A stretch of 64,000 bases of DNA from Arthrobacter sp. YN (GTDB lineage Bacteria > Actinomycetota > Actinomycetes > Actinomycetales > Micrococcaceae). A model generated the notes under the pieces. The model searched no databases, was not told where the DNA came from, and was given only the letters and a program-made list of their open reading frames with translations. Below are positions 1 to 64,000 of the stretch, in pieces (the stretch's first letter is position 1; the number at the start of each line of letters is the position of its first letter). Made by a program: the position numbers and the translations under genes. Where the stretch lies: assembly GCF_002224285.1 (NCBI RefSeq), contig NZ_CP022436.1:248001-312000 (forward strand), in the 5' to 3' direction.

Positions 1-15
1 CGTCGTTTTTTCTTA

Positions 16-81
16 CCCAAGTAGGTGACAGCAAACGTCGCAATGAGCGCTCATTGCGACGTTTGCTGCTACTTAGTTGGG
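16..81. repeat. Palindromic element, family A, copy 1
   Basis: A perfect palindrome with 19-bp arms and no loop spans 30-67 (left arm AGCAAACGTCGCAATGAGC), inside a longer imperfect inverted repeat running from CCCAA at 16 to TTGGG at 81. The same element recurs at 27831-27887 and 39160-39225. It abuts the 3' end of the leftward phosphate transporter gene, so it probably works as a terminator or REP-like element. The gene on its left lies outside the window. Confidence 0.9.
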
Positions 82-82
82 T

Positions 83-1099
83 TTACAGGTCCGCGAGGGG
101 CGAGAACGCCAGCTCCAGGATGAAGGCAGCTGCGGCTGTGACCAGTGGCGTGGCCACCCAGAACAGCAGGATCCTCCGCACCAGGCGCCTGTTGACGGTG
201 TGGAAGCGCTGATTGACCCCCGCACCCAGCACGGACGCCGTCAGCGTATGGGTGGTGGAGAGCGGCAGGTGGAAGGCGATGGCTCCGATGAACAGCATCA
301 CGGAGGTCAGTGTTTGCGACACGAAGCCTCGCAGCGGATCCACCCTGATGAGCTTGTGGCCAAGAGTGTGGGAGATCCGCCAGCCGCCGAACATGGTGCC
401 CGCAGTAAGCATGATGGCTGTGACCAACAGGATCCAGAGCGGCACATCATTGCCGCCGGACAATCCCGCAGCCACCATGGCCAGCAGAATGACCGCAGCT
501 GTGCGCTGGCCGTCCTGGAGCCCGTGGCCGAACGCGACGGCGGCGGCGGAGACGGCCTGCGCCCGGCGGAACCGCCGGTTGACCACGTTCGGCTGCGTAT
601 AGCGGGCAGCCCACGTCACCGGCCATACCAGCAGGTACGCCGCCACGAACGCGATGACAGGCGACAAGACCAACGGCAGCGCCACTTGGGTGAGCAGGAC
701 GTTGTCCATGCCGCCTACCGCGTTGCCGCCCACCAGGACGCTTGCTGCACCTGCACCAATCAGGCCGCCCACCAGTGAGTTGGTGGAAGACAGCGGGATG
801 CCGCGCCACCACGCGTACACTCCCCACAGGATGGCTGCAGTGAGGGCCGAGGCGAGGATGGTCAGGCCGCTGGTGCCACTCGGCAGCGTGATCCAGGACT
901 GGGTGAAGGCAAGGATGAAAGTGCCGCTGAGCATGGCACCCACAAAGTTGAAGATGGCGGCCAGGAGCACCGCAATTGAGGGAGTGAGTGCGCGGGTCCG
1001 AGTGGAAAGCGCGACGGCGTTGGAGACGTCGCGGAAGCCGTTCAGGAATGCGAAACCGGAAGCCAGGCCAACTACCAGGACCAGGATGGCGATGGTCAC
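83..1099 (-). CDS. pit: Inorganic phosphate transporter, PiT family
   Basis: A 338-aa integral membrane protein of about ten hydrophobic segments. The N-terminal half carries the family signature as GFRDVSNAVALSTRTRAL (near residues 21-38), and the second, inverted half ends with the matching LPLSTTHTLTASVLGAG. PiT proteins import phosphate, often as a metal-phosphate complex, coupled to protons or sodium. The start is a GTG one base after the stop of the upstream DUF47 gene, so the two are translationally coupled. This is a compact bacterial PiT. Family assignment is firm; ion coupling is not readable from sequence. Confidence 0.93.
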   Translation of the reverse strand: MTIAILVLVVGLASGFAFLNGFRDVSNAVALSTRTRALTPSIAVLLAAIFNFVGAMLSGTFILAFTQSWITLPSGTSGLTILASALTAAILWGVYAWWRGIPLSSTNSLVGGLIGAGAASVLVGGNAVGGMDNVLLTQVALPLVLSPVIAFVAAYLLVWPVTWAARYTQPNVVNRRFRRAQAVSAAAVAFGHGLQDGQRTAAVILLAMVAAGLSGGNDVPLWILLVTAIMLTAGTMFGGWRISHTLGHKLIRVDPLRGFVSQTLTSVMLFIGAIAFHLPLSTTHTLTASVLGAGVNQRFHTVNRRLVRRILLFWVATPLVTAAAAFILELAFSPLADL

Positions 1100-1100
1100 G

Positions 1101-1718
1101 TCATGATTCCTTGACGATGATGCTGCCTACCTGGGTGGCGACCTTCCGCATGTCCTTGGTAACTTCCACCAACTGGTTGGCGATGTCCCGGTGCCGCGCG
1201 TATTGCGTGGATTTCATGTCCTTGAGCATCTCGGCCACCCAGATCCGGTGGGTCCGTTCTGCGCGCTTGGCCAGCCGGAGGATCTCGATCCAGTAGTCCT
1301 CAAGCTCGTCCAGGTCTTCGAGTTTCCGCATGGCGTCCACGGTGAGCTCGGCCTGCCGGCTGATGATCTCCAGTTGGTCGGCTGCCCGTTTGGGAAGTCG
1401 GTCCAGCTTGTAGATGGCTACCAGGTCACCGGCGGCGTCGAGTTTCTCCATGGCCTCGGTGAGGTGGCGGGACAGCGTGTACATGTCCTCGCGGGGGAGC
1501 GGGTTCACAAAGCTGGTGCGCATGTGGGTCAGCAGGGCGAAGTGCAGGTCCAACGACTTGGACTCGTGCTCGTGAAGTTCTTCGGCGAGGCGCTCGTGCT
1601 CGCTGGCGGGGGCTCCAAGAATCTCGGAGAGCGTCCCGGTGCCGGCCACGATCACACTGGCCATCTGCGCGAGGAGGACGAGCCCGGCAGGTTCCTGGGG
1701 GAAAAGGCGCAGCTTCAT
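1101..1718 (-). CDS. DUF47 family PhoU-like protein
   Basis: A 205-aa helical cytoplasmic protein of the DUF47 (PhoU-like) family, which typically sits directly upstream of PiT transporters and is thought to modulate them. I chose the ATG at 1718 (MKLRLFPQEPAG) because that is the conserved N-terminus; an upstream extension to 1847 is in frame but looks non-coding. Charged heptad-rich helices run through the middle. It ends one base before the PiT start, forming a two-gene leftward operon. Its exact activity is unknown. Confidence 0.88.
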   Translation of the reverse strand: MKLRLFPQEPAGLVLLAQMASVIVAGTGTLSEILGAPASEHERLAEELHEHESKSLDLHFALLTHMRTSFVNPLPREDMYTLSRHLTEAMEKLDAAGDLVAIYKLDRLPKRAADQLEIISRQAELTVDAMRKLEDLDELEDYWIEILRLAKRAERTHRIWVAEMLKDMKSTQYARHRDIANQLVEVTKDMRKVATQVGSIIVKES

Positions 1719-1912
1719 ATCGCTTTCCGGGCTGGGGACGGATGGGCGTGGGCGGCTTGACTTGACGCAGCCCATTTCGGTCCCAACTTTACCGGTCCGT
1801 TGAGTGCTCCAGTGAAGGGCAGGGGCGTGGAGGGAAGAAGTCCCCATCGCAACGCCTCCGTCACTGTGAAAGACTGGGCAAGCTCCGGATTAATCCACTC
1901 AATGGGGGAACT

Positions 1913-2641
1913 GTGCGTCTCAATAATGTTGTTAAAATCACCAGCCTCGCGGCAGCTGGAATGCTCACGCTCAGTGCCTGCGGCACCACCACGGCGGGCT
2001 CGACGACGGGTGGTGCCGAATCGTCGTCGTCCTCGTCTTCTTCTTCGTCCGCTTCGGCGTCAACGCCGGCGTCGCCGTCCGCTGCCTCTTCCGAAGGAGC
2101 CGGGACCTCGTCCGGTGCTTACACCGTGGCGGCCTGGGCGCTCCCCATTTCAGATGCAGGTGACAAGCTCGGCACTCTCAAGGGCGATAGCTTCAGTGTG
2201 GACATCTACCAGGTGGCCACCGACGTGGCGTCCAAGGACAGTATTTTGGTGGAAAGTAAAAGCAGGGAGAGCCTGCTGAAGAAGGGCGCTCCGATCGTTT
2301 ACGTGAACTATGTGGTCACCAACACCACTGCAGCCGACATTTCCCTGGGCCACTCGCTGATCACTCCTTCGGCGAAGTACGCGGACTGGAAGTACTTGGG
2401 CGGCATGGCGTCGGACTCCAGCAGCGACGGCTACAAGAAGTACGGGCTCAGCAGCACCGGCACCAAGCTCAAGGAAGAGGCCCCGTTCGTGCTGAAGCCG
2501 GGTGAATCTTTCAACATTGCGGAGAACTTCGCCTACACCGCTGGCAAGGAAGCTGAAATCTCAGCGACCATGACCCCGCGGCTGCGGATGGAAAGCTGGA
2601 TCACGACAAGAAGCAAACAGCGAAAACCACTGTCACGCTGA
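1913..2641 (+). CDS. Secreted lipoprotein, frameshifted near its C-terminus
   Basis: GTG start behind a GGGGGAA motif. It has a lipoprotein signal peptide with lipobox LSAC (Cys at residue 23), then a Ser-rich linker (about residues 37-65) containing an unbroken run of ten serines, then a globular domain resembling DUF4352-type extracellular proteins (YVNYVVTNTT, KPGESFNIAENFAY). The last 20 or so codons read as an unlikely basic tail. Inserting one base near 2576-2582 restores a plausible ending (AADGKLDHDKKQTAKTTV) that stops at 2646. I infer a lost base, biological or from sequencing. Function unknown; probably a membrane-anchored envelope protein. Confidence 0.8.
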   Translation: MRLNNVVKITSLAAAGMLTLSACGTTTAGSTTGGAESSSSSSSSSSASASTPASPSAASSEGAGTSSGAYTVAAWALPISDAGDKLGTLKGDSFSVDIYQVATDVASKDSILVESKSRESLLKKGAPIVYVNYVVTNTTAADISLGHSLITPSAKYADWKYLGGMASDSSSDGYKKYGLSSTGTKLKEEAPFVLKPGESFNIAENFAYTAGKEAEISATMTPRLRMESWITTRSKQRKPLSR

Positions 2642-2661
2642 AGTAGTTCACCGCCCGCGGC

Positions 2662-2693
2662 TGCCCGGGCCCGCCTCAGTGCTGGCCCGGGCA
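2662..2693 (+). terminator. Hairpin after the lipoprotein gene
   Basis: Perfect 10-bp stem TGCCCGGGCC / GGCCCGGGCA with a 12-nt loop, 16 bases past the restored stop of the lipoprotein gene. There is no T tract, so intrinsic termination is only probable. Confidence 0.5.
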
Positions 2694-2880
2694 ATCTGCG
2701 TACAGGCATAAAAATGGTGCCGAACCGGATACGCCTCTCGGCGGTAGGCCGCTCGAAGCGGCTATAAGTTGAAGCCCGGGGGTTTCGCGGTTCGACACCA
2801 GTTTTAGTTTTCACCGTCCGGCGGGCTAAGTCAACATTGACAGTCCGGGCCGACGTGGGTACGTTTCGCCCTCTTGCTGG

Positions 2881-3539
2881 CTAGTCCAGCTCGCCCAGAC
2901 GCCATGCATTGGCGGCGTGCTCAAGGTCCTCGGCCGTTTTGACGAGCTGGTGCGAGTTGCGGGTCAGCTTGCTCGCGTGGCTTTCATTGCTGTGCTCTGC
3001 GCCGTCGGCAAGAGTCGCTTGGCCGAGTGCCACCACGCGGCAGAAAGCAGCAGAACGTTCCAGCGCGACGTCGAACTCGCCGTCGAAAGCGCCGGACAAA
3101 ATGGCGTCAGCCATGGTCTTCATTTCATCGGCTCCGGGCGGCTCCGCAGCGCCAGCCACCACGTTGGAAACCTGCGCGGTATCGCGTCCGGCCCGGAAGT
3201 AGACGGAGATCTTCTCGGGTTCTGGATGGTGGCGGCGCGGAGGGCGTAGAGCCGCCACAGCGCGCCGGGAAGGCTGCGGGCGGGGCTTTCTGCCCACATC
3301 TCGGCGATGGCTTCCAAGCCCTGCTCGTCGGCCAGTTTCACCAAGCGGCGGGTGACTTTGGGGTCGTCGCTGTCGCGGCCACGCCTGACCAAGGCCTGCG
3401 CAGCAAGGTGGGCGGCCTCGGAAACCCGCGCGGGGTCTGCCCCGCCGGCGAACGGTTCAAAATCGATCGGAGCAAAAGGCTTGGGCTTGTGGTGCCTGTT
3501 TGCTCCGCCGTACGCGCGTGGTCCTGGCTGTTCGCTCAT
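2881..3539 (-). pseudogene. Conserved hypothetical protein split by a frameshift
   Basis: Two overlapping reading frames make up one protein. The N-terminal part starts at ATG 3539 (MSEQPGPRAYGG) and reads through RLYALRAATIQNP. The C-terminal part continues in another frame as EKISVYFRAGRDTAQVSNVV and ends GELD at 2881. The frames join at 3214-3219, where AAC-CC-GAG needs one extra base. The restored protein would be about 219 aa, helical and cytoplasmic, with no domain I recognise. Both halves keep coding character, so this is either a recent mutation or a sequencing error. No signal peptide is visible. Confidence 0.75.
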
Positions 3540-3778
3540 GAGTTCACCGTACTCCTGTGCTCTGGTGGGGTCGAGTAACGGTTGCCGGGGCTGCGCCGTT
3601 GCCGGGGGTGTGCCTTCACCACCTGCTTTGGCGCCGTCCCGGGCCTGACACGCCGCTGCCGCCGCGCGCCGCCGTCGAACGTTCGCCCAAAGAAGGTGAC
3701 GACGGCGCACGTCACCTTGAGTTCCTCGTCTGCCGTGACGTTGGGGTACAGTATTCATGGCTGTTTCTACAGCTGGAG

Positions 3779-3851
3779 GGGCCTTTAGCTCAGTTGGTAG
3801 AGCATCGGACTTTTAATCCGTGGGTCGTGGGTTCGATCCCCACAGGGCCCA
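3779..3851 (+). tRNA. tRNA-Lys (anticodon TTT)
   Basis: Full cloverleaf: acceptor GGGCCTT pairs with AGGGCCC, D arm GCTC..GAGC, anticodon loop CTTTTAA (anticodon TTT) on stem CGGA/TCCG, T arm GTGGG..CCCAC with TTCGATC. Discriminator A is followed by genomic CC but not CCA. It is followed by a strong terminator. Confidence 0.97.
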
Positions 3852-3860
3852 CCCTCCAAG

Positions 3861-3901
3861 ACAGGCCGGAGACCTTGAGTCTCCGGCCTGTTTTTATTTT
3901 T
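3861..3901 (+). terminator. Rho-independent terminator of tRNA-Lys
   Basis: Perfect 13-bp stem ACAGGCCGGAGAC / GTCTCCGGCCTGT with a 5-nt loop and a T-rich tail (3891-3901), ten bases past the tRNA. Confidence 0.93.
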
Positions 3902-3977
3902 CCGGTCACGTCCCACACTCTGATTCCATCGGTTATGCTATTCGATGGATTAACTATTCACGTGAGGGGGGCTCGGC

Positions 3978-4994
3978 GTGGGGATCTTTGATACGGCGGT
4001 GGAGATTGCGTTCGACGATGGCGCCGCCGACGCTCTGATCAGCGCTGCTGATTCCGCGGATCAGATTCTGCGCTCCGAAGGTAGCTTCCTGGGTGTCGCC
4101 GCGGGTTATGCAATGGAGGACTTCAAGGGCGGCTATGCGACCCTGTTCGCCAACGCTTTGGCCGTCCCGGCCGATGACCGGGGCCGGCTTGCCTGGCAGC
4201 AACGCGCCGATGTCCGTGAACAACACTTTCAGACTTTCCAGAGCGTGGCGAGCGATCCGATGCCCGCGGAAGGGCCGGTCGCTGCTCCGACGATTTCAGC
4301 GGTGTTCTCGGCGAGGACCCGGGCCCGGTTCGCCGGCGGATCGGGGGTGGGCACAACCAGCTCGGCTGATCCTGGAAAGCTGCGCGAATTTGTGTCACAA
4401 TCCCGCGCCTTCCGGATAAAGACCAGCCGCATACTCGCCGGACTGTTCTGCGCGGCCCTTGCACTGAGCGCCTGCACGCCCACCATGGAGAACCCTATGA
4501 CCGGCTCAAGCAATCCCAGCGATCCCGCAACTGTCAAAGCCCAGGTAGAAGAACTCAAGCAAGCCCTCGCGGACCTCCACGCCCTCAAAGTCGAAACCCA
4601 AAAGGCCATCGGACCCCAGAAATGGGTCGATAAGGGCACTCGAAACATGGATTGCAGAACATTCGACGGGCAAGGCGGCGTGAACTACAGCATCCTGACC
4701 CAAACGCCTGACCCCGTGGACCTGGAAGCATCAGTAAGCGTGGTCAGAGCGTTCTGGGAATCCAAGGGCTTCACCACCCGTACCGAAACCAACCCAAGGG
4801 AACCGGGCCTCATCCGCCTCTACGCCAACGAGAACGGCGGACACCTTTTGTCCTACTTCGCAAACATCAAAGGCTCCGGCCTGGAGATGAACAGCGCCTG
4901 CGTCGCCGGAGACCAGACCGCAATCTACAAGGAGCTGTATCCCGAAATTTACGGGACCCCTTCTAGCCCCGGCTCCTCTCCGTCTGCTAATTAG
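3978..4994 (+). CDS. Chimeric ORF: WXG100-like N-terminal fragment fused to an LppA-like lipoprotein
   Basis: 338 aa. Residues 1 to about 135 have no signal peptide and resemble the N-terminal helical targeting region of actinobacterial type VII polymorphic toxins (AMEDFKGGYATLFANAL, DDRGRLAWQQRADV; a second helical piece DPGKLREFVSQSR). From about residue 139 a normal lipoprotein begins: basic n-region, hydrophobic core, lipobox LSAC, then the same mature domain as the next two genes. An internal GTG at 4392 could start the lipoprotein alone. I infer that a toxin gene was deleted so that its 5' end fused in frame to a following lipoprotein, perhaps an immunity protein. The LppA-family resemblance (mycobacterial LppA/LppB) is from memory. 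Confidence 0.7.
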   Translation: MGIFDTAVEIAFDDGAADALISAADSADQILRSEGSFLGVAAGYAMEDFKGGYATLFANALAVPADDRGRLAWQQRADVREQHFQTFQSVASDPMPAEGPVAAPTISAVFSARTRARFAGGSGVGTTSSADPGKLREFVSQSRAFRIKTSRILAGLFCAALALSACTPTMENPMTGSSNPSDPATVKAQVEELKQALADLHALKVETQKAIGPQKWVDKGTRNMDCRTFDGQGGVNYSILTQTPDPVDLEASVSVVRAFWESKGFTTRTETNPREPGLIRLYANENGGHLLSYFANIKGSGLEMNSACVAGDQTAIYKELYPEIYGTPSSPGSSPSAN

Positions 4995-6300
4995 GCTGTC
5001 TGGTGCGCCAAAGGAGCTGCCTATGTCGCCTCGTGCTGGCTTGTGGCCTGTGGAACGGCTTCAGTAAGAGTGAACCGCATGCCCTTTGAACCCAAAGCCC
5101 GGCTCGCGGGCCGCCGCCTACTCGCCACGTTGGTCGGCGCGGCCCTTGCACTGAGCGCCTGCACACCCACCACGGAGAACCCCATGACCGGCTCAAGCAA
5201 TCCCAGCGATCCCGCCACTGTCAAAGCACAGGTAGAAGAACTAAAACAAGCCCTGAAGGATCTCCACGCCTTCAAAACCGAAACCCAAAAAGCCATCGGA
5301 CCCCAGAAATGGGTCGATAAAGGCACCCGAAACAGCGCATGCAATGCAGGTGATGGAAGGGAGGGCGTGAACTACAGCGTCATGAGCCAAACCATGGAAA
5401 CCCTCGACTTGGAAGCTTCAACGGACGTGGTCAAAACGTTCTGGGAATCGAAGGGCTTTACCACCCGCGTCGAAACCAACCCGTTGGACCCTGGCCTCAT
5501 CCGCCTCTACGCCAATCAGAACGGCGGAAACCTCATATCCTTCACCGCGAATGTCAAAGGCTCCGGCCTGGAAATGGATACTGTCTGCATCGCCGGAGAC
5601 CAGACCGCAATCTACAAGGAGCTGTATCCCGAAATTTACGGGACCCCTTCTAGCCCCAGCTCCTCTCCGTCTGCGAAGTAAGCAGTTCGGTGCGCCAAAG
5701 GAACTGCCTATGTCGCGTCGTGCTGGCTTGGGGCCTGTGGAACGGTTTCAGGAAGAGTGAACCACATGCCCTTTGAACCCAAAGCCCGGCTCGCGGGCCG
5801 CCGCCTACTCGCCACGTTGGTCGGCGCGGCCCTTGCACTGAGCGCCTGCACGCCGACCACTACGGAGAATCCCATGAACGGCTCAAGCAATCCCAGCGAC
5901 CCCGCAACCGTCAAAGCCCAGGTAGAAGAACTAAAACAAGCCCTCATGGATCTCCGCGCCTTCAAAAACGAAACCCAAAACACCGTCGGGTCCCAGAAGT
6001 GGGCGGATAAAAGCCTCCGAAACATGGACTGCAGCACCCCTAAGGGAGAAGAGGGCGTGAACTACAGCGTCATGAGTCAGACCCTTGAAACCCTCGACAT
6101 GGAATCGTCGGTCAACGTTGTCAAGACGTTTTGGGAATCCAAGGGCTTCACCACCCGCGTCGAATCAAGCCCAAAGGACCCAGGAAACATCCGTCTCTAT
6201 GCCAATGAGAACGGCGGACATCTCGTATCCTTCACCGCTACCACTAAAGGCTTCAGCCTAGAGATGAACAGCGCCTGCGTCGCTGGGAATCAGCACGAAA
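4461..6300 (+). repeat. Tandem 687-bp gene duplication, three copies
   Basis: The landmark GCACTGAGCG at the lipobox occurs at 4461, 5148 and 5835, an exact 687-bp period both times. The intergenic stretch (GGTGCGCCAAAGGA.CTGCC) is duplicated as well, so whole gene-plus-leader units were copied. Copies 2 and 3 share the N-terminal region almost base for base, and all three diverge in the middle of the mature domain. Confidence 0.92.
5079..5681 (+). CDS. LppA-like lipoprotein, tandem copy 2
   Basis: 200 aa from ATG 5079 (MPFEPKARLAGRRLLATLVG). Twin-arginine-like basic start, hydrophobic core, lipobox LSAC, so it should be lipid-anchored outside the membrane. The mature part has a helical stretch (DPATVKAQVEELKQAL), a conserved Trp (QKWVDKG), a YSVMSQT strand, and two separated cysteines that could pair. 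The C-tail is Ser/Pro-rich. It is nearly identical to copy 1 in the ELYPEIYGTPSS ending. In the mycobacterial LppA family the function is unsettled. Next to a WXG100-like fragment, an immunity or envelope role is an inference. Confidence 0.85.
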   Translation: MPFEPKARLAGRRLLATLVGAALALSACTPTTENPMTGSSNPSDPATVKAQVEELKQALKDLHAFKTETQKAIGPQKWVDKGTRNSACNAGDGREGVNYSVMSQTMETLDLEASTDVVKTFWESKGFTTRVETNPLDPGLIRLYANQNGGNLISFTANVKGSGLEMDTVCIAGDQTAIYKELYPEIYGTPSSPSSSPSAK

Positions 6301-6359
6301 TCTACGAGGAATTGGACAGGCAGGAAGCGAGTGCCAGTCCCTCACCGAGTGCCAAGTAG
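5766..6359 (+). CDS. LppA-like lipoprotein, tandem copy 3
   Basis: 197 aa. ATG 5766 is preferred over GTG 5757 because AGGAAGA (5750-5756) is then properly spaced. The signal peptide is the same as copy 2 up to the lipobox LSAC, followed by CTPTTTENP with one extra Thr. The mature domain keeps KWADKS, YSVMSQT, FWESKGFTTRVE and the cysteine pair, but the C-terminus diverges (ELDRQEASASPSPSAK). It is the most diverged of the three at its 3' end, as expected for an older copy or relaxed selection. Confidence 0.85.
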   Translation: MPFEPKARLAGRRLLATLVGAALALSACTPTTTENPMNGSSNPSDPATVKAQVEELKQALMDLRAFKNETQNTVGSQKWADKSLRNMDCSTPKGEEGVNYSVMSQTLETLDMESSVNVVKTFWESKGFTTRVESSPKDPGNIRLYANENGGHLVSFTATTKGFSLEMNSACVAGNQHEIYEELDRQEASASPSPSAK

Positions 6360-6426
6360 AGCTGAAGAGCGCCGGCCCCTTGTTGACTCTGGGCCGGTGC
6401 ACAGCAATCACTGCGCGTAGGTGGGT

Positions 6427-7047
6427 CTAGCCATCCAAGGTCGGAGTGAGCAGCCGCTTCGCGACGATAGCCGCGTGGGGACGCACTCCAGGGTCGACGC
6501 GCGAGTGCGTACCGACAATGCTGAAACCGGCTTCCTGCAACAGTCCCGACATCTCCTCCACAGACCAGAAATAGGCGGACGTCACTGCATGCGGGAACTG
6601 TTCACCCGCCGGGCCATCGAAGAAGCCGAGCAGGAGGCTCCCGCCGGGAGTGAGGCAGCGAGCAAACTCTTCCAGAACACGGCTGATTTCAGCAGGGGAG
6701 ATGTGGATCAGGGAGTACCAAGCGAGGATTCCCGCCAATGAGTGATCCGGGGTGGGCAGCCGTTCAAGTGACCCGACAGAGAACTGAGCATCCGGGCAGA
6801 ATTGCTTGGCTGTCTCAATAAACTCCGGTACCAAGTCCACGCCTTGGACGTCCACCCCGTCGGAGTGCAGGAAGGCTGTCCATTGCCCAGGCCCACAGCC
6901 GGCGTCGATAACCTTCCCGGGCAATCCCCGGGCCCACGACAACACCAGCTCCCTATCGACCGGATGCGTGCTGCTAATGGACCCGAACAGCGAGGTGTAC
7001 TCGGCTGCACGGGCTGAATAGGCGGCTCTCACAACTCCGGACGTCAT
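6427..7047 (-). CDS. Class I SAM-dependent methyltransferase
   Basis: 206 aa from ATG 7047. Motif I VIDAGCGPGQW binds S-adenosylmethionine, followed by VQGVDLVPEF (motif II acidic loop), SVGSLERLPTPDHSLAGILA (motif III/IV) and a C-terminal substrate region. It fits the Methyltransf_11/25 group; the substrate cannot be told. The open frame continues 5' to 8316, but that part is antisense to the arabinofuranosidase and is discarded. It is transcribed away from the GH51 gene, with a shared divergent region between 7048 and 7182. Confidence 0.87.
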   Translation of the reverse strand: MTSGVVRAAYSARAAEYTSLFGSISSTHPVDRELVLSWARGLPGKVIDAGCGPGQWTAFLHSDGVDVQGVDLVPEFIETAKQFCPDAQFSVGSLERLPTPDHSLAGILAWYSLIHISPAEISRVLEEFARCLTPGGSLLLGFFDGPAGEQFPHAVTSAYFWSVEEMSGLLQEAGFSIVGTHSRVDPGVRPHAAIVAKRLLTPTLDG

Positions 7048-7124
7048 GGAACTCAGCCTAGGAGCCGGAACGCCCGGCAAGAAATCTCTTGACTCCCGCT
7101 CCCACACCACGCCAGCATGGTTTC

Positions 7125-7136
7125 TATAACGTTGTA
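7125..7136. promoter_or_regulatory. Candidate LacI-family operator upstream of GH51 gene
   Basis: TATAACGTTGTA is an imperfect dyad centred on the AACGTT core typical of LacI-family sites, 47 bp before the TTG start of the arabinofuranosidase. Binding protein not identified. Confidence 0.4.
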
Positions 7137-7182
7137 AATCGGCAAGCAGAACAAGTAGAACCAGCAGACAAGGACCCACCCT

Positions 7183-8718
7183 TTGGGAAACCCAGAAAAC
7201 CCCACGGCCAAAATCACCATCGATCCCGCGTTCGTCGTAGGCCCCGTCAGGAGGAAGACTTTCGGCGCCTTCGTTGAGCACCTCGGCCGCTGCGTCTACA
7301 CGGGCATTTTCGAGCCTGAGCACCCGAAAGCCGACGACGACGGTTTCCGCACCGATGTCCTCGACCTCACCAGGGAACTCGGCGTCTCCACGGTCAGGTA
7401 CCCGGGCGGAAACTTCGTCTCGGGGTACCGCTGGGAAGACGGAGTGGGACCCAAGGAAGACCGCCCAACAAGGCTCGACCTCGCCTGGCACTCCAGCGAT
7501 CCCAACCTGGTGGGCGTGGACGAGTTCGCAAAGTGGTCGGAGAAGGCCGGCGTTGAACCGATGATGGCGGTCAACCTGGGTACCAGGGGCCCGCAGGAAG
7601 CTCTGGACCTGTTGGAGTACTCCACCATCAAGGGTGGAACGGCCTTGTCCGAACAGCGCAAGGCGAATGGCGCCGTCGAGCCTCACAACATCACGATGTG
7701 GTGCCTCGGGAACGAGATGGACGGCTTCTGGCAGATCGGCCACAAGAAGGCGGACGAGTACGCGCGGGTTGCCGCCGAGACGGCGCGGGCGATGCGCATG
7801 GTCAACCCGGACCTGGAACTGGTGGCTTGTGGAAGTTCGGGACCAACCATGCCCACGTTCGGCGAATGGGAGCGCGTGGTCCTCAATGAGACGTACGAGT
7901 TGGTGGACCTGATCTCGGCGCACCAGTACTTTGAGGACTTCGGGGATCTGCAGGAGCACCTCTCGGCGGGACACCGGATGGAGGCGTTCATCAAGGACCT
8001 GGTCTCGCACATCGACCATGTGAGGTCGGCCAACAAGTCCGGGAAGCAGGTCAATATCTCGTTCGATGAGTGGAACGTCTGGCACATGTCCCGCGACGAG
8101 TCCAAGGTGCCCACAGGCGACGACTGGCCCGTGGCGCCAGTGCTCCTCGAGGACCGGTACACGGTTGCCGACGCCGTGGTGGTGGGAGACCTTCTCATCA
8201 CGCTGCTGCGCAACACGGACCGCGTCCACTCCGCGAGCCTGGCTCAGCTGGTCAACGTGATCGCACCCATCATGACCGAGCCGGGCGGCCGGGCCTGGAA
8301 GCAGACCACGTTCCACCCGTTTGCGCTCACTTCGCAGAATGCCTCGGGTACGGTGCTGAACCTCGCCGCCGAATCCCCGCTGCTGGAGACCGAAAAGACG
8401 TCGGGCTTCACCGCCCTGTCAGCCGTGGCGACCTTTGATGCAGAAGCCAAGGAGGCCGTGGTGTTCGCAGTAAACCGCTCGGCGACTGACGCGCTGACGT
8501 TGGATGCCGCCGTCGGGAGCCTCAACGCCGGCAAGGTCATTGAGGCCGTCACCTACTCGAACAAGGACCCGTACTGGCAGGCCACTGCCGACGATTCGAC
8601 GTCGGTCCTGCCGTCCGAGAACGTCAGTGTGAAGCTCGACGGCGGCCGCCTCACCGCCGCGCTTCCGGCCGTGAGCTGGACCATGATCCGGCTGTTGCTG
8701 GAGGACCAGGTCAACTGA
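7183..8718 (+). CDS. abfA: Alpha-L-arabinofuranosidase, GH51
   Basis: 511 aa, full length for GH51, without a signal peptide, so it should act in the cytoplasm on imported arabino-oligosaccharides. TTG start preceded by AAGGACC at 7170-7176. The (beta/alpha)8 domain shows FGAFVEHLGRCVYTGIFEP near the start, the acid/base Glu178 in CLGNEMDGFW and the nucleophile Glu296 in ISFDEWNVWH. A C-terminal beta-domain ends PAVSWTMIRLLL. It releases terminal arabinofuranose from arabinan and arabinoxylan fragments. The promoter carries a LacI-type dyad. Convergent with the next gene, separated by three bases. Confidence 0.95.
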   Translation: MGNPENPTAKITIDPAFVVGPVRRKTFGAFVEHLGRCVYTGIFEPEHPKADDDGFRTDVLDLTRELGVSTVRYPGGNFVSGYRWEDGVGPKEDRPTRLDLAWHSSDPNLVGVDEFAKWSEKAGVEPMMAVNLGTRGPQEALDLLEYSTIKGGTALSEQRKANGAVEPHNITMWCLGNEMDGFWQIGHKKADEYARVAAETARAMRMVNPDLELVACGSSGPTMPTFGEWERVVLNETYELVDLISAHQYFEDFGDLQEHLSAGHRMEAFIKDLVSHIDHVRSANKSGKQVNISFDEWNVWHMSRDESKVPTGDDWPVAPVLLEDRYTVADAVVVGDLLITLLRNTDRVHSASLAQLVNVIAPIMTEPGGRAWKQTTFHPFALTSQNASGTVLNLAAESPLLETEKTSGFTALSAVATFDAEAKEAVVFAVNRSATDALTLDAAVGSLNAGKVIEAVTYSNKDPYWQATADDSTSVLPSENVSVKLDGGRLTAALPAVSWTMIRLLLEDQVN

Positions 8719-8721
8719 AAG

Positions 8722-9096
8722 CTAGGCGATCTGCTGCGTGCCGTCGTGGAACATGGGGTACGCGGAGATCGGTGTGACCGTGGCTGACAGAGTTGGCTCC
8801 GGTGCCTGCGTTGCGGGTGCCGGGGCCGGCTGGTCAACTGTCACGATTTCCATGGACTCCATATCCAGCAGCCGCCGGCTCCCGGTATCGTCCGTCAGCC
8901 AGAAAAGGTCGGTGCCCGCTACGGTTTTCACCACGCTGCCCCGGTGATAGAGGCGGCCGTTATGCCAGGCCTCGATGTAGTCACCAGGGCTCAACGGATG
9001 CGGTTCTTCCTTGCTTCCCGGCATGCTGCCGAACGCCTGCGCGAGGCTGGCCTGCGTCTTCAGCGCCTGGAAAAGATCCCTGTTTGCAATGCTCAT
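8722..9096 (-). CDS. Hypothetical protein (124 aa)
   Basis: ATG 9096 with a GGGGAG ribosome site. No signal peptide or membrane segment. The middle (GDYIEAWHNGRLYHRGSVVK, DLFWLTDDTGSRRLLDMESM) reads like a small SH3-type beta barrel, followed by an Ala/Pro linker and a short tail. I do not recognise the family. It converges on the GH51 gene without room for a separate terminator. Confidence 0.7.
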   Translation of the reverse strand: MSIANRDLFQALKTQASLAQAFGSMPGSKEEPHPLSPGDYIEAWHNGRLYHRGSVVKTVAGTDLFWLTDDTGSRRLLDMESMEIVTVDQPAPAPATQAPEPTLSATVTPISAYPMFHDGTQQIA

Positions 9097-9273
9097 GTCT
9101 GCTCCCCTCAGCTCGCGTCGCTGTCTGATTGCCGTCAGCTGTGCGCTGATTGACTCCAGCTTTGCGCATGTATGTTGCAGGCGCGTTGCATGGAAATGAG
9201 CGGCGTGTGACGGCTACAGGAGGTCAGCGCACATGATGGGATGTACCCAAATCATCCAAGCAAAGGACCTCCA

Positions 9274-9681
9274 ATGCCCAGCGCTGTAACCCTCATTCGT
9301 TCTGAACAACTCAGCTCCGCAGCCCAGTACGCCTATGCGGCCACTGCGCCCGCGGAAGCCCGACTGATCTTCCTGGCGGGATCCTGCCCGCTGAACGAGG
9401 ACGGCACCACAGCAGGTATGGGGGACTACAAAGCCCAAGCGGAAAAGTCGGTCGAAAACATGCTGCTGGCTTTGGACGCCGCGGGAGCGGGGATAAAGGA
9501 CGTCATTTCCACCCGCGTCCTGGTTGCCTCGACCCAGCAGGCCGACCTCGTCACCGCTTGGAACGTGGTGCGTGCCGCCTTTGCCGATCATGACGTCCCG
9601 AGCACGCTCATGGGCGTCACCGTCCTCGGCTACGACCACCAGTTGGTGGAGATCGAAGCCATCGCTGCAGTCATGGACTGA
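9274..9681 (+). CDS. RidA (YjgF/YER057c/UK114) family protein
   Basis: 135 aa from ATG 9274 behind AAAGGACC. Typical RidA trimer fold: ARLIFLAGSCPLN at the start, KAQAEKSVENMLLALDAAGAG helix, DVISTRVLV strand and VEIEAIAAVMD at the end. RidA proteins hydrolyse reactive enamines and imines such as 2-aminoacrylate released by PLP enzymes. The usual catalytic Arg could be in STRVLV. It lies just upstream of a LacI regulator and a PLP-dependent D-amino-acid lyase, the kind of enzyme whose by-products RidA detoxifies. Confidence 0.9.
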   Translation: MPSAVTLIRSEQLSSAAQYAYAATAPAEARLIFLAGSCPLNEDGTTAGMGDYKAQAEKSVENMLLALDAAGAGIKDVISTRVLVASTQQADLVTAWNVVRAAFADHDVPSTLMGVTVLGYDHQLVEIEAIAAVMD

Positions 9682-9738
9682 CTCCATGCCGGTCTAATCT
9701 GCAACGATGTATGCCAACAGGACAAAAGGAGCACCTTG

Positions 9739-10743
9739 ATGGCCGTCACCATGAACGACGTCGCGCGCGTTGCCGGGGTCTCGTTGAAGACGGTTTCCAA
9801 CGTGATCAACAACTACGAGTTCATCCGGCCCACCACCAAACAGCGCGTCCTGGACGCCATCGATGAGCTGGGCTACCAAGCCAACCTGACGGCCCGCAGC
9901 CTCCGCTCGGGCAAGACCAGCATGCTCGGATTGGTCCTCGCCGACCTTTCCATCCCGTATTACGCCGAGCTGGCCTCGGACATCATGAAGGCGGCCTGGG
10001 CACGGGGCTACCGTGTCCTCGTGGAGCAGTCCGGAAATGAGCCTGAGCACGAAAAGGCGGCGCTCCAGGGCCAGTTCCGCACCCTCACTGATGGCCTCCT
10101 CTTCATTCCACTCGCCCTGGACGCTGAGCAGATCATCGCTGCCGCGGGCAAGAAGCCGTTGGTCCTGCTGGGTGAATTCGTGCAGGATCCGCGGCTGGAC
10201 ATGGTCCTCATTCAAAACCACCGAGCCGCTGCTGCGGTCACCGCCCACCTGCTGGCGGGAGGCCGCCGTCGTATAGCTGTTCTGGGCGCGCACGACGGCG
10301 ACACCACCGGCAGCAATGGCCTGCGCCTTGAGGGGTACAAGACTGCGCTCGCTGACGCTGGTGTCGCTTACGATCCCACCTTGGTGGTCGCTTGCGACTG
10401 GCGGCGCGACGGCGGTGCCGACGCCATCGCCGGCCTGCTGGACAGCGGTGTGGAGTTCGACGCCGTCTTTGGGCTCAACGATGCCCTGGCCCTGGGTGCG
10501 CTGCACGAACTTCTGGTCCGCGGCAGGAAGGTCCCCGAGGAGATCGCGGTTGCCGGTTTTGATGACATCGATGAGGCGAGGTTTGCCTCGCCGTCGCTGA
10601 CCACTCTGGCGCCGGGGCGGGCGGAAATTGCGGAGCGCGCCGTCGAACTTCTCATCGAGCGGATTGAAGCCAAGAACGCGGCGCCCACTGTCCAGCAGCC
10701 GGAAGCGAAGTTCGAATTGCGGGTCAGGCAGTCCGCGCCGTAG
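9739..10743 (+). CDS. LacI-family transcriptional regulator
   Basis: 334 aa. ATG 9739 chosen over TTG 9736 for its spacing from AAAAGGAG (9724-9731). N-terminal HTH MNDVARVAGVSLKTVSNVIN with hinge helix NLTARSLRSGKTS, then a periplasmic-binding-protein-like sensor domain (MLGLVLADLSIPYYAELASD; VFGLNDALALGALHEL; VAGFDDIDEARFASPSLTTL). It likely represses a nearby sugar or amino-acid gene set until a small ligand binds. Targets could include the GH51 gene 2.5 kb upstream, whose promoter has a LacI-type dyad, but this is only proximity. Confidence 0.93.
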   Translation: MAVTMNDVARVAGVSLKTVSNVINNYEFIRPTTKQRVLDAIDELGYQANLTARSLRSGKTSMLGLVLADLSIPYYAELASDIMKAAWARGYRVLVEQSGNEPEHEKAALQGQFRTLTDGLLFIPLALDAEQIIAAAGKKPLVLLGEFVQDPRLDMVLIQNHRAAAAVTAHLLAGGRRRIAVLGAHDGDTTGSNGLRLEGYKTALADAGVAYDPTLVVACDWRRDGGADAIAGLLDSGVEFDAVFGLNDALALGALHELLVRGRKVPEEIAVAGFDDIDEARFASPSLTTLAPGRAEIAERAVELLIERIEAKNAAPTVQQPEAKFELRVRQSAP

Positions 10744-10776
10744 GGCACCAATGCCCGGGCCGTTAGTGTTTGTGGA

Positions 10777-11877
10777 ATGAACCTGATCCCCGCTGAAGTT
10801 GTCACCCCTGCCGTCCTGATCGACGTCGATGTCCTGGACCGAAACGTCGAACGCATGGCGGCAAGCATGCTCAGCAGGGGACTCAAGCTCCGGCCGCACG
10901 TCAAGACGCACAAGACCCTGGAGATCGCGCGAAAGCAGCTGTCAGCCGGGGCCGTCGGGATCACCGTTGCCACGATCGGCGAGGCCGAAGTCTTCGCAGC
11001 GGACGGCGTGAAGGACATCTTCATCGCGTACCCACTCTGGGTTGAAGCCACGCACGCTGATCGCCTGCGGGACTTGGCGTCCACGGCCCGCATCGCCGTT
11101 GGCGTGGATTCCGCTGAAAGTGCGACGGCGATGGGTCGCCAACTCGGCGCGGACGCCGCAAGCATTGAGGTGCTGATCGAAGTGGACAGTGGTCATCACC
11201 GCAGCGGCGTTCTACCGGACGAAGTGGTGGACGTTGCCCATGCAGCGGCTGCCGCTGGGTTGTTGGTGTCCGGCGTTTTCACGTTCCCCGGCCACAGCTA
11301 CAAGCCTGGAATGCCCACGGGGGCGGCGAGCAACGAAAATGAGGCACTTGGCTTGGCCGCGACGGCGCTGACGTCGGCGGGCTTTGAGGTGACCACCATC
11401 AGCGGGGGATCTACGCCGACAGCCCTGATCTCCGGCGATTCCGCAGCCTCCGAGCTGCGCCCTGGCGTCTACGTGTTTGGCGATGCGCAGCAACTGGAGC
11501 TTGAACGGTGCACGTGGGACGACATCGCGTTGACTGTTGCAGCCACCGTCGTCAGCAGGCACGAAACGCGGGGTGGGAACGTGCGCCGGGTGGTGGTGGA
11601 CGCCGGCAGTAAGATCCTGGGCAGCGACCGCCCGGATTGGGCCACCGGATACGCACGGCTCCCCGAATACCCCGAAGCCAGGGTCACCGCATTGTCCGAG
11701 CACCACGCCACAGTTGTCTGGCCGGAATCCTCGGAACTGCCGCCTTTGGGCACTCGGCTGAGGGTCATCCCCAACCACGTGTGCCTGGCCATGAACCTCG
11801 TAGATGAAGTTACTGTGGTGCGCGATGGTGCATTGGTGGAGCAGTGGGCCGTGGCAGCCCGGGGCCGGAACAACTAG
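10777..11877 (+). CDS. D-threonine aldolase / D-serine dehydratase-like PLP enzyme
   Basis: 366 aa, fold-type III PLP enzyme with an alanine-racemase-like barrel. The PLP-lysine motif is RPHVKTHK (residues 39-46). The C-terminal beta-domain has PNHVC (His334, Cys336), the divalent-metal site of the DSD1/D-threonine-aldolase family. Such enzymes deaminate D-serine or cleave D-3-hydroxy amino acids. The motif does not tell which. It follows a RidA gene and a LacI regulator on the same strand, suggesting D-hydroxyamino-acid breakdown with RidA clearing enamine by-products. The start has no strong ribosome site, but the N-terminus matches the family. Confidence 0.88.
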   Translation: MNLIPAEVVTPAVLIDVDVLDRNVERMAASMLSRGLKLRPHVKTHKTLEIARKQLSAGAVGITVATIGEAEVFAADGVKDIFIAYPLWVEATHADRLRDLASTARIAVGVDSAESATAMGRQLGADAASIEVLIEVDSGHHRSGVLPDEVVDVAHAAAAAGLLVSGVFTFPGHSYKPGMPTGAASNENEALGLAATALTSAGFEVTTISGGSTPTALISGDSAASELRPGVYVFGDAQQLELERCTWDDIALTVAATVVSRHETRGGNVRRVVVDAGSKILGSDRPDWATGYARLPEYPEARVTALSEHHATVVWPESSELPPLGTRLRVIPNHVCLAMNLVDEVTVVRDGALVEQWAVAARGRNN

Positions 11878-11933
11878 GGCCTTGCGTCCGCTATCAAGGG
11901 ATGGACTAGGTGTCGATTTGGTACCGTCGCTGT

Positions 11934-12140
11934 ATGGCAATGAATTGGAGCGTTCCTGAGGACCTTGATCGTCGGCTGGAAAAGTTGGCAGCGGAGGAAC
12001 ACACCTCCAAGTCTGCCCTCCTGTTGCAGGGAGCAGAGATGGTTTTACAGCGGCATGCGCGGCGACGTGAGATCAGTGAAGGCCTTGATTTCGTTACGAC
12101 TCATGATGCTGGGCTGCTGATGCGCCTTGAGGATGCGTAA
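11934..12140 (+). CDS. Ribbon-helix-helix antitoxin
   Basis: 68 aa. The N-terminal ribbon-helix-helix MNWSVPEDLDRRLEKLAAEE with HTSKSALLLQGAEMVL is a CopG/Arc-type DNA-binding dimer. The C-terminal tail (ARRREISEGLDFVTTHDAG) is the part that normally neutralises a Doc toxin. The start at 11934 fits the family N-terminus better than GTG 11910. The gene overlaps the point where a doc start codon would lie. Since the toxin beside it is broken, this is an orphan antitoxin that may still repress its own promoter or protect against related toxins. Confidence 0.8.
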   Translation: MAMNWSVPEDLDRRLEKLAAEEHTSKSALLLQGAEMVLQRHARRREISEGLDFVTTHDAGLLMRLEDA

Positions 12141-12391
12141 CAGCGTACCTGGGCATTGAGGACGCGCTGCAAGTCGTTGGTCGTCGCGGCTTTCATCTTC
12201 GCGATGTCGGCTTGCTGTCTTCGGCGTTGGCCAGGCCAGCCACAACCGTCATGGGCCTCGAGGCTCATCCTGATCTGGCCCTGAAGACAGCTGCATTGGT
12301 GGATCATCCCAGCCAGCCGCCGTCAGTTCATACACGTACAATTCCCTTCATCCCGAAGCACTTGTTAGATGCGAGACTCCCTGAGCCGTGA
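12137..12391 (+). pseudogene. doc: Remnant of a Doc-type (Fic fold) toxin gene
   Basis: The frame after the antitoxin reads TAYLGIEDALQVVGRRGF, HLRDVGLLSSALARPATTVM and GLEAHPDLALKTAAL, the N-terminal half of Doc death-on-curing toxins. Two defects are visible. The codon where the start should be is GTA (12137-12139), overlapping the antitoxin stop as a coupled GTG would. After KTAAL the reading changes to unrelated sequence and stops at 12389-12391, before the family's Fic motif (H-x-x-x-D-G-N-K/R). No kinase activity can remain. The deletion endpoint is near 12296. Confidence 0.8.
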
Positions 12392-12599
12392 CGGCGCCTG
12401 AGTCGAGTTGCGCTAAGGCCCACCCTTAGCCGCTCCAGTTTTCCGCAACCCCTCTTCGTGTCGCCGGCGCTAGGATAGCCGTGCTCGTTACGCGCGACGG
12501 CATACGAAGCGAGGCCACAAGAGCCGCAGCGTCTCTCCATCCCCACGTTCTGCAGGGCTCTTCGGCCCTAGAGGCCCTGTTCAGCGTAGCTCCTTGGCT

Positions 12600-15500
12600 T
12601 CAACTTGCGGCCCAATTCTCACTGGCCGCAATCTCACCAAGCGCCCGAGGCGTGGGTGTGGCGCGACTCAACTGTGACACCGCCGAGTAGATGAACTTTG
12701 CGGGAAACTGCAGCGGCGTCTCCAGGATTTTCCGCGCGGTAGTGTCCGAAAGGTTCTCCCACGACAGTTGCTCATGGTGGTAATTCCATTGCCAAGGAAG
12801 CTCCCCGTCTTCGACCCAGCCAAGATGCTCAAAGTCGGCTACGATAGACCGCCATTGAGACTTGCTTGGTGCAAGGCCAACCGGCTTGAGTATCCACTCA
12901 ATAATCATTGAATGAGTCCATCGAGGAACGGATACTGTTCCCTTTCGAACCATATCCAGGATGCGCTGTTGAGCGAACACGTCACCTCTGATACCGAAGA
13001 TATAAAGGCTTCTGAAGAGACCTTCCGTAGTTAATGCTGACCATTGTTTCTTAAGAGTCCTAAGAGGGCGTGATCGAGGGTTGCTCACGACTGCCCGAGA
13101 GACTAGGTAGAACTGCGATTCTGTCATCTCGTGAAAGGCGGACTGAACATCGTCCATTAGGTCCAGCATCGGTTCTCCTGCCCATACACTCATGTGAAGA
13201 GCCCAGGATTTACGCTCAAGTTCGGTTCCTGCGGCGGCAAATTGTCTCCTCCAGAAATCGGTTCCGTTTGGACGCATCCGAGCAAATCGGACCCGTCGCG
13301 TCAGGGGATGAGACTCGTCGAAGAGTTCACTAGAACCGCCCCCCCTTTGCGTCGAAGACCTGATTCCAGCTGCAATGTTGGCAAGCATATGAGCCGCGAA
13401 TGATTCTGGCTGGCCTTCCATTGCAAGTAGGTCCACTGCCTCTTGCCATGGGCCAAGTTCGTTAGCCAACGAAGGATTCTCCGTCAGTACTGATTCCAGT
13501 GCCTCTAACTTGGCTGCCAATTCTGGCAGCATACGAGCGGACGAAGTCGGCTTCAGGTCCTCTCGGAGGGAGCTGTGATAATCGCTCCGCAGCATATTAT
13601 TCAGATATGCCGGGTTGAGGAGGGCGGCTAAACGCGTCCATTCACCACCGTGACCGGCAAATATGACGTTCCCATTCAAAGCTTCCCCGAGTGCCGATAG
13701 CTGGGCAGCCGGGGCAGCGAGCACCACCGGGCAGCCAGTTGCTACTAACTTCAGGTCAAGATCATCTGCTTCTCGCCAGACGTCTCGTAGGCCATCTATC
13801 TCGTCCATTGATAATTTATCCAGGACACCCAACGCTCTAGCCATTATCAGGTGGGCATTTAGGGTCTCCGGAGTTACGGCACGGGATTGCTCCAGCCACA
13901 TTTCTAGCAATTCGTGCTCGGGGATATGCCTGCGGACTACTCCTGCGACTCCGAGCCCCGGCACTTGGCCTAGACACTTGTAGGCAAAGTCCCCCACAGT
14001 CCTTCCGCCACAGTCATGGGGAAGATTAAGGGAGAAGTCAGCGTACCTCGCCTGAGAACCAACGGATCCGGCGCGAATTGTGAGCTCATCCACCGCAGCC
14101 TTGGCCACTTTACGGGTCCAACTTGGTTGCTGATGGAAGACCCAGTCGCTAAGTAGATTCACACTCAGCTGGCGGTCATAGAGCGGTGTGGTCGAGCGCA
14201 CCCTTTCCAAACGCTCAATCAGCTCAGTAGCTAAGCCAGGGATCTCCCCGACAGAGTAGAAGCCGGCGAAGAATCGCAAAACGTTCTGCCAGTAGGGATT
14301 CTCCATGAGGGCCGACAAAATCTCCGGTTTAGTTCCTGATTCTGGGCGTCCTGGAGGGCTGTAAGGGGCCGTGTGATATAGATGATGAGCCGCGAAATAT
14401 TCACGAAGGGGCTGTACTTCGAATTCGAAGGTGCCCTCAACTCGACTTACTATCGCAACAATTCTCTGGACAATGCCTTGGAAGAGTTCCTCCACGGTGT
14501 CTGTTGGATGGTCACGGCGTGTCAGCCAGTCCTTGATGAGCGTCTGCAATTCGTCTGCCGTAAGACGTCCGTCACCACGTGAAAGTTCCGCATTCGAATG
14601 CATCTTCCATGCTAGATAACCATGAAGATCAATAAGGAGTTGCCGATTGTCTCTCACTACCCTCGTCTTCTCTGCCTCACGGTTGAAAAAGACTTCTATG
14701 TAGCTCTCATACAGGGCCGTCCGCTGATCAGGCAGCGACTGACCTCTTACGTGGATGAGCGACAACAAGATGGTGAGTTGCATGGGGTTTCGCGCCAGGT
14801 CACTGAGGTGCGGCGATTTAATCTTCTCAGCCAGGATTCCAGTCACCTCCTGTTGTTCTTGGGCGGTGAGATTTCGTGCGGATCCCCAGCGCCCAGCATA
14901 TTCCAAGGCAAGCTTATTAGTTATGGATGAAAGTGCGACGTTCGTCCATGTGGCTCGGCTGAACGTTGGGGAGTCTGGCATTGCGCTTGGTCTTGAGGTA
15001 ACAATTGCCTGCACCGATAGTGCGCCGTCCGACAAGCGTACAAGGCCTTTATCAATTTCTTTAACGACCATGGCACGTTGATCCGGTGTGGCAATTTCAT
15101 CGAAACCGTCCAACACTATGACGATTGGGGTAGTCGCTGCCAATTCATGAAGATCACTAACAGAGAACTCCTGTCCACCCGACAGAAAGCGGACCTCCGC
15201 CGACATAAATGCTTCGAGCGACGTCGACAACCCATGCTCGACTTCAGATGATGCCTTACGCGGATCTAACCCATCAATCCAAGACGCAAGATCTCGCAGG
15301 TCAATCCTGAAAGGAATTCTGGTCGGAGTAAGACGATGTGTCGCAGGAATTCGAAGGAGATCATCCTCTTTTGCAAGAAAATGCATTCGGTGGACTTGGC
15401 AGAGATACTGAGCCAGTGTTGACTTACCTTGGCCAGGAGCGCCCTCAACTAGGACACGGGGAAAGCGCTCCGATGTCGTGGGATGTAGAAGGAAGCTCCC

Positions 15501-16316
15501 TGCGGGAAGCGCTGGAACGCCGAAGTAGCCTATATCGCCATGATCAGCCCATGCCTGGATGCTCCAGTGAGCACGCTCGTCGTCCGCATCATCCGTGTCT
15601 CGAAGAATTTCGAAAAGCATCTTTGAAACCGCCCCGCGGGCAGCTTTCGGCATTTCGAGTTGGGGTGGGAGGTCGCCGGGAACATCGATAAATAGATTCA
15701 AGAGGTCGCTCGCCTGCAAATCGGCTTGCTTAAACTTCACGAAGGCATCGATTTCATACTGGGAACGGATGTAGTCTCCCACCGCCTTTGATCGACGCCT
15801 ATTACCCTCTCCGAATCCCGTCTCAAAGAGGCGGCGAACTACATCTGGCGTCGCCAAGATTTCTGAGTAAAACCACTTAAGATCATAATTTCCCGAAAGG
15901 CGAGCATCGAGGTCATCTCGCCACAGAACCTGAACGGGTATATCAAAGTTCTCATGGAGGAGAGTATTGACTCTATCCAAAAGACCAACATCAGCTTTTC
16001 CGGTAGCGGAAATATTGGTTATGAGGCGGTACTCTTCTGCTCCTCGCGCTATGAGCCTATCAATATTGTCTTTCTCATCAAGAATGGCTTTCTTGAGCCA
16101 TGAAAAATGATCCTCTTTTGCGTTAATTTGGCGTTTGAATTTAACCTGAATGACGATAGAGTTCTGGCCACTTTTACCGGGCGCAGTACCGTCTCGTCCG
16201 CCGTCGGCCTGACCCACGGGGAACACTTGATAACCCGGATACTCCTTCACCAGCAGTGCAGAGCAGAATGCTTGGAATCGATCCGGCGTGAACCGCTCGT
16301 AGATGTAGTCCCCCAT
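12600..16316 (-). CDS. Nuclease-NACHT STAND ATPase, predicted antiphage defence protein
   Basis: 1238 aa from ATG 16316. Residues 1-150 form a Mrr-like PD-(D/E)XK nuclease domain: GQADGGRD (35-42) followed by IVIQVKFK with Q57-x-K59. A NACHT ATPase follows, with Walker A EGAPGQGKST (291-300) and Walker B IVLDGFDEIATPDQR (D403, D406, E407). The remaining 650 or so residues are helical, without obvious short repeats, and are the likely sensor. This matches the layout of bacterial NACHT and Avs defence proteins, in which phage recognition triggers oligomerisation and activates the N-terminal effector. Codon choice is visibly more A/T-rich than in neighbouring genes, a sign of transfer. Neighbours are toxin-antitoxin debris and a HerA remnant. 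The trigger is unknown. Confidence 0.88.
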   Translation of the reverse strand: MGDYIYERFTPDRFQAFCSALLVKEYPGYQVFPVGQADGGRDGTAPGKSGQNSIVIQVKFKRQINAKEDHFSWLKKAILDEKDNIDRLIARGAEEYRLITNISATGKADVGLLDRVNTLLHENFDIPVQVLWRDDLDARLSGNYDLKWFYSEILATPDVVRRLFETGFGEGNRRRSKAVGDYIRSQYEIDAFVKFKQADLQASDLLNLFIDVPGDLPPQLEMPKAARGAVSKMLFEILRDTDDADDERAHWSIQAWADHGDIGYFGVPALPAGSFLLHPTTSERFPRVLVEGAPGQGKSTLAQYLCQVHRMHFLAKEDDLLRIPATHRLTPTRIPFRIDLRDLASWIDGLDPRKASSEVEHGLSTSLEAFMSAEVRFLSGGQEFSVSDLHELAATTPIVIVLDGFDEIATPDQRAMVVKEIDKGLVRLSDGALSVQAIVTSRPSAMPDSPTFSRATWTNVALSSITNKLALEYAGRWGSARNLTAQEQQEVTGILAEKIKSPHLSDLARNPMQLTILLSLIHVRGQSLPDQRTALYESYIEVFFNREAEKTRVVRDNRQLLIDLHGYLAWKMHSNAELSRGDGRLTADELQTLIKDWLTRRDHPTDTVEELFQGIVQRIVAIVSRVEGTFEFEVQPLREYFAAHHLYHTAPYSPPGRPESGTKPEILSALMENPYWQNVLRFFAGFYSVGEIPGLATELIERLERVRSTTPLYDRQLSVNLLSDWVFHQQPSWTRKVAKAAVDELTIRAGSVGSQARYADFSLNLPHDCGGRTVGDFAYKCLGQVPGLGVAGVVRRHIPEHELLEMWLEQSRAVTPETLNAHLIMARALGVLDKLSMDEIDGLRDVWREADDLDLKLVATGCPVVLAAPAAQLSALGEALNGNVIFAGHGGEWTRLAALLNPAYLNNMLRSDYHSSLREDLKPTSSARMLPELAAKLEALESVLTENPSLANELGPWQEAVDLLAMEGQPESFAAHMLANIAAGIRSSTQRGGGSSELFDESHPLTRRVRFARMRPNGTDFWRRQFAAAGTELERKSWALHMSVWAGEPMLDLMDDVQSAFHEMTESQFYLVSRAVVSNPRSRPLRTLKKQWSALTTEGLFRSLYIFGIRGDVFAQQRILDMVRKGTVSVPRWTHSMIIEWILKPVGLAPSKSQWRSIVADFEHLGWVEDGELPWQWNYHHEQLSWENLSDTTARKILETPLQFPAKFIYSAVSQLSRATPTPRALGEIAASENWAAS

Positions 16317-16877
16317 GAACGCCTTGTCTCCTTGATACGAAGTGTGATTCCACGATTATGCACCGATTCGGTCGGTCTCTTGGCCCACGTATGACGAGGG
16401 GGGCGCCTACCCGGAGGAGTCCGTCGGTTTCCGGTCGCTGTAAAGCCGTTCCTGAGCCGCAGTCGGGGCAGCCTCCGTGGGCATCGGACGTTCCGAACTT
16501 TTGGCCCAATAGCGTCCAGGCTTCGGTTCGGAGGGGCCAATGCTGACTATCTTCGGTGCATGGCTGCACACAGAGGAAGATCTTGCGTTTGAAGCAGACA
16601 GGTGCGTTATCTATACGGCCCTCCCTGAATTTCGGCGCAACAGTGACTAGTGCTGGGTGACGATCCAAGACCGCCCAACATCAGTGTCCTGAACTGAAGG
16701 GGATCAAGACCCGGCTTGATAATGCCGTAGCCGCTGCTCGGACCGACGGCGCCTCCTGGGATAACATCGGCAGAGAGTTCGGGACCGCACGCCGAGGCGC
16801 CCAGAAGCGCTGGGAGTCCCCGCCCCCTGTGTCTCAGGCTCCATTTCGTTGCCGGCCTCAGAAGGAAAGCAAGGCGT
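16317..16877. other. Intergenic stretch with short decayed coding fragments
   Basis: No complete gene is seen. On the plus strand, about 16699-16815 reads RLDNAVAAARTDGASWDNI then GREFGTARRGAQKRWES, like a helix-turn-helix from a larger lost gene, without a start codon. A 36-codon frame begins at ATG 16541. On the minus strand near 16440-16480 the piece AHGGCPDCGSGTAL has a Cys-x-x-Cys knuckle but no credible gene around it. The region also holds the promoter area for the leftward NACHT gene. Confidence 0.45.
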
Positions 16878-17483
16878 GTGGATCAGATCTTTCAGTTTCT
16901 AATTCAGGGTGAAGCGCCGTGGTGGTCCGCACTCGTCGGGACAGTTGTTGGCGGGTTTATAACTTACTTGACGACCAGGCAAAACGCGAGAGAGCAGCGC
17001 GTGGCCGACCGGATCAAGCATGATGATGAGCGGGTCTTGGTTGATAAGGAGAAATGGCGTGCCGAAACAATCGATCATGTGGCCGAAATGTTGGTTGCAA
17101 ACTACCGGCTCCGTAACCATGTGCTTACCGCACGTAGGGCGATCTTCGCCAGATATCCTGAGTCGCCGCTAGTAGCCGATGACGATAGAATTGCGTTCAT
17201 CAGTGAACTCGAAGACTACACGGAGACGGTGCTTCCTCTGCAGGAAGCTTTGCAGCGGCGTTGGGCAATCTTGCAAATTATTGCGGAGGGCGACTTGGCT
17301 GAGGCCGCTGGTAACCTCTTCCTCAAATTGGCCGACCACCATCCCGAACGCTCAAAGCAGGACTTCCATGAGTCCTTGGACAAAACCTCAAAGGCGGCCG
17401 CGCTGCTGATGCACGTAGCCCAACGAGAACTCGGATTTTCCTTCGGCTCCAGGACCGGGCTTGTGGGGCAATTCGACGGGTAA
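16878..17483 (+). CDS. Membrane-anchored helical protein, unknown function
   Basis: 201 aa from GTG 16878 (MDQIFQFLIQ). One N-terminal transmembrane helix (WWSALVGTVVGGFITYLTT, about residues 15-33) is followed by a basic, mostly helical cytoplasmic domain rich in charged residues. I know no function. Small anchored proteins of this design are common in phage and defence-island DNA. It is divergent from the NACHT gene, with 561 bases between the starts, so a shared function is possible but unproven. Its base composition is lower in GC than the urease genes. Confidence 0.7.
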   Translation: MDQIFQFLIQGEAPWWSALVGTVVGGFITYLTTRQNAREQRVADRIKHDDERVLVDKEKWRAETIDHVAEMLVANYRLRNHVLTARRAIFARYPESPLVADDDRIAFISELEDYTETVLPLQEALQRRWAILQIIAEGDLAEAAGNLFLKLADHHPERSKQDFHESLDKTSKAAALLMHVAQRELGFSFGSRTGLVGQFDG

Positions 17484-17610
17484 AGGCGGGACCCAGAACG
17501 TGACGACCTGGCTTGCGCCAATTCGCCAAATTGATGCTGTTGGTTCGTACTGCTCGCGTTCCTGGCCGCCGTCTATTTCCGTTGCCAGACACAAGCGTGA
17601 GACGCTCAAT

Positions 17611-17885
17611 CTAGCTCTGTGTGCGAGGTTTCCAGCCTAGTACGCACTGTGGTCCGTCAGCCCCAGGCGGACGCGACGGTCTGCGGACTCTGACGGTTAG
17701 GGGAACCGGAGAACCCACACCCATAAAGATCGCTTCTCCAGGAACCAGCCCCGGAAACAACTTCAGTGCCGATGAGTCGAGTTCGGCAGCGGTTTGTTTC
17801 ACACGTCGCCGGTCTCGTCCATCTGCGAGCCGGTGCCCGATCAGCATTCCGACTTGGCTGAGAACACCTGACGGCAGGTCTGCGG
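17611..17885 (-). pseudogene. 3' remnant of a HerA/DUF87-type ATPase gene
   Basis: The leftward frame reads ADLPSGVLSQVGMLIGHRLAD, then DRRRVKQTAAELDSSALKLF, then PGLVPGEAIFMGVGSPVPL and ends WKPRTQS at 17611. This is the C-terminal end of HerA/FtsK-like ATPases of defence and plasmid systems. The nucleotide-binding core is missing. The fragment starts right behind the flavin reductase stop codon, so the break lies between 17886 and 17952. Confidence 0.65.
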
Positions 17886-17952
17886 GGACGCTGGGTAGGG
17901 AGACAGGCCGTGAGTCGGTATCTACGCCCTTCCTTCGCAGTGTTCCGTACAG

Positions 17953-18474
17953 TCAGCCAACCGCCTGCACGCTGCGGAACAGGGTGTGGAACTCCCGGTT
18001 GTGGTAGACCAGCGGGGCTGAATCGGCGGGGCTGAATCGGATATCCACAACGGTTGCGGCCAACAGCACGGAGCCACCCAGTGGTGCCCGATGAACGATT
18101 TCGCACCGCAGCGCCCATGGAGCTTCCCTGAGCAGGGGCTCGCCTGTGGGCAGCAGTTCCCAGTCCATGTCGCTGGTGAAGCGAGGGGCCGTGGGGTCGG
18201 AGAAGGTGCGCACGAGGTCCACCTGGTCCGCGCCCACCAGATGCACGACGATCGTTTGCGCGGCAGCGATATGCGAAGCTGACCGGCCGCCGGTGACGGA
18301 GAACGCCAGCGTCGGCGGATCCACCGCCACCGATGCCACCGAAGACGCCGTGAGCCCTACGGCTCCTTCCGGCCCTGACGCGGTGATGATGGCAACTCCT
18401 GCTGGATGAGAGCGGAAGGCGGCCTTGAAGAGCTCGCCGACCGGCTCTGCCGGCAAGGGGGTGTGATGGGACAT
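17953..18474 (-). CDS. Flavin reductase-domain protein
   Basis: 173 aa of the FMN-binding split-barrel flavin reductase family. FRSHPAGVAIITASGPEGA and GLTASSVASVAVDPPTLAFS are the usual flavin-contacting strands, and HNREFHTLF is near the end. It would reduce FMN or FAD with NAD(P)H or serve as the reductase half of a two-component oxygenase; no oxygenase is adjacent. A MerR/SoxR-type promoter precedes it, suggesting induction by redox-active compounds. Start ATG 18474. The regulator gene is not in the window. Confidence 0.88.
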   Translation of the reverse strand: MSHHTPLPAEPVGELFKAAFRSHPAGVAIITASGPEGAVGLTASSVASVAVDPPTLAFSVTGGRSASHIAAAQTIVVHLVGADQVDLVRTFSDPTAPRFTSDMDWELLPTGEPLLREAPWALRCEIVHRAPLGGSVLLAATVVDIRFSPADSAPLVYHNREFHTLFRSVQAVG

Positions 18475-18534
18475 TCATGAACCTTTGTGGGACTGGTTGG
18501 GGTTGGCGCCGCTTTGCGGACGCGCACCTGTCCG

Positions 18535-18565
18535 ATGCTATGACCTCAACTTAAGTTGAGGTCAA
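18535..18565 (-). promoter_or_regulatory. MerR/SoxR-type promoter of the flavin reductase gene
   Basis: A perfect 24-bp palindrome (TGACCTCAACTT / AAGTTGAGGTCA, 18541-18564) sits between a leftward -35 TTGACC (18560-18565) and a -10 TAGCAT (18535-18540). The spacer is 19 bp, the over-long spacing that MerR-family activators need. The inner CCTCAACTT/AAGTTGAGG closely resembles the SoxR box. Confidence 0.8.
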
Positions 18566-18673
18566 TTCGGGTAAATTCGACCCCCGACTGAGACGAATTG
18601 GAAACGTAGCCGAAACTTCCGCTCCTTACGCTGGTCACATCTGTCACGGACGTGCCACGTACAAGGAGAATCG

Positions 18674-18976
18674 ATGCATCTTTTGCCCCGCGAGCAGGAG
18701 AAACTCATGATCGTGGTGGCTGCCGATCTCGCGCGGCGCCGGCAGGCACGGGGGCTGAAGTTGAACTACCCCGAGGCCGTGGCGATCATCAGCTACGAGC
18801 TCATCGAAGGTGCCCGCGACGGCAGGACCGTCGCCGACCTCATGAGCTACGGAACCACCCTGCTCCGCCGCGAAGACGTGATGGAAGGCGTGCCGGAGAT
18901 GATCCACGACGTCCAGATCGAAGCCACCTTCCCTGACGGCACCAAGCTCGTCACCGTCCACCACCCCATCCGCTAG
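18674..18976 (+). CDS. ureA: Urease subunit gamma
   Basis: 100 aa, normal length. Opens [20 protein letters not shown] and carries [20 protein letters not shown] and the C-terminal VTVHHPIR expected of UreA. It has no active-site residues; it forms the (ABC)3 trimer that hydrolyses urea to ammonia and carbamate. Good AAGGAG ribosome site. First gene of ureABCEFGD, seven bases before ureB. Confidence 0.98.
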
Positions 18977-18983
18977 GAGCCCC

Positions 18984-19337
18984 ATGATCCCCGGTGAATA
19001 CAGGCTCCAGCCCGGTTCCGTCGCGTGCAACAGCGGCCGTGAGGCGGTCGCCGTCGAGGTAGTGAACCGCGGCGACCGCCCCGTCCAGATAGGTTCGCAT
19101 TACCACTTTGCCGAGGCGAACCGCGCCCTGGACTTCGACCGCGACACCGCCTACGGCCGCCGCTTGGACATCCCGGCCGGCACCGCCGCGCGGTTCGAGC
19201 CCGGCGACCGGAAGACCGTGCAGTTGATCGAAATTGCGGGGACGCGCGAGGTCTTCGGGCTCAGTAACGCTGTCAATGGAAAGCTCGACGGCGGCACGCG
19301 CCTCAGTGGGTCTGCTTCAGAAGGAGACGCCAAGTGA
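18984..19337 (+). CDS. ureB: Urease subunit beta
   Basis: 117 aa. Starts [20 protein letters not shown], with [20 protein letters not shown] and [18 protein letters not shown], the UreB beta-barrel core. The acidic/polar tail past GTREVFGL is slightly longer than in many homologues. It stabilises the alpha subunit and contacts the chaperones. Its stop overlaps the GTG start of ureC (19334-19337). Confidence 0.98.
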
Positions 19338-21064
19338 GCTTCGAGGTTTCCCGCAAGCAATACTCCGAGCTGTACGGCCCGACGACGGGCGACGCCATCC
19401 GCTTGGCCGACACCGAACTGTTCCTCGAGATCGAGAAGGACTGCACGGTCTATGGCGAAGAAGTGGTGTTCGGCGGGGGCAAAGTCATCCGCGACGGCAT
19501 GGGCCAGAACGGACAACTGACCCGCTCGGAGGACATCCCGGACACCGTCATCACCAATGTGATCGTGCTCGACTACAGCGGCATCTACAAAGCCGATGTT
19601 GCCCTGAAAGACGGGCACATTTTCAAGATCGGCAAGGCCGGCAACCCCCAGATCGCCGACGGCGTGGACATCGTGATCGGCGCCAGCACGGAGATCATCG
19701 CCGGCGAGCGGAAGATCCTCACCGCCGGTGGCATCGACACCCACATCCACTTCATTTCCCCCGAACAGGTTCCGGCAGCGCTCTGCAATGGCATCACCAC
19801 CATGGTGGGCGGCGGCACCGGCCCGGCCGAAGGAACCAAAGCCACCACCATCACGCCAGGCGCCTGGCACATCTCCAGGATGCTCCAAGCCGCCGAGGGA
19901 CTCCCCGTTAACATCGGCCTGTTCGGGAAGGGCCACGCATCCGCCGTCGAGCCCCTCGCCGAGCAGATCCGAGCCGGCGCCGTCGGGCTCAAAGTGCACG
20001 AGGACTGGGGCTCCACCACCTCGTCCATCGACATGTCCCTGCGCGTTGCCGACGAATACGACGTCCAAGTGGCCATCCACACCGACACCCTCAACGAGTG
20101 CGGCTTCGTGGAAGACACCATCCGGGCAATCGACGGCCGCGTGATCCACACCTTCCACACCGAAGGAGCCGGCGGTGGGCACGCCCCGGACATCCTCAAG
20201 ATCGCCGGTCTGCCCAACGTGCTCCCGGCCTCCACCAACCCCACGCTGCCGTACACGCGAAACACCATCGAAGAGCACCTGGACATGCTCATGGTCTGCC
20301 ACCACCTCAACCCGGACATCCCGGAAGACGTGGCCTTTGCAGACTCCCGCATCCGGGCCGAAACCATCGCCGCTGAGGATGTCCTGCACGATCTCGGCAT
20401 CTTCGCGATCACCTCTTCCGACTCCCAGGCCATGGGTCGTGTTGGCGAAGTAGTGACCCGGACCTGGCAGGTAGCCGACGCCATGAAACGCCAACGCGGT
20501 GTGCTGAAGGACCCGACCGGCGCTGCCCACGGATCTGCCGAATCGGACAACTTCCGGCTCAAACGCTACGTCGCCAAATACACCATCAACGCGGCCATCG
20601 CGCAGGGAATGGCGGATGTGATCGGCTCCGTGGAAGAAGGCAAATTCGCGGATCTCGTCCTCTGGGACCCCGCCTTCTTTGGCGTGAAACCCGAGCTTGT
20701 CATCAAAGGGGGCCAGATCGCCTACGCACTCATGGGCGACGCCAACGCCTCCATCCCCACACCCCAGCCCCGCACCATGCGGCCCATGTTCGCCACGTAT
20801 GGCAAGGCATTGCAGCAGACGTCCATCACCTTCCTGTCCAAAGCAGCGATCGACGCCGGAGTCCCCGCCGAACTCGGCCTCGAACGCATCATCAAACCCG
20901 TCACCGGCATCCGGAACCTCACCAAAGCGGACCTCAAATACAACGGCGAAACCCCGGACATCGCCGTCGACCCCGAAACCTACAAAGTGAGCGTCGACGG
21001 CGTCGAAGTCACCTCCCAGCCCTCCGACGTGCTGCCCATGGCACAGCGCTACTTCCTCTTCTAA
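19334..21064 (+). CDS. ureC: Urease subunit alpha, catalytic
   Basis: 576 aa, standard length. Nickel ligands and catalytic residues are all present: His137 and His139 (DTHIHF), carbamylated Lys220 (AGAVGLK), His249 (VAIHTD), His275 (HTFHTE), flap Cys322-His323 ([10 protein letters not shown]) and Asp363 (SSDSQAMGR). GTG start coupled to ureB. Third positions are strongly C-rich, unlike ureF and ureD downstream. The enzyme is cytoplasmic and needs the UreDFG chaperones and nickel from UreE. Confidence 0.99.
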
Positions 21065-21081
21065 GCCGTTTAGGAAACCAC

Positions 21082-21555
21082 ATGATCATCGAAAAAATCC
21101 TGGGCAACCTCCACGAACAGCCCAACGCCTTCGCCGGGCATCACAAAGAAAAAGTAGTCCTCCCCAGCGCACTGCTGGTCAAACGCATCCAACGCGTCAC
21201 CACCGACCACGGCAAAGAACTCGGCATCCGCCTCCCCACCGGAACCGGCGACCTCCGCGACGGCGACATCCTCGCCATCAGCGACGCCAACCTCATCGTC
21301 ATCTCCGTGCTGCCCACCGACGTCCTGGTGATCGGGCCGCGAAGCATCCACGAAATGGGGGTGGTGGCGCATTCCCTTGGCAACCGGCATTTGCAGGCGC
21401 AATTCTTCGATGCTGCGTCTGAGTACGGGGCCGAGGTCATGGTTTGTCAGTATGACCACACGGTCGAAGATTATCTGAAGAGCGTCGGCGTCCCCTACGA
21501 CAGGCAAGAGCGGGTCATGCCGGTGCCCTTCCGCCATGCTGAGCATTCGCACTAA
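21082..21555 (+). CDS. ureE: Urease accessory protein UreE
   Basis: 157 aa. N-terminal HSP40-like part (EKVVLPSALLVKRIQRV, LRDGDILAISD) and the nickel-binding C-terminal domain with HEMGVVAHSLGNRHLQAQF. The tail HAEHSH gives a short His cluster rather than a long poly-His end. It delivers nickel to UreG. Seventeen bases after ureC. The last third shifts from C/A-rich to G/T-rich codons, the first sign of the composition change that continues in ureF. Confidence 0.95.
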   Translation: MIIEKILGNLHEQPNAFAGHHKEKVVLPSALLVKRIQRVTTDHGKELGIRLPTGTGDLRDGDILAISDANLIVISVLPTDVLVIGPRSIHEMGVVAHSLGNRHLQAQFFDAASEYGAEVMVCQYDHTVEDYLKSVGVPYDRQERVMPVPFRHAEHSH

Positions 21556-21598
21556 TACCGCGGTCATGGTGCCGCACGTAGATGCACGTGGCTGGGGC

Positions 21599-21669
21599 GC
21601 CGTGCCGGGATTTGGGCCGTGCCCGCTTCGCGATGCCCTCCACGCCGCGGCCCAAAATCCCGGCACGGC
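21599..21669. repeat. Palindromic element, family B, between ureE and ureF
   Basis: Long inverted repeat: left arm GCCGTGCCGGGATTTGGGCC (21599-21618) pairs with 21649-21669, differing by one extra A/T pair. The interior keeps GTGCCCG and GCGATGCCC..CCACGCC, also found in the second copy at 23020-23163. Probably an intercistronic REP-like element that could stabilise or attenuate mRNA. Confidence 0.8.
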
Positions 21670-21702
21670 TCCGGCTTTTCGGCTCGCCTCTCGGGGCGGC
21701 TC

Positions 21703-22371
21703 ATGACCTCGTATCAGCTTGCTCTTCAACAGTTGACCGACTCGGCTTTGCCTACGGGGGCGTTTGCTCATTCTTTGGGGTTTGAGAGCTACATACATCG
21801 TGAGTCGGTTTGTGATGAGGTCACTTTTGGGGAGTGGTTGGGTGCTTTTGTGGGGCAGCAACTGACTTATTCGGATGGGTTGGCTATGCGCTTCCTTTAT
21901 GAGGGGGTGGATGTTGGTTTGTTGGATTCTGTTCTTTCCGCGCAGTTGTTGGCTCGGGAGGTGAGGGAGGCTTCGCTCAAGATGGGGGGACGGCTGCTGG
22001 AGATTGGTGGGGAGGTGTTCCCGTCGGGGGAGTTGGAAGCGTATCGGGAGTTGGTTCGTGGGGGTGGGGCCGGGGGGCATCAGCCCTTGGCTTTTGGGGT
22101 CATCGCCCGGTCATGGGGAGTTCCCTTTGAGGCGGCGCTCTCTGCGTATCTGTTTGCCACGGTGACTTCCCTGACGCAGAACGCCGTGCGGGCCATCCCG
22201 CTCGGGCAGAACGCCGGGCAGCGGGTACTTCGCCGGGCGCACGAGGCCGTTGCTGCCGCCGTCCAGGATGTAGCACAGCTGTGCTGGGACGACTTTGGGG
22301 CCGTCAGCCCCGGACTTGAAATTTCACAAATGCGGCACGAAAGGCAACGCGCCCGCATGTTCATGAGCTAG
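21703..22371 (+). CDS. ureF: Urease accessory protein UreF
   Basis: 222 aa from ATG 21703 (MTSYQLALQQLTDSALPTGA). UreF signatures LPTGAFAHSLGFESYI, SLTQNAVRAIPLGQNAGQRV and the C-terminal EISQMRHERQRARMFMS are present. UreF bridges UreD and UreG in the nickel-insertion complex. Codons are unusually G/T-rich (GGG, TTG, GTT), unlike ureC and ureG, though the protein is intact. A longer frame from 21619 reads through the palindromic element and is rejected. Confidence 0.95.
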   Translation: MTSYQLALQQLTDSALPTGAFAHSLGFESYIHRESVCDEVTFGEWLGAFVGQQLTYSDGLAMRFLYEGVDVGLLDSVLSAQLLAREVREASLKMGGRLLEIGGEVFPSGELEAYRELVRGGGAGGHQPLAFGVIARSWGVPFEAALSAYLFATVTSLTQNAVRAIPLGQNAGQRVLRRAHEAVAAAVQDVAQLCWDDFGAVSPGLEISQMRHERQRARMFMS

Positions 22372-22392
22372 CTAGTGCAAAGGACAGAAGAC

Positions 22393-23010
22393 ATGACAGA
22401 ACCCATCAAAATCGGCGTCGGCGGACCCGTCGGAGCAGGCAAAACCCAGCTCGTGGAACGCATCACCCGGCACATGAGCGGCGACATTTCCATGGCCGCC
22501 ATTACCAACGACATTTACACCATCGAAGACGCCAAAATCCTCGCCGCCAACGGCATCCTCCCCGAAGACCGCATCATCGGCGTCGAAACCGGCGGCTGCC
22601 CCCACACCGCCATCCGCGAAGACACCTCCATGAACACCGCAGCCATCGAAGAACTCAAAGCCAGGCACCCCGACCTCCAAGTCATCTTCGTCGAATCCGG
22701 CGGCGACAACCTCTCCGCTACCTTCAGCCCCGAACTCGTGGACTTCTCCGTCTACATCATCGACGTCGCCCAAGGCGAAAAAATCCCCCGCAAAGCCGGG
22801 CAAGGCATGATCAAGTCAGACCTCTTCATCATCAACAAAACCGATCTGGCGCCCCATGTGGGGGCGGACCTGGCCGTCATGGAGAGGGATTCCAAGGAAT
22901 TCCGAGGCAACAAGCCGTTCTGCTTCACGAACCTCAAGACGGACGACGGGTTGGACGCCGTCCTCAACTGGATTCGGCGCGATGTCCTGATGCTTGATCT
23001 GGCGTCGTGA
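22393..23010 (+). CDS. ureG: Urease accessory GTPase UreG
   Basis: 205 aa from ATG 22393 behind AAAGGA. P-loop [11 protein letters not shown] (8-18), metal-binding Cys69-Pro-His71 in [30 protein letters not shown] and the guanine motif NKTD. GTP hydrolysis drives nickel transfer into UreABC. C/A-rich codons like ureC. Twenty-one bases after ureF. Confidence 0.98.
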
Positions 23011-23019
23011 TCGGCGGGG

Positions 23020-23163
23020 CTGCGGCGGCTACGCCGGATTTTGGGCCGTGCCCGTCCCCAGCCGCTCCCAACTCTCGCAAGCTCGAGTCGGGTCCCTCGC
23101 GGCAGTGGGCCCCCCACGATGCCCGCCACGCCGCGGCCCAAAAATCCGGCTCCGCCGCCGCAG
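23020..23163. repeat. Palindromic element, family B, between ureG and ureD
   Basis: Arms CTGCGGCGGC..GCCGGATTTTGGGCC (23020-23047) and GGCCCAAAAATCCGGC..GCCGCCGCAG (23135-23163). It is the second copy of the 21599-21669 element with a longer insert. It overlaps the 3' edge of ureG and ends 22 bases before the ureD start. Confidence 0.8.
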
Positions 23164-23185
23164 CGGTCGAGTCACCAGACGGCCA

Positions 23186-24115
23186 ATGCCTATGAAGACG
23201 CCGGTGCAGGTACCTGTCGGCGGTTCGGCCGCTCGGGAAAATGAAGAGCCTAGCTCCACGTTGGCAATTGGGGAGCGGGCTGTGCGGGGGCGGTTGGAGT
23301 TGGGCATCAGTGTGCGGGGTGGGCGGTCCGTTGCTTCGCGGCAGTTTCATGAGGGCGCTTTGAGGGTGCTTAGGCCGCATTATCTCGATGGGTCCGGGCA
23401 GGTTTGTTATGTGATGGTCAATCCTGGCGGGGCGTACCTGGGGGCCGACCTGTTTGTTGTTGAAGTGGAGGTTGATGCGGGGGCTGAGCTGTTGCTGACC
23501 ACGCAGTCTGCCACGAAGATTTATCGGACTCCGGGGTCGTTTGCTGAGCAACGGATGAGTGTCCGGCTGGGGGAGGGCTCGCGGTTGGAGCTGATGCCCG
23601 ATCAGTTGATTGCGTACCGGGAGGCGAGCTATCGGCAGAATTCGCACCTCAGTCTCCACCCGACGTCGAGCCTTGTCATGGCCGAAGTCATTACGCCGGG
23701 GTGGTCGCCGGACGGCGCGTCCTTCAAGTACGAAGAGGTCCGGCTGCGGAATGAGATCTGGATTGAGGACCAAAGAGGCGCGACATTGTTGGCCCTCGAT
23801 AACCTGCTGATTCGCCCACCCGTCAACGACGTGACCGGGATGGGGTTCATGGAGGGCTTCAGCCATCTGGGGTCGTTGGTGGTGGTGGACCCGCGGGTTG
23901 ATCAGGGGCTTGCTGATGACCTGGACCGCATATCCCGTGATTTTGAGGCGTACACGGGAGTTTCCTTGACGGCGACTATTGCCGGGACTACCGGGCTTGT
24001 GCTGCGATCGTTGTCCAACAGCACTGAGGAACTCAACACATTGCTGGGTGTTTGCTCCGGCGTCCTGCGGGAACGTTGGTACGGGCAGGGACCCTTGAAC
24101 CTGAGGAAGTACTAA
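23186..24115 (+). CDS. ureD: Urease accessory protein UreD (UreH)
   Basis: 309 aa from ATG 23186; ATG 23192 is an alternative. UreD features: GALRVLRPHYLDGSGQVCYV, VNPGGAYLGADLF, LLLTTQSATKIYRTPGS, LMPDQLIAYREASYRQ. It is the scaffold binding UreC during nickel insertion. Like ureF it has G/T-rich codons. Its stop overlaps the transporter start (TAATG at 24113-24117), so urease and nickel uptake are translationally linked. UreD in last place is a common actinobacterial order. Confidence 0.95.
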   Translation: MPMKTPVQVPVGGSAARENEEPSSTLAIGERAVRGRLELGISVRGGRSVASRQFHEGALRVLRPHYLDGSGQVCYVMVNPGGAYLGADLFVVEVEVDAGAELLLTTQSATKIYRTPGSFAEQRMSVRLGEGSRLELMPDQLIAYREASYRQNSHLSLHPTSSLVMAEVITPGWSPDGASFKYEEVRLRNEIWIEDQRGATLLALDNLLIRPPVNDVTGMGFMEGFSHLGSLVVVDPRVDQGLADDLDRISRDFEAYTGVSLTATIAGTTGLVLRSLSNSTEELNTLLGVCSGVLRERWYGQGPLNLRKY

Positions 24116-25161
24116 TGACTGCGCTGACCGAGTTCGCCACCATGTACCGGGAGCGGGAGACGTTGTCCCTGCGGACCAGGCTGCTGTTCACGTTTGGTGC
24201 CGTCGCCGCGTTGCACGTTGCCGCCGTCGTGCTGTTGCTTGCGGGTACGGCAGGAGATGCGCAGCCGCTGGCGCTGGGACTGGTGGTCACCGCATATGTG
24301 GCCGGCATCAAGCACAGCTACGACTGGGACCACATCGCCGCGATCGACAACTCCACGCGCAAATTCGTGGCGCAGCACAAGGATCCGGTGAGCGTGGGGT
24401 TTGCGTTCAGCCTGGGCCACAGTTCCGTGGTGATCCTGGCGGGGCTCTTGGTGGTGGCGGGTGCCACGTTGATTGGGCAGTTCATGGAGGACGGCACCAC
24501 AGGGAACAAGGTGCTGGGCTTGATCGGCAGCGGTGTCTCCGGGCTGTTCCTGTTGGCGATGGGGCTGTTCAACGGCTCCGCGTTCGTCCGCGCCACACAG
24601 GTTTACCGAAGGGTGCAGGCCGGCGGAGAAGTGCGCCACGAGGACCTCGAAGCGAGGGGTTTCGTGGCCCGCCTGCTCGCCAAGCCACTGTCCAAAGTGG
24701 AGCGGCCACGGAACATCTACGTCATCGGTTTCCTGTTCGGGCTCGGGTTCGACACCGCCACCACCATCGGGCTGCTGGTCATCACCACGACGGCGTCACT
24801 CGCCGGTGTTTCACCGCTAGCCTTGATGGCCCTCCCGCTCGCGTTCACTGCCGCGATGACCCTGTGCGATTCAGTCAACGGCGTGGCCATGATGAAGATG
24901 TACACATCAGCTATTCACAACCCGCGGCGCAAGCTCGGCTTCAACGCCGTCATCACCGGCATCTCGGCAGTCTCGGCGCTGTTCATCGCGGTGATCACGC
25001 TGGGTGGGTTCGTGAATTCCGCGTTTGAGCTCGAGGACCCTCTGACCTCGTGGCTCGGCGGCATTGATCTTGGCGACGCCGGCCTCATCCTGGTGGGCCT
25101 GTTTGTGGTGGCGTGGGCCGTATCAGCCTGGCGTGGCCGGGTAGCTCGCAGCGGTCGCTAG
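24115..25161 (+). CDS. Nickel/cobalt transporter, NiCoT family
   Basis: 348 aa from ATG 24115. Eight or so membrane helices. The family signature HX4DH is His67-SYDW-Asp72... read as KHSYDWDHIAAIDN, followed by SLGHSSVVILAG and FGLGFDTATTIG later. It supplies nickel for urease, given the one-base overlap with ureD. Nickel versus cobalt preference cannot be read off. The 3' end overlaps the convergent serine hydrolase gene by four bases. Confidence 0.95.
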   Translation: MTALTEFATMYRERETLSLRTRLLFTFGAVAALHVAAVVLLLAGTAGDAQPLALGLVVTAYVAGIKHSYDWDHIAAIDNSTRKFVAQHKDPVSVGFAFSLGHSSVVILAGLLVVAGATLIGQFMEDGTTGNKVLGLIGSGVSGLFLLAMGLFNGSAFVRATQVYRRVQAGGEVRHEDLEARGFVARLLAKPLSKVERPRNIYVIGFLFGLGFDTATTIGLLVITTTASLAGVSPLALMALPLAFTAAMTLCDSVNGVAMMKMYTSAIHNPRRKLGFNAVITGISAVSALFIAVITLGGFVNSAFELEDPLTSWLGGIDLGDAGLILVGLFVVAWAVSAWRGRVARSGR

Positions 25162-26135
25162 GAAGCTGCCACCGCGTTGAACAACTCGTTCGTATCCACG
25201 CCCAGGTCCGGGGCGTCCAGCACGTTCGTCAGGAACACGACGCAGCGGTCCTGCTCCGGGAACATCCACCACTCGGTCCCGGACCAGCCGGGGTGGCCGT
25301 AGATCCCTTTCGCCAGGAGCTCCGACTCATTGGCGGGCAGCTGGAAACCCAGGCCCGTGTGCCGCAGGGGAGCGGGCCGGGTGGTGATGTGGGAAACCTC
25401 CGTGGTGCGGGGCCGGCGCATGGCAGCAAGGGTTGCGGGCCGTACTGCTTTCCCCGAATCCCGCAGCAATTCTGTTCCCAGATTGAGCAGGTCAGTGGCC
25501 GTCCCGAAAAGGCCCGCGCCGGGATGCCGGTGCTGGTACATACCGTCCACGTTCAGCCCAGCAGCGTCGGTGCCGTGGACCGCATGAGGGTTGCAGTCGG
25601 AGCTAAACGTGAGTGATCCAGCGCCGGTGTCCGCTGCCAGGGCAAGCAGTTGCTCCTCGAAGGGGCGCCCGTCGGCCCACTCGGCCATGGCCGCGGCACC
25701 CTCGAATGCGATATTGCAATACTGGACCAACGAGCCCGCGTAGAAGGCTTGCTCCGCTGAGGTGAGGGCCTCGCGGAGGGGAGTGCCGCCGTCGAGCGCC
25801 GGGTCCGCAATACCGGAACGGTGGCTGAGCAGCTGCTCCAAGGTCACCGTATCCGTGCGACGGGCACCGAAGTCCGGCAGGGCTGCACTCAGCGGGTTGC
25901 CCAGAGACAATTTCCCCTGCTCCACCTGCCGCATCACGGTCAAGGCGCTGATGGGTTTGGAAACGGAGAAAAGCGCAAAGTGGTCGTCGGCCGTGGCCTG
26001 CCTGCCGCCGTCGGTCCCGAACGCCACAACGTCCTCGATGCCGTGGCTGGACGCGATACCCAGCACAGCAACCGGCACGCGCCCAACGTCCACCTGCCTG
26101 CGGGCCCAGTCTGCGGAGGGTCCTGTTTCCACCAT
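25158..26135 (-). CDS. Serine hydrolase, beta-lactamase/class C family
   Basis: 325 aa from ATG 26135. Catalytic SxxK is SVSK in FALFSVSKPISAL, the second motif is YCN (VQYCNIAFEG) and the third region HTGLGFQLPANES / HPGWSGTEWW. No signal peptide, so probably an intracellular esterase or peptidase rather than a secreted beta-lactamase. The frame extends to 26243, but the family start and low coding quality upstream favour 26135. Confidence 0.88.
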   Translation of the reverse strand: MVETGPSADWARRQVDVGRVPVAVLGIASSHGIEDVVAFGTDGGRQATADDHFALFSVSKPISALTVMRQVEQGKLSLGNPLSAALPDFGARRTDTVTLEQLLSHRSGIADPALDGGTPLREALTSAEQAFYAGSLVQYCNIAFEGAAAMAEWADGRPFEEQLLALAADTGAGSLTFSSDCNPHAVHGTDAAGLNVDGMYQHRHPGAGLFGTATDLLNLGTELLRDSGKAVRPATLAAMRRPRTTEVSHITTRPAPLRHTGLGFQLPANESELLAKGIYGHPGWSGTEWWMFPEQDRCVVFLTNVLDAPDLGVDTNELFNAVAAS

Positions 26136-26283
26136 GGTTGTTCCACGCTCTCGTTTGGGGCTCTGTGAGTCGAATCTATCGCGGGTGACTGAAGAAACTT
26201 GCCAGCGCCTGTAACCGTGGCGGCCCGGCCGGAAACTATACAAGTATCCTGCAGTTCAGGGCTCTATATCAGGGGGAAAAATC

Positions 26284-26793
26284 GTGCTTTCCGAGCGCGA
26301 ATTGGCGTTCATCGCCATTCACAAAGACAGCTACCCATCCGTCTTCAGATTCGTCTGCCGACGTGTTGAATCCGTCGAGGCAGCGGAGGAGATCGCAGCA
26401 GACGTGTTCCGCGTCGTCTGGCAGAAGTGGACCGACGACTCACGCCCGGAACTCCCGTACCTATTGACGGTCGCGCGGAATCTGGTGGGGAACGCGTACA
26501 GGAGCCGCGACCGGCGGCTGGCACTGCAGGAAAAGCTGCGGACGACGGCGGTGGAGCGGTTTGGCGATGAGTCCGAAAACGTCGCGGTACAGGACGCTAT
26601 GACGCGGTTGCGTGAACAGGACCGGGACATCCTGCAGCTGGCCTACTGGGACGGCTTGAGCAGCGCAGAAATAGCAGGGGTGCTGCAGTGCAGTGAATCG
26701 GCGGCCAAAGTCCGCCTCCACCGGGCCCGAACGGCGTTCCGGAAACAGATGCCTGCAGGGGCCGAAACCACCACACACAAGATGGGGGTCTGA
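26284..26793 (+). CDS. ECF-type RNA polymerase sigma factor
   Basis: 169 aa from GTG 26284, behind GGGGGA. Sigma-2 region (YPSVFRFVCRRVESVEAAEE, ADVFRVVWQKW, YLLTVARNLVGNAYRSRDRR) and sigma-4 HTH (LREQDRDILQLAYWDGLSSA, EIAGVLQCSESAAKVRLHRA). The protein just downstream is its likely membrane partner. The stimulus is not evident. Confidence 0.94.
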   Translation: MLSERELAFIAIHKDSYPSVFRFVCRRVESVEAAEEIAADVFRVVWQKWTDDSRPELPYLLTVARNLVGNAYRSRDRRLALQEKLRTTAVERFGDESENVAVQDAMTRLREQDRDILQLAYWDGLSSAEIAGVLQCSESAAKVRLHRARTAFRKQMPAGAETTTHKMGV

Positions 26794-26797
26794 AGAC

Positions 26798-27820
26798 ATG
26801 GATCCGATCAAGAACCAGATTTCAGCGATTGACCCGCTCGCCGTCGATCCAGTTGCCGAGCCCAACGGAGAAGAAGCGCTGCACAGGATCCTTTCCGGCT
26901 CCACGGTGTTCAGCGACAGCCACCCGGTGGCGGCAGTGGCGTCCCTTGACCAGCGCAGGCGACGTAAGGCGCAAATCGCGGGCGGGCTGTTGCTCGCAGC
27001 TGCGGCCGTCACTGCGGGAGTGCTGGTAGCCGCCAACCTTGGCTCGGTGAACACCGCGCCGGCACCTGCTGTCACGGTCACTACAACAGAAGCGACACCC
27101 ACGCCCAGCGTTTCCGTCACGCCAACACCCACGGCCACGCCCTCGGCGACGCCCACGGTGGCTGCACCGGTAACCACCCCGCCCGTTGCTCCCGCGGTTC
27201 CGATCCCGGCTCCAACACCGGTTTCAACAACGACGCTGCCACACACTGTAGTGCCGACTTACACCTTCCCCGACGGACACCTCTCCTTCACCTACCCCGT
27301 GGGCTGGAGTGTGAAGACGGAGCCGGGGCCATACACGACGGAGGCGGACAAAGCTGCGTCCACCATCGCCAGGGTTCTGGACACCGCAGGCACTGAGGTT
27401 GCCCTGATATTCAACGGAAAATACGGCGACGGTACAGCTGGAACGGTGGACCGAACCATCCTCGACAGGGCAGTGGTTCCCGGTGTTCGGGACAATTCGG
27501 GTGAGCTGGTGGAGTTCGGTTTCTCTTCGAACCAGTCGCAGTCCATTCCCTACGAGGGGATGCCCTCGCCCCAAGCAGGACCCGTCGAAGATCCTCCGAC
27601 GTACATCATGGATGTGAGGGTCTCCTCGCAGCTCGTGCCCGGAATCAGCTCTTCAGGGACCAACCAAGTCCGTGTTCCCAACGGCATCATGAGCGCCTAC
27701 GTGATGTTCGATGCCACCAAGTACCCCACCTTCGCAACCCCTGAAGCTGCCAAGGCCTGGATGGGCACCACACAGTACGCCCAGCTCAAGTCCATGCTCC
27801 TGAGCCTGAGCTACAAATAA
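26798..27820 (+). CDS. Single-pass membrane protein, partner of the ECF sigma factor
   Basis: 340 aa from ATG 26798, four bases after the sigma gene. The N-terminal cytoplasmic segment (about 55 aa) resembles the short anti-sigma-like domain seen in such pairs. One transmembrane helix (QIAGGLLLAAAAVTAGVLVA, about 59-80) is followed by a Thr/Pro-rich spacer (about 85-145) and an extracellular domain starting TYTFPDGHLSFTYPVGW. An envelope-sensing anti-sigma role is inferred from position and topology; no zinc-finger motif is seen. Confidence 0.75.
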   Translation: MDPIKNQISAIDPLAVDPVAEPNGEEALHRILSGSTVFSDSHPVAAVASLDQRRRRKAQIAGGLLLAAAAVTAGVLVAANLGSVNTAPAPAVTVTTTEATPTPSVSVTPTPTATPSATPTVAAPVTTPPVAPAVPIPAPTPVSTTTLPHTVVPTYTFPDGHLSFTYPVGWSVKTEPGPYTTEADKAASTIARVLDTAGTEVALIFNGKYGDGTAGTVDRTILDRAVVPGVRDNSGELVEFGFSSNQSQSIPYEGMPSPQAGPVEDPPTYIMDVRVSSQLVPGISSSGTNQVRVPNGIMSAYVMFDATKYPTFATPEAAKAWMGTTQYAQLKSMLLSLSYK

Positions 27821-27830
27821 CCCCATCTGA

Positions 27831-27887
27831 GTAACAGCAAACGTCGCTCTGACAGTCCAGAGCGACGTTTGCTGTTACCTGGTTGGG
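27831..27887. repeat. Palindromic element, family A, copy 2
   Basis: Perfect 21-bp arms (GTAACAGCAAACGTCGCTCTG at 27831-27851, and 27858-27878) with a 6-nt loop, followed by GTTGGG. It lies between convergent stops at 27820 and 27888, so a two-way terminator is likely. Same family as 16-81 and 39160-39225, with compensated changes near the loop. Confidence 0.93.
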
Positions 27888-30680
27888 CTAGCGGGTGGTG
27901 ACCAGATGGCTGGCGGGGTCGTACCGGAAGGTGACCGGTCCGCCGTCGTGCTTCACCGCGATGTTGCTGCCGTTCGGGGCTCCGCCGAGGCCGTAGTTCT
28001 CAGCCCAGGAGCCGTTGATGGCGGCCTTGAACTCGTAGCTCCCGGCGGCGAGGTTGGGCACGGAGAGCTTCCAAAGTCCATCAACGGTGTCCAGGGACAG
28101 CTGGGCCTGGGCGCAATCCGGCATCCAATCGCCGGCACAGCCGAGCTCGGTATTCAGGCTTCCCGGCACCGACACGGCGGCGGGCTGTTGGCCGGCAACC
28201 GCTGCGCTGATCACGTTGGTGGCGTGGTCGTACAGAAAAGTGACCGCCCCGCCTGAATGCTGGAACACCACGTTGGCGCCGTCCAGCTCGCCGCCGGCAC
28301 CGTAATTTTCATCCCAGGTGCCATTGAGCGCGGCCTTGAATTCATAGGTTCCGGCCGGGAGGTTGGGGACGTTGAGTTGCCACAGCCGATGCGTCGGCTC
28401 ATAGGTCATCAGTGCCTGTTCACAGGACGGCTGCCAGTCCTCGGCGCAGCCCAGTTCGGTGTTGAGGCTGCCGGCCACGGTAACGGACTCGGGCTGGGTC
28501 GGTTCACCCACCACACCGCTGCGCGGCTCACTGGCCGATGTCTGCCCCCGGTTGTCCAGCACCACGGCGCGGTACTCCAGGGACGTTCCCGCCTCAAGCG
28601 AGGACACGTCATGGAATACCTGGTACGGCGCGTTGTCGTCCGTGCCGATTGCTTGCCATTCGCCGCCGGCCGTACGCGACTGGAAGGTGACCTCATAGAA
28701 CGAGCTGCCGTCGACGTCGGCCGTCACCTTCGCACGGGACGCGTCGCCGGCCGCGGTAACTGGCTTCTTAAGCACGACGGCGGGAGCCGCCTTGGACTTC
28801 GCCAGTCGCCCCGCTGCTTCGTACACCACGGCGGAAAGCGGCGGGACGGTGACGCTGAGCTTTGCCTGTGCATCGGTTTTCGCATGAGCCGCGGCGTCAC
28901 CGTAGACCAGGTTGAACGGTTGCTTCGCCTCGTACGCGGGAATTGCGGCTGTTTGGGCCGTCTCGCTGTTGTTCACCGCCACGATGTATTCGCGCTGGTC
29001 CTTGGCATCGATACGGGAGAAGGCGTAGATCCCGGCATCGTCGGCGGCATAACGGTTTTGCTGGGCCCCAGTGCGGAGGGTGGGGTGCTCAGCGGTGAGC
29101 GCGGCGAGTTCGCTGATCTTCCGGTACAGCGGGTGGCCGGTGTCAAAGTTGTCCGTGGCGTGGGTGGAGTTGGTTCCCAGGAGGTCGTCATCCAGATACT
29201 CCTGGACCTTGCTCGCGAACAGGGTCTGGCGCGAATCCTGGTCGCCGCCGGCGCCCGTGAAGCCTTGCTCGTCTCCGTAGTAGACCACCGGGTTGCCGCG
29301 CGAGAAGTACATCAGTTCATGGGCCAGCTCGTCGCGTTCCAGCAGTTCGGTGTCGGACGCTCCTGCGTTGTCCTCGGCGATGAACGTGCCGATCCGGCCC
29401 ATGTCGTGATTTCCCAGGAAGGTGGGCAGTTGGTAGACGTTGGAGTCGGCGTCCGTGTACCAATCGTCCCCGTTGAAGAAGTCGGCCAGCCCGGTGGCCT
29501 TGCTGCCTTGGGACGCGAAGCTGCGGGCCGCGCCCTGGAAGCCGAAGTCCAGCACAGCCTGCATCTTGTTCCTGGTGGTGAACGTGGAGGTGATGCTCTT
29601 TGAGGTGTCGAAGACCTCCCCGAACATGAAGAACTCGTCCTTGCCCTGTTCCTTGGCGTAGCTGAGAACCTGGGGTCCGAACTGCTGCCAGAACTCATCG
29701 TTGACGTGTTTCATGGTGTCAATGCGGAAACCGTCGATGCCAAAGTCGCGGATCCAGGTTTTGTAGACGTCCATCATCCCGTTGACCACTGTGGGGTTTT
29801 CGGTGAAAAGGTCATCCAGGCCGAAGAAGTCGCCGTACAGGGAGTCCTCGCCGGCAAAGTTGGTGTTGCCGCGGTTGTGATAGAGCGTGGGGTCGTTCAG
29901 CCACGACGGAACCTTGACGTCCTTCTCGGCGGCGGGGACCACGGGCGTGTACGGGAACGACGTCGCCGGGTCCAAAGCCGGGAAGTCTTGCGTTCCGGCG
30001 TAATCGCGGTCGTCGAAGACGTCGCCCGCAGCGGTCCGGTAGGGCTCGGTTTCCTTGGAAATGTAGGGCGCGGACTGGGTCTCCTGGTACTGGATGACAT
30101 CCGCCGTGTGGTTGGTGATGATGTCGAAGTACACCTTCATGCCCCGCGCGTGGGCGGCATCGATGAGGGTCTTCAGCTCGGCATTGGTGCCTAAGTGGGG
30201 GTCGATCTGCGTGAAGTCTGTGACCCAGTACCCGTGGTAGCCAGCCGAACTGTTCGCGACGGTCCCGTCACCCTGGACTGCTTTGTTCTTGAAGCTCGGC
30301 GTGAGCCAGAGGGCGTTGGTTCCAAGGCCTTGGATGTAGTCCAGGCGGTCCTGCAAACCCTTCAGGTCACCACCGTTGAAGAACCCTTTGCGGGTGGGAT
30401 CAAATCCGGACACCATAGGATCAGAACCCAATCCGCCGGCGTCGTTGGTGGTGGTCCCGTTGTTGAAGCGGTCCGCCATGACGAAGTAGAAATTCTGGTC
30501 GCTGACTCCTGCCCTGATGGAGTGCTGGGCTGCGGGATCCGGTGTCTTGGTGGCCGGAGCGGCGCCCGCGGGGAGGACCGCTGTGGCAGTAAGGGCCGCC
30601 GTCGTCAGGACGACGGCGGCGAGGCGGCCAAGGGGGCGGCGTTGTTGGGGGAGGGTGGGTCTATGGCTGCGAGCTGACAA
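27888..30680 (-). CDS. Secreted GH13 alpha-amylase with two X25-type repeats
   Basis: 930 aa from TTG 30680, preceded by GGAAGG, which puts a clean signal peptide at the N-terminus (RRPLGRLAAVVLTTAALTAT, cleaved near AGAAPA). Catalytic residues: Asp321 (GFRIDTMKHV), Glu355 (FMFGEVFD), Asp426 (FLGNHDMGR). After the catalytic barrel comes a beta-domain (about 650-725), then two tandem repeats (about 730-828 and 835-930), each with GSLNTELGCA and TYEFKAALNG-like segments, the X25 domain of pullulanases and amylases. It hydrolyses starch-type alpha-glucans outside the cell. Two LacI-type operators lie upstream. Confidence 0.95.
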   Translation of the reverse strand: MSARSHRPTLPQQRRPLGRLAAVVLTTAALTATAVLPAGAAPATKTPDPAAQHSIRAGVSDQNFYFVMADRFNNGTTTNDAGGLGSDPMVSGFDPTRKGFFNGGDLKGLQDRLDYIQGLGTNALWLTPSFKNKAVQGDGTVANSSAGYHGYWVTDFTQIDPHLGTNAELKTLIDAAHARGMKVYFDIITNHTADVIQYQETQSAPYISKETEPYRTAAGDVFDDRDYAGTQDFPALDPATSFPYTPVVPAAEKDVKVPSWLNDPTLYHNRGNTNFAGEDSLYGDFFGLDDLFTENPTVVNGMMDVYKTWIRDFGIDGFRIDTMKHVNDEFWQQFGPQVLSYAKEQGKDEFFMFGEVFDTSKSITSTFTTRNKMQAVLDFGFQGAARSFASQGSKATGLADFFNGDDWYTDADSNVYQLPTFLGNHDMGRIGTFIAEDNAGASDTELLERDELAHELMYFSRGNPVVYYGDEQGFTGAGGDQDSRQTLFASKVQEYLDDDLLGTNSTHATDNFDTGHPLYRKISELAALTAEHPTLRTGAQQNRYAADDAGIYAFSRIDAKDQREYIVAVNNSETAQTAAIPAYEAKQPFNLVYGDAAAHAKTDAQAKLSVTVPPLSAVVYEAAGRLAKSKAAPAVVLKKPVTAAGDASRAKVTADVDGSSFYEVTFQSRTAGGEWQAIGTDDNAPYQVFHDVSSLEAGTSLEYRAVVLDNRGQTSASEPRSGVVGEPTQPESVTVAGSLNTELGCAEDWQPSCEQALMTYEPTHRLWQLNVPNLPAGTYEFKAALNGTWDENYGAGGELDGANVVFQHSGGAVTFLYDHATNVISAAVAGQQPAAVSVPGSLNTELGCAGDWMPDCAQAQLSLDTVDGLWKLSVPNLAAGSYEFKAAINGSWAENYGLGGAPNGSNIAVKHDGGPVTFRYDPASHLVTTR

Positions 30681-30728
30681 GTGATGGAACCTTCCGCTAA
30701 GCGACAGTGCTGTGGGACAAGTCACAAC

Positions 30729-30742
30729 TGTAAGCGCTTGCG
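30729..30742 (-). promoter_or_regulatory. LacI/MalR-type operator 1 of the amylase gene
   Basis: TGTAAGCGCTTGCG matches the AAGCGCTT dyad of LacI-family maltose regulators, 49 bp upstream of the TTG start. The 307-base gap 30681-30987 holds this and the next site and no gene. Confidence 0.65.
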
Positions 30743-30805
30743 TACTCTTAATCCAGAGATTCGTTGAGTTACGGGATGTGAAGAGGTCTGTGGAGCGCCA
30801 ACTTA

Positions 30806-30819
30806 TGGAAGCGTTTGCA
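30806..30819 (-). promoter_or_regulatory. LacI/MalR-type operator 2 of the amylase gene
   Basis: TGGAAGCGTTTGCA, a second site of the same type, 77 bp from the first centre to centre. Paired sites suggest cooperative or looping repression. Confidence 0.55.
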
Positions 30820-30987
30820 GCCGGCCTAGCTGGAAATCGAGGATGTCGGCACTGTGCTCCTGCATCAGCGTCCGCTGGAATGCTATGCATCTGTCCATAA
30901 CGCAGCCCTTGTGACTTGCATAGGGTTGAAGAGATCTGCTTCACACCACGCAGTGCCCCGATCTACTCCCAAGGATGAGTTTCAACG

Positions 30988-31185
30988 ATGAAGAGCATCG
31001 CCCTCCTGCGCGAACGAGCCACCCGCACCATGCCTACCGGTTCCCACTGCCCGGCGTCGGGCCTGTGGAGCCCGGACTCCGATCCGGACGCCGTCCAGGT
31101 GTTCCCCGAGGGCCACGTGCTTCCTGCCCACAACGGCGTGGCAACTGTCTGGCGGCGCCGCACTGCTGCCGAAGTGTCATCGTGA
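30988..31185 (+). CDS. Small hypothetical protein (65 aa)
   Basis: MKSIALLRERATRTMPTGSH, then CPASGLWSPDSDPDAVQVF, FPEGHVLPAHNGVATVW. It has no membrane segment. One Cys follows the basic start. Its stop overlaps the GTG start of the next small gene (GTGA at 31182-31185), the coupling expected of a real two-gene unit. The ribosome site is weak. Function unknown. Confidence 0.6.
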   Translation: MKSIALLRERATRTMPTGSHCPASGLWSPDSDPDAVQVFPEGHVLPAHNGVATVWRRRTAAEVSS

Positions 31186-31412
31186 CCAGCTCCATCATGA
31201 ACCGGCCCGCCGACTATCGGCACGTTCCTGCCGCAGAGTGGTCCGAACTCAACTCCGGTGATCCTGTGTGGATTTACGACGTCGCCTGGGGCGCCGGTAC
31301 CGGCCGCGTTGACGACGTCTCCAAGCACCAGGAACTGCTCTGGGTGGTCCTCGAACCAACGGGCCGCAAGCTGCTCTGCGGCACGGACGACGTCCAGGTC
31401 TGGTCCGTCTAA
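31182..31412 (+). CDS. Small hypothetical protein (76 aa)
   Basis: GTG 31182, coupled to the previous stop. The sequence (YRHVPAAEWSELNSGDPVWI, WVVLEPTGRKLLCGTDDVQV) looks like a compact beta-barrel of the SH3 type. No known function. A strong palindromic terminator follows eight bases later, supporting expression. Confidence 0.65.
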   Translation: MTSSIMNRPADYRHVPAAEWSELNSGDPVWIYDVAWGAGTGRVDDVSKHQELLWVVLEPTGRKLLCGTDDVQVWSV

Positions 31413-31419
31413 AAAGACT

Positions 31420-31482
31420 CGCCGAGGTGTCATTTAATACCAATGTCTGAGCGGATCATACGTATTAAATGCCACCTCGGCG
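31420..31482. terminator. Bidirectional terminator between convergent genes
   Basis: Arms CGCCGAGGTGTCATTTAATA(C) and (G)TATTAAATGCCACCTCGGCG, 21 bp with one mismatch and a 21-nt loop. It sits between stops at 31412 and 31487. Different sequence from the family A palindromes. Confidence 0.8.
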
Positions 31483-31486
31483 GTAC

Positions 31487-32521
31487 TCACATCAGCATGC
31501 TGGGTGAGCCAGTCTCCACGCGGCCCACGGGGCCGTCCGGCAAGCCCGTGGCCGGGTCCAGCCTGAAACTCACGACGTCGTCCGACCCTTCGTTGGCGAC
31601 GTACAGCCAGCCTTCGCGGACCAGATGATGGCGGGGCCAGTCGCCGCCACACGGAACGTCCGCGAGGGGCTCAAGTCCAGTGCCGTCGTGGGTCACCTTC
31701 AGCACGCAGATGCGGTTGGATCCGCGCACGCCCATATAGGCGAAGCGGCCATCCGGTGACAACGCGATCTCCGCTCCGGAGTCGCCGTCGAACGGCTTGT
31801 TGATGCTGGCCGGAACAACTGCGGTGAGCTCATACGAGCCGTCCGGTTCCATCCTGACAATGGCCACCTCCACCGAATACTCGGTGTCCACGAACACCGA
31901 TCCGCTGTGATGCCGTGCCATATGCCGGGGGCCCGAGCCCTTGGGCAGCACCACCTCATGATCGGGCTGCAGGCCTTCGCCGGGAGCGTACGTCCACACG
32001 CGGACCAGGTCATGCCCAAGGTCGGTGGTCATCACCCGGCCGTCGGGGAGCATCAGGCTCGAATGCGCGCGACTGGGACGTTCGCCCTCAGCGGGTGCCG
32101 TGAAGTGGGGATCGACGGCGGCTGCCGCGCTGGTGCGCGAGGTGATGGCGCCGTCGTGGTCCAGTTCGTAGAGGATGACCTGGCCATCGCCCCAACAGGT
32201 GGCCACAATGAAACGGCCGTGGGGATCCACCGCAACGTGGCAGGTGGCGTCTCCGGCCGGCCAGGGCTCACCGAAGGCCTCCAGTTCTGCCTCGCCGGTC
32301 CGGAGATAGGCCCGGACCGTTTTACCTTCCTCGGCGACTGCGTAAACCAGCGGAAGCGTGGGGTGAAGCGCAAGGAACGACGGCGAGTTGGCCGCCACCG
32401 CTAAACCGGCGGACGCCAGTTGCCCGTGGTCGTCTGCCGAAAGCGCGGCGATGCCCTTGCCGTTGCCGTTCCGGTCCGCCGTGTAGGAACCCACCCAGAT
32501 CAGCGTCTTTTCGTTACCCAT
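31487..32521 (-). CDS. Lactonase, seven-bladed beta-propeller family
   Basis: 344 aa, PF10282-type (6-phosphogluconolactonase of YbhE kind). Propeller signatures include LIWVGSYTADRNGNGKGIAA, AANSPSFLALHPTLPLVYAV, THCHVAVDP-like CHVAVDPHGRFI, GSGPRHMARH and a late ANEGSDDVVSFRLD. No signal peptide. It probably hydrolyses a sugar lactone in the cytoplasm. It is last in a five-gene operon of oxidoreductases whose products may include lactones; two bases separate it from the aldo/keto reductase. Confidence 0.88.
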   Translation of the reverse strand: MGNEKTLIWVGSYTADRNGNGKGIAALSADDHGQLASAGLAVAANSPSFLALHPTLPLVYAVAEEGKTVRAYLRTGEAELEAFGEPWPAGDATCHVAVDPHGRFIVATCWGDGQVILYELDHDGAITSRTSAAAAVDPHFTAPAEGERPSRAHSSLMLPDGRVMTTDLGHDLVRVWTYAPGEGLQPDHEVVLPKGSGPRHMARHHSGSVFVDTEYSVEVAIVRMEPDGSYELTAVVPASINKPFDGDSGAEIALSPDGRFAYMGVRGSNRICVLKVTHDGTGLEPLADVPCGGDWPRHHLVREGWLYVANEGSDDVVSFRLDPATGLPDGPVGRVETGSPSMLM

Positions 32522-32523
32522 GG

Positions 32524-33354
32524 TCAGTGCCCCTGTACGTCCGAGTCGACGCCTGCGTCAGGTCCGGCGTCGAGGGTTTGCAGTTTGGAAAGGTCCTCCT
32601 GGTCCAGCTCGAAATCGAACACGTCCAGGTTCTCCTGCATCCGTTCCGGATTGGCGGTCTTGGGAATGGCAACCAGCCCCTGTTGGACATGCCAACGCAG
32701 CACTACCTGGCCCGGAGTCTTCCCGTACTTCCCGCCGATGCCGGTCAGTACCGGGGCGTTGAGCAGATCGCTGCTGGCACCCAACGGGCTGTAGGACTCT
32801 GTGATGATGCCATGCCGTTCGTTGTAGGCCCGGGCTGCCGGGCGGGGGATGGAAGGGCTGACTTGGATCTGGTTCACCGCCGGCACCACCTCCGTTTCCC
32901 GGAACAGTTGGTCAAGGTGCGCTGGTTTGAAGTTGGAGACGCCGATGGAGCGCACTTTGCCCGAGGCCTGCAGTTCCTCGAAGGTCTTCCACGTGGAGAC
33001 GAATTCGCCACGACGGGGGAGCGGCCAGTGGATCAGGAGCAGGTCAACGTACTCCAGGCCGAGGCGCTCCAACGATCCCTCAAGCCCGTCGATGGCCTTG
33101 CCGGAGCCCTGGAATTCGCCATCCAGCTTGGTGGTGATGAACAGTTCCTCACGGCTCACTCCACACGCGCGGATGCCGTTGCCCACGCCCGTCTCATTCC
33201 CGTACTTTTTTGCCGTGTCCACGTGCCGGTAGCCATGCGACACCGCCTCCACCACGGCGTCGGCCGCCTCGGCATCGTTCAATGGCCACGTGCCGAGTCC
33301 CAATTGCGGGATCTTGAAACCGTCGTTCAGTTCGATGAGTGGGGCAAGTGCCAT
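32524..33354 (-). CDS. Aldo/keto reductase
   Basis: 276 aa, (beta/alpha)8 NADPH enzyme. Catalytic tetrad visible as Asp (GYRHVDTAKKYGNE), Tyr of the same motif, Lys (FITTKL) and His (LLLIHWPLP). C-terminal cofactor motif LVAIPKTANPERMQENLDVF. It reduces aldehydes or ketones; the substrate is unknown. Related to the gene at 35456 in this operon (about the same length and motif spacing), so probably a paralogue. Confidence 0.92.
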   Translation of the reverse strand: MALAPLIELNDGFKIPQLGLGTWPLNDAEAADAVVEAVSHGYRHVDTAKKYGNETGVGNGIRACGVSREELFITTKLDGEFQGSGKAIDGLEGSLERLGLEYVDLLLIHWPLPRRGEFVSTWKTFEELQASGKVRSIGVSNFKPAHLDQLFRETEVVPAVNQIQVSPSIPRPAARAYNERHGIITESYSPLGASSDLLNAPVLTGIGGKYGKTPGQVVLRWHVQQGLVAIPKTANPERMQENLDVFDFELDQEDLSKLQTLDAGPDAGVDSDVQGH

Positions 33355-33384
33355 GGGCTGGGTCTCCTCTGGGTTTCTCTGTTT

Positions 33385-34452
33385 CTACGCTGGCCGCTGG
33401 CTGCTTGGCAACAGTGATCTTCGTGACCAGTCATGGAGCCGATCACTCAACTCCATGAAATCTGCCTTCACTACCTGCAGCTCCGGATGGGCATCGTGCC
33501 ACTCCACGATCTCGCGGGCGCCGTCCGCGAACGGGATGGTGGCCCGGTAATCAGGAACCAGCGCCTTGATCTTGGAATTGTCGAACACCACGGAGTGTGA
33601 GCGATCGCCCAGCAGATTGGGGCCCAGTTCCGGGCTGTGGGCGGCGATGGTCTCTGAGGAAACGTGGAAGAGTTCGGGCTCCGCAACCCCGGCTGCCCTC
33701 GCGAACAGGCGATATACCTGGTTCCACGGCAGGAACTCGTCCGAGGTAATGGTGTAGCTCTCGCCAATGGCCTGCGGCCTGCCCAGCAGCCCGACGAAGG
33801 CCTTGGCGAAATCCCTGCTGTGGGTCAACGTCCAGAGTGAGGTTCCATCTCCATGAACCAGGATGGGCATCCCCGCGCGCATGCGGTGAATGTCGGTCCA
33901 CCCGCCCACCATGGCGATCTTGGTGCGGTCATAGGTATGGGATGGCCGCACCACCGTCACCGGAAAGTCCTGATCGCGGTAGGCCTCGAACAGCAGTTCC
34001 TCGCAGGCGATCTTGTCCCGGGAGTACTGCCAGAACGGGTTCTTCAGCGGGGTCGATTCCCGGATAGGCAGTGTTGTTGGCGGCTTTTGGTACGCCGAGG
34101 CGGAACTGATGAACACGTACTGACCCGTCCGCCCACGGAACAATTCCATCCCGGCCAGCGCCTGGTCCGGGGTGAAGGAGATGAAGTCCGCAACGGCGTC
34201 GAACTCTCTTCCTTGAAGTACCTCACGCACGGCGAGAGGGTCGCGGATGTCCGCGTGGAGGACCTCCGCGCCGTCGGGGACCGGCCGCCCGGCTGACCGT
34301 CCCCTGTTGAGGATGGTCAGCCGGTGGCCCAGTGCGACGGCGCGTTCAGCCGCCGCCGCACTGATGACGCCGGTTCCGCCGATGAACAGGATGTTCCGCG
34401 GCGAAACGGTGTCAGCCGCCGTCCCGAGGGGGTCGTGGGGGAGGGTACTCAC
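33385..34452 (-). CDS. NAD-dependent epimerase/dehydratase (extended SDR)
   Basis: 355 aa from GTG 34452, overlapping the stop of the upstream reductase by four bases. Rossmann motif ILFIGGTGVISAAAAERA, then VFISSASAYQKP and the YSRDK active-site motif (Tyr-x3-Lys). It has an additional C-terminal substrate region (DEFLPWNQVYRLFARAAGV). It acts on nucleotide-sugar or sugar-like substrates. A longer frame to 34620 lies within the neighbour and is rejected. Confidence 0.88.
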   Translation of the reverse strand: MSTLPHDPLGTAADTVSPRNILFIGGTGVISAAAAERAVALGHRLTILNRGRSAGRPVPDGAEVLHADIRDPLAVREVLQGREFDAVADFISFTPDQALAGMELFRGRTGQYVFISSASAYQKPPTTLPIRESTPLKNPFWQYSRDKIACEELLFEAYRDQDFPVTVVRPSHTYDRTKIAMVGGWTDIHRMRAGMPILVHGDGTSLWTLTHSRDFAKAFVGLLGRPQAIGESYTITSDEFLPWNQVYRLFARAAGVAEPELFHVSSETIAAHSPELGPNLLGDRSHSVVFDNSKIKALVPDYRATIPFADGAREIVEWHDAHPELQVVKADFMELSDRLHDWSRRSLLPSSQRPA

Positions 34453-35420
34453 CAGGCGTAGTCTTCGGGGGCGGGGCGATGGCCCGGGAAGATGTCGTCC
34501 AGCCGCTTGAGGGCGTCCTCGTTCAGCGAGACGTCCAGCGCCCGGATGGCTGCATCCAGTTGTTCCTGCGTGCGGGGGCCGACGATCGGTGCCGTGACGG
34601 CCGGTTGGTGAAGCAGCCAAGCCAGCGCTACATCGCCGGGGGCATGGCCCAGTTCGTCCGCGAAATCCTCGTACTGGCGGATCTGCTCCTCGTGCTCCTT
34701 GAGAGTTTCCAACGCCCGGCCCTCAGCGCGGCGAACTCCCTGCTCCTCCTTCTTGAGAACGCCTCCCAGCAGCCCGCCCTGCAGCGGCGACCACGGAATC
34801 AGGCCCAGACCATACTGTTGGGCCGCCGGAATGACCTCAAGCTCCAGTTCGCGCCGGAAGAGGTTGTAGATGGACTGCTCGCTGACCAAGCCGGTGTAGT
34901 TCCGCCTCCGGGCAGCTTCCTGCGCCTGGGCAATGTGCCAGCCCGCAAAGTTGCTGCTGCCCGAGTAGAGGATCTTGCCCTGCTGGACGGCGACGTCAAT
35001 CGCCTGCCAGATCTCGTCCCAAGGGGTATCGCGGTCAATGTGATGGAACTGGTAGATATCGATGTAGTCCGTCTGCAGGCGCTTCAAGCTCGCGTCCAGC
35101 GCGCGCCGGATGTTCAGTGCCGACAACTTGGACTCGTTGGGCCGGTCCGTCATGGTGCCGTACAGCTTGGTGGCCAGAACGGTCCGTTCGCGGCGCTCGC
35201 CGCCCTTCGCGAACCAGCGGCCGATGATTTCCTCGGTCCAGCCGCGGTGCCCGGCTCCGCCATATACGTTGGCGGTGTCGAAGAAGTTGATGCCGGAATC
35301 CAGCGCGGAGTCCATGATCGAGTGGGCCGTTGCTTCGTCCGTCTGGGGGCCGAAGTTCATGGTGCCCAGGCAGAGGCGGGAGACTTTCAGGCCGGAGCGG
35401 CCAAGGTGGGTGTACTGCAT
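34449..35420 (-). CDS. Aldo/keto reductase, YghZ/Kv-beta-like group
   Basis: 323 aa from ATG 35420 (MQYTHLGRSGLKVSRLCLGT). Catalytic residues in INFFDTANVYGG (Asp, Tyr), LATKL (Lys) and YQFHHIDRDTP (His). It has longer loops than its two neighbours, as in the AKR11/12-type group. Late motif TAPIVGPRTQEQLDAAIRAL binds NADP(H). Likely reduces sugars or keto compounds. Lies 35 bases after the next gene in the operon. Confidence 0.92.
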   Translation of the reverse strand: MQYTHLGRSGLKVSRLCLGTMNFGPQTDEATAHSIMDSALDSGINFFDTANVYGGAGHRGWTEEIIGRWFAKGGERRERTVLATKLYGTMTDRPNESKLSALNIRRALDASLKRLQTDYIDIYQFHHIDRDTPWDEIWQAIDVAVQQGKILYSGSSNFAGWHIAQAQEAARRRNYTGLVSEQSIYNLFRRELELEVIPAAQQYGLGLIPWSPLQGGLLGGVLKKEEQGVRRAEGRALETLKEHEEQIRQYEDFADELGHAPGDVALAWLLHQPAVTAPIVGPRTQEQLDAAIRALDVSLNEDALKRLDDIFPGHRPAPEDYAW

Positions 35421-35455
35421 GGTTGTTGAGGTCCTTTGCTTTGTACAGTCAGGGC

Positions 35456-36277
35456 TTAGAGCTGGGTGAAAGCTGCGACGGCGGGATCGGAGCCGATGCG
35501 CGCGCCCGCCTCCAGTGCCGTGATGGCTGCCAGCTCGGATTCGGTGAGGGAGAGGTCGGCTGCTCCAAAGTTCTCGCGCATTCTGGTGGAGTCCGCTGAT
35601 TTGGGGATGACGATGGTTCCCTGCGCCAGATGCCAGGCCAGGATTACCTGTGCAGGAGTAGTGCCGTGGGCTGCCGCCACCAACGCCACTTGCTCGGCGT
35701 TCAGGTCCTTGCCCTGCCCCAAGGGGCTGTAAGCTTCCACGGCAATGCCCAGGTCGCGGCATTTCGTGGCCAGTCCGCCCTGCTGGAACGTGGGGTGGAC
35801 TTCGATCTGGTTGACGGCCGGAACCACTTCTGACTCTTTGAGCAGCGTGTCCACGTGGTCGGAGAGGAAGTTGGATATGCCGATGGCCCGGATCTGCTTG
35901 TCCTGGTAGAGCTTTTCCATTTCTTTCCACGCCTGGGTGAAGAGGCCCTGGGATGGGACCGGCCAGTGGATCAGGTACAGGTCAATGACCTCCAGGCCCA
36001 AGGCATCCCGGCTGCGCTGGAATGCGTCGTACGCTTCGCCTTGCTCACCGTTGCGGAGCTTGGTGGTGATGAAGAGTTCCTCGCGGGGAATCCCCGAGGC
36101 TGCGATGGCAGCGCCTACCCCTGACTCATTGCGGTATGCGGCAGCGGTGTCGATGTGGCGGTAGCCGGCTTCAAAGGCATCTTCCACTACCCGCTGGGTT
36201 TCCTCGGCAGGTACTTGGAAGACACCGAATCCGAGCTGGGGAATGGTGACTCCGTTGTTCAATGTCAGCTCTGGCAT
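35456..36277 (-). CDS. Aldo/keto reductase, 2,5-diketo-gluconate reductase-like
   Basis: 273 aa from ATG 36277, with GAAGGAG nine bases upstream. Tetrad: Asp and Tyr in YRHIDTAAAYRNE, Lys in FITTKL, His in LYLIHWPVP. Ends TIVIPKSADSTRMRENFGA, the NADPH phosphate-binding loop. It is the first gene of the operon that reads through to 31487, and it diverges from the MmyB-like regulator at 36495, whose control is likely. Confidence 0.93.
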   Translation of the reverse strand: MPELTLNNGVTIPQLGFGVFQVPAEETQRVVEDAFEAGYRHIDTAAAYRNESGVGAAIAASGIPREELFITTKLRNGEQGEAYDAFQRSRDALGLEVIDLYLIHWPVPSQGLFTQAWKEMEKLYQDKQIRAIGISNFLSDHVDTLLKESEVVPAVNQIEVHPTFQQGGLATKCRDLGIAVEAYSPLGQGKDLNAEQVALVAAAHGTTPAQVILAWHLAQGTIVIPKSADSTRMRENFGAADLSLTESELAAITALEAGARIGSDPAVAAFTQL

Positions 36278-36494
36278 GACGGTCTCCTTCGACGGGATGG
36301 TTATGGCGGTGACGCTCCGGCTTCCCGGGTTCCAGAAAGTCCTCTTCCGAGAAAGCGTTTTCGGAGGCCCTGTACCGAGCCTATGCATTTTTGGCCACAG
36401 AGTCAGCAACCCAGCCTGATCCTGTTTTTCCTAGGTCTGGGAGTCCTACCCGGAATGGTGGTCTTTCACACACCCCGAACGGCAGAATGGAGGG

Positions 36495-37379
36495 ATGGGT
36501 CAAAGCGCCGAGTTCGGTAAATTCCTCAAAGTCATGCGTGCCCGCCTCTCACCCGACGACGCCGGGGCGCAGGAGTCCGGCGGTGCCCGCCGGGTGCCCG
36601 GGCTCCGCCGCGAAGAGGTGGCACGCCTTTCCGGTGTGAGCACTGACTACTACACGCGCCTGGAACAAGGCCGGAATATCCACCCCTCCAAGGCTGTCCT
36701 CGATTCCGTGGCCCGCGCACTGCGCCTGGACACGGGCGAGCAGGCACACATGATGGACCTGCTGGAACACTGTGCCAGCTCTGCAGGAAACCCCGGCCCC
36801 ATACAAAAGGTGCGGCCGGCCCTGCGGCAGCTGCTGGACGCCGTCGGAGATGTTCCCGCACTGGTGCTGGGCCGCCGCGCGGATGTCCTGGCCGGAAATC
36901 GGCTGGCGCACCTGTTGTTCACCGATTTCGCGGCTTTGCCTGCAGCCGAGCGGAACCTGACGCGCTGGATCATCCTGGATCCAGCGGCCGGAGCGCTGTT
37001 CAGGGATTGGAAGACCGTGGCCGCCGAAGCTGTCGGGGCGCTGCGCATGGACGTGGGCCGACACCCCAACGATCCCCAAACCAACCAGCTGGTGGGCGAA
37101 CTTGCTGTCCACAGCGAGCATTTCCGTCAGTGGTGGGCCGGGCACCGGGTTGCTACGCGCTCCGCGGGAACGGTCCGGCTGCACCACCCCGTGGTAGGCG
37201 ACCTGGAACTGAACTTTGAAACCCTGAGTCTCCCGGACGACCCCGACCAGCTCCTGCGGGTCTATTCGGCCAAGGCGGGTTCGCCGTCGTCGGACGCTTT
37301 GACGCTCTTGAACTTTGGCGACATGGGCACCCAAGCTGAAGTCCCAGCACCCGAACCCGCCCGCCGGGAAGGCAGTTAA
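36495..37379 (+). CDS. XRE-family regulator with MmyB-like ligand domain
   Basis: 294 aa. N-terminal HTH (PGLRREEVARLSGVSTDYYT, RLEQGRNIHPSKAVLDSVAR), then an MmyB-like PAS-type sensor (PALVLGRRADVLAGNRLAHL, HPVVGDLELNFETLSLPDDP). Such regulators often sit divergent to the oxidoreductase they control, sensing a small hydrophobic ligand. Here the 217-bp divergent region to the reductase operon is the probable site of action. The stop lies in the left arm of a terminator hairpin. Confidence 0.92.
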   Translation: MGQSAEFGKFLKVMRARLSPDDAGAQESGGARRVPGLRREEVARLSGVSTDYYTRLEQGRNIHPSKAVLDSVARALRLDTGEQAHMMDLLEHCASSAGNPGPIQKVRPALRQLLDAVGDVPALVLGRRADVLAGNRLAHLLFTDFAALPAAERNLTRWIILDPAAGALFRDWKTVAAEAVGALRMDVGRHPNDPQTNQLVGELAVHSEHFRQWWAGHRVATRSAGTVRLHHPVVGDLELNFETLSLPDDPDQLLRVYSAKAGSPSSDALTLLNFGDMGTQAEVPAPEPARREGS

Positions 37380-37411
37380 CGCCCATGTTTGTGGAAAACA
37401 TGGGCGTCAAC
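37375..37411. terminator. Bidirectional terminator hairpin
   Basis: Arms GTTAACGCCCATGTTT (37375-37390) and AAACATGGGCGTCAAC (37396-37411), 15 of 16 pairs, 5-nt loop. Between convergent stops at 37379 and 37438. Confidence 0.8.
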
Positions 37412-37437
37412 TGACAACTCGCGGGTGGGTAGGGGGG

Positions 37438-37647
37438 TCAGCGCTCCAGGCGGAAACCAAGCTTGATGGTGACCTGCCAGTCGGCCACTGCGCCGTCCTC
37501 GAGGTGGCCGCGGATTTCCTTGACCTCAAACCAGTCCAGGTTCCGCAGGGTCTGCGAGGCTGTTGCGATGCCGTTCTTGATCGCGTCGTCAACGCCTTCG
37601 GTGGAAGTTCCTACAATTTCGGAAACGCTATATGTGTGGCCAGCCAT
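37438..37647 (-). CDS. Dodecin flavoprotein
   Basis: 69 aa, exactly dodecin size, with a GAGGAG ribosome site five bases before ATG 37647. Key features: YSVSEIVGTSTEGVDDAIKN, the flavin-stacking Trp in LRNLDWFEVKEIRG and the strand WQVTIKLGF. Twelve copies assemble into a shell storing flavins. Neighbouring SDR is on the same strand, 108 bases away. Confidence 0.93.
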   Translation of the reverse strand: MAGHTYSVSEIVGTSTEGVDDAIKNGIATASQTLRNLDWFEVKEIRGHLEDGAVADWQVTIKLGFRLER

Positions 37648-37755
37648 GGTGCTCCTCATCAACGTCTTACGAATCTCTGGAAAATCAGGCCCGCCAGGCA
37701 GGCCGTCCAAGCAGACTAGCCCACGGATCTCCGTGCGGCCAGAGCCTGCGCCGGC

Positions 37756-38562
37756 CTAGCTTTCGCGCCAATCATTGCTGGTGATGTGCGAACCGGCCTG
37801 CGGTCCCATCTGCAGCATTCCGCCGTCCACGGGCCAGGACGCTCCATTGACGTAGCTCGACGCCGGGGACGCGAGGAAGGCGATGACGGCGGCGATTTCG
37901 CGTGCATCACCGGGGCGTCCCAGCGGAACTCCGGGCCTTTCCTTCTGCGTGGGATCCTCGTCTTTCTGGCCGGTCATGGGCGTCGCAATCTCGCCCGGTG
38001 CCACGTTGTTGGCGGTGATCCCGTACTCCGCGAGTTCCAGGGCCATGGTTTTGATGAGGCCGCCCAATCCATGTTTGGAAGCGTCGTAGGCGGAGGCCCC
38101 TACCCGCGGCTGGAATTCGTGCACGCTGGTGACGGCGATGATGCGCCCGCCGCGGCCGGCCTTCACCATGCGTTTCGCCGCTGTTTGCATGGCCACGAAC
38201 GCACCGTTGAGGTTGGTGTCCAAGGTGGACATCCAGGTTTGGTAGTCGAGGTCAAGGAACTTGGTGCCGTCACCGGTTCCGGAGTTGTTGACGAAGACGT
38301 CCACGCCACCGAGGTCCTCGGCGAGCTTGTCGATTGCGTCTACCGTCCCTTGGACGTCCGTGGTGTCGAGTTGATGGACTACGGCTTTACGGCCGAGGCC
38401 ACGGACTTCCTCCGCGGTTTCCTCGGCGCCCTGCTGGTCCGTGTGCCAGGTGATGCCTACGTCCATGCCGGCCTTGGCCAGGGCCACCGCCGTGGCCCGT
38501 CCGATGCCTGAATCCGATCCCGTGACAATGGCTGTCTGCGGGGAAAATGATGCGTCGCTCAT
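37756..38562 (-). CDS. Short-chain dehydrogenase/reductase
   Basis: 268 aa from ATG 38562. Cofactor motif TGSDSGIGRA, NNSGTGDG, catalytic Ser (VTSVHEF), Tyr-x3-Lys (YDASK), and C-terminal SYVNGASWPVDGGML typical of glucose-1-dehydrogenase-like SDRs. The acidic residue after beta-2 is not clear, so NAD versus NADP is open. Substrate unknown. It is divergent from the universal stress protein gene. Confidence 0.9.
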   Translation of the reverse strand: MSDASFSPQTAIVTGSDSGIGRATAVALAKAGMDVGITWHTDQQGAEETAEEVRGLGRKAVVHQLDTTDVQGTVDAIDKLAEDLGGVDVFVNNSGTGDGTKFLDLDYQTWMSTLDTNLNGAFVAMQTAAKRMVKAGRGGRIIAVTSVHEFQPRVGASAYDASKHGLGGLIKTMALELAEYGITANNVAPGEIATPMTGQKDEDPTQKERPGVPLGRPGDAREIAAVIAFLASPASSYVNGASWPVDGGMLQMGPQAGSHITSNDWRES

Positions 38563-38724
38563 GGTCCTGCCTTTCGCTCGGGTGATCATTCCGACAGATG
38601 TACCCCTACCCAGTGATACCGGCCGTAAACACTCCCGGCGCAAAAGGGTCATCCCTGCGGATGGTGATGGAGTGTAGATTTTCTTGCAGCAGCACCCAGT
38701 GAATCCCCACAACCAGGAGTACTC

Positions 38725-39156
38725 ATGTCAGAAGTTATTGTCGTCGGCGTTGACAGCAGCGAGACGGCCAAACGCGCAGCAGTGGCAGCGGCGAAGTTCG
38801 CCACCGCACTCGGCGCCGAACTGCACGTGATCAGCGGCTTCTCCGATGACCGCATCGAAGAATTCGGCAGCGGCAGCGACCGCATCACCGTCTCCTCCGC
38901 AGACTCGGCGGAATACGTTGCCCGCAAGGTCTCCGAAGAGCTGGACGTTCCTGCCGGCAACATCAAGTACTTCGCTGCCCGCGGTACTCCGGCCAATGCC
39001 CTCATCAACTACGCCGAAACCAACAACGCCTCGCTGATCGTGGTCGGCAACAAGCGCATGAAGGGCCTTGGCCGCGTCCTGGGCAGCATCGCCAACAGCG
39101 TTGCCCACGGTGCGCCGTGCGACGTGTACATCGTCAACACGGACGTCGACGCGTAA
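38725..39156 (+). CDS. Universal stress protein (UspA family)
   Basis: 143 aa, single USP domain. ATP-binding signature G-x2-x-G-x9-G-S/T appears as GNKRMKGLGRVLGSIANSV. Starts VIVVGVDSSETAKRA. Such proteins help survival in starvation and oxidative stress. It is followed by the third family A palindrome. Confidence 0.93.
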   Translation: MSEVIVVGVDSSETAKRAAVAAAKFATALGAELHVISGFSDDRIEEFGSGSDRITVSSADSAEYVARKVSEELDVPAGNIKYFAARGTPANALINYAETNNASLIVVGNKRMKGLGRVLGSIANSVAHGAPCDVYIVNTDVDA

Positions 39157-39159
39157 CCA

Positions 39160-39225
39160 CCCAAGTAAGTAACAGCAAACGTCGCTATGACCGCTCATAG
39201 CGACGTTTGCTGTTACCCAGTTGGG
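39160..39225. repeat. Palindromic element, family A, copy 3
   Basis: Perfect 22-bp arms (GTAACAGCAAACGTCGCTAT(GA) at 39169-39190 and 39195-39216), 4-nt loop, flanked by CCCAAG and GTTGGG. Between convergent stops at 39156 and 39237. Compared with copies 1 and 2 the inner pairs differ but stay complementary. Confidence 0.93.
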
Positions 39226-39236
39226 CGCCCCGGCGC

Positions 39237-40913
39237 TTAGTGGCCCTGGAACGCCTCCGCCAGCCACCACGAGCCGCCGTCGGACGCGATCTTCGCGTCG
39301 ATCACCAAGGGCCGGTCTTGTGTCCCGGCTTCATAGGCCGCGATCCACGGGCGCACGGCGTCCAGGTCGGCGATGGTCCGTACGGTCACACCTTCGGCGC
39401 CGAATCCGCGGGCTATGGCGGCGATGTCCGTTTCCGGGAACACGACGCTGGAAAGCTCGGCCTCCGAGTGCTCCGACGCGAAGTGGTGGACCTCGGCCCC
39501 GTACGCGGCGTCGTTGTACACGATGCACACGAGCGGCAGTTTCAGCCTCGCGGCGGTCTCCAACTCGCTGATGCCCATGAGGAATCCACCGTCGCCCGCG
39601 CCCAGCACCGGCAGCCGGTGAGGCTGGGCAAGCGCGGCGCCAATGGCTGTGTAAAGTCCCAGCCCGATCGCCTGAAATGCCTGTGTGAAGCAGAACCCGA
39701 ACTCGTCCGGGACAGCGAGGTACTGGCTGGGGTAGCCCATGAAGTTGCCGGAATCCACGGCCACGATCCGCTCTGTGGGGAGCATGGAATCGAGTTCCCG
39801 GGTGAGGACGCGGGGATCGATGGACGTTGCCGTAGACAGGTCCGCTGTGGAAACGTCCCGCCACCGCGAGCCCTGCTTGATGGCCAGCGCATTGGTTTCG
39901 GTGCGGTACTTTTCGGCGGGCTCGGACTGCACGGTCCGCAACGCCGTCAGGGCATCCACAGCAGTCAGCGCTGAATCACCCAGCAGCCCCAGGGTGATGG
40001 GCCGGTTGGCGCCGAGCGCGGAATCCTCGACGTCGATCTGCACCACGTTGGTGCCGGTGGAGATGAGCCGCCCGTGCCGCATGGTCCACATGTTCAGCGC
40101 GCAGCCCCACCCCACGATCAGGTCCGCGCCGCTGATGAGTTCCGCCGTGGTGGGCGAAGAAAAACCACCCGAGATACCCAGGTTGTGCGAGTCGCCGTTG
40201 AACAGCCCGCTCGCCACTGCCGACGTCGCCACCAGCGCACCGGCATGCCGCGCCAATTCCAGGATCTCGTCCCGGGCGCCCCGTCCGCCGCGTCCGGCGA
40301 CAAACACGGGCCGTTCCGCGGCGGAAATCAGCGCCACCAACTGCTCCACTCCGGCAGCGTCCGGGCGAACCTTCAACGGCTCAGGCACGACGACGGTACT
40401 CACCTCGTCCGCGGCGCTGGCACTTTGGACGTCCAGCGGCAGGCTCAGGACCACTGTGCGGCGCTCATTGACCGCGGTCCGGAAAGCCCTGACAGTGTCC
40501 GCCACAGCTGTGGCGGGGGAGTGGATGCGTTCAGCCACGGCGCCGACGCTCCGGGCCAACGCGTCCTGGTCGATCTTGAAGTTGGACCGGATCGCTGCAG
40601 CCTGGGTGTCGGCGGTCAGCACGATCATGGGCGTGCGACTCTTCGCGGCCTCACCGATTCCGGTGATGGCGTTGCTCAGCCCGCAGCCTTGGTGCGTGGT
40701 GACCACTCCCACCTTGCCGGACATCCGCGAGTAGGCGTCGGCCATGGTCGCAGCACCGCCTTCATGCCGGGTGGCAGTGAAGGGGATGCCTTCGGCCATG
40801 AGGGTGCCGGTGACATCGAAGTTGCCGCTGCCCACCACTCCGAAAACATGCCCGACGCCGAGCTTCGCCAGCGTCCTGCCCACCAGGGTGGAAACCCGGA
40901 CCTGCTCGCTCAT
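39237..40913 (-). CDS. ThDP-dependent enzyme, candidate isatinate (2-aminophenylglyoxylate) decarboxylase
   Basis: 558 aa with the three domains of acetolactate synthase / benzoylformate decarboxylase-type enzymes. Cofactor-activating Glu51 is in TRHEGGAAT. The ThDP-Mg motif is GDGGFLMGI(440-)..IVYND (Asn467). THQGCGLSN (74-82) lies in the active site. It is not a complete biosynthetic AHAS by context: it ends an operon with a styrene/indole-type monooxygenase and an isatin-hydrolase-like gene, and isatinate is 2-aminobenzoylformate. ATG 40913 overlaps the previous stop (ATGA). The family is sure; the substrate is inferred. Confidence 0.85.
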   Translation of the reverse strand: MSEQVRVSTLVGRTLAKLGVGHVFGVVGSGNFDVTGTLMAEGIPFTATRHEGGAATMADAYSRMSGKVGVVTTHQGCGLSNAITGIGEAAKSRTPMIVLTADTQAAAIRSNFKIDQDALARSVGAVAERIHSPATAVADTVRAFRTAVNERRTVVLSLPLDVQSASAADEVSTVVVPEPLKVRPDAAGVEQLVALISAAERPVFVAGRGGRGARDEILELARHAGALVATSAVASGLFNGDSHNLGISGGFSSPTTAELISGADLIVGWGCALNMWTMRHGRLISTGTNVVQIDVEDSALGANRPITLGLLGDSALTAVDALTALRTVQSEPAEKYRTETNALAIKQGSRWRDVSTADLSTATSIDPRVLTRELDSMLPTERIVAVDSGNFMGYPSQYLAVPDEFGFCFTQAFQAIGLGLYTAIGAALAQPHRLPVLGAGDGGFLMGISELETAARLKLPLVCIVYNDAAYGAEVHHFASEHSEAELSSVVFPETDIAAIARGFGAEGVTVRTIADLDAVRPWIAAYEAGTQDRPLVIDAKIASDGGSWWLAEAFQGH

Positions 40914-41701
40914 GCTGTTACCCCCGCGTCTTTTTCCATCAGCGCGTACACCCGGCTCGGACTGCCGGTGCCGCCCACGATCGGCAGGGGAGCAACCACC
41001 AGTGTGGCACCCGTGATGGGAAGCCGGTCCACGTTCCGCAGCGAGGTGACGCCGTACTTGTCCGCGCCGAGGAGGAACGAGTGCACGGGGAACATCGGAT
41101 CCAGCGCTCCGGCCTGCCCGGCGTCGATCCCCACGGTTTCAACACCGAAACCGCTGATCGAAGCGTTACCGGCAAGCCACTTGGCACCTGCCGCAGAGAC
41201 ACCGGGAGTGTGGGGTCCGTCGTCGTCCGCGTTGACGAAAGCCGCAGCGTCAGCGCCGCGGGCCGCCCAACCGGTCCGGAAGATGATCCAGCAGTTCTGC
41301 GGCAAAGCGCCGTGCTGTTCCTGCCACTGCTCAAAGTGCTCAGGTTCCAGCAGGAAGTCAGGGTCCGCGGAGACCTCTGCGGTCTTGTCGATCACCGCGA
41401 TGGGCCCCACCAGGCGGTGGGGTTCGATCTGGTCCACGGATTTGCCATCCTTGCCGGTGATCCAGTGGACGGGCGCGTCCAGGTGCGTCCCGGCGTGCTC
41501 ACCCACGGTGACATCGTTCCACGCCCAAGCCGGTCCTGCGGCGTCGAAATTGCTCACCGGCGAGACGGACAGTCCCACCGTGTTCGCAAAGGGCTGCGGG
41601 AGGTTCAGGATGGGGGTTTCGGAGCTGAGGGGCGTGGTGAGGTCGATGATTTCCACTGCACCACTCGAAAGGGCTGCAGTGAGCCCGGCCAGAACAGACA
41701 T
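40910..41701 (-). CDS. Cyclase-family metal hydrolase, isatin hydrolase-like
   Basis: 263 aa. The family metal and catalytic motif HxGTHxDxPxH is read as GEHAGTHLDAPVHW (His69, His73, Asp75, His79), followed by IVFRTGW-like WIIFRTGWAARGADA and VHSFLLGADKYGVTSL. The cyclase family includes kynurenine formamidase and the Mn-dependent isatin hydrolases, which open isatin to isatinate. In this operon isatin hydrolase is the best fit, but kynurenine formamidase is an alternative. It overlaps the ThDP gene by four bases and follows the FAD enzyme by seven. Confidence 0.85.
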   Translation of the reverse strand: MSVLAGLTAALSSGAVEIIDLTTPLSSETPILNLPQPFANTVGLSVSPVSNFDAAGPAWAWNDVTVGEHAGTHLDAPVHWITGKDGKSVDQIEPHRLVGPIAVIDKTAEVSADPDFLLEPEHFEQWQEQHGALPQNCWIIFRTGWAARGADAAAFVNADDDGPHTPGVSAAGAKWLAGNASISGFGVETVGIDAGQAGALDPMFPVHSFLLGADKYGVTSLRNVDRLPITGATLVVAPLPIVGGTGSPSRVYALMEKDAGVTA

Positions 41702-41708
41702 TGTTCTC

Positions 41709-43358
41709 CTATCGCTTGCTTGGTTTAAGTGCTGCTTGAAGACGTGAAAATCGTGAAGGTGGTGCGGTCAGTTTTTGGGCCACCAAATGTCCCGATCCGC
41801 CGGAAAGGCCGGGACCAGGGTGGGTTGACGCGCCGATATGCCAGAGACCTTCGACGGCGGTTTGGTGGCCTGCCGCCGCGGGGAAAGGCCGCCAGAGCAG
41901 GTTTTGGAAGAGCTCAGCGGAGCCTCCATAGGGGTCGCCGTTGACGGCATTGGGATTAGCGGCCGTTAGGTCCGTGGGAGCGATGATGTCTGAAGCGATG
42001 ACCGTAGCCCGGGTTCCCGGTGCGAACTGCTCCAGCCGGGCGAGGACCCGTTCCAGGTAGCCGTGTTTCAGTTCCTCGGTCCAGCCTTCCTCCACTGTCA
42101 GTTCGCCGGCCGCATCGCCCACGGGAGAGAACGGAACTTCCTGCAGTTGCAGCCACAGCGTGGCTTTGCCCTCTGGAGCGCGGGACGGATCCAGGACGCA
42201 TTGCTGCCCCACCACCACCGTGGGTTCGCTGGGCAGCAGACCGGCCTCGGCTTGGGCGCAGGCGATTCCCGTGCTGGCCGAGCCGTTGCTGAGGTGCACC
42301 AGCGGGACCGCGTTGAGTCGCGGATCGAGCCACTCCACGGGCTTGTCCAGGGCGAGATGGATCTGCAGGGCGCCGCGGCCATTCTGGTAGCGTTCGGCCG
42401 CCGCGGCGGTCCCGGCAGGTGGCTGGCGAAGGAGCTGGGTGTAGAGGGCTTGGGGCGAAACGTTGGCTAGCACCGTACCAGCGGTGACTACGCCCCGCGA
42501 GGTCCGGACGCCCGTGACAGCGCTACCTTTGCCGGAACCGTCGGAGCCCACCAGGATCTCCTCGGCCTCCGCGCCCAGCATGATCTGAACCCCGTTGTCG
42601 CGCAGCAATGATTCAAATGCTTCCACGAACCTCGATGCCCCGCCTTTCACAATCGGGAGCCCGAAGCCGTGCATGCTCATGGCCATCACCGGCAACATCA
42701 CCCCACCTGTTGCCTGGTCCGGGCCGAGCCCTGCGTGCAGGAGCCACGGAGCCCACAGTTGGTCCGCTTCCCACCCGTCAAAGCGGCTGCGGGTGTAGTT
42801 CCGGCCGCTCATCACCGCGTCCCGGACGAAGGTTTCGGTCCTGGAGAAACGTCCGCGCCGGACGGCTCCGAAGGCGATTTTCGCAACCTCCCTGAACGAT
42901 CGAAGCTCCGCCCCGAACGCCCCAAAGACCGTGCCGGCATTCCGCTCAAGGTCATTCAACATGGCCAGGTAGGCGGACTGGTCACCGGGGATCTTGAACG
43001 CGGCAGCCGTCTCGCCCGGATCCTGCTGTGCAATGACAACGCGGTGGGCTCCCGTGCCCGGATCCGCGGCGACGCCAGCGGTCACCGGGCCGGTGGTGTT
43101 GCAGTACTCCAGCCCCCTGGCGTGCAGTTCCTTGCCTAAAGCCGCGTACGCACCACCTGACACGAACAACGGGTGCCAGGAAGAGAAGGAGTCGTGGATG
43201 AATCCCGGCAGGGTCCGCTCGGAGGAATGGATGAAACCTCCCAGCCGGTCCGATCGCTCGATGATGCAGACGCGCTTCCCGTCCATGGCGAGCTCAGCTG
43301 CCGCGACCAGGGAATTAATGCCCGAGCCAATGATCGCGACGTCAACTGAATCGTCCAT
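41709..43358 (-). CDS. FAD-dependent oxidoreductase, phytoene desaturase-like
   Basis: 549 aa. N-terminal FAD motif VAIIGSGINSLVAAAELAMD with RLGGFIHSS, a middle substrate domain (VMLPVMAMSMHGFGLPIVKG; GASRFVEAFESLLRDNGVQI), C-terminal FAD motif GLWHIGASTHPGPGLSGGSG. It belongs to the CrtI/PYROXD2-like amine and C-C oxidases. No carotenoid gene is near, so carotenoid desaturation is unlikely. In the indole reading it could oxidise dioxindole to isatin; that is inference only. Confidence 0.82.
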   Translation of the reverse strand: MDDSVDVAIIGSGINSLVAAAELAMDGKRVCIIERSDRLGGFIHSSERTLPGFIHDSFSSWHPLFVSGGAYAALGKELHARGLEYCNTTGPVTAGVAADPGTGAHRVVIAQQDPGETAAAFKIPGDQSAYLAMLNDLERNAGTVFGAFGAELRSFREVAKIAFGAVRRGRFSRTETFVRDAVMSGRNYTRSRFDGWEADQLWAPWLLHAGLGPDQATGGVMLPVMAMSMHGFGLPIVKGGASRFVEAFESLLRDNGVQIMLGAEAEEILVGSDGSGKGSAVTGVRTSRGVVTAGTVLANVSPQALYTQLLRQPPAGTAAAAERYQNGRGALQIHLALDKPVEWLDPRLNAVPLVHLSNGSASTGIACAQAEAGLLPSEPTVVVGQQCVLDPSRAPEGKATLWLQLQEVPFSPVGDAAGELTVEEGWTEELKHGYLERVLARLEQFAPGTRATVIASDIIAPTDLTAANPNAVNGDPYGGSAELFQNLLWRPFPAAAGHQTAVEGLWHIGASTHPGPGLSGGSGHLVAQKLTAPPSRFSRLQAALKPSKR

Positions 43359-43390
43359 CTCCGCTCCTTTCAGAAGTACTCAGAATGTGG

Positions 43391-45148
43391 CTAGAAGTCC
43401 GGGTGGCTGGCGGTTGCGTGGTATTTGCCGCCGTGGAATACCAGGGGGGCGCCGCCGTCGTAGTCGTATTTCTCCACTTCCCCCACATAGATGACGTGGT
43501 CGCCGGCGTCATGCCGTGAGACCGTGCGGCATTGGAAGGTGGCCACCGCGCCGTCCAGCAGCGGAACGCCGGCAATGCCCTCGGTGGTGTCCGTGCCGGC
43601 GAACTTGTCGATGGCGGGGGTGGCGAACTGGCGGGACAGGACGTGCTGGTCGCTGGCCAGGATGTTGATGGCGAAATGCGTGGCGTTCTCGAAGTCACCC
43701 AAGCTGGGCGAGCGTTTGCTGGGGCACCACAGCACCAAAGGAGGTTCCATGGAAACTGACGTGAACGAATTCGCGGTCATGCCCACCTTCCGGCCGTCGG
43801 CAGCAACAGTGGTCACCACGGTAACGCCTGTGGCGAATTGCCCCAACGCGCCCCTGAAATCACGGACGTCGAAAACCGAGGTGTCTTCCTCTTTGCGGGC
43901 CTGCATGAAGTCGGCTGCGGCAGTGGGATCGAACCACCACGGGTATGACGTCCGTGGATCATCGAAGCCTCCAACGATGCTGGCTGCCAGCGCCGGGTGT
44001 TCAGCGGCTTCGCTGAGGAGGGTTTTCTGGTGGTCCCTGCGAGGCTTGAGGAGGTCGTTGGTCCATTCAACCGCCCACTGGCCCCATCCACGCCAGAACT
44101 CATCGAACGTCCGCTCCATCCAGTGGCGGTCGAACGGCTGCTGGCCCCTGCGAACGATCGCATCGAGGTAATACTTTGCGGCCAGCGTCGCATTGTTTGA
44201 GCCTTGCCCGGTGAGGGGGTCGTTGAGGACCACAGCGTCGCCGAGCCCGAACACCAGCTTCCCGTTCCCGAGCTCCCCGACGGCGGACCTCACCGTTGGC
44301 GTGATACGGCCCAGAAGTGTGGCGCCGCTATCGGTCAGTTCCGCGTCGGCGAAGTTTCCGGCCTCGTGCGGGAAATGCTCGCGCAGGATTTCCAGCGAAC
44401 GGTCCAGCTGCTCTTGCGGGGTCCCGACGTCGGTCCACCGGTCCATGGGGCCGCCCACCACGCCTTCGAACACCATCATGCGGCACGGCCCGGAGACGGT
44501 CAGGCCCGGGAACGTAAAGAACTCGCCGACGCCGGGGGCCATGGACATGCGGATGGCGGCGCCGCTGCTGGAGGTGCTGCCCGGTGTCGCGTCGCCCGCG
44601 ACAGCACCGTCGTCGGCCGTGACGTAAGTGAGCGCCAGGACCCGCTGCGGCCGGTCGAAGGGCGACTTTGCCTTGTCGCGCGGGAAGATCTGGCCGATCT
44701 CGCCCTTGCCGGTGCTGACAATCACCAGCTCGTACTCGCGGGCGAGCTCTTCGAGCATGCGCGGAGTGACCTTCTCAATGCGGAAGTCGCCCCCGGCGGC
44801 CACGAACGTCTCGATCCAGAGTGCGCTCTTGATCCGTTGGTCGATGGAGCGGGCCGGCCCATCCAAGGGGGCCTCCCATTCGATGGGTTCTTCCGCTTCC
44901 ACACGCAGCCGGATGGAGGTGATGCCCGGGACGGAGCCGGACTCGTAGAATTCCGTGAGCGCTGTCCCCATCTGGGCTTCGGCGTCGAGGGCTGTGGAGA
45001 ACATGCACTGGCTGGACATGACTTTGCCGGTGCGGATCTGGGCCGCGGAGCGGTCGGACAGGAGCGTCACGGCGTAGCCGTCCCGCTGCAGGCCCAAAGC
45101 CAGCTGGGCACCGGATTCCCCGGCCCCGACGATTGCTATTTTTCGCAT
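43391..45148 (-). CDS. styA2B: Fused FAD monooxygenase / flavin reductase, StyA2B type
   Basis: 585 aa. Residues 1-410 are a group E monooxygenase: FAD site IAIVGAGESGAQLALGL (near 4-20), GKGEIGQ, GDAVVLNDPLTGQGSN. Residues 424-585 are a complete FMN/FAD reductase (SVFDVRDFRGALGQFATGVT, GMTANSFTSVSMEPPLVLWC, HDAGDHVIYVGEVEKYDYDG). This natural fusion is the StyA2B form described in Rhodococcus opacus 1CP. S45-x-Q47-x-M49 matches, as I recall it, the indole rather than the styrene monooxygenase fingerprint. It supplies reduced FAD to itself and probably to StyA1. Thirty bases after StyA1. Confidence 0.92.
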   Translation of the reverse strand: MRKIAIVGAGESGAQLALGLQRDGYAVTLLSDRSAAQIRTGKVMSSQCMFSTALDAEAQMGTALTEFYESGSVPGITSIRLRVEAEEPIEWEAPLDGPARSIDQRIKSALWIETFVAAGGDFRIEKVTPRMLEELAREYELVIVSTGKGEIGQIFPRDKAKSPFDRPQRVLALTYVTADDGAVAGDATPGSTSSSGAAIRMSMAPGVGEFFTFPGLTVSGPCRMMVFEGVVGGPMDRWTDVGTPQEQLDRSLEILREHFPHEAGNFADAELTDSGATLLGRITPTVRSAVGELGNGKLVFGLGDAVVLNDPLTGQGSNNATLAAKYYLDAIVRRGQQPFDRHWMERTFDEFWRGWGQWAVEWTNDLLKPRRDHQKTLLSEAAEHPALAASIVGGFDDPRTSYPWWFDPTAAADFMQARKEEDTSVFDVRDFRGALGQFATGVTVVTTVAADGRKVGMTANSFTSVSMEPPLVLWCPSKRSPSLGDFENATHFAINILASDQHVLSRQFATPAIDKFAGTDTTEGIAGVPLLDGAVATFQCRTVSRHDAGDHVIYVGEVEKYDYDGGAPLVFHGGKYHATASHPDF

Positions 45149-45178
45149 GGTTAAGTCCTTGCTGGCAGGGGTGTGCTA

Positions 45179-46417
45179 TTAAACCTTGGCGGCGGAGAGG
45201 CCGGCCAGGTAGTCGGCAGCTTTGTCCGGGTACATGAACCAGTCCTGGAATTCCGGAGGGTGGTTGAAGCCGTTGGCAAAGCGGTGGGCAATGGCCGGCT
45301 CGCTGTTCGCGGCGCCCAGGAGTTCAAGGACGTGGGGCGGCGGCGGGGCCAGGAGGGCATTTGTCCAGTGTGCAACGTGCTGGGCGTAATCCCAATAGCG
45401 CTCGAACGTGGCCTGCATGAACTCTGCGTCGTAGGCTCCAATGTCCTGCCGGATGATGCTGTCCAGGTACGACGCCGCGCATTTGCTCGCGTTGTTGGAC
45501 CCCTGTCCGGTGATGGGATCGTTCAACACCACGACGTCGGCCAGGCCGAGTACCTGCCGGCCGCTCGGCAGCGTGGCAATCGGGTGGCGGACGGTGGGCG
45601 CGAAGCGGCCTTGGAGAACGCCATGGGGATCGGTGAGTTCCACGTCGGTGGCCCGTTCGGCTTCCCACGGCAGGAACGTCTGCAGGATGCTTTTGGAGTT
45701 CTCCAGGTGCTCCTCAGGAGAGAGGCCTTTCCACGTGTCCATCGGGCCGCCCGGAACGCCTTCGAAGACCATGATTTCGCAGGGGCCGGTGGTGGTGAGG
45801 GCGGGGAAGACGAAGTACTCGCCAACTCCGGGGATGAGGTTGAACGAGACTGCCGAGTACTCTTCGCGGGGCTTCAAGCCCTTCACGTAGGTCAAGGCAA
45901 GGGCGCGCTGCGGGGCGTCGTAGGTGCTGCGTTCGGCGTCGCGGGTGAAGAGTTGCGCGATCTCGCCTTTACCGGCTGCCACGATCACCAGGTCCGAATT
46001 CTGCGTGTACTTTTCCAGCTCAGCTACGCCTGCGTCTTCGAAGACCAGCTCGCCGCCCCGCGCGGTGAACTCCTCCATGAACTTGGGAAACTTCACGCGC
46101 TGATCGATGGACTTGGCGTGGTCGTCCAGGCGGGAGGCCCAGCTGATGGCCTTCTCGCCCGGCACTTCGGGGTGGGGAATGGTGAAGGAGATGCCGTCCA
46201 CAGTTGGCGCGTCCGGCCAGAAATCGAGCCCCAAGGACCGCTCGTGTTCCAGTGCGTTGTGGAAGATGCACTGGCTGGAGGCTACCTTTCCTTCCTGGAT
46301 CTCCTGCGGTGTGCGGTTCGAGATCGTGGTGACCTGGAATCCGGCGTCCAGCAGGCCGATGCCCAGCTGCAGTCCGGACTGGCCGGCGCCGACGATGGTG
46401 ATGTGGCGTTGCGTCAT
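45179..46417 (-). CDS. styA1: FAD-dependent styrene/indole monooxygenase subunit, StyA1 type
   Basis: 412 aa, the length of a stand-alone group E oxygenase, with no reductase domain. FAD motif ITIVGAGQSGLQLGIGL, then VASSQCIFHNALEHERSLG, AAGKGEIAQ and LADVVVLNDPITGQGSNNAS. It inserts one oxygen atom across an aromatic vinyl or indole C2-C3 bond using reduced FAD that must come from StyA2B. S47-x-Q49-x-I51 is close to the indole-type fingerprint. It and StyA2B are distant paralogues. Confidence 0.92.
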   Translation of the reverse strand: MTQRHITIVGAGQSGLQLGIGLLDAGFQVTTISNRTPQEIQEGKVASSQCIFHNALEHERSLGLDFWPDAPTVDGISFTIPHPEVPGEKAISWASRLDDHAKSIDQRVKFPKFMEEFTARGGELVFEDAGVAELEKYTQNSDLVIVAAGKGEIAQLFTRDAERSTYDAPQRALALTYVKGLKPREEYSAVSFNLIPGVGEYFVFPALTTTGPCEIMVFEGVPGGPMDTWKGLSPEEHLENSKSILQTFLPWEAERATDVELTDPHGVLQGRFAPTVRHPIATLPSGRQVLGLADVVVLNDPITGQGSNNASKCAASYLDSIIRQDIGAYDAEFMQATFERYWDYAQHVAHWTNALLAPPPPHVLELLGAANSEPAIAHRFANGFNHPPEFQDWFMYPDKAADYLAGLSAAKV

Positions 46418-46469
46418 GGTGTTGCCCTTTTCTCTTGGTCTGTTTGGAGTGTGGGTCTGCTGCGGGTTG

Positions 46470-47258
46470 TCAGTTGGCGGCGAGCAAGGGGATGGTTTCT
46501 TCGGCGCGTTCAGGTCCCAACGCGGAGTAGCCGCCGTCGACGGCCCAATCGGCGCCGGTCACGAAGCTGGCTTGGTCGCTGGCGAGGAACGCGACGACGT
46601 CACCCACCTCGTGCGGGCGGCCGACGCGCTTGAGTGCGTGGAACGGTGCCGCCACGGAGTCTGTCTTCTCCAGATTCCCGTTGCTGAGGGAGTCCATGAT
46701 GTTGCTCCACACCCAGCCCGGGCTGACCGAGTTGACCCGGATCCCATCCGATGCGAAGTCCACTGCCATGCTGCGGGTCACCTGCACCAAAGCAGCCTTG
46801 CTGGCGGGGTACAACCAACGGCCCGTTTGGGCCACCGAGCTGGAAATGGAGGTGAAGTTAATGATGGCGCCGTGCCCCGAAGCCTTGAGGTAGGGGCGGG
46901 CTGCGTTGCTCGCCACTACGGCGCTGACGAGGTTGACGTTCAGTGCGTCGAGCCAGTCGGCGCGGCCGGATGCGGCTCCGTCGTCCTTGTAGGTACAGGC
47001 GAGGTTCACCAGGATGTCGAGGCTGCCGTGCCGGGCTGCGGTCCCGCTGACAAGCTGGTTCACGGCGTCATCATCCGTGATGTCAGCGTGGGAGTAGGTG
47101 ATCCCCTCGCCCAACCCGGCGGTGAGCGACGCGCCGTCGGGGTCTATGTCCGCCACCACCACCGTGGCTCCGGCGTCCCGCAAAGCGGTGACCACGCCCT
47201 GGCCCACTTTGGTGACTCCACCTGTGACGATCGCTGTCCTGCCTTTGAGTGCTGACAT
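46470..47258 (-). CDS. Short-chain dehydrogenase, candidate IifB-like step
   Basis: 262 aa from ATG 47258. Cofactor motif TGGVTKVGQG, acidic NAD-selecting DIDPDG after beta-2, Ser in INFTSISSS, Tyr-x3-Lys YPASK, ending ADWAVDGGYSA. In characterised indole clusters an SDR oxidises the hydrated indole epoxide to dioxindole (3-hydroxyindolin-2-one), which I take as the likely role. Its promoter is the 47304-47382 repeat copy. Confidence 0.88.
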   Translation of the reverse strand: MSALKGRTAIVTGGVTKVGQGVVTALRDAGATVVVADIDPDGASLTAGLGEGITYSHADITDDDAVNQLVSGTAARHGSLDILVNLACTYKDDGAASGRADWLDALNVNLVSAVVASNAARPYLKASGHGAIINFTSISSSVAQTGRWLYPASKAALVQVTRSMAVDFASDGIRVNSVSPGWVWSNIMDSLSNGNLEKTDSVAAPFHALKRVGRPHEVGDVVAFLASDQASFVTGADWAVDGGYSALGPERAEETIPLLAAN

Positions 47259-47303
47259 GTGCCGAACCCTTTCCCGCGATGATGATGTTACGGATATATG
47301 ACG

Positions 47304-47382
47304 TGCGTCATATTTGCCCTGCAAGCGACTCCAGGCAGTCGCTGTCGTTCGGAATATCCACGGGGCGCGAGGATTATCCGAA
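47304..47382 (-). promoter_or_regulatory. Duplicated 79-bp promoter/operator unit, copy A (before the SDR operon)
   Basis: 63 of 79 bases match copy B at 47575-47653, with no gaps. It contains a near-palindrome TTCGGAATATCC (47348-47359) / GGATTATCCGAA (47371-47382) and, on the minus strand, TATGACGCA near the downstream end as a possible -10. It ends 45 bases before the SDR start. Likely AraC-regulator target. Confidence 0.75.
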
Positions 47383-47532
47383 TTACGCAGGGTCCTCCTC
47401 TTCTTCGTGCCAGCCAACCCAGGCCGCGGAAGTGAGGCGGGTTTCCCTGGCCTGAAGCTCCGCCGCCCAGAGTTCGAAGTGACCCTGATCCCATTCATCT
47501 CGACGGTCATGTACGAGCTTGATGTTCTTCAC
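47383..47532 (-). CDS. 49-aa acidic small protein between duplicated promoters
   Basis: GTG 47532 behind GAGGTGAGG at good spacing. The product begins MKNIKLVHDRRDEWDQGHFE, continues LWAAELQARETRLTSAAWVG and ends WHEEEEDPA. It is small, helical, Trp-rich and has an acidic tail, without a signal peptide or membrane segment. I recognise no family. It is first in the indole-type operon, has its own promoter unit (copy B) 42 bases upstream, and its stop abuts copy A. A role in the oxygenase pathway or its regulation is inferred only from position. Confidence 0.65.
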   Translation of the reverse strand: MKNIKLVHDRRDEWDQGHFELWAAELQARETRLTSAAWVGWHEEEEDPA

Positions 47533-47574
47533 TGGTCCTCACCTCGCTTCCGTCACTGTTATGGTTCTGTGAGC

Positions 47575-47653
47575 TGCGTCATACTTGTCTTAAAAGCGAC
47601 TCTAGACAGCCGCTGCACTCCGGAATATCCACTTGGCGCGGGGATCATCCGAA
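47575..47653 (-). promoter_or_regulatory. Duplicated 79-bp promoter/operator unit, copy B (before the 49-aa gene)
   Basis: Same unit as 47304-47382, keeping CCGGAATATCC and GGATCATCCGAA half-sites, GCGACTC and TATGACGCA (minus strand). It lies in the divergent region with the AraC gene that starts at 47702, so it may serve both directions. Confidence 0.75.
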
Positions 47654-47701
47654 AAGCGAAAAGACCCTGTGTAGTGGGAAAACCGGTGAAGTAGGTGGCG
47701 G

Positions 47702-48670
47702 ATGGTGAGGATTCTTCCTCGGGACGTTCTGCGGGGGCGGCCGACTGTGGCCACCACCGACGTGGACCAAGCACACGCCAAAATTGCTGAGCTGTTTTGC
47801 AGTCACGAGCTGGCGCCGCGGACGCGCCAGTCCTCTGTGGATATGAAGCTCCGCTCCCTCCACCGCGGTGATGTGGGAATCGAGTTCCTGGACTACGGCG
47901 CGGACGTTCGGATTGAGCCGGAGGGCCTCCAGGATTTCCACTTGGTGCAGATCCCGTTGGCGGGGCACGCGTCCATGAAGGTGGGTGCGAGCACTGTGGA
48001 GTCGAGTCCGGCAATGGCCACTGTTCCTCCGCTGGACAGGCCCTTCTCCATGAGCTGGGACAGCGGCAGCCCGCACCTCATTGTGTACGTGCGGCGGGCA
48101 GCATTGGAGCGGGTGGCATGGCAGCTCAACGGCGCGGCACCTGGTGAGCTGGGCTACGGTATGGACCTTTCAGGTGGCGCCGGGCGCGCGTTCCTGAGGG
48201 CCGTCGTCGAACTTCATGACGACATGATCAGCCAGCCGCAGTCCGCGGCTCCCGCCTTTGTGCAGGGATTGTTGGCGGACAGCATGATCTCGCGCTTGCT
48301 GATGGCGATGGAGTCGCCCGGTGTGGCGGCCCGGGACGCGGCTTCGGAGGGCCGGCTGGTCCGCGAATGCCGCGAACTGTTGGAAAAGCACGCTTTCGAA
48401 GAACTCACTGTCCCTGACATCGCCGAGTGCCTGGGTGTTTCGGTCCGCACGCTGCAAACTGCCTTGCGTGCGGAAACCGGTGCGACGCCGTCTGAGTTAT
48501 TGCGCAATATCAGGCTGGATCGGGCCCGGGAGATGCTGCTGGAAGCGAGCCCGCGGGAGCAGAGTGTCACGGCCGTCGCTGAGTTGTGTGGTTTCACTCA
48601 CCAAGGGCGCTTCTCTGCCCTCTACGTGAAGGCCTTCGGCGAATTACCAAGCGAGAGCTTGCGCCGCTAG
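47702..48670 (+). CDS. AraC-family transcriptional regulator
   Basis: 322 aa. N-terminal cupin-like sensing domain of the AraC_binding_2 kind (LQDFHLVQIPLAGHASMKVG; FSMSWDSGSPHLIVYV) and C-terminal double HTH (VPDIAECLGVSVRTLQTALR; VTAVAELCGFTHQGRFSALY). Such regulators (for example those of indole iif clusters) activate aromatic catabolic genes when the substrate binds. It is divergent from the indole-type operon; the two promoter copies are likely targets. ATG 47702 has AGGTGG before it. Confidence 0.92.
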   Translation: MVRILPRDVLRGRPTVATTDVDQAHAKIAELFCSHELAPRTRQSSVDMKLRSLHRGDVGIEFLDYGADVRIEPEGLQDFHLVQIPLAGHASMKVGASTVESSPAMATVPPLDRPFSMSWDSGSPHLIVYVRRAALERVAWQLNGAAPGELGYGMDLSGGAGRAFLRAVVELHDDMISQPQSAAPAFVQGLLADSMISRLLMAMESPGVAARDAASEGRLVRECRELLEKHAFEELTVPDIAECLGVSVRTLQTALRAETGATPSELLRNIRLDRAREMLLEASPREQSVTAVAELCGFTHQGRFSALYVKAFGELPSESLRR

Positions 48671-48684
48671 GCAGGAGGCGGAGA

Positions 48685-49304
48685 CTACTCTGAATCGCGC
48701 AGAATGCGGGGCAGGAATCCCAATTGATCCAATTCCCGAACCAGAAGTGGCGTTAGTTCACTCGGGGCCAGCCGAAGCCGGTAGGATCTCTTCCCCTTGG
48801 CGATCGGTTCAATGACGCCTCGGTCCAGGAGCTTTCGAATGTCTTGACTTCGTGTCGCAGCTGAACCTGTGAATGCTGAACTAAGGTCTGCGGCCTTCAC
48901 GTCAACTTTGCGCGCGATGATGGTCAAAGCCAGGGCTTCGTCCGCCGTGAAGCGCGACGAGGCGAGGCCTCTTGCGATTGCGGGAACCAACAGGCCTTCC
49001 GTAACGAAGTCCTTGTCACCGAGTTTCGCCAACCTTCTGAGGTCTGTCAGTAGTCCTTCGAGGACATACGTCGACCAGCGAATCAGGGACTCGGGTTCGA
49101 GGGAATCGGCGTCTTCGAGTCGTTCGTAGTAGAGGGCGCGGTTCTCCCCAAATACGGCCGTTGGGTTCAGCGCGTTCGCAACTGTGTGAAGACCTCGGGA
49201 GCGGTGGTTCCTTCACCTAAATCTGCGTGAACCCGTTCAAGGTCGATGATGGCTTTCGCCAGTGGAGAGCTAAAGGGGAACTCGGGAAAATCGAGTGGGT
49301 TCAC
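48685..49304 (-). pseudogene. Fic-family protein gene with its catalytic core deleted
   Basis: The 5' piece (GTG 49304 to stop 49167) reads NPLDFPEFPFSSPLAKAIID then LERVHADLGEGTTAPEVF, the usual Fic_N region. The 3' piece, in another frame from about 49174, reads LNPTAVFGENRALYYERLED, then WSTYVLEGLLTDLRRLAKLG and a winged-helix C-terminus (SSAFTGSAATRSQDIRKLLD) ending at 48685. The central Fic core with the HPFxDGN motif, normally some 200 residues, is missing, and the junction is out of frame. Nothing catalytic remains. Confidence 0.8.
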
Positions 49305-49440
49305 GGGGAGAATGTTCCAGAGAGGTTTCCAACAATTAAGAGCATGGCCCGACTATTCCCTAGAAATCAGTGATTTCGCTAGACCCGGCCCGTGCAGGAA
49401 TTAAATTATCCGAGTCCAACAATTAAGGCGCCTGTGCCAG

Positions 49441-50142
49441 CTACGCCTCCAGCACGTACGTCTTCAGGTCGTCCAGTGTCTGCTGCATGTGGGCATCCAT
49501 GGCCAGGCGTGACTCGTTGGGATTCCGTGACTCCAAGGCCTTGGCGATCTTCCGGTGGTGTCCGATGGCGTGTTCCTGGATCTCCGGGAAAGCCGATGTT
49601 TCGGTGCGGCGCGCTTCGAGGACCCGGTGCAGCGGTTCAAAGAGCACAGCCACAAACACATTGCCGGAGGCGTGAAGAATGACGTCGTGAAAGGCGAGAT
49701 CGGCTTCCACGAAGGCCGCGAGATCGTTGACTTCGTGGGCGGCCTGCATCTTGTCGACGTGTTCGCTGAGTGCCGTGAGTTCGTCGTCGGAGATACGTTC
49801 GGCGGCGAGTTCGCAGGCGCCGGTTTCCAGCATACGGCGGAGCTCGATGAGCTGGATCGCGGCGGCCGCGTCCTTGGTTCCCTCAGATGCCGCGCGCAGT
49901 ACGGCTTCCAGCGATGCCCACTGATTCAGGGGATTGACGAACGTGCCGCGGCCGCGCTCGACGCTCAGAATCCGCTGCGCTTCGAGGGTCTTCATGGCCT
50001 CACGCACGGTCATTCGGCTCACCTCGTGCTTGGCGCTGAGCTCAAGCTCACCGGGGACCACTGTTCCGGGCGGAAATTCACCCGCGATGATGCGGTCCAG
50101 CAACTCATCAGCGACGACGCCGACCAGTGACTTGCGTGCCAT
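49441..50142 (-). CDS. GntR-family (FadR/FCD) regulator of the tetronate cluster
   Basis: 233 aa. Winged HTH (VVADELLDRIIAGEFPPGTV, HEVSRMTVREAMKTLEAQRI) and an FCD ligand domain whose metal-binding histidines appear in ADLAFHDVILHASGN and IGHHRKIAKAL. It probably represses the gene cluster at 51136 and itself: the same operator core TGTCTGACATCTTA occurs in its own promoter and in front of the kinase gene. The inducer is likely a sugar acid or its intermediate. Confidence 0.93.
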   Translation of the reverse strand: MARKSLVGVVADELLDRIIAGEFPPGTVVPGELELSAKHEVSRMTVREAMKTLEAQRILSVERGRGTFVNPLNQWASLEAVLRAASEGTKDAAAAIQLIELRRMLETGACELAAERISDDELTALSEHVDKMQAAHEVNDLAAFVEADLAFHDVILHASGNVFVAVLFEPLHRVLEARRTETSAFPEIQEHAIGHHRKIAKALESRNPNESRLAMDAHMQQTLDDLKTYVLEA

Positions 50143-50203
50143 GTATCCCCATTTCCTGTACTCCGGCCATCCTTCGTCCCGCGTCTTCCCGGGGCGGGAT
50201 GGT

Positions 50204-50218
50204 TGTCTGACATCTTAC
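50204..50218. promoter_or_regulatory. GntR operator, copy 1 (autoregulation)
   Basis: TGTCTGACATCTTAC, matching the core of the site at 51083-51105. It sits 62 bp upstream of the GntR gene start and overlaps the 3' end of the hydrolase gene. Confidence 0.7.
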
Positions 50219-51018
50219 GCTGGCGGTGGCCAGCTCGTTTCCCAAAATTCATGCAGCGCCTCGGCACATTCCTGCGGCTTCTCCCAGTGGACACTGTGGC
50301 CCGCGCCGGGAATGGCCTTCAGCTGACGCTGGGGGCTTTCGGCCACGAACGCGCGCATTTGCTCTATGGGCCGCACCCGGTCATCAGTTCCGGCGAGCAC
50401 CAGCAACGGCGCGTGGACGCGCCCGGGTACTGAAGGTTCGACGCCGGTCATGGCCGCCAAGGCGCTGGCGGACAGAACGGGGAAGGGGGCATTGAATCCG
50501 GTGCTGAGCCGCACCATGTCTGCTGCCGGCAACTCCCCGTACCAGGCGTTCATGAGCTTCGCGATGGTTCCGGAATCGAAAAACCCCTGGTCCAGCTGTG
50601 ACCTGAGCACCTCTTTGAAGCCTTGATTTTGCGGCACCGGTGCCATGCCCACCAGGGTCAGTGAGGCCACCAACTCGGGGCGGGCCGCCGCCAGCGTCAG
50701 CGAAACACTGCCACCCATCGAGTGCCCCACCACGTGCACGGGACCCTGGGTCTTGGCGTCAAGGGTGGCTGCTACCGAAGCAGCCGCCGAGTCCAAGGTC
50801 CATTCGAAATCCGACGGCAGGAAATCTCCCGGGTGGTAGCCGGGGAGGTCGAGAATCCAGACTTCGCGGCCGGCGTCGAGCAGTTTCTTCGCCAGTGGTT
50901 CCCAGTACACCGAGCCTGACGCCCAGCCGTGGATCAGGACGGCGGGCATCGGCTGACCTGCGGGAATGGCAGGCGTGAGGACGTCCACGAACGGGAGCGG
51001 AACCACGTTGTCAGCCAT
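50215..51018 (-). CDS. Alpha/beta hydrolase
   Basis: 267 aa from ATG 51018. Nucleophile elbow GHSMGG (VHVVGHSMGGSVSL), oxyanion HGWASG, acid in LAGTDDRV and His in GAGHSVHWEKP, a complete triad. No signal peptide. Might open a lactone or cleave an ester feeding the sugar-acid pathway; it is divergent from the kinase gene and shares its operator region. Confidence 0.9.
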   Translation of the reverse strand: MADNVVPLPFVDVLTPAIPAGQPMPAVLIHGWASGSVYWEPLAKKLLDAGREVWILDLPGYHPGDFLPSDFEWTLDSAAASVAATLDAKTQGPVHVVGHSMGGSVSLTLAAARPELVASLTLVGMAPVPQNQGFKEVLRSQLDQGFFDSGTIAKLMNAWYGELPAADMVRLSTGFNAPFPVLSASALAAMTGVEPSVPGRVHAPLLVLAGTDDRVRPIEQMRAFVAESPQRQLKAIPGAGHSVHWEKPQECAEALHEFWETSWPPPA

Positions 51019-51082
51019 GCCCCCAGCCTAGTGACGTGGAGCATCTTGCGCGGTGAGGAGCCGTGTGTCACACTAATTCAAA

Positions 51083-51105
51083 TGTTAGATGTCTGACATC
51101 TTACA
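51083..51105. promoter_or_regulatory. GntR operator, copy 2 (hydrolase/kinase divergent promoter)
   Basis: A 23-bp near-perfect palindrome, TGTTAGATGTC-T-GACATCTTACA (arms match 10 of 11), lying 31 bp before the kinase start and 65 bp before the hydrolase start. Confidence 0.8.
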
Positions 51106-51135
51106 TTCACTAAACCGCTACACAGATTTCCCACG

Positions 51136-52662
51136 ATGGAGTGCACAGTGACCCTTGAAGCAGACGTTCTGGCCGCTTTCCCGGCGGAAGTCCAGATTCC
51201 CGCTCAGCTGGTTGCCGACGCCGTTGCCGCGTCCGCCGCCACCACCCCGCGCGTGCTGGTTGTCCTCGACGACGACCCCACGGGCACGCAGTCCGTTGCG
51301 GATCTTGCCGTGCTCACCCGCTGGGAGGTTGAGGATTTCACGTGGGCCTTCACCCACATCCGTGAGAACCAGACCCAGGCCGCTGTTTACGTTCTGACCA
51401 ACACCCGCAGCCTTGACCCGGCCGAGGCCGCGGCCCGCAACGAGGAAATTGTCCGCAATGCCCTCGCTGCGGCGTCGGGCACCGTTGTTGGTCCTCGGCT
51501 GCGCCTGGGATTCGTCAGCCGCAGCGACTCCACCCTCCGTGGTCACTACCCGCTGGAGCCGGACGTCATCGCCGCTACCGTTGCCGCCGAAACCGGTGAA
51601 CCCACCGACGGCGTAGTGATCGTTCCGGCATTCCCCGACGCCGGCCGCGTCACCATCGGCGGTGTCCACTACATGAGGGGAGACGCTGGCACACTCACCC
51701 CTGTGGCCGAGACGGAATTCGCGAAGGATGCGAGCTTCGGCTTCAAGAACTCCGAGATGGCCAAGTATGTGGAGGAGAAGTCACAGGGCCGATTCCCGGC
51801 GGGCGACGTGATCGTGCTTGACCTGAACATCATCCGCGCCGGAGCTTCCGCCCAGGACCCCACCATCTCCGCCAAGGCCATCGCCGACGCCCTGGAGTCC
51901 GCCACCAGCTCCACCCCGATCGTGGCCGACATCGTCACCGAGAACGACTTCCGCGCCCTCGCCCTGGGCCTCGAAGAAGCCGAACGCCGCGGCAAGAAAC
52001 TCCTCTACCGCGTGGGCCCGCCGTTCGTCCGCGGAAGGATCGGCCAGGAAATCCGCACGGCACTGACCTCCGAAGAGGCGTTCGCGGGCAATACTCCCTC
52101 TGCAGCCGGCGGCTTGATCGTGGTGGGCTCGCACGTTGGCGTCACCACCCGCCAGCTCAATGACCTCACAGCCGCGCACAGCTCGGCGCGCACCATCGAG
52201 ATCGATGTCGAGAAACTTATTGCCGGTACCGAAACCGCGGGCGAAGCAGAAGCCGACGCCTACATCGGAACCGTCGTGTCCGACGTCGTCGATGCCCTCC
52301 ACCATGGTGACGTCATCGTCCACACCAGCCGCCTGCTCATCAAAACCGACGACGCCGCCGCGAGCCTGAAGATCGCCCGCACGGTCTCCGCCGCCGTCGT
52401 CGCCGTGGTGAACCGGACCCTGAAAACCTTTCCGCCGCGGTTCGTCATCGCCAAGGGCGGCATCACGTCCTCGGACGTCGCCGCACACGGCCTGGAAATC
52501 CGCCACGCAATTGTGCGAGGCCCCATGCTGCCCGGCATCGTCTCGCTCTGGGAGCCGGTGGACGGCCCCGCCAAAGGCATCCCGTACATCGTTTTCGCGG
52601 GCAACGTCGGCGACGACCAATCCCTGACTGAAGTCACCCGCAAGCTCAGCTCTACTTTCTAG
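51136..52662 (+). CDS. Four-carbon acid sugar kinase (DUF1537)
   Basis: 508 aa. Nucleotide/substrate motif VLDDDPTGTQSVADL (Asp45-47), FVSRSDSTLRGHYPLEPDVI, and C-terminal TGGDT-like region FVIAKGGITSSDVAAHGL plus FAGNVGDDQSL. DUF1537 kinases phosphorylate 2- or 3-oxo-tetronates or related acids with ATP (LtnK, OtnK, DtnK). With an LtnD-like dehydrogenase next, L-threonate or D-erythronate use is likely. ATG 51136 has a weak ribosome site; homologues often start a few residues later. Confidence 0.92.
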   Translation: MECTVTLEADVLAAFPAEVQIPAQLVADAVAASAATTPRVLVVLDDDPTGTQSVADLAVLTRWEVEDFTWAFTHIRENQTQAAVYVLTNTRSLDPAEAAARNEEIVRNALAAASGTVVGPRLRLGFVSRSDSTLRGHYPLEPDVIAATVAAETGEPTDGVVIVPAFPDAGRVTIGGVHYMRGDAGTLTPVAETEFAKDASFGFKNSEMAKYVEEKSQGRFPAGDVIVLDLNIIRAGASAQDPTISAKAIADALESATSSTPIVADIVTENDFRALALGLEEAERRGKKLLYRVGPPFVRGRIGQEIRTALTSEEAFAGNTPSAAGGLIVVGSHVGVTTRQLNDLTAAHSSARTIEIDVEKLIAGTETAGEAEADAYIGTVVSDVVDALHHGDVIVHTSRLLIKTDDAAASLKIARTVSAAVVAVVNRTLKTFPPRFVIAKGGITSSDVAAHGLEIRHAIVRGPMLPGIVSLWEPVDGPAKGIPYIVFAGNVGDDQSLTEVTRKLSSTF

Positions 52663-52697
52663 AACGCCCGGCCCCAAAAAATTCAATGGAGAACACC

Positions 52698-53600
52698 ATG
52701 ACCAGCAGCAATTACACCGTCACCGTCCTGGGCCTCGGCGCCATGGGCCTGCCCATGGCAACCCGCCTCGCGTCCGAGCTCACCGTCCACGGCTTCGACA
52801 TCGCCGAGCCGCGCCTTGAACTCGCCGCAGCCGCCGGGATCAAGACGTTCGCGTCAGCCCGTGAGGCCTCCGATGGTGCCGACGCGCTGCTCCTGGCCGT
52901 CCGCAACGGCGAGCAGCTCAACGATGTCCTCTTCGGCGAGAACGGCGTTGCCTCGGTACTGAAGCCGGGCGCCGTCGTGATCCTCGGCAGCACCGTCGGA
53001 ACAGAGGCCATCCCGGCCACGGTGGAAAAGCTTGCGGAATACGGCGTGGCCCTGGTTGATGCACCGCTGTCCGGTGGACCCAAGCGTGCCGGCGAGGGCG
53101 ACCTGCTGATCGTCGTGGGTGCAGAGCCCGAGGCACTCGAAAAGGCGCGCCCTGCTTTGGAACTACTGGCCTCCACCCTGAGCATCGTCGGCGACAAGCC
53201 CGGCGACGGCCAGGCACTCAAAACCGTCAACCAGCTCCTCTGCGGCGTGCACATCGCCGCCGCTGCCGAGGCCATGGCCCTTGCCGACGCCCTCGGCCTG
53301 GACCAGGCGAAGACCCTCGCCGCCCTCGAAGCCGGAGCCGCCGGTTCCTTCATGCTGTCCAACCGTGGTCCGCGCATCCTCGAGGCCTACTCCGAAGACG
53401 GCGCCGAAGTCCTCAGCCGCCTCGATATCTTCGTCAAGGACATGGGCATCGTGGGCAAAGCGACCCGCGCCGCCGGCCTCGCTGCACCTGTAGCTGCCGC
53501 TGCTGAACAGCTCTATCTTCTCGGCCAGGCCCAGGGCCTCGCCGCTGCCGACGACTCCGCCGTCATCAAGGTTGTCGCGCCCGCAAAGCGCACCGCCTAA
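52698..53600 (+). CDS. Beta-hydroxyacid dehydrogenase, LtnD-like (tetronate)
   Basis: 300 aa from ATG 52698 (GGAGAAC ribosome site; ATG 52686 lies in it). NAD motif VTVLGLGAMGLPMATRLAS, substrate motif DAPLSGGPKRAGEGDL, catalytic Lys in KTVNQLLCG. It belongs to the 3-hydroxyisobutyrate dehydrogenase superfamily; close relatives oxidise threonate or erythronate to 2-oxo-tetronate. The kinase is 35 bases upstream, so the two steps would follow one another. Confidence 0.92.
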   Translation: MTSSNYTVTVLGLGAMGLPMATRLASELTVHGFDIAEPRLELAAAAGIKTFASAREASDGADALLLAVRNGEQLNDVLFGENGVASVLKPGAVVILGSTVGTEAIPATVEKLAEYGVALVDAPLSGGPKRAGEGDLLIVVGAEPEALEKARPALELLASTLSIVGDKPGDGQALKTVNQLLCGVHIAAAAEAMALADALGLDQAKTLAALEAGAAGSFMLSNRGPRILEAYSEDGAEVLSRLDIFVKDMGIVGKATRAAGLAAPVAAAAEQLYLLGQAQGLAAADDSAVIKVVAPAKRTA

Positions 53601-53621
53601 CCACCCCATAAGAACGCGCGA

Positions 53622-53646
53622 CGACGGCGATCCCCCTTCGCCGTCG
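53622..53646 (+). other. Intercistronic hairpin
   Basis: CGACGGCGA (53622-53630) and TCGCCGTCG (53638-53646), perfect 9-bp stem, 7-nt loop, between the dehydrogenase and permease genes. Possible attenuator or stability element. Confidence 0.5.
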
Positions 53647-53700
53647 CCGCCACCTCCCGCCGGTCTTCTTTAGACTGGTATGTCAAAGGAGACACCCCCA

Positions 53701-55167
53701 ATGAATCCCCTCGTTAACTCGTTGATGGTTCAGGCGGCCGACGCCCCCGCCATCAAACCCGCAGTGGAGCTGGGAACACCCCTTCTGCTGACCATTGCCG
53801 CAGCCGGAATCGCTTTGCTGCTGGTGCTGATCATCCGCTTCAAGATCCAGGCCTTCGTTGCGCTGCTGGCAGTCAGCATTGTGGTGGGTGTTGCCGCACA
53901 GATTCCGCTCAAGGACATCTTCACCGTGGTGACCACGGGCGTTGGCAGCACCATGGGCAAGGTCGCCTTGCTGATCGCACTCGGGGCCATCCTCGGGCGC
54001 ATGATCGAGGTTTCCGGGGGCGTGCAGTCCCTGGCTACCCACTTCACTGAGAAGCTCGGCGCCAAACGCGTCGCTGTCGCGCTGACCGCCGTCGGCTTCC
54101 TGGTGGCGATCCCCGTGTTCTTCGAGGTTGGCGTGATCGTCCTGGTCCCGATCGTCTACGCCTTCGCCAAGATCGCCAACGTTCACCCCATCAAGTTCGG
54201 CCTGCCCATGGCCGGCATCATGCTGTCCATCCACGTCGCTGTCCCGCCGCACCCGGGCATCGTTGCAGGTGCAGGCGTCTTCGGCGCGGACATCGGGCTG
54301 ATCACCATGATCTCGCTTATTATCTGCATTCCCCTCGGATTCCTGTCCTACTGGGTTGCCAGCATCATGAACCGCAAGGAATACGAGTTGCTGCCCGGCG
54401 TCAAGCAGCAGGTTGACGAGTTCGGCTCAGACTCCCTGGTCCACGTCGGCCATGACGGTCCCGGCGCCCGCGCCATCGCCCCTCCGCGTCCCGGCCTGAT
54501 CATGTTCCTGATCGCCGCGCCCATCGCCCAGATCCTCCTCGGCACCGTCGGCACGCTGACCATACCCAAGGACAACTACTGGTACGGCGTGGCCGCGTTC
54601 ATCGGCAACCCTTTCTTTGCGCTCCTCGTAGCCGTGGCCCTCTCCTTCTTCCTGCTTGCTGTCCGCCGCAATTGGTCGCTCAAGGAAACCGGCGAGATCT
54701 TCGAAGGCGCGTTGCCTCCCATCGCCTCCATCCTCATGGTGGTTGCTGCCGGTGGCGTCTTCGGCGAAGTCCTCCGCACCTCGGGCATCGGCGCTGCCCT
54801 TTCCCACACCTTGGACAGCCTCGGCCTGCCCGTGATCGTTCTCGGCTTCATCATCTCCCTGGCACTGCGCGCCGCCCAGGGTTCCGCAACCGTCGCCATC
54901 GTGACCACCACCGGCCTTCTGACCTCCGCTGTGATGGAAGGCGGCTACACGCCGGCCCAGATCGCCGTGATCGTCATTGCCATCGGCTTTGGCTCGCTGG
55001 GCCTGTCCCACGTGACTGACGCCGGCTTCTGGACCGTGATCCGTTACTACGGCCTCACAGTGTCCGACGGCCTCAAGACCTGGACTGTCCTCACCACCAT
55101 CCTGGGCCTGGCCGGCTTCGCGCTGACGTACGTCGCCTGGATCCTGGTGGGAGGCCTGGCCCACTGA
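53701..55167 (+). CDS. GntP-family gluconate/sugar-acid permease
   Basis: 488 aa from ATG 53701 (AAAGGAG lies before it; ATG 53680 is upstream of that site). About twelve membrane helices with the family signatures VTTGVGSTMGKVALLIALGA, IPVFFEVGVIVLVPIV and GFGSLGLSHVTDAGFW. Imports the sugar acid for the neighbouring kinase and dehydrogenase. Its stop overlaps the aldolase start by one base (TGATG). Confidence 0.94.
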   Translation: MNPLVNSLMVQAADAPAIKPAVELGTPLLLTIAAAGIALLLVLIIRFKIQAFVALLAVSIVVGVAAQIPLKDIFTVVTTGVGSTMGKVALLIALGAILGRMIEVSGGVQSLATHFTEKLGAKRVAVALTAVGFLVAIPVFFEVGVIVLVPIVYAFAKIANVHPIKFGLPMAGIMLSIHVAVPPHPGIVAGAGVFGADIGLITMISLIICIPLGFLSYWVASIMNRKEYELLPGVKQQVDEFGSDSLVHVGHDGPGARAIAPPRPGLIMFLIAAPIAQILLGTVGTLTIPKDNYWYGVAAFIGNPFFALLVAVALSFFLLAVRRNWSLKETGEIFEGALPPIASILMVVAAGGVFGEVLRTSGIGAALSHTLDSLGLPVIVLGFIISLALRAAQGSATVAIVTTTGLLTSAVMEGGYTPAQIAVIVIAIGFGSLGLSHVTDAGFWTVIRYYGLTVSDGLKTWTVLTTILGLAGFALTYVAWILVGGLAH

Positions 55168-56042
55168 TGCGCACCAAACTCGATCACCTGGTCACCTCTG
55201 CGCTGGCCGATGGTTCCGCAGTTCCGGCCTTCACCTGCTACGACTTCACTACAGCCCTTGCCGTTGTTGGCGCGGCGGAGGACGCTCGTCTGGGCGTGAT
55301 CCTGCTGGTCGCTCCGAAGACTGCGTCCACTGCCAACGGCCTGAGGCTCATCACGGCCCTGCGTGGCCTGGCTGACTCGGCGAGTGTTCCCGTCTCTGTC
55401 CAGCTGGACCACGCGTCGGATCTGCAGGTCATTCGTGATTCTGTGGCCGCCGGTGCTGACGCGGTGCTCGCCGATGGTTCGACCTTGCCCTATGAGGACA
55501 ACATCGCCCTGGTCCGCGAAGTCCGAGCCGCGCTGGACGTGCAAGGTGCTGCCGACGTCGTGATCGAAGCAGAACTCGGCGGCCTTGCCGGCGACGAGGA
55601 CAGGGCGTTCGGTACTGACGATTCAGCGCACGACGCCGGAACGTCAGTTGCGGGGCTCACTGACCCGGCGCAGGTGGCTGACTTCGTTGAACGAACCGGG
55701 GCGCAACTCCTGGCCATTGCGGTGGGGAACGTGCACGGCAAGTACAAGGGCGAGCCCAACATCCGCTGGGACGTGCTGCAGGACGTCGCAGCACGGACTG
55801 ACGTTCCGCTGGTGCTCCACGGTGCCTCCGGCATCCCCGCCGATGAGCTCGCGAAAGCCCCTTCGCTGCGGGTTGGCAAAGTGAACTTCAACACCGAACT
55901 GCGCACCGGAATCCTGTCCACGCTGGAATCTGAAACCGCAGCGCACAGGGCCGATGGCGAGAATCTGCAAGGCCTGCTGTCCAAGTGGAACGTCTCTGCT
56001 GCGACCTTCGCCGGCGCCACCCTGGAGTTGCTCAGCGCCTGA
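55167..56042 (+). CDS. Class II aldolase, fructose-bisphosphate aldolase-like
   Basis: 291 aa. Zinc ligands and catalytic motifs: PVSVQLDHASDLQVIRDSVA (His and Asp), GNVHGKYKGEPNIRW (His), LVLHGASGIP (His), VGKVNFNTELR (the phosphate site). It belongs to the FbaA/GatY/KbaY family rather than the class II decarboxylases (LtnC/OtnC) usual in threonate pathways. An unusual pairing; it may cleave a phosphorylated sugar acid or ketose. Coupled to the permease by TGATG. Confidence 0.9.
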   Translation: MRTKLDHLVTSALADGSAVPAFTCYDFTTALAVVGAAEDARLGVILLVAPKTASTANGLRLITALRGLADSASVPVSVQLDHASDLQVIRDSVAAGADAVLADGSTLPYEDNIALVREVRAALDVQGAADVVIEAELGGLAGDEDRAFGTDDSAHDAGTSVAGLTDPAQVADFVERTGAQLLAIAVGNVHGKYKGEPNIRWDVLQDVAARTDVPLVLHGASGIPADELAKAPSLRVGKVNFNTELRTGILSTLESETAAHRADGENLQGLLSKWNVSAATFAGATLELLSA

Positions 56043-56093
56043 CGGGCAGCGCGGCACCCAAGACGGGTATTAAAGGGAGGCTAGGATCAAATC

Positions 56094-56486
56094 ATGATCC
56101 TGGCCTCCCTGATTTTTGCGTCGATAGCTGCCCTGCTCCACGTTTACATCTTCACCATGGAGTCCATTACCTGGACCAAGCCCAAGACCTGGAAAACGTT
56201 CAGCATCACTTCACAGGCTGACGCGGAAACCACCAAACCGCTCGCCTACAACCAGGGCTTTTACAATCTCTTCCTGGCCATCGGAGCCTTGATCGGCATC
56301 GTCGCAGTGGCCATGGGCGTCCCGCAGGTGGGCTGGACCCTGGTCTTCAGCAGTTGCGGTTCCATGCTTCTGGCAGCTTTGGTCCTCGCCGCAAGCGGCA
56401 AGAAGTACCTCCGCGCAGCGACCCTCCAAGGAACCACGCCGCTGCTCGCCGTCGTGCTTGGTGTCCTGGCACTGACTCTTAGCTAG
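56094..56486 (+). CDS. DUF1304 membrane protein
   Basis: 130 aa with four transmembrane helices. Family marks: LLHVYIFTMESITWTKPKTW and LAYNQGFYNLFLAIGALIG. Function unknown. Convergent with the VOC gene, fifteen bases apart. Confidence 0.9.
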   Translation: MILASLIFASIAALLHVYIFTMESITWTKPKTWKTFSITSQADAETTKPLAYNQGFYNLFLAIGALIGIVAVAMGVPQVGWTLVFSSCGSMLLAALVLAASGKKYLRAATLQGTTPLLAVVLGVLALTLS

Positions 56487-56501
56487 GACCCAAGTTCCCG
56501 G

Positions 56502-56921
56502 CTAGGACTCCGGCGGTCCGTCCTGGGCTGCGGCTTCGTCCATCCAGACCACTTCCCAGTGGTGTCCATCCAAGTCACGGAACGCCCGGCTGTACATGAA
56601 TCCCATGTCCATGGGGTCGTAGGTTTCGGAACCTCCGGCGTCCAGGGCCTTGGCGGCCAAGGCATCCACCTCTTCACGGCTGTCGGCCGAAATGGCGACT
56701 ATTGCCGCCGTCGAGTTGTGGGTGTCCGCGATGGGCTGCTTGGTGAACTCGGCAAACTTGGCGTGGGTCAGGAGCATGGCGAAAATGGTGTCGCTGAAGA
56801 CCACACAGGCGGCGGTTTCATCGGTGAAGTTCGGATTGATGGAGTAGCCAAGGGCCGTATAGAAGGCCTTGGACGCCTCGAGGTCGCTGACGGGGAGGTT
56901 CACGAATATGGACGTAGTCAT
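56502..56921 (-). CDS. VOC-family (glyoxalase/bleomycin-resistance-like) protein
   Basis: 139 aa from ATG 56921. Starts TSIFVNLPVSDLEASKAFYT, ends DLDGHHWEVVWMDE, the two beta-alpha-beta modules of the VOC fold. The first metal His is not obvious, so it may be a binding protein rather than an enzyme. Two other starts upstream are read-through of the neighbour's region. Confidence 0.9.
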   Translation of the reverse strand: MTTSIFVNLPVSDLEASKAFYTALGYSINPNFTDETAACVVFSDTIFAMLLTHAKFAEFTKQPIADTHNSTAAIVAISADSREEVDALAAKALDAGGSETYDPMDMGFMYSRAFRDLDGHHWEVVWMDEAAAQDGPPES

Positions 56922-57080
56922 GGCTTCGATCCTGCCGGTGTTTCGCCGTCCCGTCCAGACCCCAAAAACCAGTGGTGGATGACCCGCCGATACCCAGCCA
57001 TATCCAGCCTGCTGGCTCCGCCCCTTCGACGGGCGGACAATGGAGTCAACACGCAGGTGCGTGGGTTCCAAGGGAGAGCC

Positions 57081-58445
57081 ATGGAGCGGGAATCGCAAGC
57101 GCACCCTCGCGCACGCCGGGACGCGGTGGCGCAGAGGGATCCGGCGATCGACCTTGTCCGGTTCACGTGCCTGCTCCTGGTGGTAGCCGCGCATTGCATG
57201 ATGGCCAACCCTGTTCTGCAGAAGGACGGGACGGTCACCACGGAGAACGTGCTCATGGAGCAAAGCTGGTTTACCCCTGTGGCCTGGGCCCTCATGATCG
57301 TTCCACTGTTCTTCGTCCTGGGCGGTGTGACGGGCTTGCAGTCGTGGCGGCGCCTGAGAGCCCGCGGCGGTACCGGACTTGACTTCGCCCAACTCCGGCT
57401 CCTCCGACTGGTCCGCCCCGCCATGGCATTGCTCGCCGTCATGTGGGGAGGGCTGTGGGTCGCGCTGCTGCTGGGTGTCCACCCCCAGGTCATCCAGCTC
57501 ATGACCACCGGCGCCGCCATGCCGCTGTGGTTCCTGGCCGCCTACCTCACGGCGCAGCTCAGCGTTCCACTCCTGGCCAGGTTGCACGAACGCGCACCAC
57601 TGCCGACGCTCGCCGCGTTGGTGGCGCTGATCATCACCGTCGACTCCCTTCGAGGCGCACTTCCCGTGCTCGCGTTCACCAACCTGATCTTCGTATGGTG
57701 TGCGGTCCAGCAGTTGGGTTTCCTCATAGCGGATGGCTTCTTGGAACAGCGCAGCCGTACCTGGCTGGTGGGTGTCATTGTCTCCAGCAACCTGTTGTTG
57801 GGACTGGTGACGGGGGTGGCTGTTTATCCGGGCAACATGGTGGTCAATATCAACCCACCCAACCTGTGCTTGCTGCTGTTGGGCATCTCGCAGGCCGCAA
57901 CACTTCAGCTGCTCCGCAACGGCATTGCATGGCTCGCGGGAGTCCGCTGGATCCAGGCAGTCATTGCCGTGGCCGGCCGCAGGTCCATGACGGTTTATCT
58001 GTGGCATCTTCCGCTGCTGGTGGGCATGTCAGGGTTGTTGTTGCTCACCGACGTGCCCAAACCCGCAGGTGCCACGCCGGAGTGGTGGTGGGCCAGGATC
58101 CCTGTTTTCCTTGCCGTGGTCGCCTTGCTGGTGCCGGTGGTGTGGCTTTGTGGCTGGTTGGAGAACCGTCCGACGGCGGCAAGCCACGCGCGGGGTCCCT
58201 CGCGTGCCGCTGTGGTGACGGCCGCCGTCGTCGTTTTGTTCCCGCTTGCGGACGCCGCGTTAAACGGCCTGACGCTTGCCTTGTTGGGTGGGGGAGCGGC
58301 GTGCTTTGCCCTTTCAGTCCTGTTGCTGGGCAAGGTTCCGACGCCGGTGCTGCCGCCATCGCCTGAACTTAAGATCCAAGAGCGGCGCGGCGGTCAGGTG
58401 TCCACGTTGCCAGAGCCAGGTTTAAGTGCCAATCTCGAACCATGA
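57081..58445 (+). CDS. Acyltransferase-3 family membrane protein
   Basis: 454 aa from ATG 57081 with GGGAGAG. Ten or more transmembrane helices. Acyltransferase 3 signatures: RDPAIDLVRFTCLLLVVAAH (catalytic His of R/H-x10-H type), and WFLAAYLTAQL. It transfers acyl groups to an envelope glycan or lipid. Its stop overlaps the GNAT start by four bases (ATGA). A 628-aa reading from 56559 includes antisense of the VOC gene and is not used. Confidence 0.88.
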   Translation: MERESQAHPRARRDAVAQRDPAIDLVRFTCLLLVVAAHCMMANPVLQKDGTVTTENVLMEQSWFTPVAWALMIVPLFFVLGGVTGLQSWRRLRARGGTGLDFAQLRLLRLVRPAMALLAVMWGGLWVALLLGVHPQVIQLMTTGAAMPLWFLAAYLTAQLSVPLLARLHERAPLPTLAALVALIITVDSLRGALPVLAFTNLIFVWCAVQQLGFLIADGFLEQRSRTWLVGVIVSSNLLLGLVTGVAVYPGNMVVNINPPNLCLLLLGISQAATLQLLRNGIAWLAGVRWIQAVIAVAGRRSMTVYLWHLPLLVGMSGLLLLTDVPKPAGATPEWWWARIPVFLAVVALLVPVVWLCGWLENRPTAASHARGPSRAAVVTAAVVVLFPLADAALNGLTLALLGGGAACFALSVLLLGKVPTPVLPPSPELKIQERRGGQVSTLPEPGLSANLEP

Positions 58446-58798
58446 CCGAGCACACGGATTCACTGGCAGAATCGTTCCGTCCTGGCGTCACTACGGTGCG
58501 CAACGACAAATTCCACCGCTATGAGCTGCATGTAGACGGCGAGTTGGCCGTGATCTCCCAATTCCTTGATCGGCCCGGTCACATCGACTTCATCCACACG
58601 GAAACCAAGCCCGGGTTCAACGGGCAGGGCCTGGCAAAAGTCCTGGCGCACTTTGCACTGGACGATGTTGTGGCGTCCGGCAAGCGCATCATCCCGCATT
58701 GCCCGTACATCGCCGCGTACCTGAAAAAGCACGAAGGATATGAGCAGGATGTTGATTGGCCCGCCGAGAAGCCGGTCGGCGAACCGGACAACGAGTAG
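58442..58798 (+). CDS. GNAT-like N-acetyltransferase (YjdJ type)
   Basis: 118 aa. Acetyl-CoA motif TKPGFNGQGLAKVLAHFALD, then IIPHCPYIAAYLKKHEGY, the hallmark of the Gcn5-related YjdJ/NATD1 family. Its substrate is unknown. Coupled to the acyltransferase by ATGA overlap. Confidence 0.93.
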   Translation: MTEHTDSLAESFRPGVTTVRNDKFHRYELHVDGELAVISQFLDRPGHIDFIHTETKPGFNGQGLAKVLAHFALDDVVASGKRIIPHCPYIAAYLKKHEGYEQDVDWPAEKPVGEPDNE

Positions 58799-58801
58799 GG
58801 C

Positions 58802-59383
58802 CTAAGCGGGCACCGACTGCTCTGCGTTCTTCCGTCGCTTCAGTGGCTGGCCCGCCCTGTCCGCTGGGAAGGGCCAGTCCTTCCGTGCGCCGCTGAGGGA
58901 GACGATTGCGTCATTTTCATCGGAAACAACCTGGCCGCGGCAGGTGGCATGGACCTGCATGGCGCTGACCAGGCTGCCCCCGTGGATATGGTCGGCCTCG
59001 GTCACCAAATACGAAAAGCTCCGCATCACCGATTGCCCGGGGGCCAGCAGCCGGATCCGAAGGTCGCGCTCAACGGGTTCCGAGGTATAGCGCAGCACCT
59101 CCATGCCCTCGTTGGTGAAGGACCGGGGTACCAGCGTCACGTCCCGCAGGTGGCTTGCGGAGCGGTTGATGATCCATGCGGTGAAGATAACGGTATCTCC
59201 TGGAATTGCCACGGGTCGGTCCGCTCCGTAGACCAAAGTGGGGCGCCCCGCATTCTTCTTGCGGGTGAGTGGACCTGATCTGCGCGGCGGCAATCCACGG
59301 ACAATAGCACTCGGTTGCTGCGCTCCGTCCTTATGGACAGCACGCATCAGTTTCAGGAATGGGCGGGGGCGGCGGATGTCCAT
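58802..59383 (-). CDS. Hypothetical beta-rich protein (193 aa)
   Basis: Basic N-terminus, then a domain like a conserved repeat/CARDB-type immunoglobulin fold: DRPVAIPGDTVIFTAWIINR, RIRLLAPGQSVMRSFSYLVT. Two such beta segments resemble the DUF11-type repeats in the surface protein further on. There is no signal peptide or anchor. It faces the ECF sigma factor across a 142-bp divergent region, hinting at co-regulation. Not otherwise identified. Confidence 0.65.
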   Translation of the reverse strand: MDIRRPRPFLKLMRAVHKDGAQQPSAIVRGLPPRRSGPLTRKKNAGRPTLVYGADRPVAIPGDTVIFTAWIINRSASHLRDVTLVPRSFTNEGMEVLRYTSEPVERDLRIRLLAPGQSVMRSFSYLVTEADHIHGGSLVSAMQVHATCRGQVVSDENDAIVSLSGARKDWPFPADRAGQPLKRRKNAEQSVPA

Positions 59384-59525
59384 GGTTCCTCGATTCGCGC
59401 CAAGGTTCAGGGGGTCATGTTTATTAGTGCGGCCAAGGTTGGGATCGTGACGCGAAAGTAGGGTTCTTTACAGGCACGGGACGCTCGGTTCAAGTCACAC
59501 GGTTTCGGATGTCACACTATTGTTT

Positions 59526-61181
59526 ATGGATCAAGTAGTTGCGGTCAGCGTCGATGGGGCGTCACCACTTTCGGTGACGGCCACTGCCAGCGATCCGAAG
59601 ATCATTGCTTTGGTGCGTGAAGGCGCCACGGAGGCCTTCGACGTGCTCTATCAGCGGCACATGAAAGTGGCGCAGTTTGTTGCCCGCTCCCAAACGGACA
59701 ACCCGAGCGACGCGGATGATGTGGTGGCCGAGTCTTTCGCCACGATTTTTCAGCTGCTGACGGAAGGCAAAGGACCCAAAGAGTTTTTCCGGTCCTACCT
59801 CCTGACCGTGGTGCGGCGCACCGCCCACGATCGAAACCGCAAAGCCCGCCGGATGCCCACAGCGGAGGATGACGCCATCCTCGATGCTCCGGTCCTGGAC
59901 AACGATCAAGTAGTCAGCGAACTTGAGTCGAGCATGATGGCCAAGGCATTCAAATCCCTGCCGGAGCGCTGGCAGGCTGTTCTGTGGCACCTGGATATCG
60001 AGGGCCTCAAGCCTGCAGCGGCCGCTCCCTTCGTGGGCCTGACCCCCAACGGTGTCTCGGCGTTGGCGCTCAGGGCCAGGGAAGGCCTGCGCCAGGCTTA
60101 CCTCCAACAGCACATCAGCCGGACAGTGGATCAGGCCTGTGACGAATACGCCAGCCAGTTGGGGAAGTACGCCCGTAATGCGTTGAAGCGCACTTCCACG
60201 GAGAAGGTCGGTGCACACCTGGAAGGTTGCGCGAAATGCACGGCCTTGCTGATTGAACTCAATGACATCCAGGGCGGCATGCGCTCCGTCCTCTTCCCTC
60301 TGCTGACAGGGATCACCTTCACCCCGGCGGCAGCAGGGGCGATCGGCTTCGGTGGCACTGCTACGGGTGTGGCCAACGGCGGCGCCGGGAGTACCGCTGC
60401 ACCCGGAAATATGGCTACGCAGGGCATCCGTGGCCTCAGCAACGCGTGGAAGGTGACGGCCGCCCTGGTAGTGGGCGTCATGGCGTTGGCAGGGACCCTC
60501 ATGTGGTTCTTTCAGCCCAGCCCGGCGTCGCAGTCCACGGCGACGTCCGAGGCCGTCTCCAACCTTCCATCAGCCCAGGAGACGTCGTTGCCCACGGCGA
60601 CCCCACTCCCCGCCGCGTCCTTGCCCGCAGTACCGGAACCTCCGGCCGTCGAGGCTCCACGGGCAAATCCCTCTCCCGATAGTCCGGTGGCAGTGCTGCC
60701 GGAACCTCCCGCCGTCGTGATTCCACCAGCCCCGGCCCCGCAGCGGAAGGCTGTTGTAGTGGACTCCGGTACGGTGACGTCGACGCCGGCACCCGGTGGT
60801 GTGCCTCCTGCGGCAACCGCTACCCAAACGGTTGACGCCAAGTTCACGGCTGCGCAGGGCGCGAACCCGACCGAGCGGGAGCTGAAAGTGCAGTTCTCGC
60901 TTCAAGGGCAGGGCATGCCGACTACCGGCCAAGTGGACTTCACCCTGCCGGACGGGGCAACGTTCCTGGCTGGAAAAACTGTCGCTCCCGCAGGGTGGAC
61001 CTGCGCCGGTGTCTCTGGGGGAGACCGCCAGATCCGGTGCAGCACCGACTCCGTGGCTGGTACCGACCTCGCGTTCACCGTGGGAGTAGCCCTTCCTGCA
61101 TCCGCCGTGACTGGAACGTTGGACTACCGGTTTGCCGGGCAGGGTGTCATCACCAAGAACTTCACCAATACGTTCAGCTAG
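59526..61181 (+). CDS. ECF sigma factor fused to zinc-finger, membrane and surface domains
   Basis: 551 aa from ATG 59526. Sigma-2 (about 38-105, FDVLYQRHMKVAQFVARSQT), sigma-4 (about 140-195, LPERWQAVLWHLDIEGLKPA). Then a zf-HC2-like anti-sigma motif H231-x3-C235-x2-C238 (HLEGCAKC), a transmembrane helix (about 308-329), a Pro/Ala-rich spacer (about 335-425) and an extracellular beta-domain to the end. Sigma and anti-sigma parts are thus one polypeptide, as in some actinobacterial ECF groups. The surface domain may sense and release sigma by proteolysis. The neighbouring surface protein is a likely target. Confidence 0.88.
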   Translation: MDQVVAVSVDGASPLSVTATASDPKIIALVREGATEAFDVLYQRHMKVAQFVARSQTDNPSDADDVVAESFATIFQLLTEGKGPKEFFRSYLLTVVRRTAHDRNRKARRMPTAEDDAILDAPVLDNDQVVSELESSMMAKAFKSLPERWQAVLWHLDIEGLKPAAAAPFVGLTPNGVSALALRAREGLRQAYLQQHISRTVDQACDEYASQLGKYARNALKRTSTEKVGAHLEGCAKCTALLIELNDIQGGMRSVLFPLLTGITFTPAAAGAIGFGGTATGVANGGAGSTAAPGNMATQGIRGLSNAWKVTAALVVGVMALAGTLMWFFQPSPASQSTATSEAVSNLPSAQETSLPTATPLPAASLPAVPEPPAVEAPRANPSPDSPVAVLPEPPAVVIPPAPAPQRKAVVVDSGTVTSTPAPGGVPPAATATQTVDAKFTAAQGANPTERELKVQFSLQGQGMPTTGQVDFTLPDGATFLAGKTVAPAGWTCAGVSGGDRQIRCSTDSVAGTDLAFTVGVALPASAVTGTLDYRFAGQGVITKNFTNTFS

Positions 61182-61430
61182 GCACTCGAACCCAGCCCCA
61201 AAGCCCTAGGGGCCAGGGCTGCCGCGGGGTGGCGCTGTCTTTCGACGCGCCGGCATGCCCTCTCTCCAACGTCCTTTCCAGGGTCTTTTTCAAAATTTCT
61301 GCATTCTCTCCTTTTTTTCGCGTCACGAAGAGACGTCTCTGTCCACTGGAGTACTGGCGAGTAGCCTAGCTCGACGCCGATTCGCTTCTGTGGGTCGGCC
61401 TCGTGCGTGACAACGAATAGCGAGAGAACC

Positions 61431-64000
61431 GTGAAACACACACGTCCACAGAAGCTGTTGGCGGCCGTAGTCGCCACAGCGATCATGTCGCTGGGGGTGG
61501 GTGGCGCCTTAGCGCCACCTGCCTTGGCGACAGTCCCGGGATCGCCGGGTGTTGCCCAACCAGGAACACCCGTCTACATCGAGGACTTCTCCAACGAGGA
61601 TGCCACCAACGGTGCCATCAGCATCCTCAACTACACCGGCGGCGCCGAGGCTGCCAATGAAACATACTTTGCAGACACCCCTTACACTCCGGCCGGCGGA
61701 CAGTGCGATGGCTGGATACTGAATTCCTCCACGCCGTTGCCAACCTCTGACGCCGGGTGTACCAACAATCAGCCTGATGGTTGGAACCAAATCCGGCAAA
61801 TGGCTGCCGCCCTTGGATTGGCCCAAGGCCAGACAGCTGCGGAATCTTCCACCAACCAGGTGCTGTCCGAATATACGAACAGCCCCACCGGGCGCATCAC
61901 ACCCGGAGTCCAGTTCCGGACTGAAGACAACACTATTCCGGCGATCGAGGGTCACTACTACGCAGTATCGGCCTACTTCGCACAGGTGAACTGCCACTCG
62001 ACCCACGCAAAGGAGACCTTCAGCCTGCTGATCAACGGCACGCGCCAGGTCCTCAGCACCGGGCTTGATCCTTGTGGATCAAACACCACCAACGGCGGCG
62101 CCATAGAGATCCAGAAGCTCCAGTCTGCTGCCTACCAGGTTCCGATGGGCACCTCCCCTTCCCTCGGTCTTGAACTGAGGAATGAAGCCACCAGCGGTGC
62201 CGGAAACGACGTCGCTTTCGACCTTCCGCAGATCGTGGATGTCACTCCCCAGGTGGACAAGGCCTTTACTCCGTCCCTCATCGGCCCCGGCGGAACGTCC
62301 AAAGTTACCTTGACGGTGACCAACACAGACGATTTGATGGCCAAGAACGACTGGTTCATCACGGATACCCTCCCGGCCGGCGTCGTGATTGCCGGTACCC
62401 CCAACATTGGCGGCACCTGTGTACAAGCCACAGGAACCAACCCCCTGGTGCGCACGGCCGTTGCCGGCAGCAACACCATCTCGGTGACCGGCGGGGACCT
62501 CGCCCTGGGCATGACCTCCTGCACCATCGAAGTTGATGTCACGGCAGCAGCCGAGGGCACCTACGTCAACGGTCCGGCCAACATCGTCACCAACCTGAAC
62601 CCGCCGGCAGACGCCACTTTGGTAGTCAAGGCCCCGCGCCTTGAACTGAGCAAGGCACTGGATGCCACCCGTCTGATGGATTCGGATCAGTTCACCACTG
62701 AGATCCGCACCGGCTCGGCTACGGGACCTGTTGTCAGCAACACTGCCAACGCCACCACCACCGGTACGGGTTCCACCGTTACTGCGGGCACAGGTGTCAC
62801 TGGCGAATACGTCGCTGACGCCGGGGCAACGTACTACCTGACGGAGTCGGGTACCAACCTGTCCGGTTACAGCAAGGTGATCACCTGTGTTGACGCCAAC
62901 GGTCTCCAGGGCGGACTGCCCAACGGAGCGGTAGTCGATGCTGCTTACTCCTTGGTGCCTGTTGCTGGCGCCGATATCAGCTGTGTCCTCACCAACACGG
63001 CCGTTCCGGCACCGGAACTGGAATTCACCAAGTCCGCTGACTCTTCAGACGTCCAGGATCCCTCTGTTGTGGGTGACCAGATCACCTACACGTTCACGTC
63101 CACCAACACGGGCAACGTGCCCCTGACGGGTGTCACCATCAACGACCCCCTGGATGGATTGTCAGCCCTGACCTACACCTGGCCGGGAACTCCGGGCACC
63201 TTGCTGCCCGGCGAAACCGTGACGGCTATGGCCACCTATGCCATCACCCAGGCTGACATCGATGCAGGGCACGTGGCGAACCTTGCCACCACCACGGGTA
63301 ATCCTCCGACAGGTCCTCCTGTCACCCCGCCGCCAGCAGGTACCGATACCCCGCTGACTCCGGCTCCGGCCATGGAGTTCAGCAAGTCCGCGGATGCTTC
63401 GGATATCCAGGATCCGTCCGTTGTTGGTGACCAGATCACCTACACGTTCACAGCCAAGAACACCGGCAATGTCTCCCTGACCAACGTGTCCATCAACGAT
63501 CCGTTGGCTGGCCTGTCTGCTTTGACGTACAACTGGCCCGGTGCTGCAGGAACGCTCCTGCCCGGCCAGACCGTTACCGCTACGGCAACGTACGCCATTA
63601 CGCAGGCCGACATCAACGCCGGTCACGTCGCCAACACGGCGACTACCACTGGTACTCCGCCCACCGGTCCCGCGGTCACGCCGCCTCCGGCAGGTACGGA
63701 TACCCCGCTGACTCCGGCTCCGGCCATGGAGTTCAGCAAGTCCGCGGATGCTTCGGGCATTCAGGATCCGTCGGTTGTGGGTGACCAGATCACCTACACG
63801 TTCACGTCCAAGAACACCGGCAACGTTCCGCTGACCAATGTGTCCATCAATGATCCTTTGGCTGGCTTGTCGGCTCTTACCTACACGTGGCCGGGCACTC
63901 CGGGCGAGTTGCTTCCGGGTCAGTCGGTGACGGCTACGGCAACGTACGCCATTACGCAGGCTGACATCACGGCCGGTCATGTGGCGAACTCGGCAACCAC
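61431..64000 (+). CDS. Large repeat-containing surface protein, partial (runs off the window)
   Basis: GTG 61431 behind AGCGAGAGA. Signal peptide KLLAAVVATAIMSLGVGGAL, cleaved near ALA (residue 33). Next a jellyroll-like N-terminal part (YIEDFSNEDATNGAISILNY), DUF11-type domains (PQVDKAFTPSLIGPGGTSKV; SADSSDVQDPSVVGDQITYT) and then tandem 118-residue repeats. Each unit reads EFSKSADASDIQDPSVVGDQ, continues LAGLSALTYNWPG and AITQADINAGHVAN, and ends in PPTGPAVTPPPAGTDTPLTP. No stop by 64000. It would be displayed on the cell wall, as an adhesin or matrix protein. 856 codons are visible. Confidence 0.9.
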   Translation, partial: MKHTRPQKLLAAVVATAIMSLGVGGALAPPALATVPGSPGVAQPGTPVYIEDFSNEDATNGAISILNYTGGAEAANETYFADTPYTPAGGQCDGWILNSSTPLPTSDAGCTNNQPDGWNQIRQMAAALGLAQGQTAAESSTNQVLSEYTNSPTGRITPGVQFRTEDNTIPAIEGHYYAVSAYFAQVNCHSTHAKETFSLLINGTRQVLSTGLDPCGSNTTNGGAIEIQKLQSAAYQVPMGTSPSLGLELRNEATSGAGNDVAFDLPQIVDVTPQVDKAFTPSLIGPGGTSKVTLTVTNTDDLMAKNDWFITDTLPAGVVIAGTPNIGGTCVQATGTNPLVRTAVAGSNTISVTGGDLALGMTSCTIEVDVTAAAEGTYVNGPANIVTNLNPPADATLVVKAPRLELSKALDATRLMDSDQFTTEIRTGSATGPVVSNTANATTTGTGSTVTAGTGVTGEYVADAGATYYLTESGTNLSGYSKVITCVDANGLQGGLPNGAVVDAAYSLVPVAGADISCVLTNTAVPAPELEFTKSADSSDVQDPSVVGDQITYTFTSTNTGNVPLTGVTINDPLDGLSALTYTWPGTPGTLLPGETVTAMATYAITQADIDAGHVANLATTTGNPPTGPPVTPPPAGTDTPLTPAPAMEFSKSADASDIQDPSVVGDQITYTFTAKNTGNVSLTNVSINDPLAGLSALTYNWPGAAGTLLPGQTVTATATYAITQADINAGHVANTATTTGTPPTGPAVTPPPAGTDTPLTPAPAMEFSKSADASGIQDPSVVGDQITYTFTSKNTGNVPLTNVSINDPLAGLSALTYTWPGTPGELLPGQSVTATATYAITQADITAGHVANSAT
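63010..64000 (+). repeat. Tandem 354-bp repeats coding 118-aa surface domains
   Basis: The landmark TGGA(A/G)TTC occurs at 63019, 63373 and 63727, an exact 354-bp period. The first unit is more diverged, and units 2 and 3 are nearly identical. The third is cut by the window end and more copies are likely beyond. Confidence 0.93.

Follow-up and report, generated by a model that had tools for sequence, protein, structure and literature searches.

A PD-(D/E)XK nuclease-NACHT protein of Arthrobacter sp. YN, a predicted NLR-type immune receptor with valine at the winged-helix histidine position

Avs proteins are tripartite, with an N-terminal nuclease and a C-terminal sensor. Among the bacterial NACHT (bNACHT) proteins, bNACHT25 and bNACHT32 are reportedly members of clade 6. 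Excerpts of the study describing these PD-(D/E)XK-NACHT proteins report that they protect against phages by cutting DNA, that protection is lost with the D48A nuclease mutation, and that DNA is degraded upon infection (PMC12169576). According to the same excerpts, bNACHT25 requires DnaJ, its activator, the coat protein, was not observed to bind it, and changing H506 in its NACHT domain to Leu results in autoactivation (PMC12169576).

The window analysed here, 64,000 nucleotides of the genome of the soil bacterium Arthrobacter sp. YN, contains a gene of comparable architecture, with a central NACHT module between an N-terminal effector and a C-terminal sensor region. The Mrr-like PD-(D/E)XK motifs are intact, the NACHT module is complete and in NLR domain order, and the insert that carries the gene is missing from a same-genus relative. 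The protein is likely to be a single-gene bacterial NLR-type immune receptor. The features of the gene are as follows:

12600..16316, minus strand: complete gene of a solo protein with PD-(D/E)XK nuclease, NACHT and putative helical sensor regions (1,238 aa, ATG start)
16328..16332, minus strand: AGGAG ribosome-binding site, 11 nt 5' of the ATG, read from the sequence
15822..16316, minus strand: predicted Mrr-like PD-(D/E)XK nuclease effector, residues 1-165 (conserved catalytic residues; alpha/beta secondary structure)
16191..16205, minus strand: DGGRD (38-42), acidic catalytic motif (alignment of 180 relatives)
16140..16148, minus strand: QVK (57-59), catalytic Q-x-K motif (same alignment)
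15465..15821, minus strand: linker, residues 166-284, with a conserved FKQxDLxxxxLLxLFIDVP motif; outline common to HNH-type relatives
14877..15464, minus strand: NACHT nucleotide-binding domain, residues 285-480 (Walker A 15417-15446, Walker B 15096-15113)
13947..14876, minus strand: HD1, winged helix and HD2, residues 481 to ~790, with a fold like that of animal NLRs
14403..14417, minus strand: VQPLR (634-638), winged-helix motif; His there in NAIP-like NACHTs (alignments)
12603..13946, minus strand: all-helical, fast-diverging C-terminal sensor, ~residues 791-1238 (structure model and dN/dS)

The original prediction of an open reading frame with intact nuclease and Walker motifs was verified: GQADGGRD lies at residues 35-42, QVK at 57-59, EGAPGQGKST at 291-300 and LDGFDE at 402-407, the motifs are conserved across 180 relatives, and the Pfam NACHT match is above its cut-off (32.2 vs 26.7 bits). 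In particular, D38 is conserved in all 169 rows of the alignment that have a residue there, and D42, Q57 and K59 in all 168 rows covering those positions. Of 32 relatives, 4 match Pfam Mrr_cat (best E 9.5e-4), and the 1,238-aa protein itself does not; the assignment as a PD-(D/E)XK DNase was made by the active-site motif, and catalysis is predicted. On the same NACHT core, three of 40 compared rows carry an HNH effector instead (HNH_2 in Pfam, one above the cut-off and two below), and this replacement fits the expectation for a modular effector. NCH1 (PF22728) has no Pfam match in the protein at E up to 1, where a divergent fold is possible, and in a scan of 32 relatives (E up to 0.5) it is absent from the 25 families listed out of 30. 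A genome search for NCH1 gave 0/1 in the own genome, where it was silent on controls too and is thus uninformative by itself, and 1/296 in genomes of the phylum, the latter below the cut-off.

The NACHT module is equally well conserved in its Walker A (G292, G295, K298, S299 and T300) and Walker B (D403, D406 and E407) residues, all present in 180/180 relatives. A large unassigned sensor of 650 residues had been proposed for the C-terminus; such an unassigned region is present, but it comprises only about 450 residues, because the predicted fold of residues 481-790 resembles the HD1-WHD-HD2 part of animal NLRs. In structural comparisons, NLRC4, NLRP3 and NOD2 are the best matches to the fold, with Avs3 among the Foldseek matches. 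The family profile searched against the PDB gave a best E of 0.029 and no NLR among its matches. With a profile built from seven bacterial NACHTs of the His type, NLRPs are matched over the nucleotide-binding part; the stretch in which this profile aligns NLRP F-[IV]-H with bacterial F-[IV]-H is by itself not significant.

The winged helix differs from that of NAIP-like NACHTs. The NAIP-like motif FhHxxhQE[YF]hxA was defined by Leipe et al. (as cited in excerpts of PMC12258605), which also recognise NACHTs without it as a class, TLP1-like. In the present protein, FEVQPLREYFAA aligns with this motif gap-free, with Glu, Val and Arg replacing h, His and Gln. V634, Q635 and R638 are each invariant in 180/180 relatives, and all 8 outgroup rows carry His at the V634 position. 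We infer that H506 of bNACHT25 is the same residue as this position, since the bNACHT25 paper, in the excerpts used, cites the NLRC4 autoinhibition paper. In a tree, His-type and non-His labels separate cleanly; since the root is a midpoint root and the join may be a long-branch effect, of which the program warned, a single loss of the histidine is not established. In an Actinobacteria sample, the WHD pattern was recognised at 6 of 30 loci (five with His, plus the own Val), the other 24 being unscored. R638 was considered as a substitute for the lost histidine and rejected: 7 of the 32 non-His rows carry another residue (Gln in 6, Ser in 1), which rules it out for the lineage as a whole. The effect of this position is not uniform, because in NLRP3 a His-to-Arg change keeps ATPase activity and lowers signalling, whereas His-to-Asp lowers ATPase activity and may be hyperactive; NLRP6 naturally bears a negative charge there (excerpts of PMC9633759). 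The change in the family could mean altered ATP turnover instead of a different lock. A limited literature search by title and abstract returned no paper on WHD-histidine loss in bacteria, and novelty is not claimed.

In the model of residues 480-1238 (mean pLDDT 90.9), the putative sensor is an ordered array made up entirely of helices. Its dN/dS against an 84% ortholog is 0.119, compared with 0.024-0.037 elsewhere in the gene, a single pair with dS near saturation. Across the ortholog pairs P0002-P0007, sensor identity is 0.73, 0.59, 0.53, 0.52, 0.39 and 0.32, whereas that of the NBD and WHD/HD2 is 0.71-0.92. Foldseek found no match to the sensor fold in the PDB at E <= 0.001; the 50 rows listed have E values of 0.02-0.25 and query TM scores of 0.11-0.20, and most of them are presumably alpha-solenoids (integrator, transportin, CAND1 and armadillo types). 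A second structural aligner barely covered the model past its residue 403. Our guess from the model, at class level only, is an alpha-solenoid, and a new fold is not claimed. A sensor-only protein search returned five proteins, the own one included, a count to which the word prefilter contributed no less than divergence, because full-length alignments span the sensor in other relatives. The phage trigger of the family may be new.

The gene lies in an insert composed as follows:

11878..17983, no strand: insert of 6.1 kb carrying the nuclease-NACHT gene (55.2% GC vs 62-63% in the flanks)
11940..12140, plus strand: CopG-type ribbon-helix-helix antitoxin ORF, 66 aa (Pfam RHH_1 5e-5)
12137..12391, plus strand: truncated Doc (death-on-curing) remnant (Pfam weak, E 0.067)
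16692..16815, plus strand: plasmid gene fragment, HTH-like by eye (Pfam below cut-off only)
16878..17483, plus strand: 201-aa ORF, its N-terminus judged by eye to be hydrophobic and like a membrane anchor (ZapG match below cut-off)
17623..17889, minus strand: HerA-type ATPase C-terminal remnant (PADLOC HerA E 1.8e-18; Pfam HerA_C only E 0.085)

The Doc debris and HerA fragment that had been proposed beside the gene are both real, the latter by its PADLOC match and the former, despite its weak Pfam match, by the 77.7% DNA identity of the CopG/Doc remnants to Paenarthrobacter plasmid CopG/Doc genes. Moreover, positions 16692..16815 are 71-76% identical to six Paenarthrobacter/Arthrobacter plasmid records, and positions 17702-17938 share 70% DNA identity with a Rhodococcus plasmid gene for an ATP-binding protein. 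In one same-genus relative the site is empty, its flanking genes lying 48 bp apart. DNA similarity to the locus of the 84% ortholog is confined to 12584-16369, that is, the gene alone, which indicates that it moves by itself. The 201-aa ORF was rejected as its partner, having a match in just 4 of 150 genus genomes, the own one included. The whole-gene dN/dS of 0.06 against the same ortholog (dS ~1.5, near saturation) indicates purifying selection. Scans for promoters and terminators found about as many sites as chance predicts (3 vs 2.5 expected and 6 vs 5.4 expected, respectively).

The gene belongs to a large, widespread family that falls, by its sequence, in an already recognised class of bacterial antiviral proteins. 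Family members occur in records named actinobacteria, cyanobacteria, proteobacteria, Bacteroidota, Chloroflexi and others; within the genus, near full-length orthologs were found in 3 of 198 genomes, the own one included, and any match in 22. When the neighbouring ORFs of 90 loci (L002-L090 and the own) were clustered, no group besides the protein itself exceeded 7 loci; guilt by association is thus limited to the loose neighbourhood. There, 109 PADLOC models matched among the 131 nearest ORFs vs 19 among 106 ORFs more than 6.5 kb away (redundant models, not distinct proteins; the far control lies 6.5-10 kb away), including the defence-type models IetS, GajA and AriA. No PADLOC-DB 2.0.0 model matches the 1,238-aa protein above noise.

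In uninfected cells, the receptor would be held off in an ADP-bound state. The helical C-terminus would sense a phage product or an infection-perturbed host protein; the NACHT module would then swap its nucleotide and oligomerise, and the clustered N-terminal nucleases would cut host and/or phage DNA, halting infection, probably via cell death. What keeps the protein off is probably not the same as in animal NLRs, because their ADP-facing winged-helix His is Val throughout the family; other conserved WHD residues (Q635, R638) or packing of the sensor on the NACHT module may maintain the off state. Defence, nuclease and ATPase activity of family members are predicted from these comparisons.

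What the sensor recognises can be read in two ways. It may be a guard that monitors a host factor instead of binding a phage protein directly, a possibility to be taken seriously though not the one we favour: bNACHT25, the characterised protein of nearest architecture, depends on DnaJ and, in the excerpts, was not seen to bind its activator (PMC12169576). However, the sensor is the fastest-changing part of the protein (dN/dS 0.119 vs ~0.03, from one pair with nearly saturated dS), a better fit to direct contact with variable ligands than with a conserved host protein. Relatives lie on 41 of 72,556 plasmid records vs 2 of 50,697 phage records (80% query coverage reached by none), and the insert is built of plasmid-like pieces, as might be expected if plasmids or other mobile DNA, not phages, were the main target; yet plasmid carriage is common among phage-defence genes. 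The characterised nuclease-NACHT proteins stop phages, as excerpted from PMC12169576, and we consider such a target unlikely.

STAND proteins also act as regulators, MalT reportedly among them (PMC10427625), and the gene might encode a non-immune regulator or a developmental or stress cell-death switch without an antiviral role. This is improbable given the strictly conserved nuclease site, the HNH swap, the patchy gain of the gene alone and the IetS, GajA and AriA models beside relatives. That the gene is a decaying or inert insertion, like the Doc and HerA remnants around it, is suggested by the broken flanking pieces and the chance-level promoter-like sites, but is very improbable for an unbroken 1,238-codon frame that has every catalytic motif, a dN/dS of 0.06 and a plausible ribosome-binding site.

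With an NLR-type immune receptor as the preferred reading, the original prediction stands in so far as it described a horizontally acquired nuclease-NACHT gene, adjoined by defence debris and probably antiphage. The term 'undescribed system' is unsupported, because phage-protective PD-(D/E)XK-NACHT proteins have been published (bNACHT25 and bNACHT32; excerpts of PMC12169576) and several family members are already annotated 'NACHT domain-containing protein' in public databases. As a phage-defence gene alone, it would be a further example of a known plan. The distinctive point, which that prediction missed, is that the WHD histidine appears to have been lost in the whole lineage. We tentatively propose, as a possibility that may well prove wrong, that the winged-helix 'sensor 2' His, which faces ADP in animal NLRs and is kept in other bacterial NACHTs, has disappeared from a large lineage of bacterial NLR-type nucleases with a cosmopolitan distribution, and that this lineage locks its resting state differently, swaps effectors (two PD-(D/E)XK types and HNH) and diversifies its helical sensor fast for new triggers. 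If so, a big branch would be added to bacterial NLR immunity, with one NACHT core driving three nuclease types, and the resting-state lock would do without a residue considered important for the inflammasome receptors of animals. In the lineage, nature would offer a counterpart to the autoactivating bNACHT25 His-to-Leu mutant, yet one that is held off, and how NACHT proteins stay off would become testable in bacteria.

Among known systems, the antiphage STAND protein Avs3 is a Foldseek match (8dgc_B, E 8.6e-5; low TM 0.21/0.10), but its chain has 2,004 residues compared with 1,238 here; a search of PADLOC-DB 2.0.0, which we take to include Avs models, matched none of them at E up to 1. Unlike the animal NLRs NLRC4, NOD2 and NLRP3, the protein has a nuclease in place of CARD/PYD, a helical sensor without LRRs, and Val where they have the sensor 2 His. 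The HNH-NACHT proteins of actinobacterial plasmids (WP_255257223.1, WP_149357560.1) share the NACHT core at 32-34% identity, the linker outline and a VQSLREYFAA winged-helix motif, but they are ~1,150 aa long and have an HNH effector rather than PD-(D/E)XK. With bNACHT25 and bNACHT32, as excerpted, it shares an N-terminal PD-(D/E)XK DNase, a central NACHT and a C-terminal sensor, DNA degradation being shown there and predicted here; compared with bNACHT25 by description rather than alignment, the 1,238-aa protein differs in being without Pfam NCH1 and in having Val at the WHD His position.

The predicted gene at 12600-16316 (minus strand) is real and the observation behind it sound: the open reading frame is intact and carries all the motifs named in the original prediction. 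In the 1,238-aa product, the Pfam NACHT model matches residues 288-479 above its curated cut-off, and no other Pfam model reaches its own cut-off there. A search of 5.8 billion proteins returned at least 925 relatives at E ≤ 0.001 from 7,992 candidates; among the matches listed, 109 of 120 relatives are 1,200-1,290 aa long, and a protein search with residues 280-700 alone as query returned 2,142. The domains are conserved: when the 180 proteins among the matches listed in three protein searches are all aligned, D38, D42, Q57 and K59 of the nuclease and the key Walker residues do not vary wherever they are present. Most of the first 149 residues are missing in 11 of the 180 rows, and from their first 60 residues these look like truncated or late-start entries, not carriers of another effector. 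The distinctive, testable feature is the loss of a winged-helix histidine across the lineage, combined with effector swapping.

The winged-helix motif FhHxxhQE[YF]hxA defines NAIP-like NACHTs (Leipe et al., as cited in an excerpt of PMC12258605). According to an excerpt of PMC9633759, its histidine is highly conserved in NLRC4 and NLRP3, where it faces the α and β phosphates of bound ADP; the effect of changing it varies among proteins, since in NLRP3 His-to-Arg lowers signalling and His-to-Asp may be hyperactive. In the window family the aligned motif is FEVQPLREYFAA, and valine replaces histidine in 180 of 180 proteins. A 40-row comparison included 32 non-His rows, which have Val (27), Leu (3) or Ile (2) at this position; they comprise the family itself, closer relatives whose nucleases read GG[RIH]D...QVK, three proteins of HNH type and a sister PD-(D/E)XK group whose active site reads GGRE...Q[AS]K. 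Histidine is kept in the other eight rows, all more distant actinobacterial NACHTs, and the split falls on one tree branch (support 100/100, with a long-branch warning attached). The motif was recognised in 6 of 30 actinobacterial NACHT loci, of which five, also part of the tree, have His and the sixth, from the window itself, has Val. If H506 of bNACHT25, whose change to Leu causes autoactivation (excerpt of PMC12169576), is the same position, these Val, Leu and Ile residues mean that the lineage natively has the kind of hydrophobic residue that unlocks bNACHT25. Q635 and R638, invariant in the family (180/180), are candidates for holding the lineage off; R638 is missing from seven of the 32 rows without His, and at position 635 the sister group carries Arg. 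That sister group (L104-L108 and L114; active site GGRE...Q[AS]K) has the motif GF[ES][LIV]RSxQE[FY], likewise without His.

An HNH domain precedes the same linker and NACHT in three relatives, one in a genus genome and two on actinobacterial plasmids:
L112:2668-6096 and L113:2695-6165, the two HNH-NACHT copies from Arthrobacter and Rhodococcus plasmids
HNH_2 scores above its cut-off in one of the three (L010) and below it in two, and all three have the pattern C-x4-C...AHI...EN...C-P-T-H-H. The two plasmid copies are adjoined by Abi and HsdR (type I restriction) genes, and by a SIR2 gene, and their surroundings are likely mobile defence clusters.

Compared with its 84% ortholog, the window protein has a dN/dS (approximate, because dS is 1.4-1.8) of 0.037 in the nuclease, 0.024 in the linker, 0.031 in the NBD, 0.032 in residues 481-790 and 0.119 in the sensor (791-1238). 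Across six ever more distant orthologs, sensor identity drops from 0.73 to 0.32 and that of the NBD and WHD/HD2 stays at 0.71-0.92. Such fast divergence would be expected if the sensor tracks changing ligands; relaxed constraint would look similar.

The window gene is mobile. Its GC content is 53.0%, in a 6.1-kb stretch at 55.2% (the region being at 62-63%), and GC3 is 0.536 versus 0.839 in nearby ureC. A search of 18 other genomes for the left-flank gene gave a match in five, once over just 25 bases. Among four loci compared around it, L097 (genome G008, same genus) has the two flanking genes in the same order, 48 bp apart; L098-L100 match the window in the left-hand gene only. By its sequence matches the insert is a mosaic: its CopG/Doc genes are 77.7% identical to Paenarthrobacter plasmids, another fragment is common to Paenarthrobacter and Arthrobacter plasmids, and a further piece is a HerA-type remnant. 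The Doc gene and this remnant correspond to the Doc debris and HerA fragment predicted beside the gene. The gene moved by itself, since DNA similarity to the nearest ortholog locus (Arthrobacter sp. 9V, L011/L101) covers 12584-16369 only. The insert-side end of the flavin reductase gene differs from that in the relative, and directly to the right of the gene (18644-25161) lies what by eye looks like a urease cluster, with a nickel-transporter-like frame. Elsewhere, two adjacent related lipoprotein-like frames in tandem on the plus strand (5043-5681, 212 aa; 5757-6359, 200 aa) suggest a duplication.

Some match is present in 22 of 198 genomes of the genus, and three, the source genome included, carry a near full-length ortholog; in the phylum, 13 of 296 genomes, again including its own, match the family profile, several only over short stretches. 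Two peptide patterns searched in genomes of 84,980 species found 88 relatives (80 kept) over many phyla. Around the relatives, 109 defence models matched among 131 immediate-neighbour frames versus 19 among 106 frames 6.5-10 kb away, an excess that gives soft support because the models are redundant (GajA makes up many of the 25 shown) and the counts are not of distinct proteins. At least two NACHT relatives lie within 20 kb (86879-89785 and 104237-106423) on G076:C2, a contig of 328,237 bases, as is the atrazine plasmid pTC1; one has a 1,451-codon frame with a repeated 538-774 match. L115 is a NACHT-relative locus on pTC1 of Paenarthrobacter aurescens TC1, and an Arenicellales genome (OY282380.1) has two family members (L054 and L063) approx. 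18 kb apart.

The window protein most likely works like other STAND immune receptors. Deduced from its domains and from bNACHT25 and bNACHT32, sensing would begin when a ligand meets the C-terminal helical array, upon which NACHT would exchange nucleotide and oligomerise; the clustered nucleases would then become active, and DNA cleavage would lead to abortive infection and thus protection. The proposal of an undescribed system is not supported, as the nuclease-NACHT plan is already known and family members are already labelled NACHT. Judged against the characterised antiphage proteins bNACHT25 and bNACHT32, the lineage seems to be set apart.
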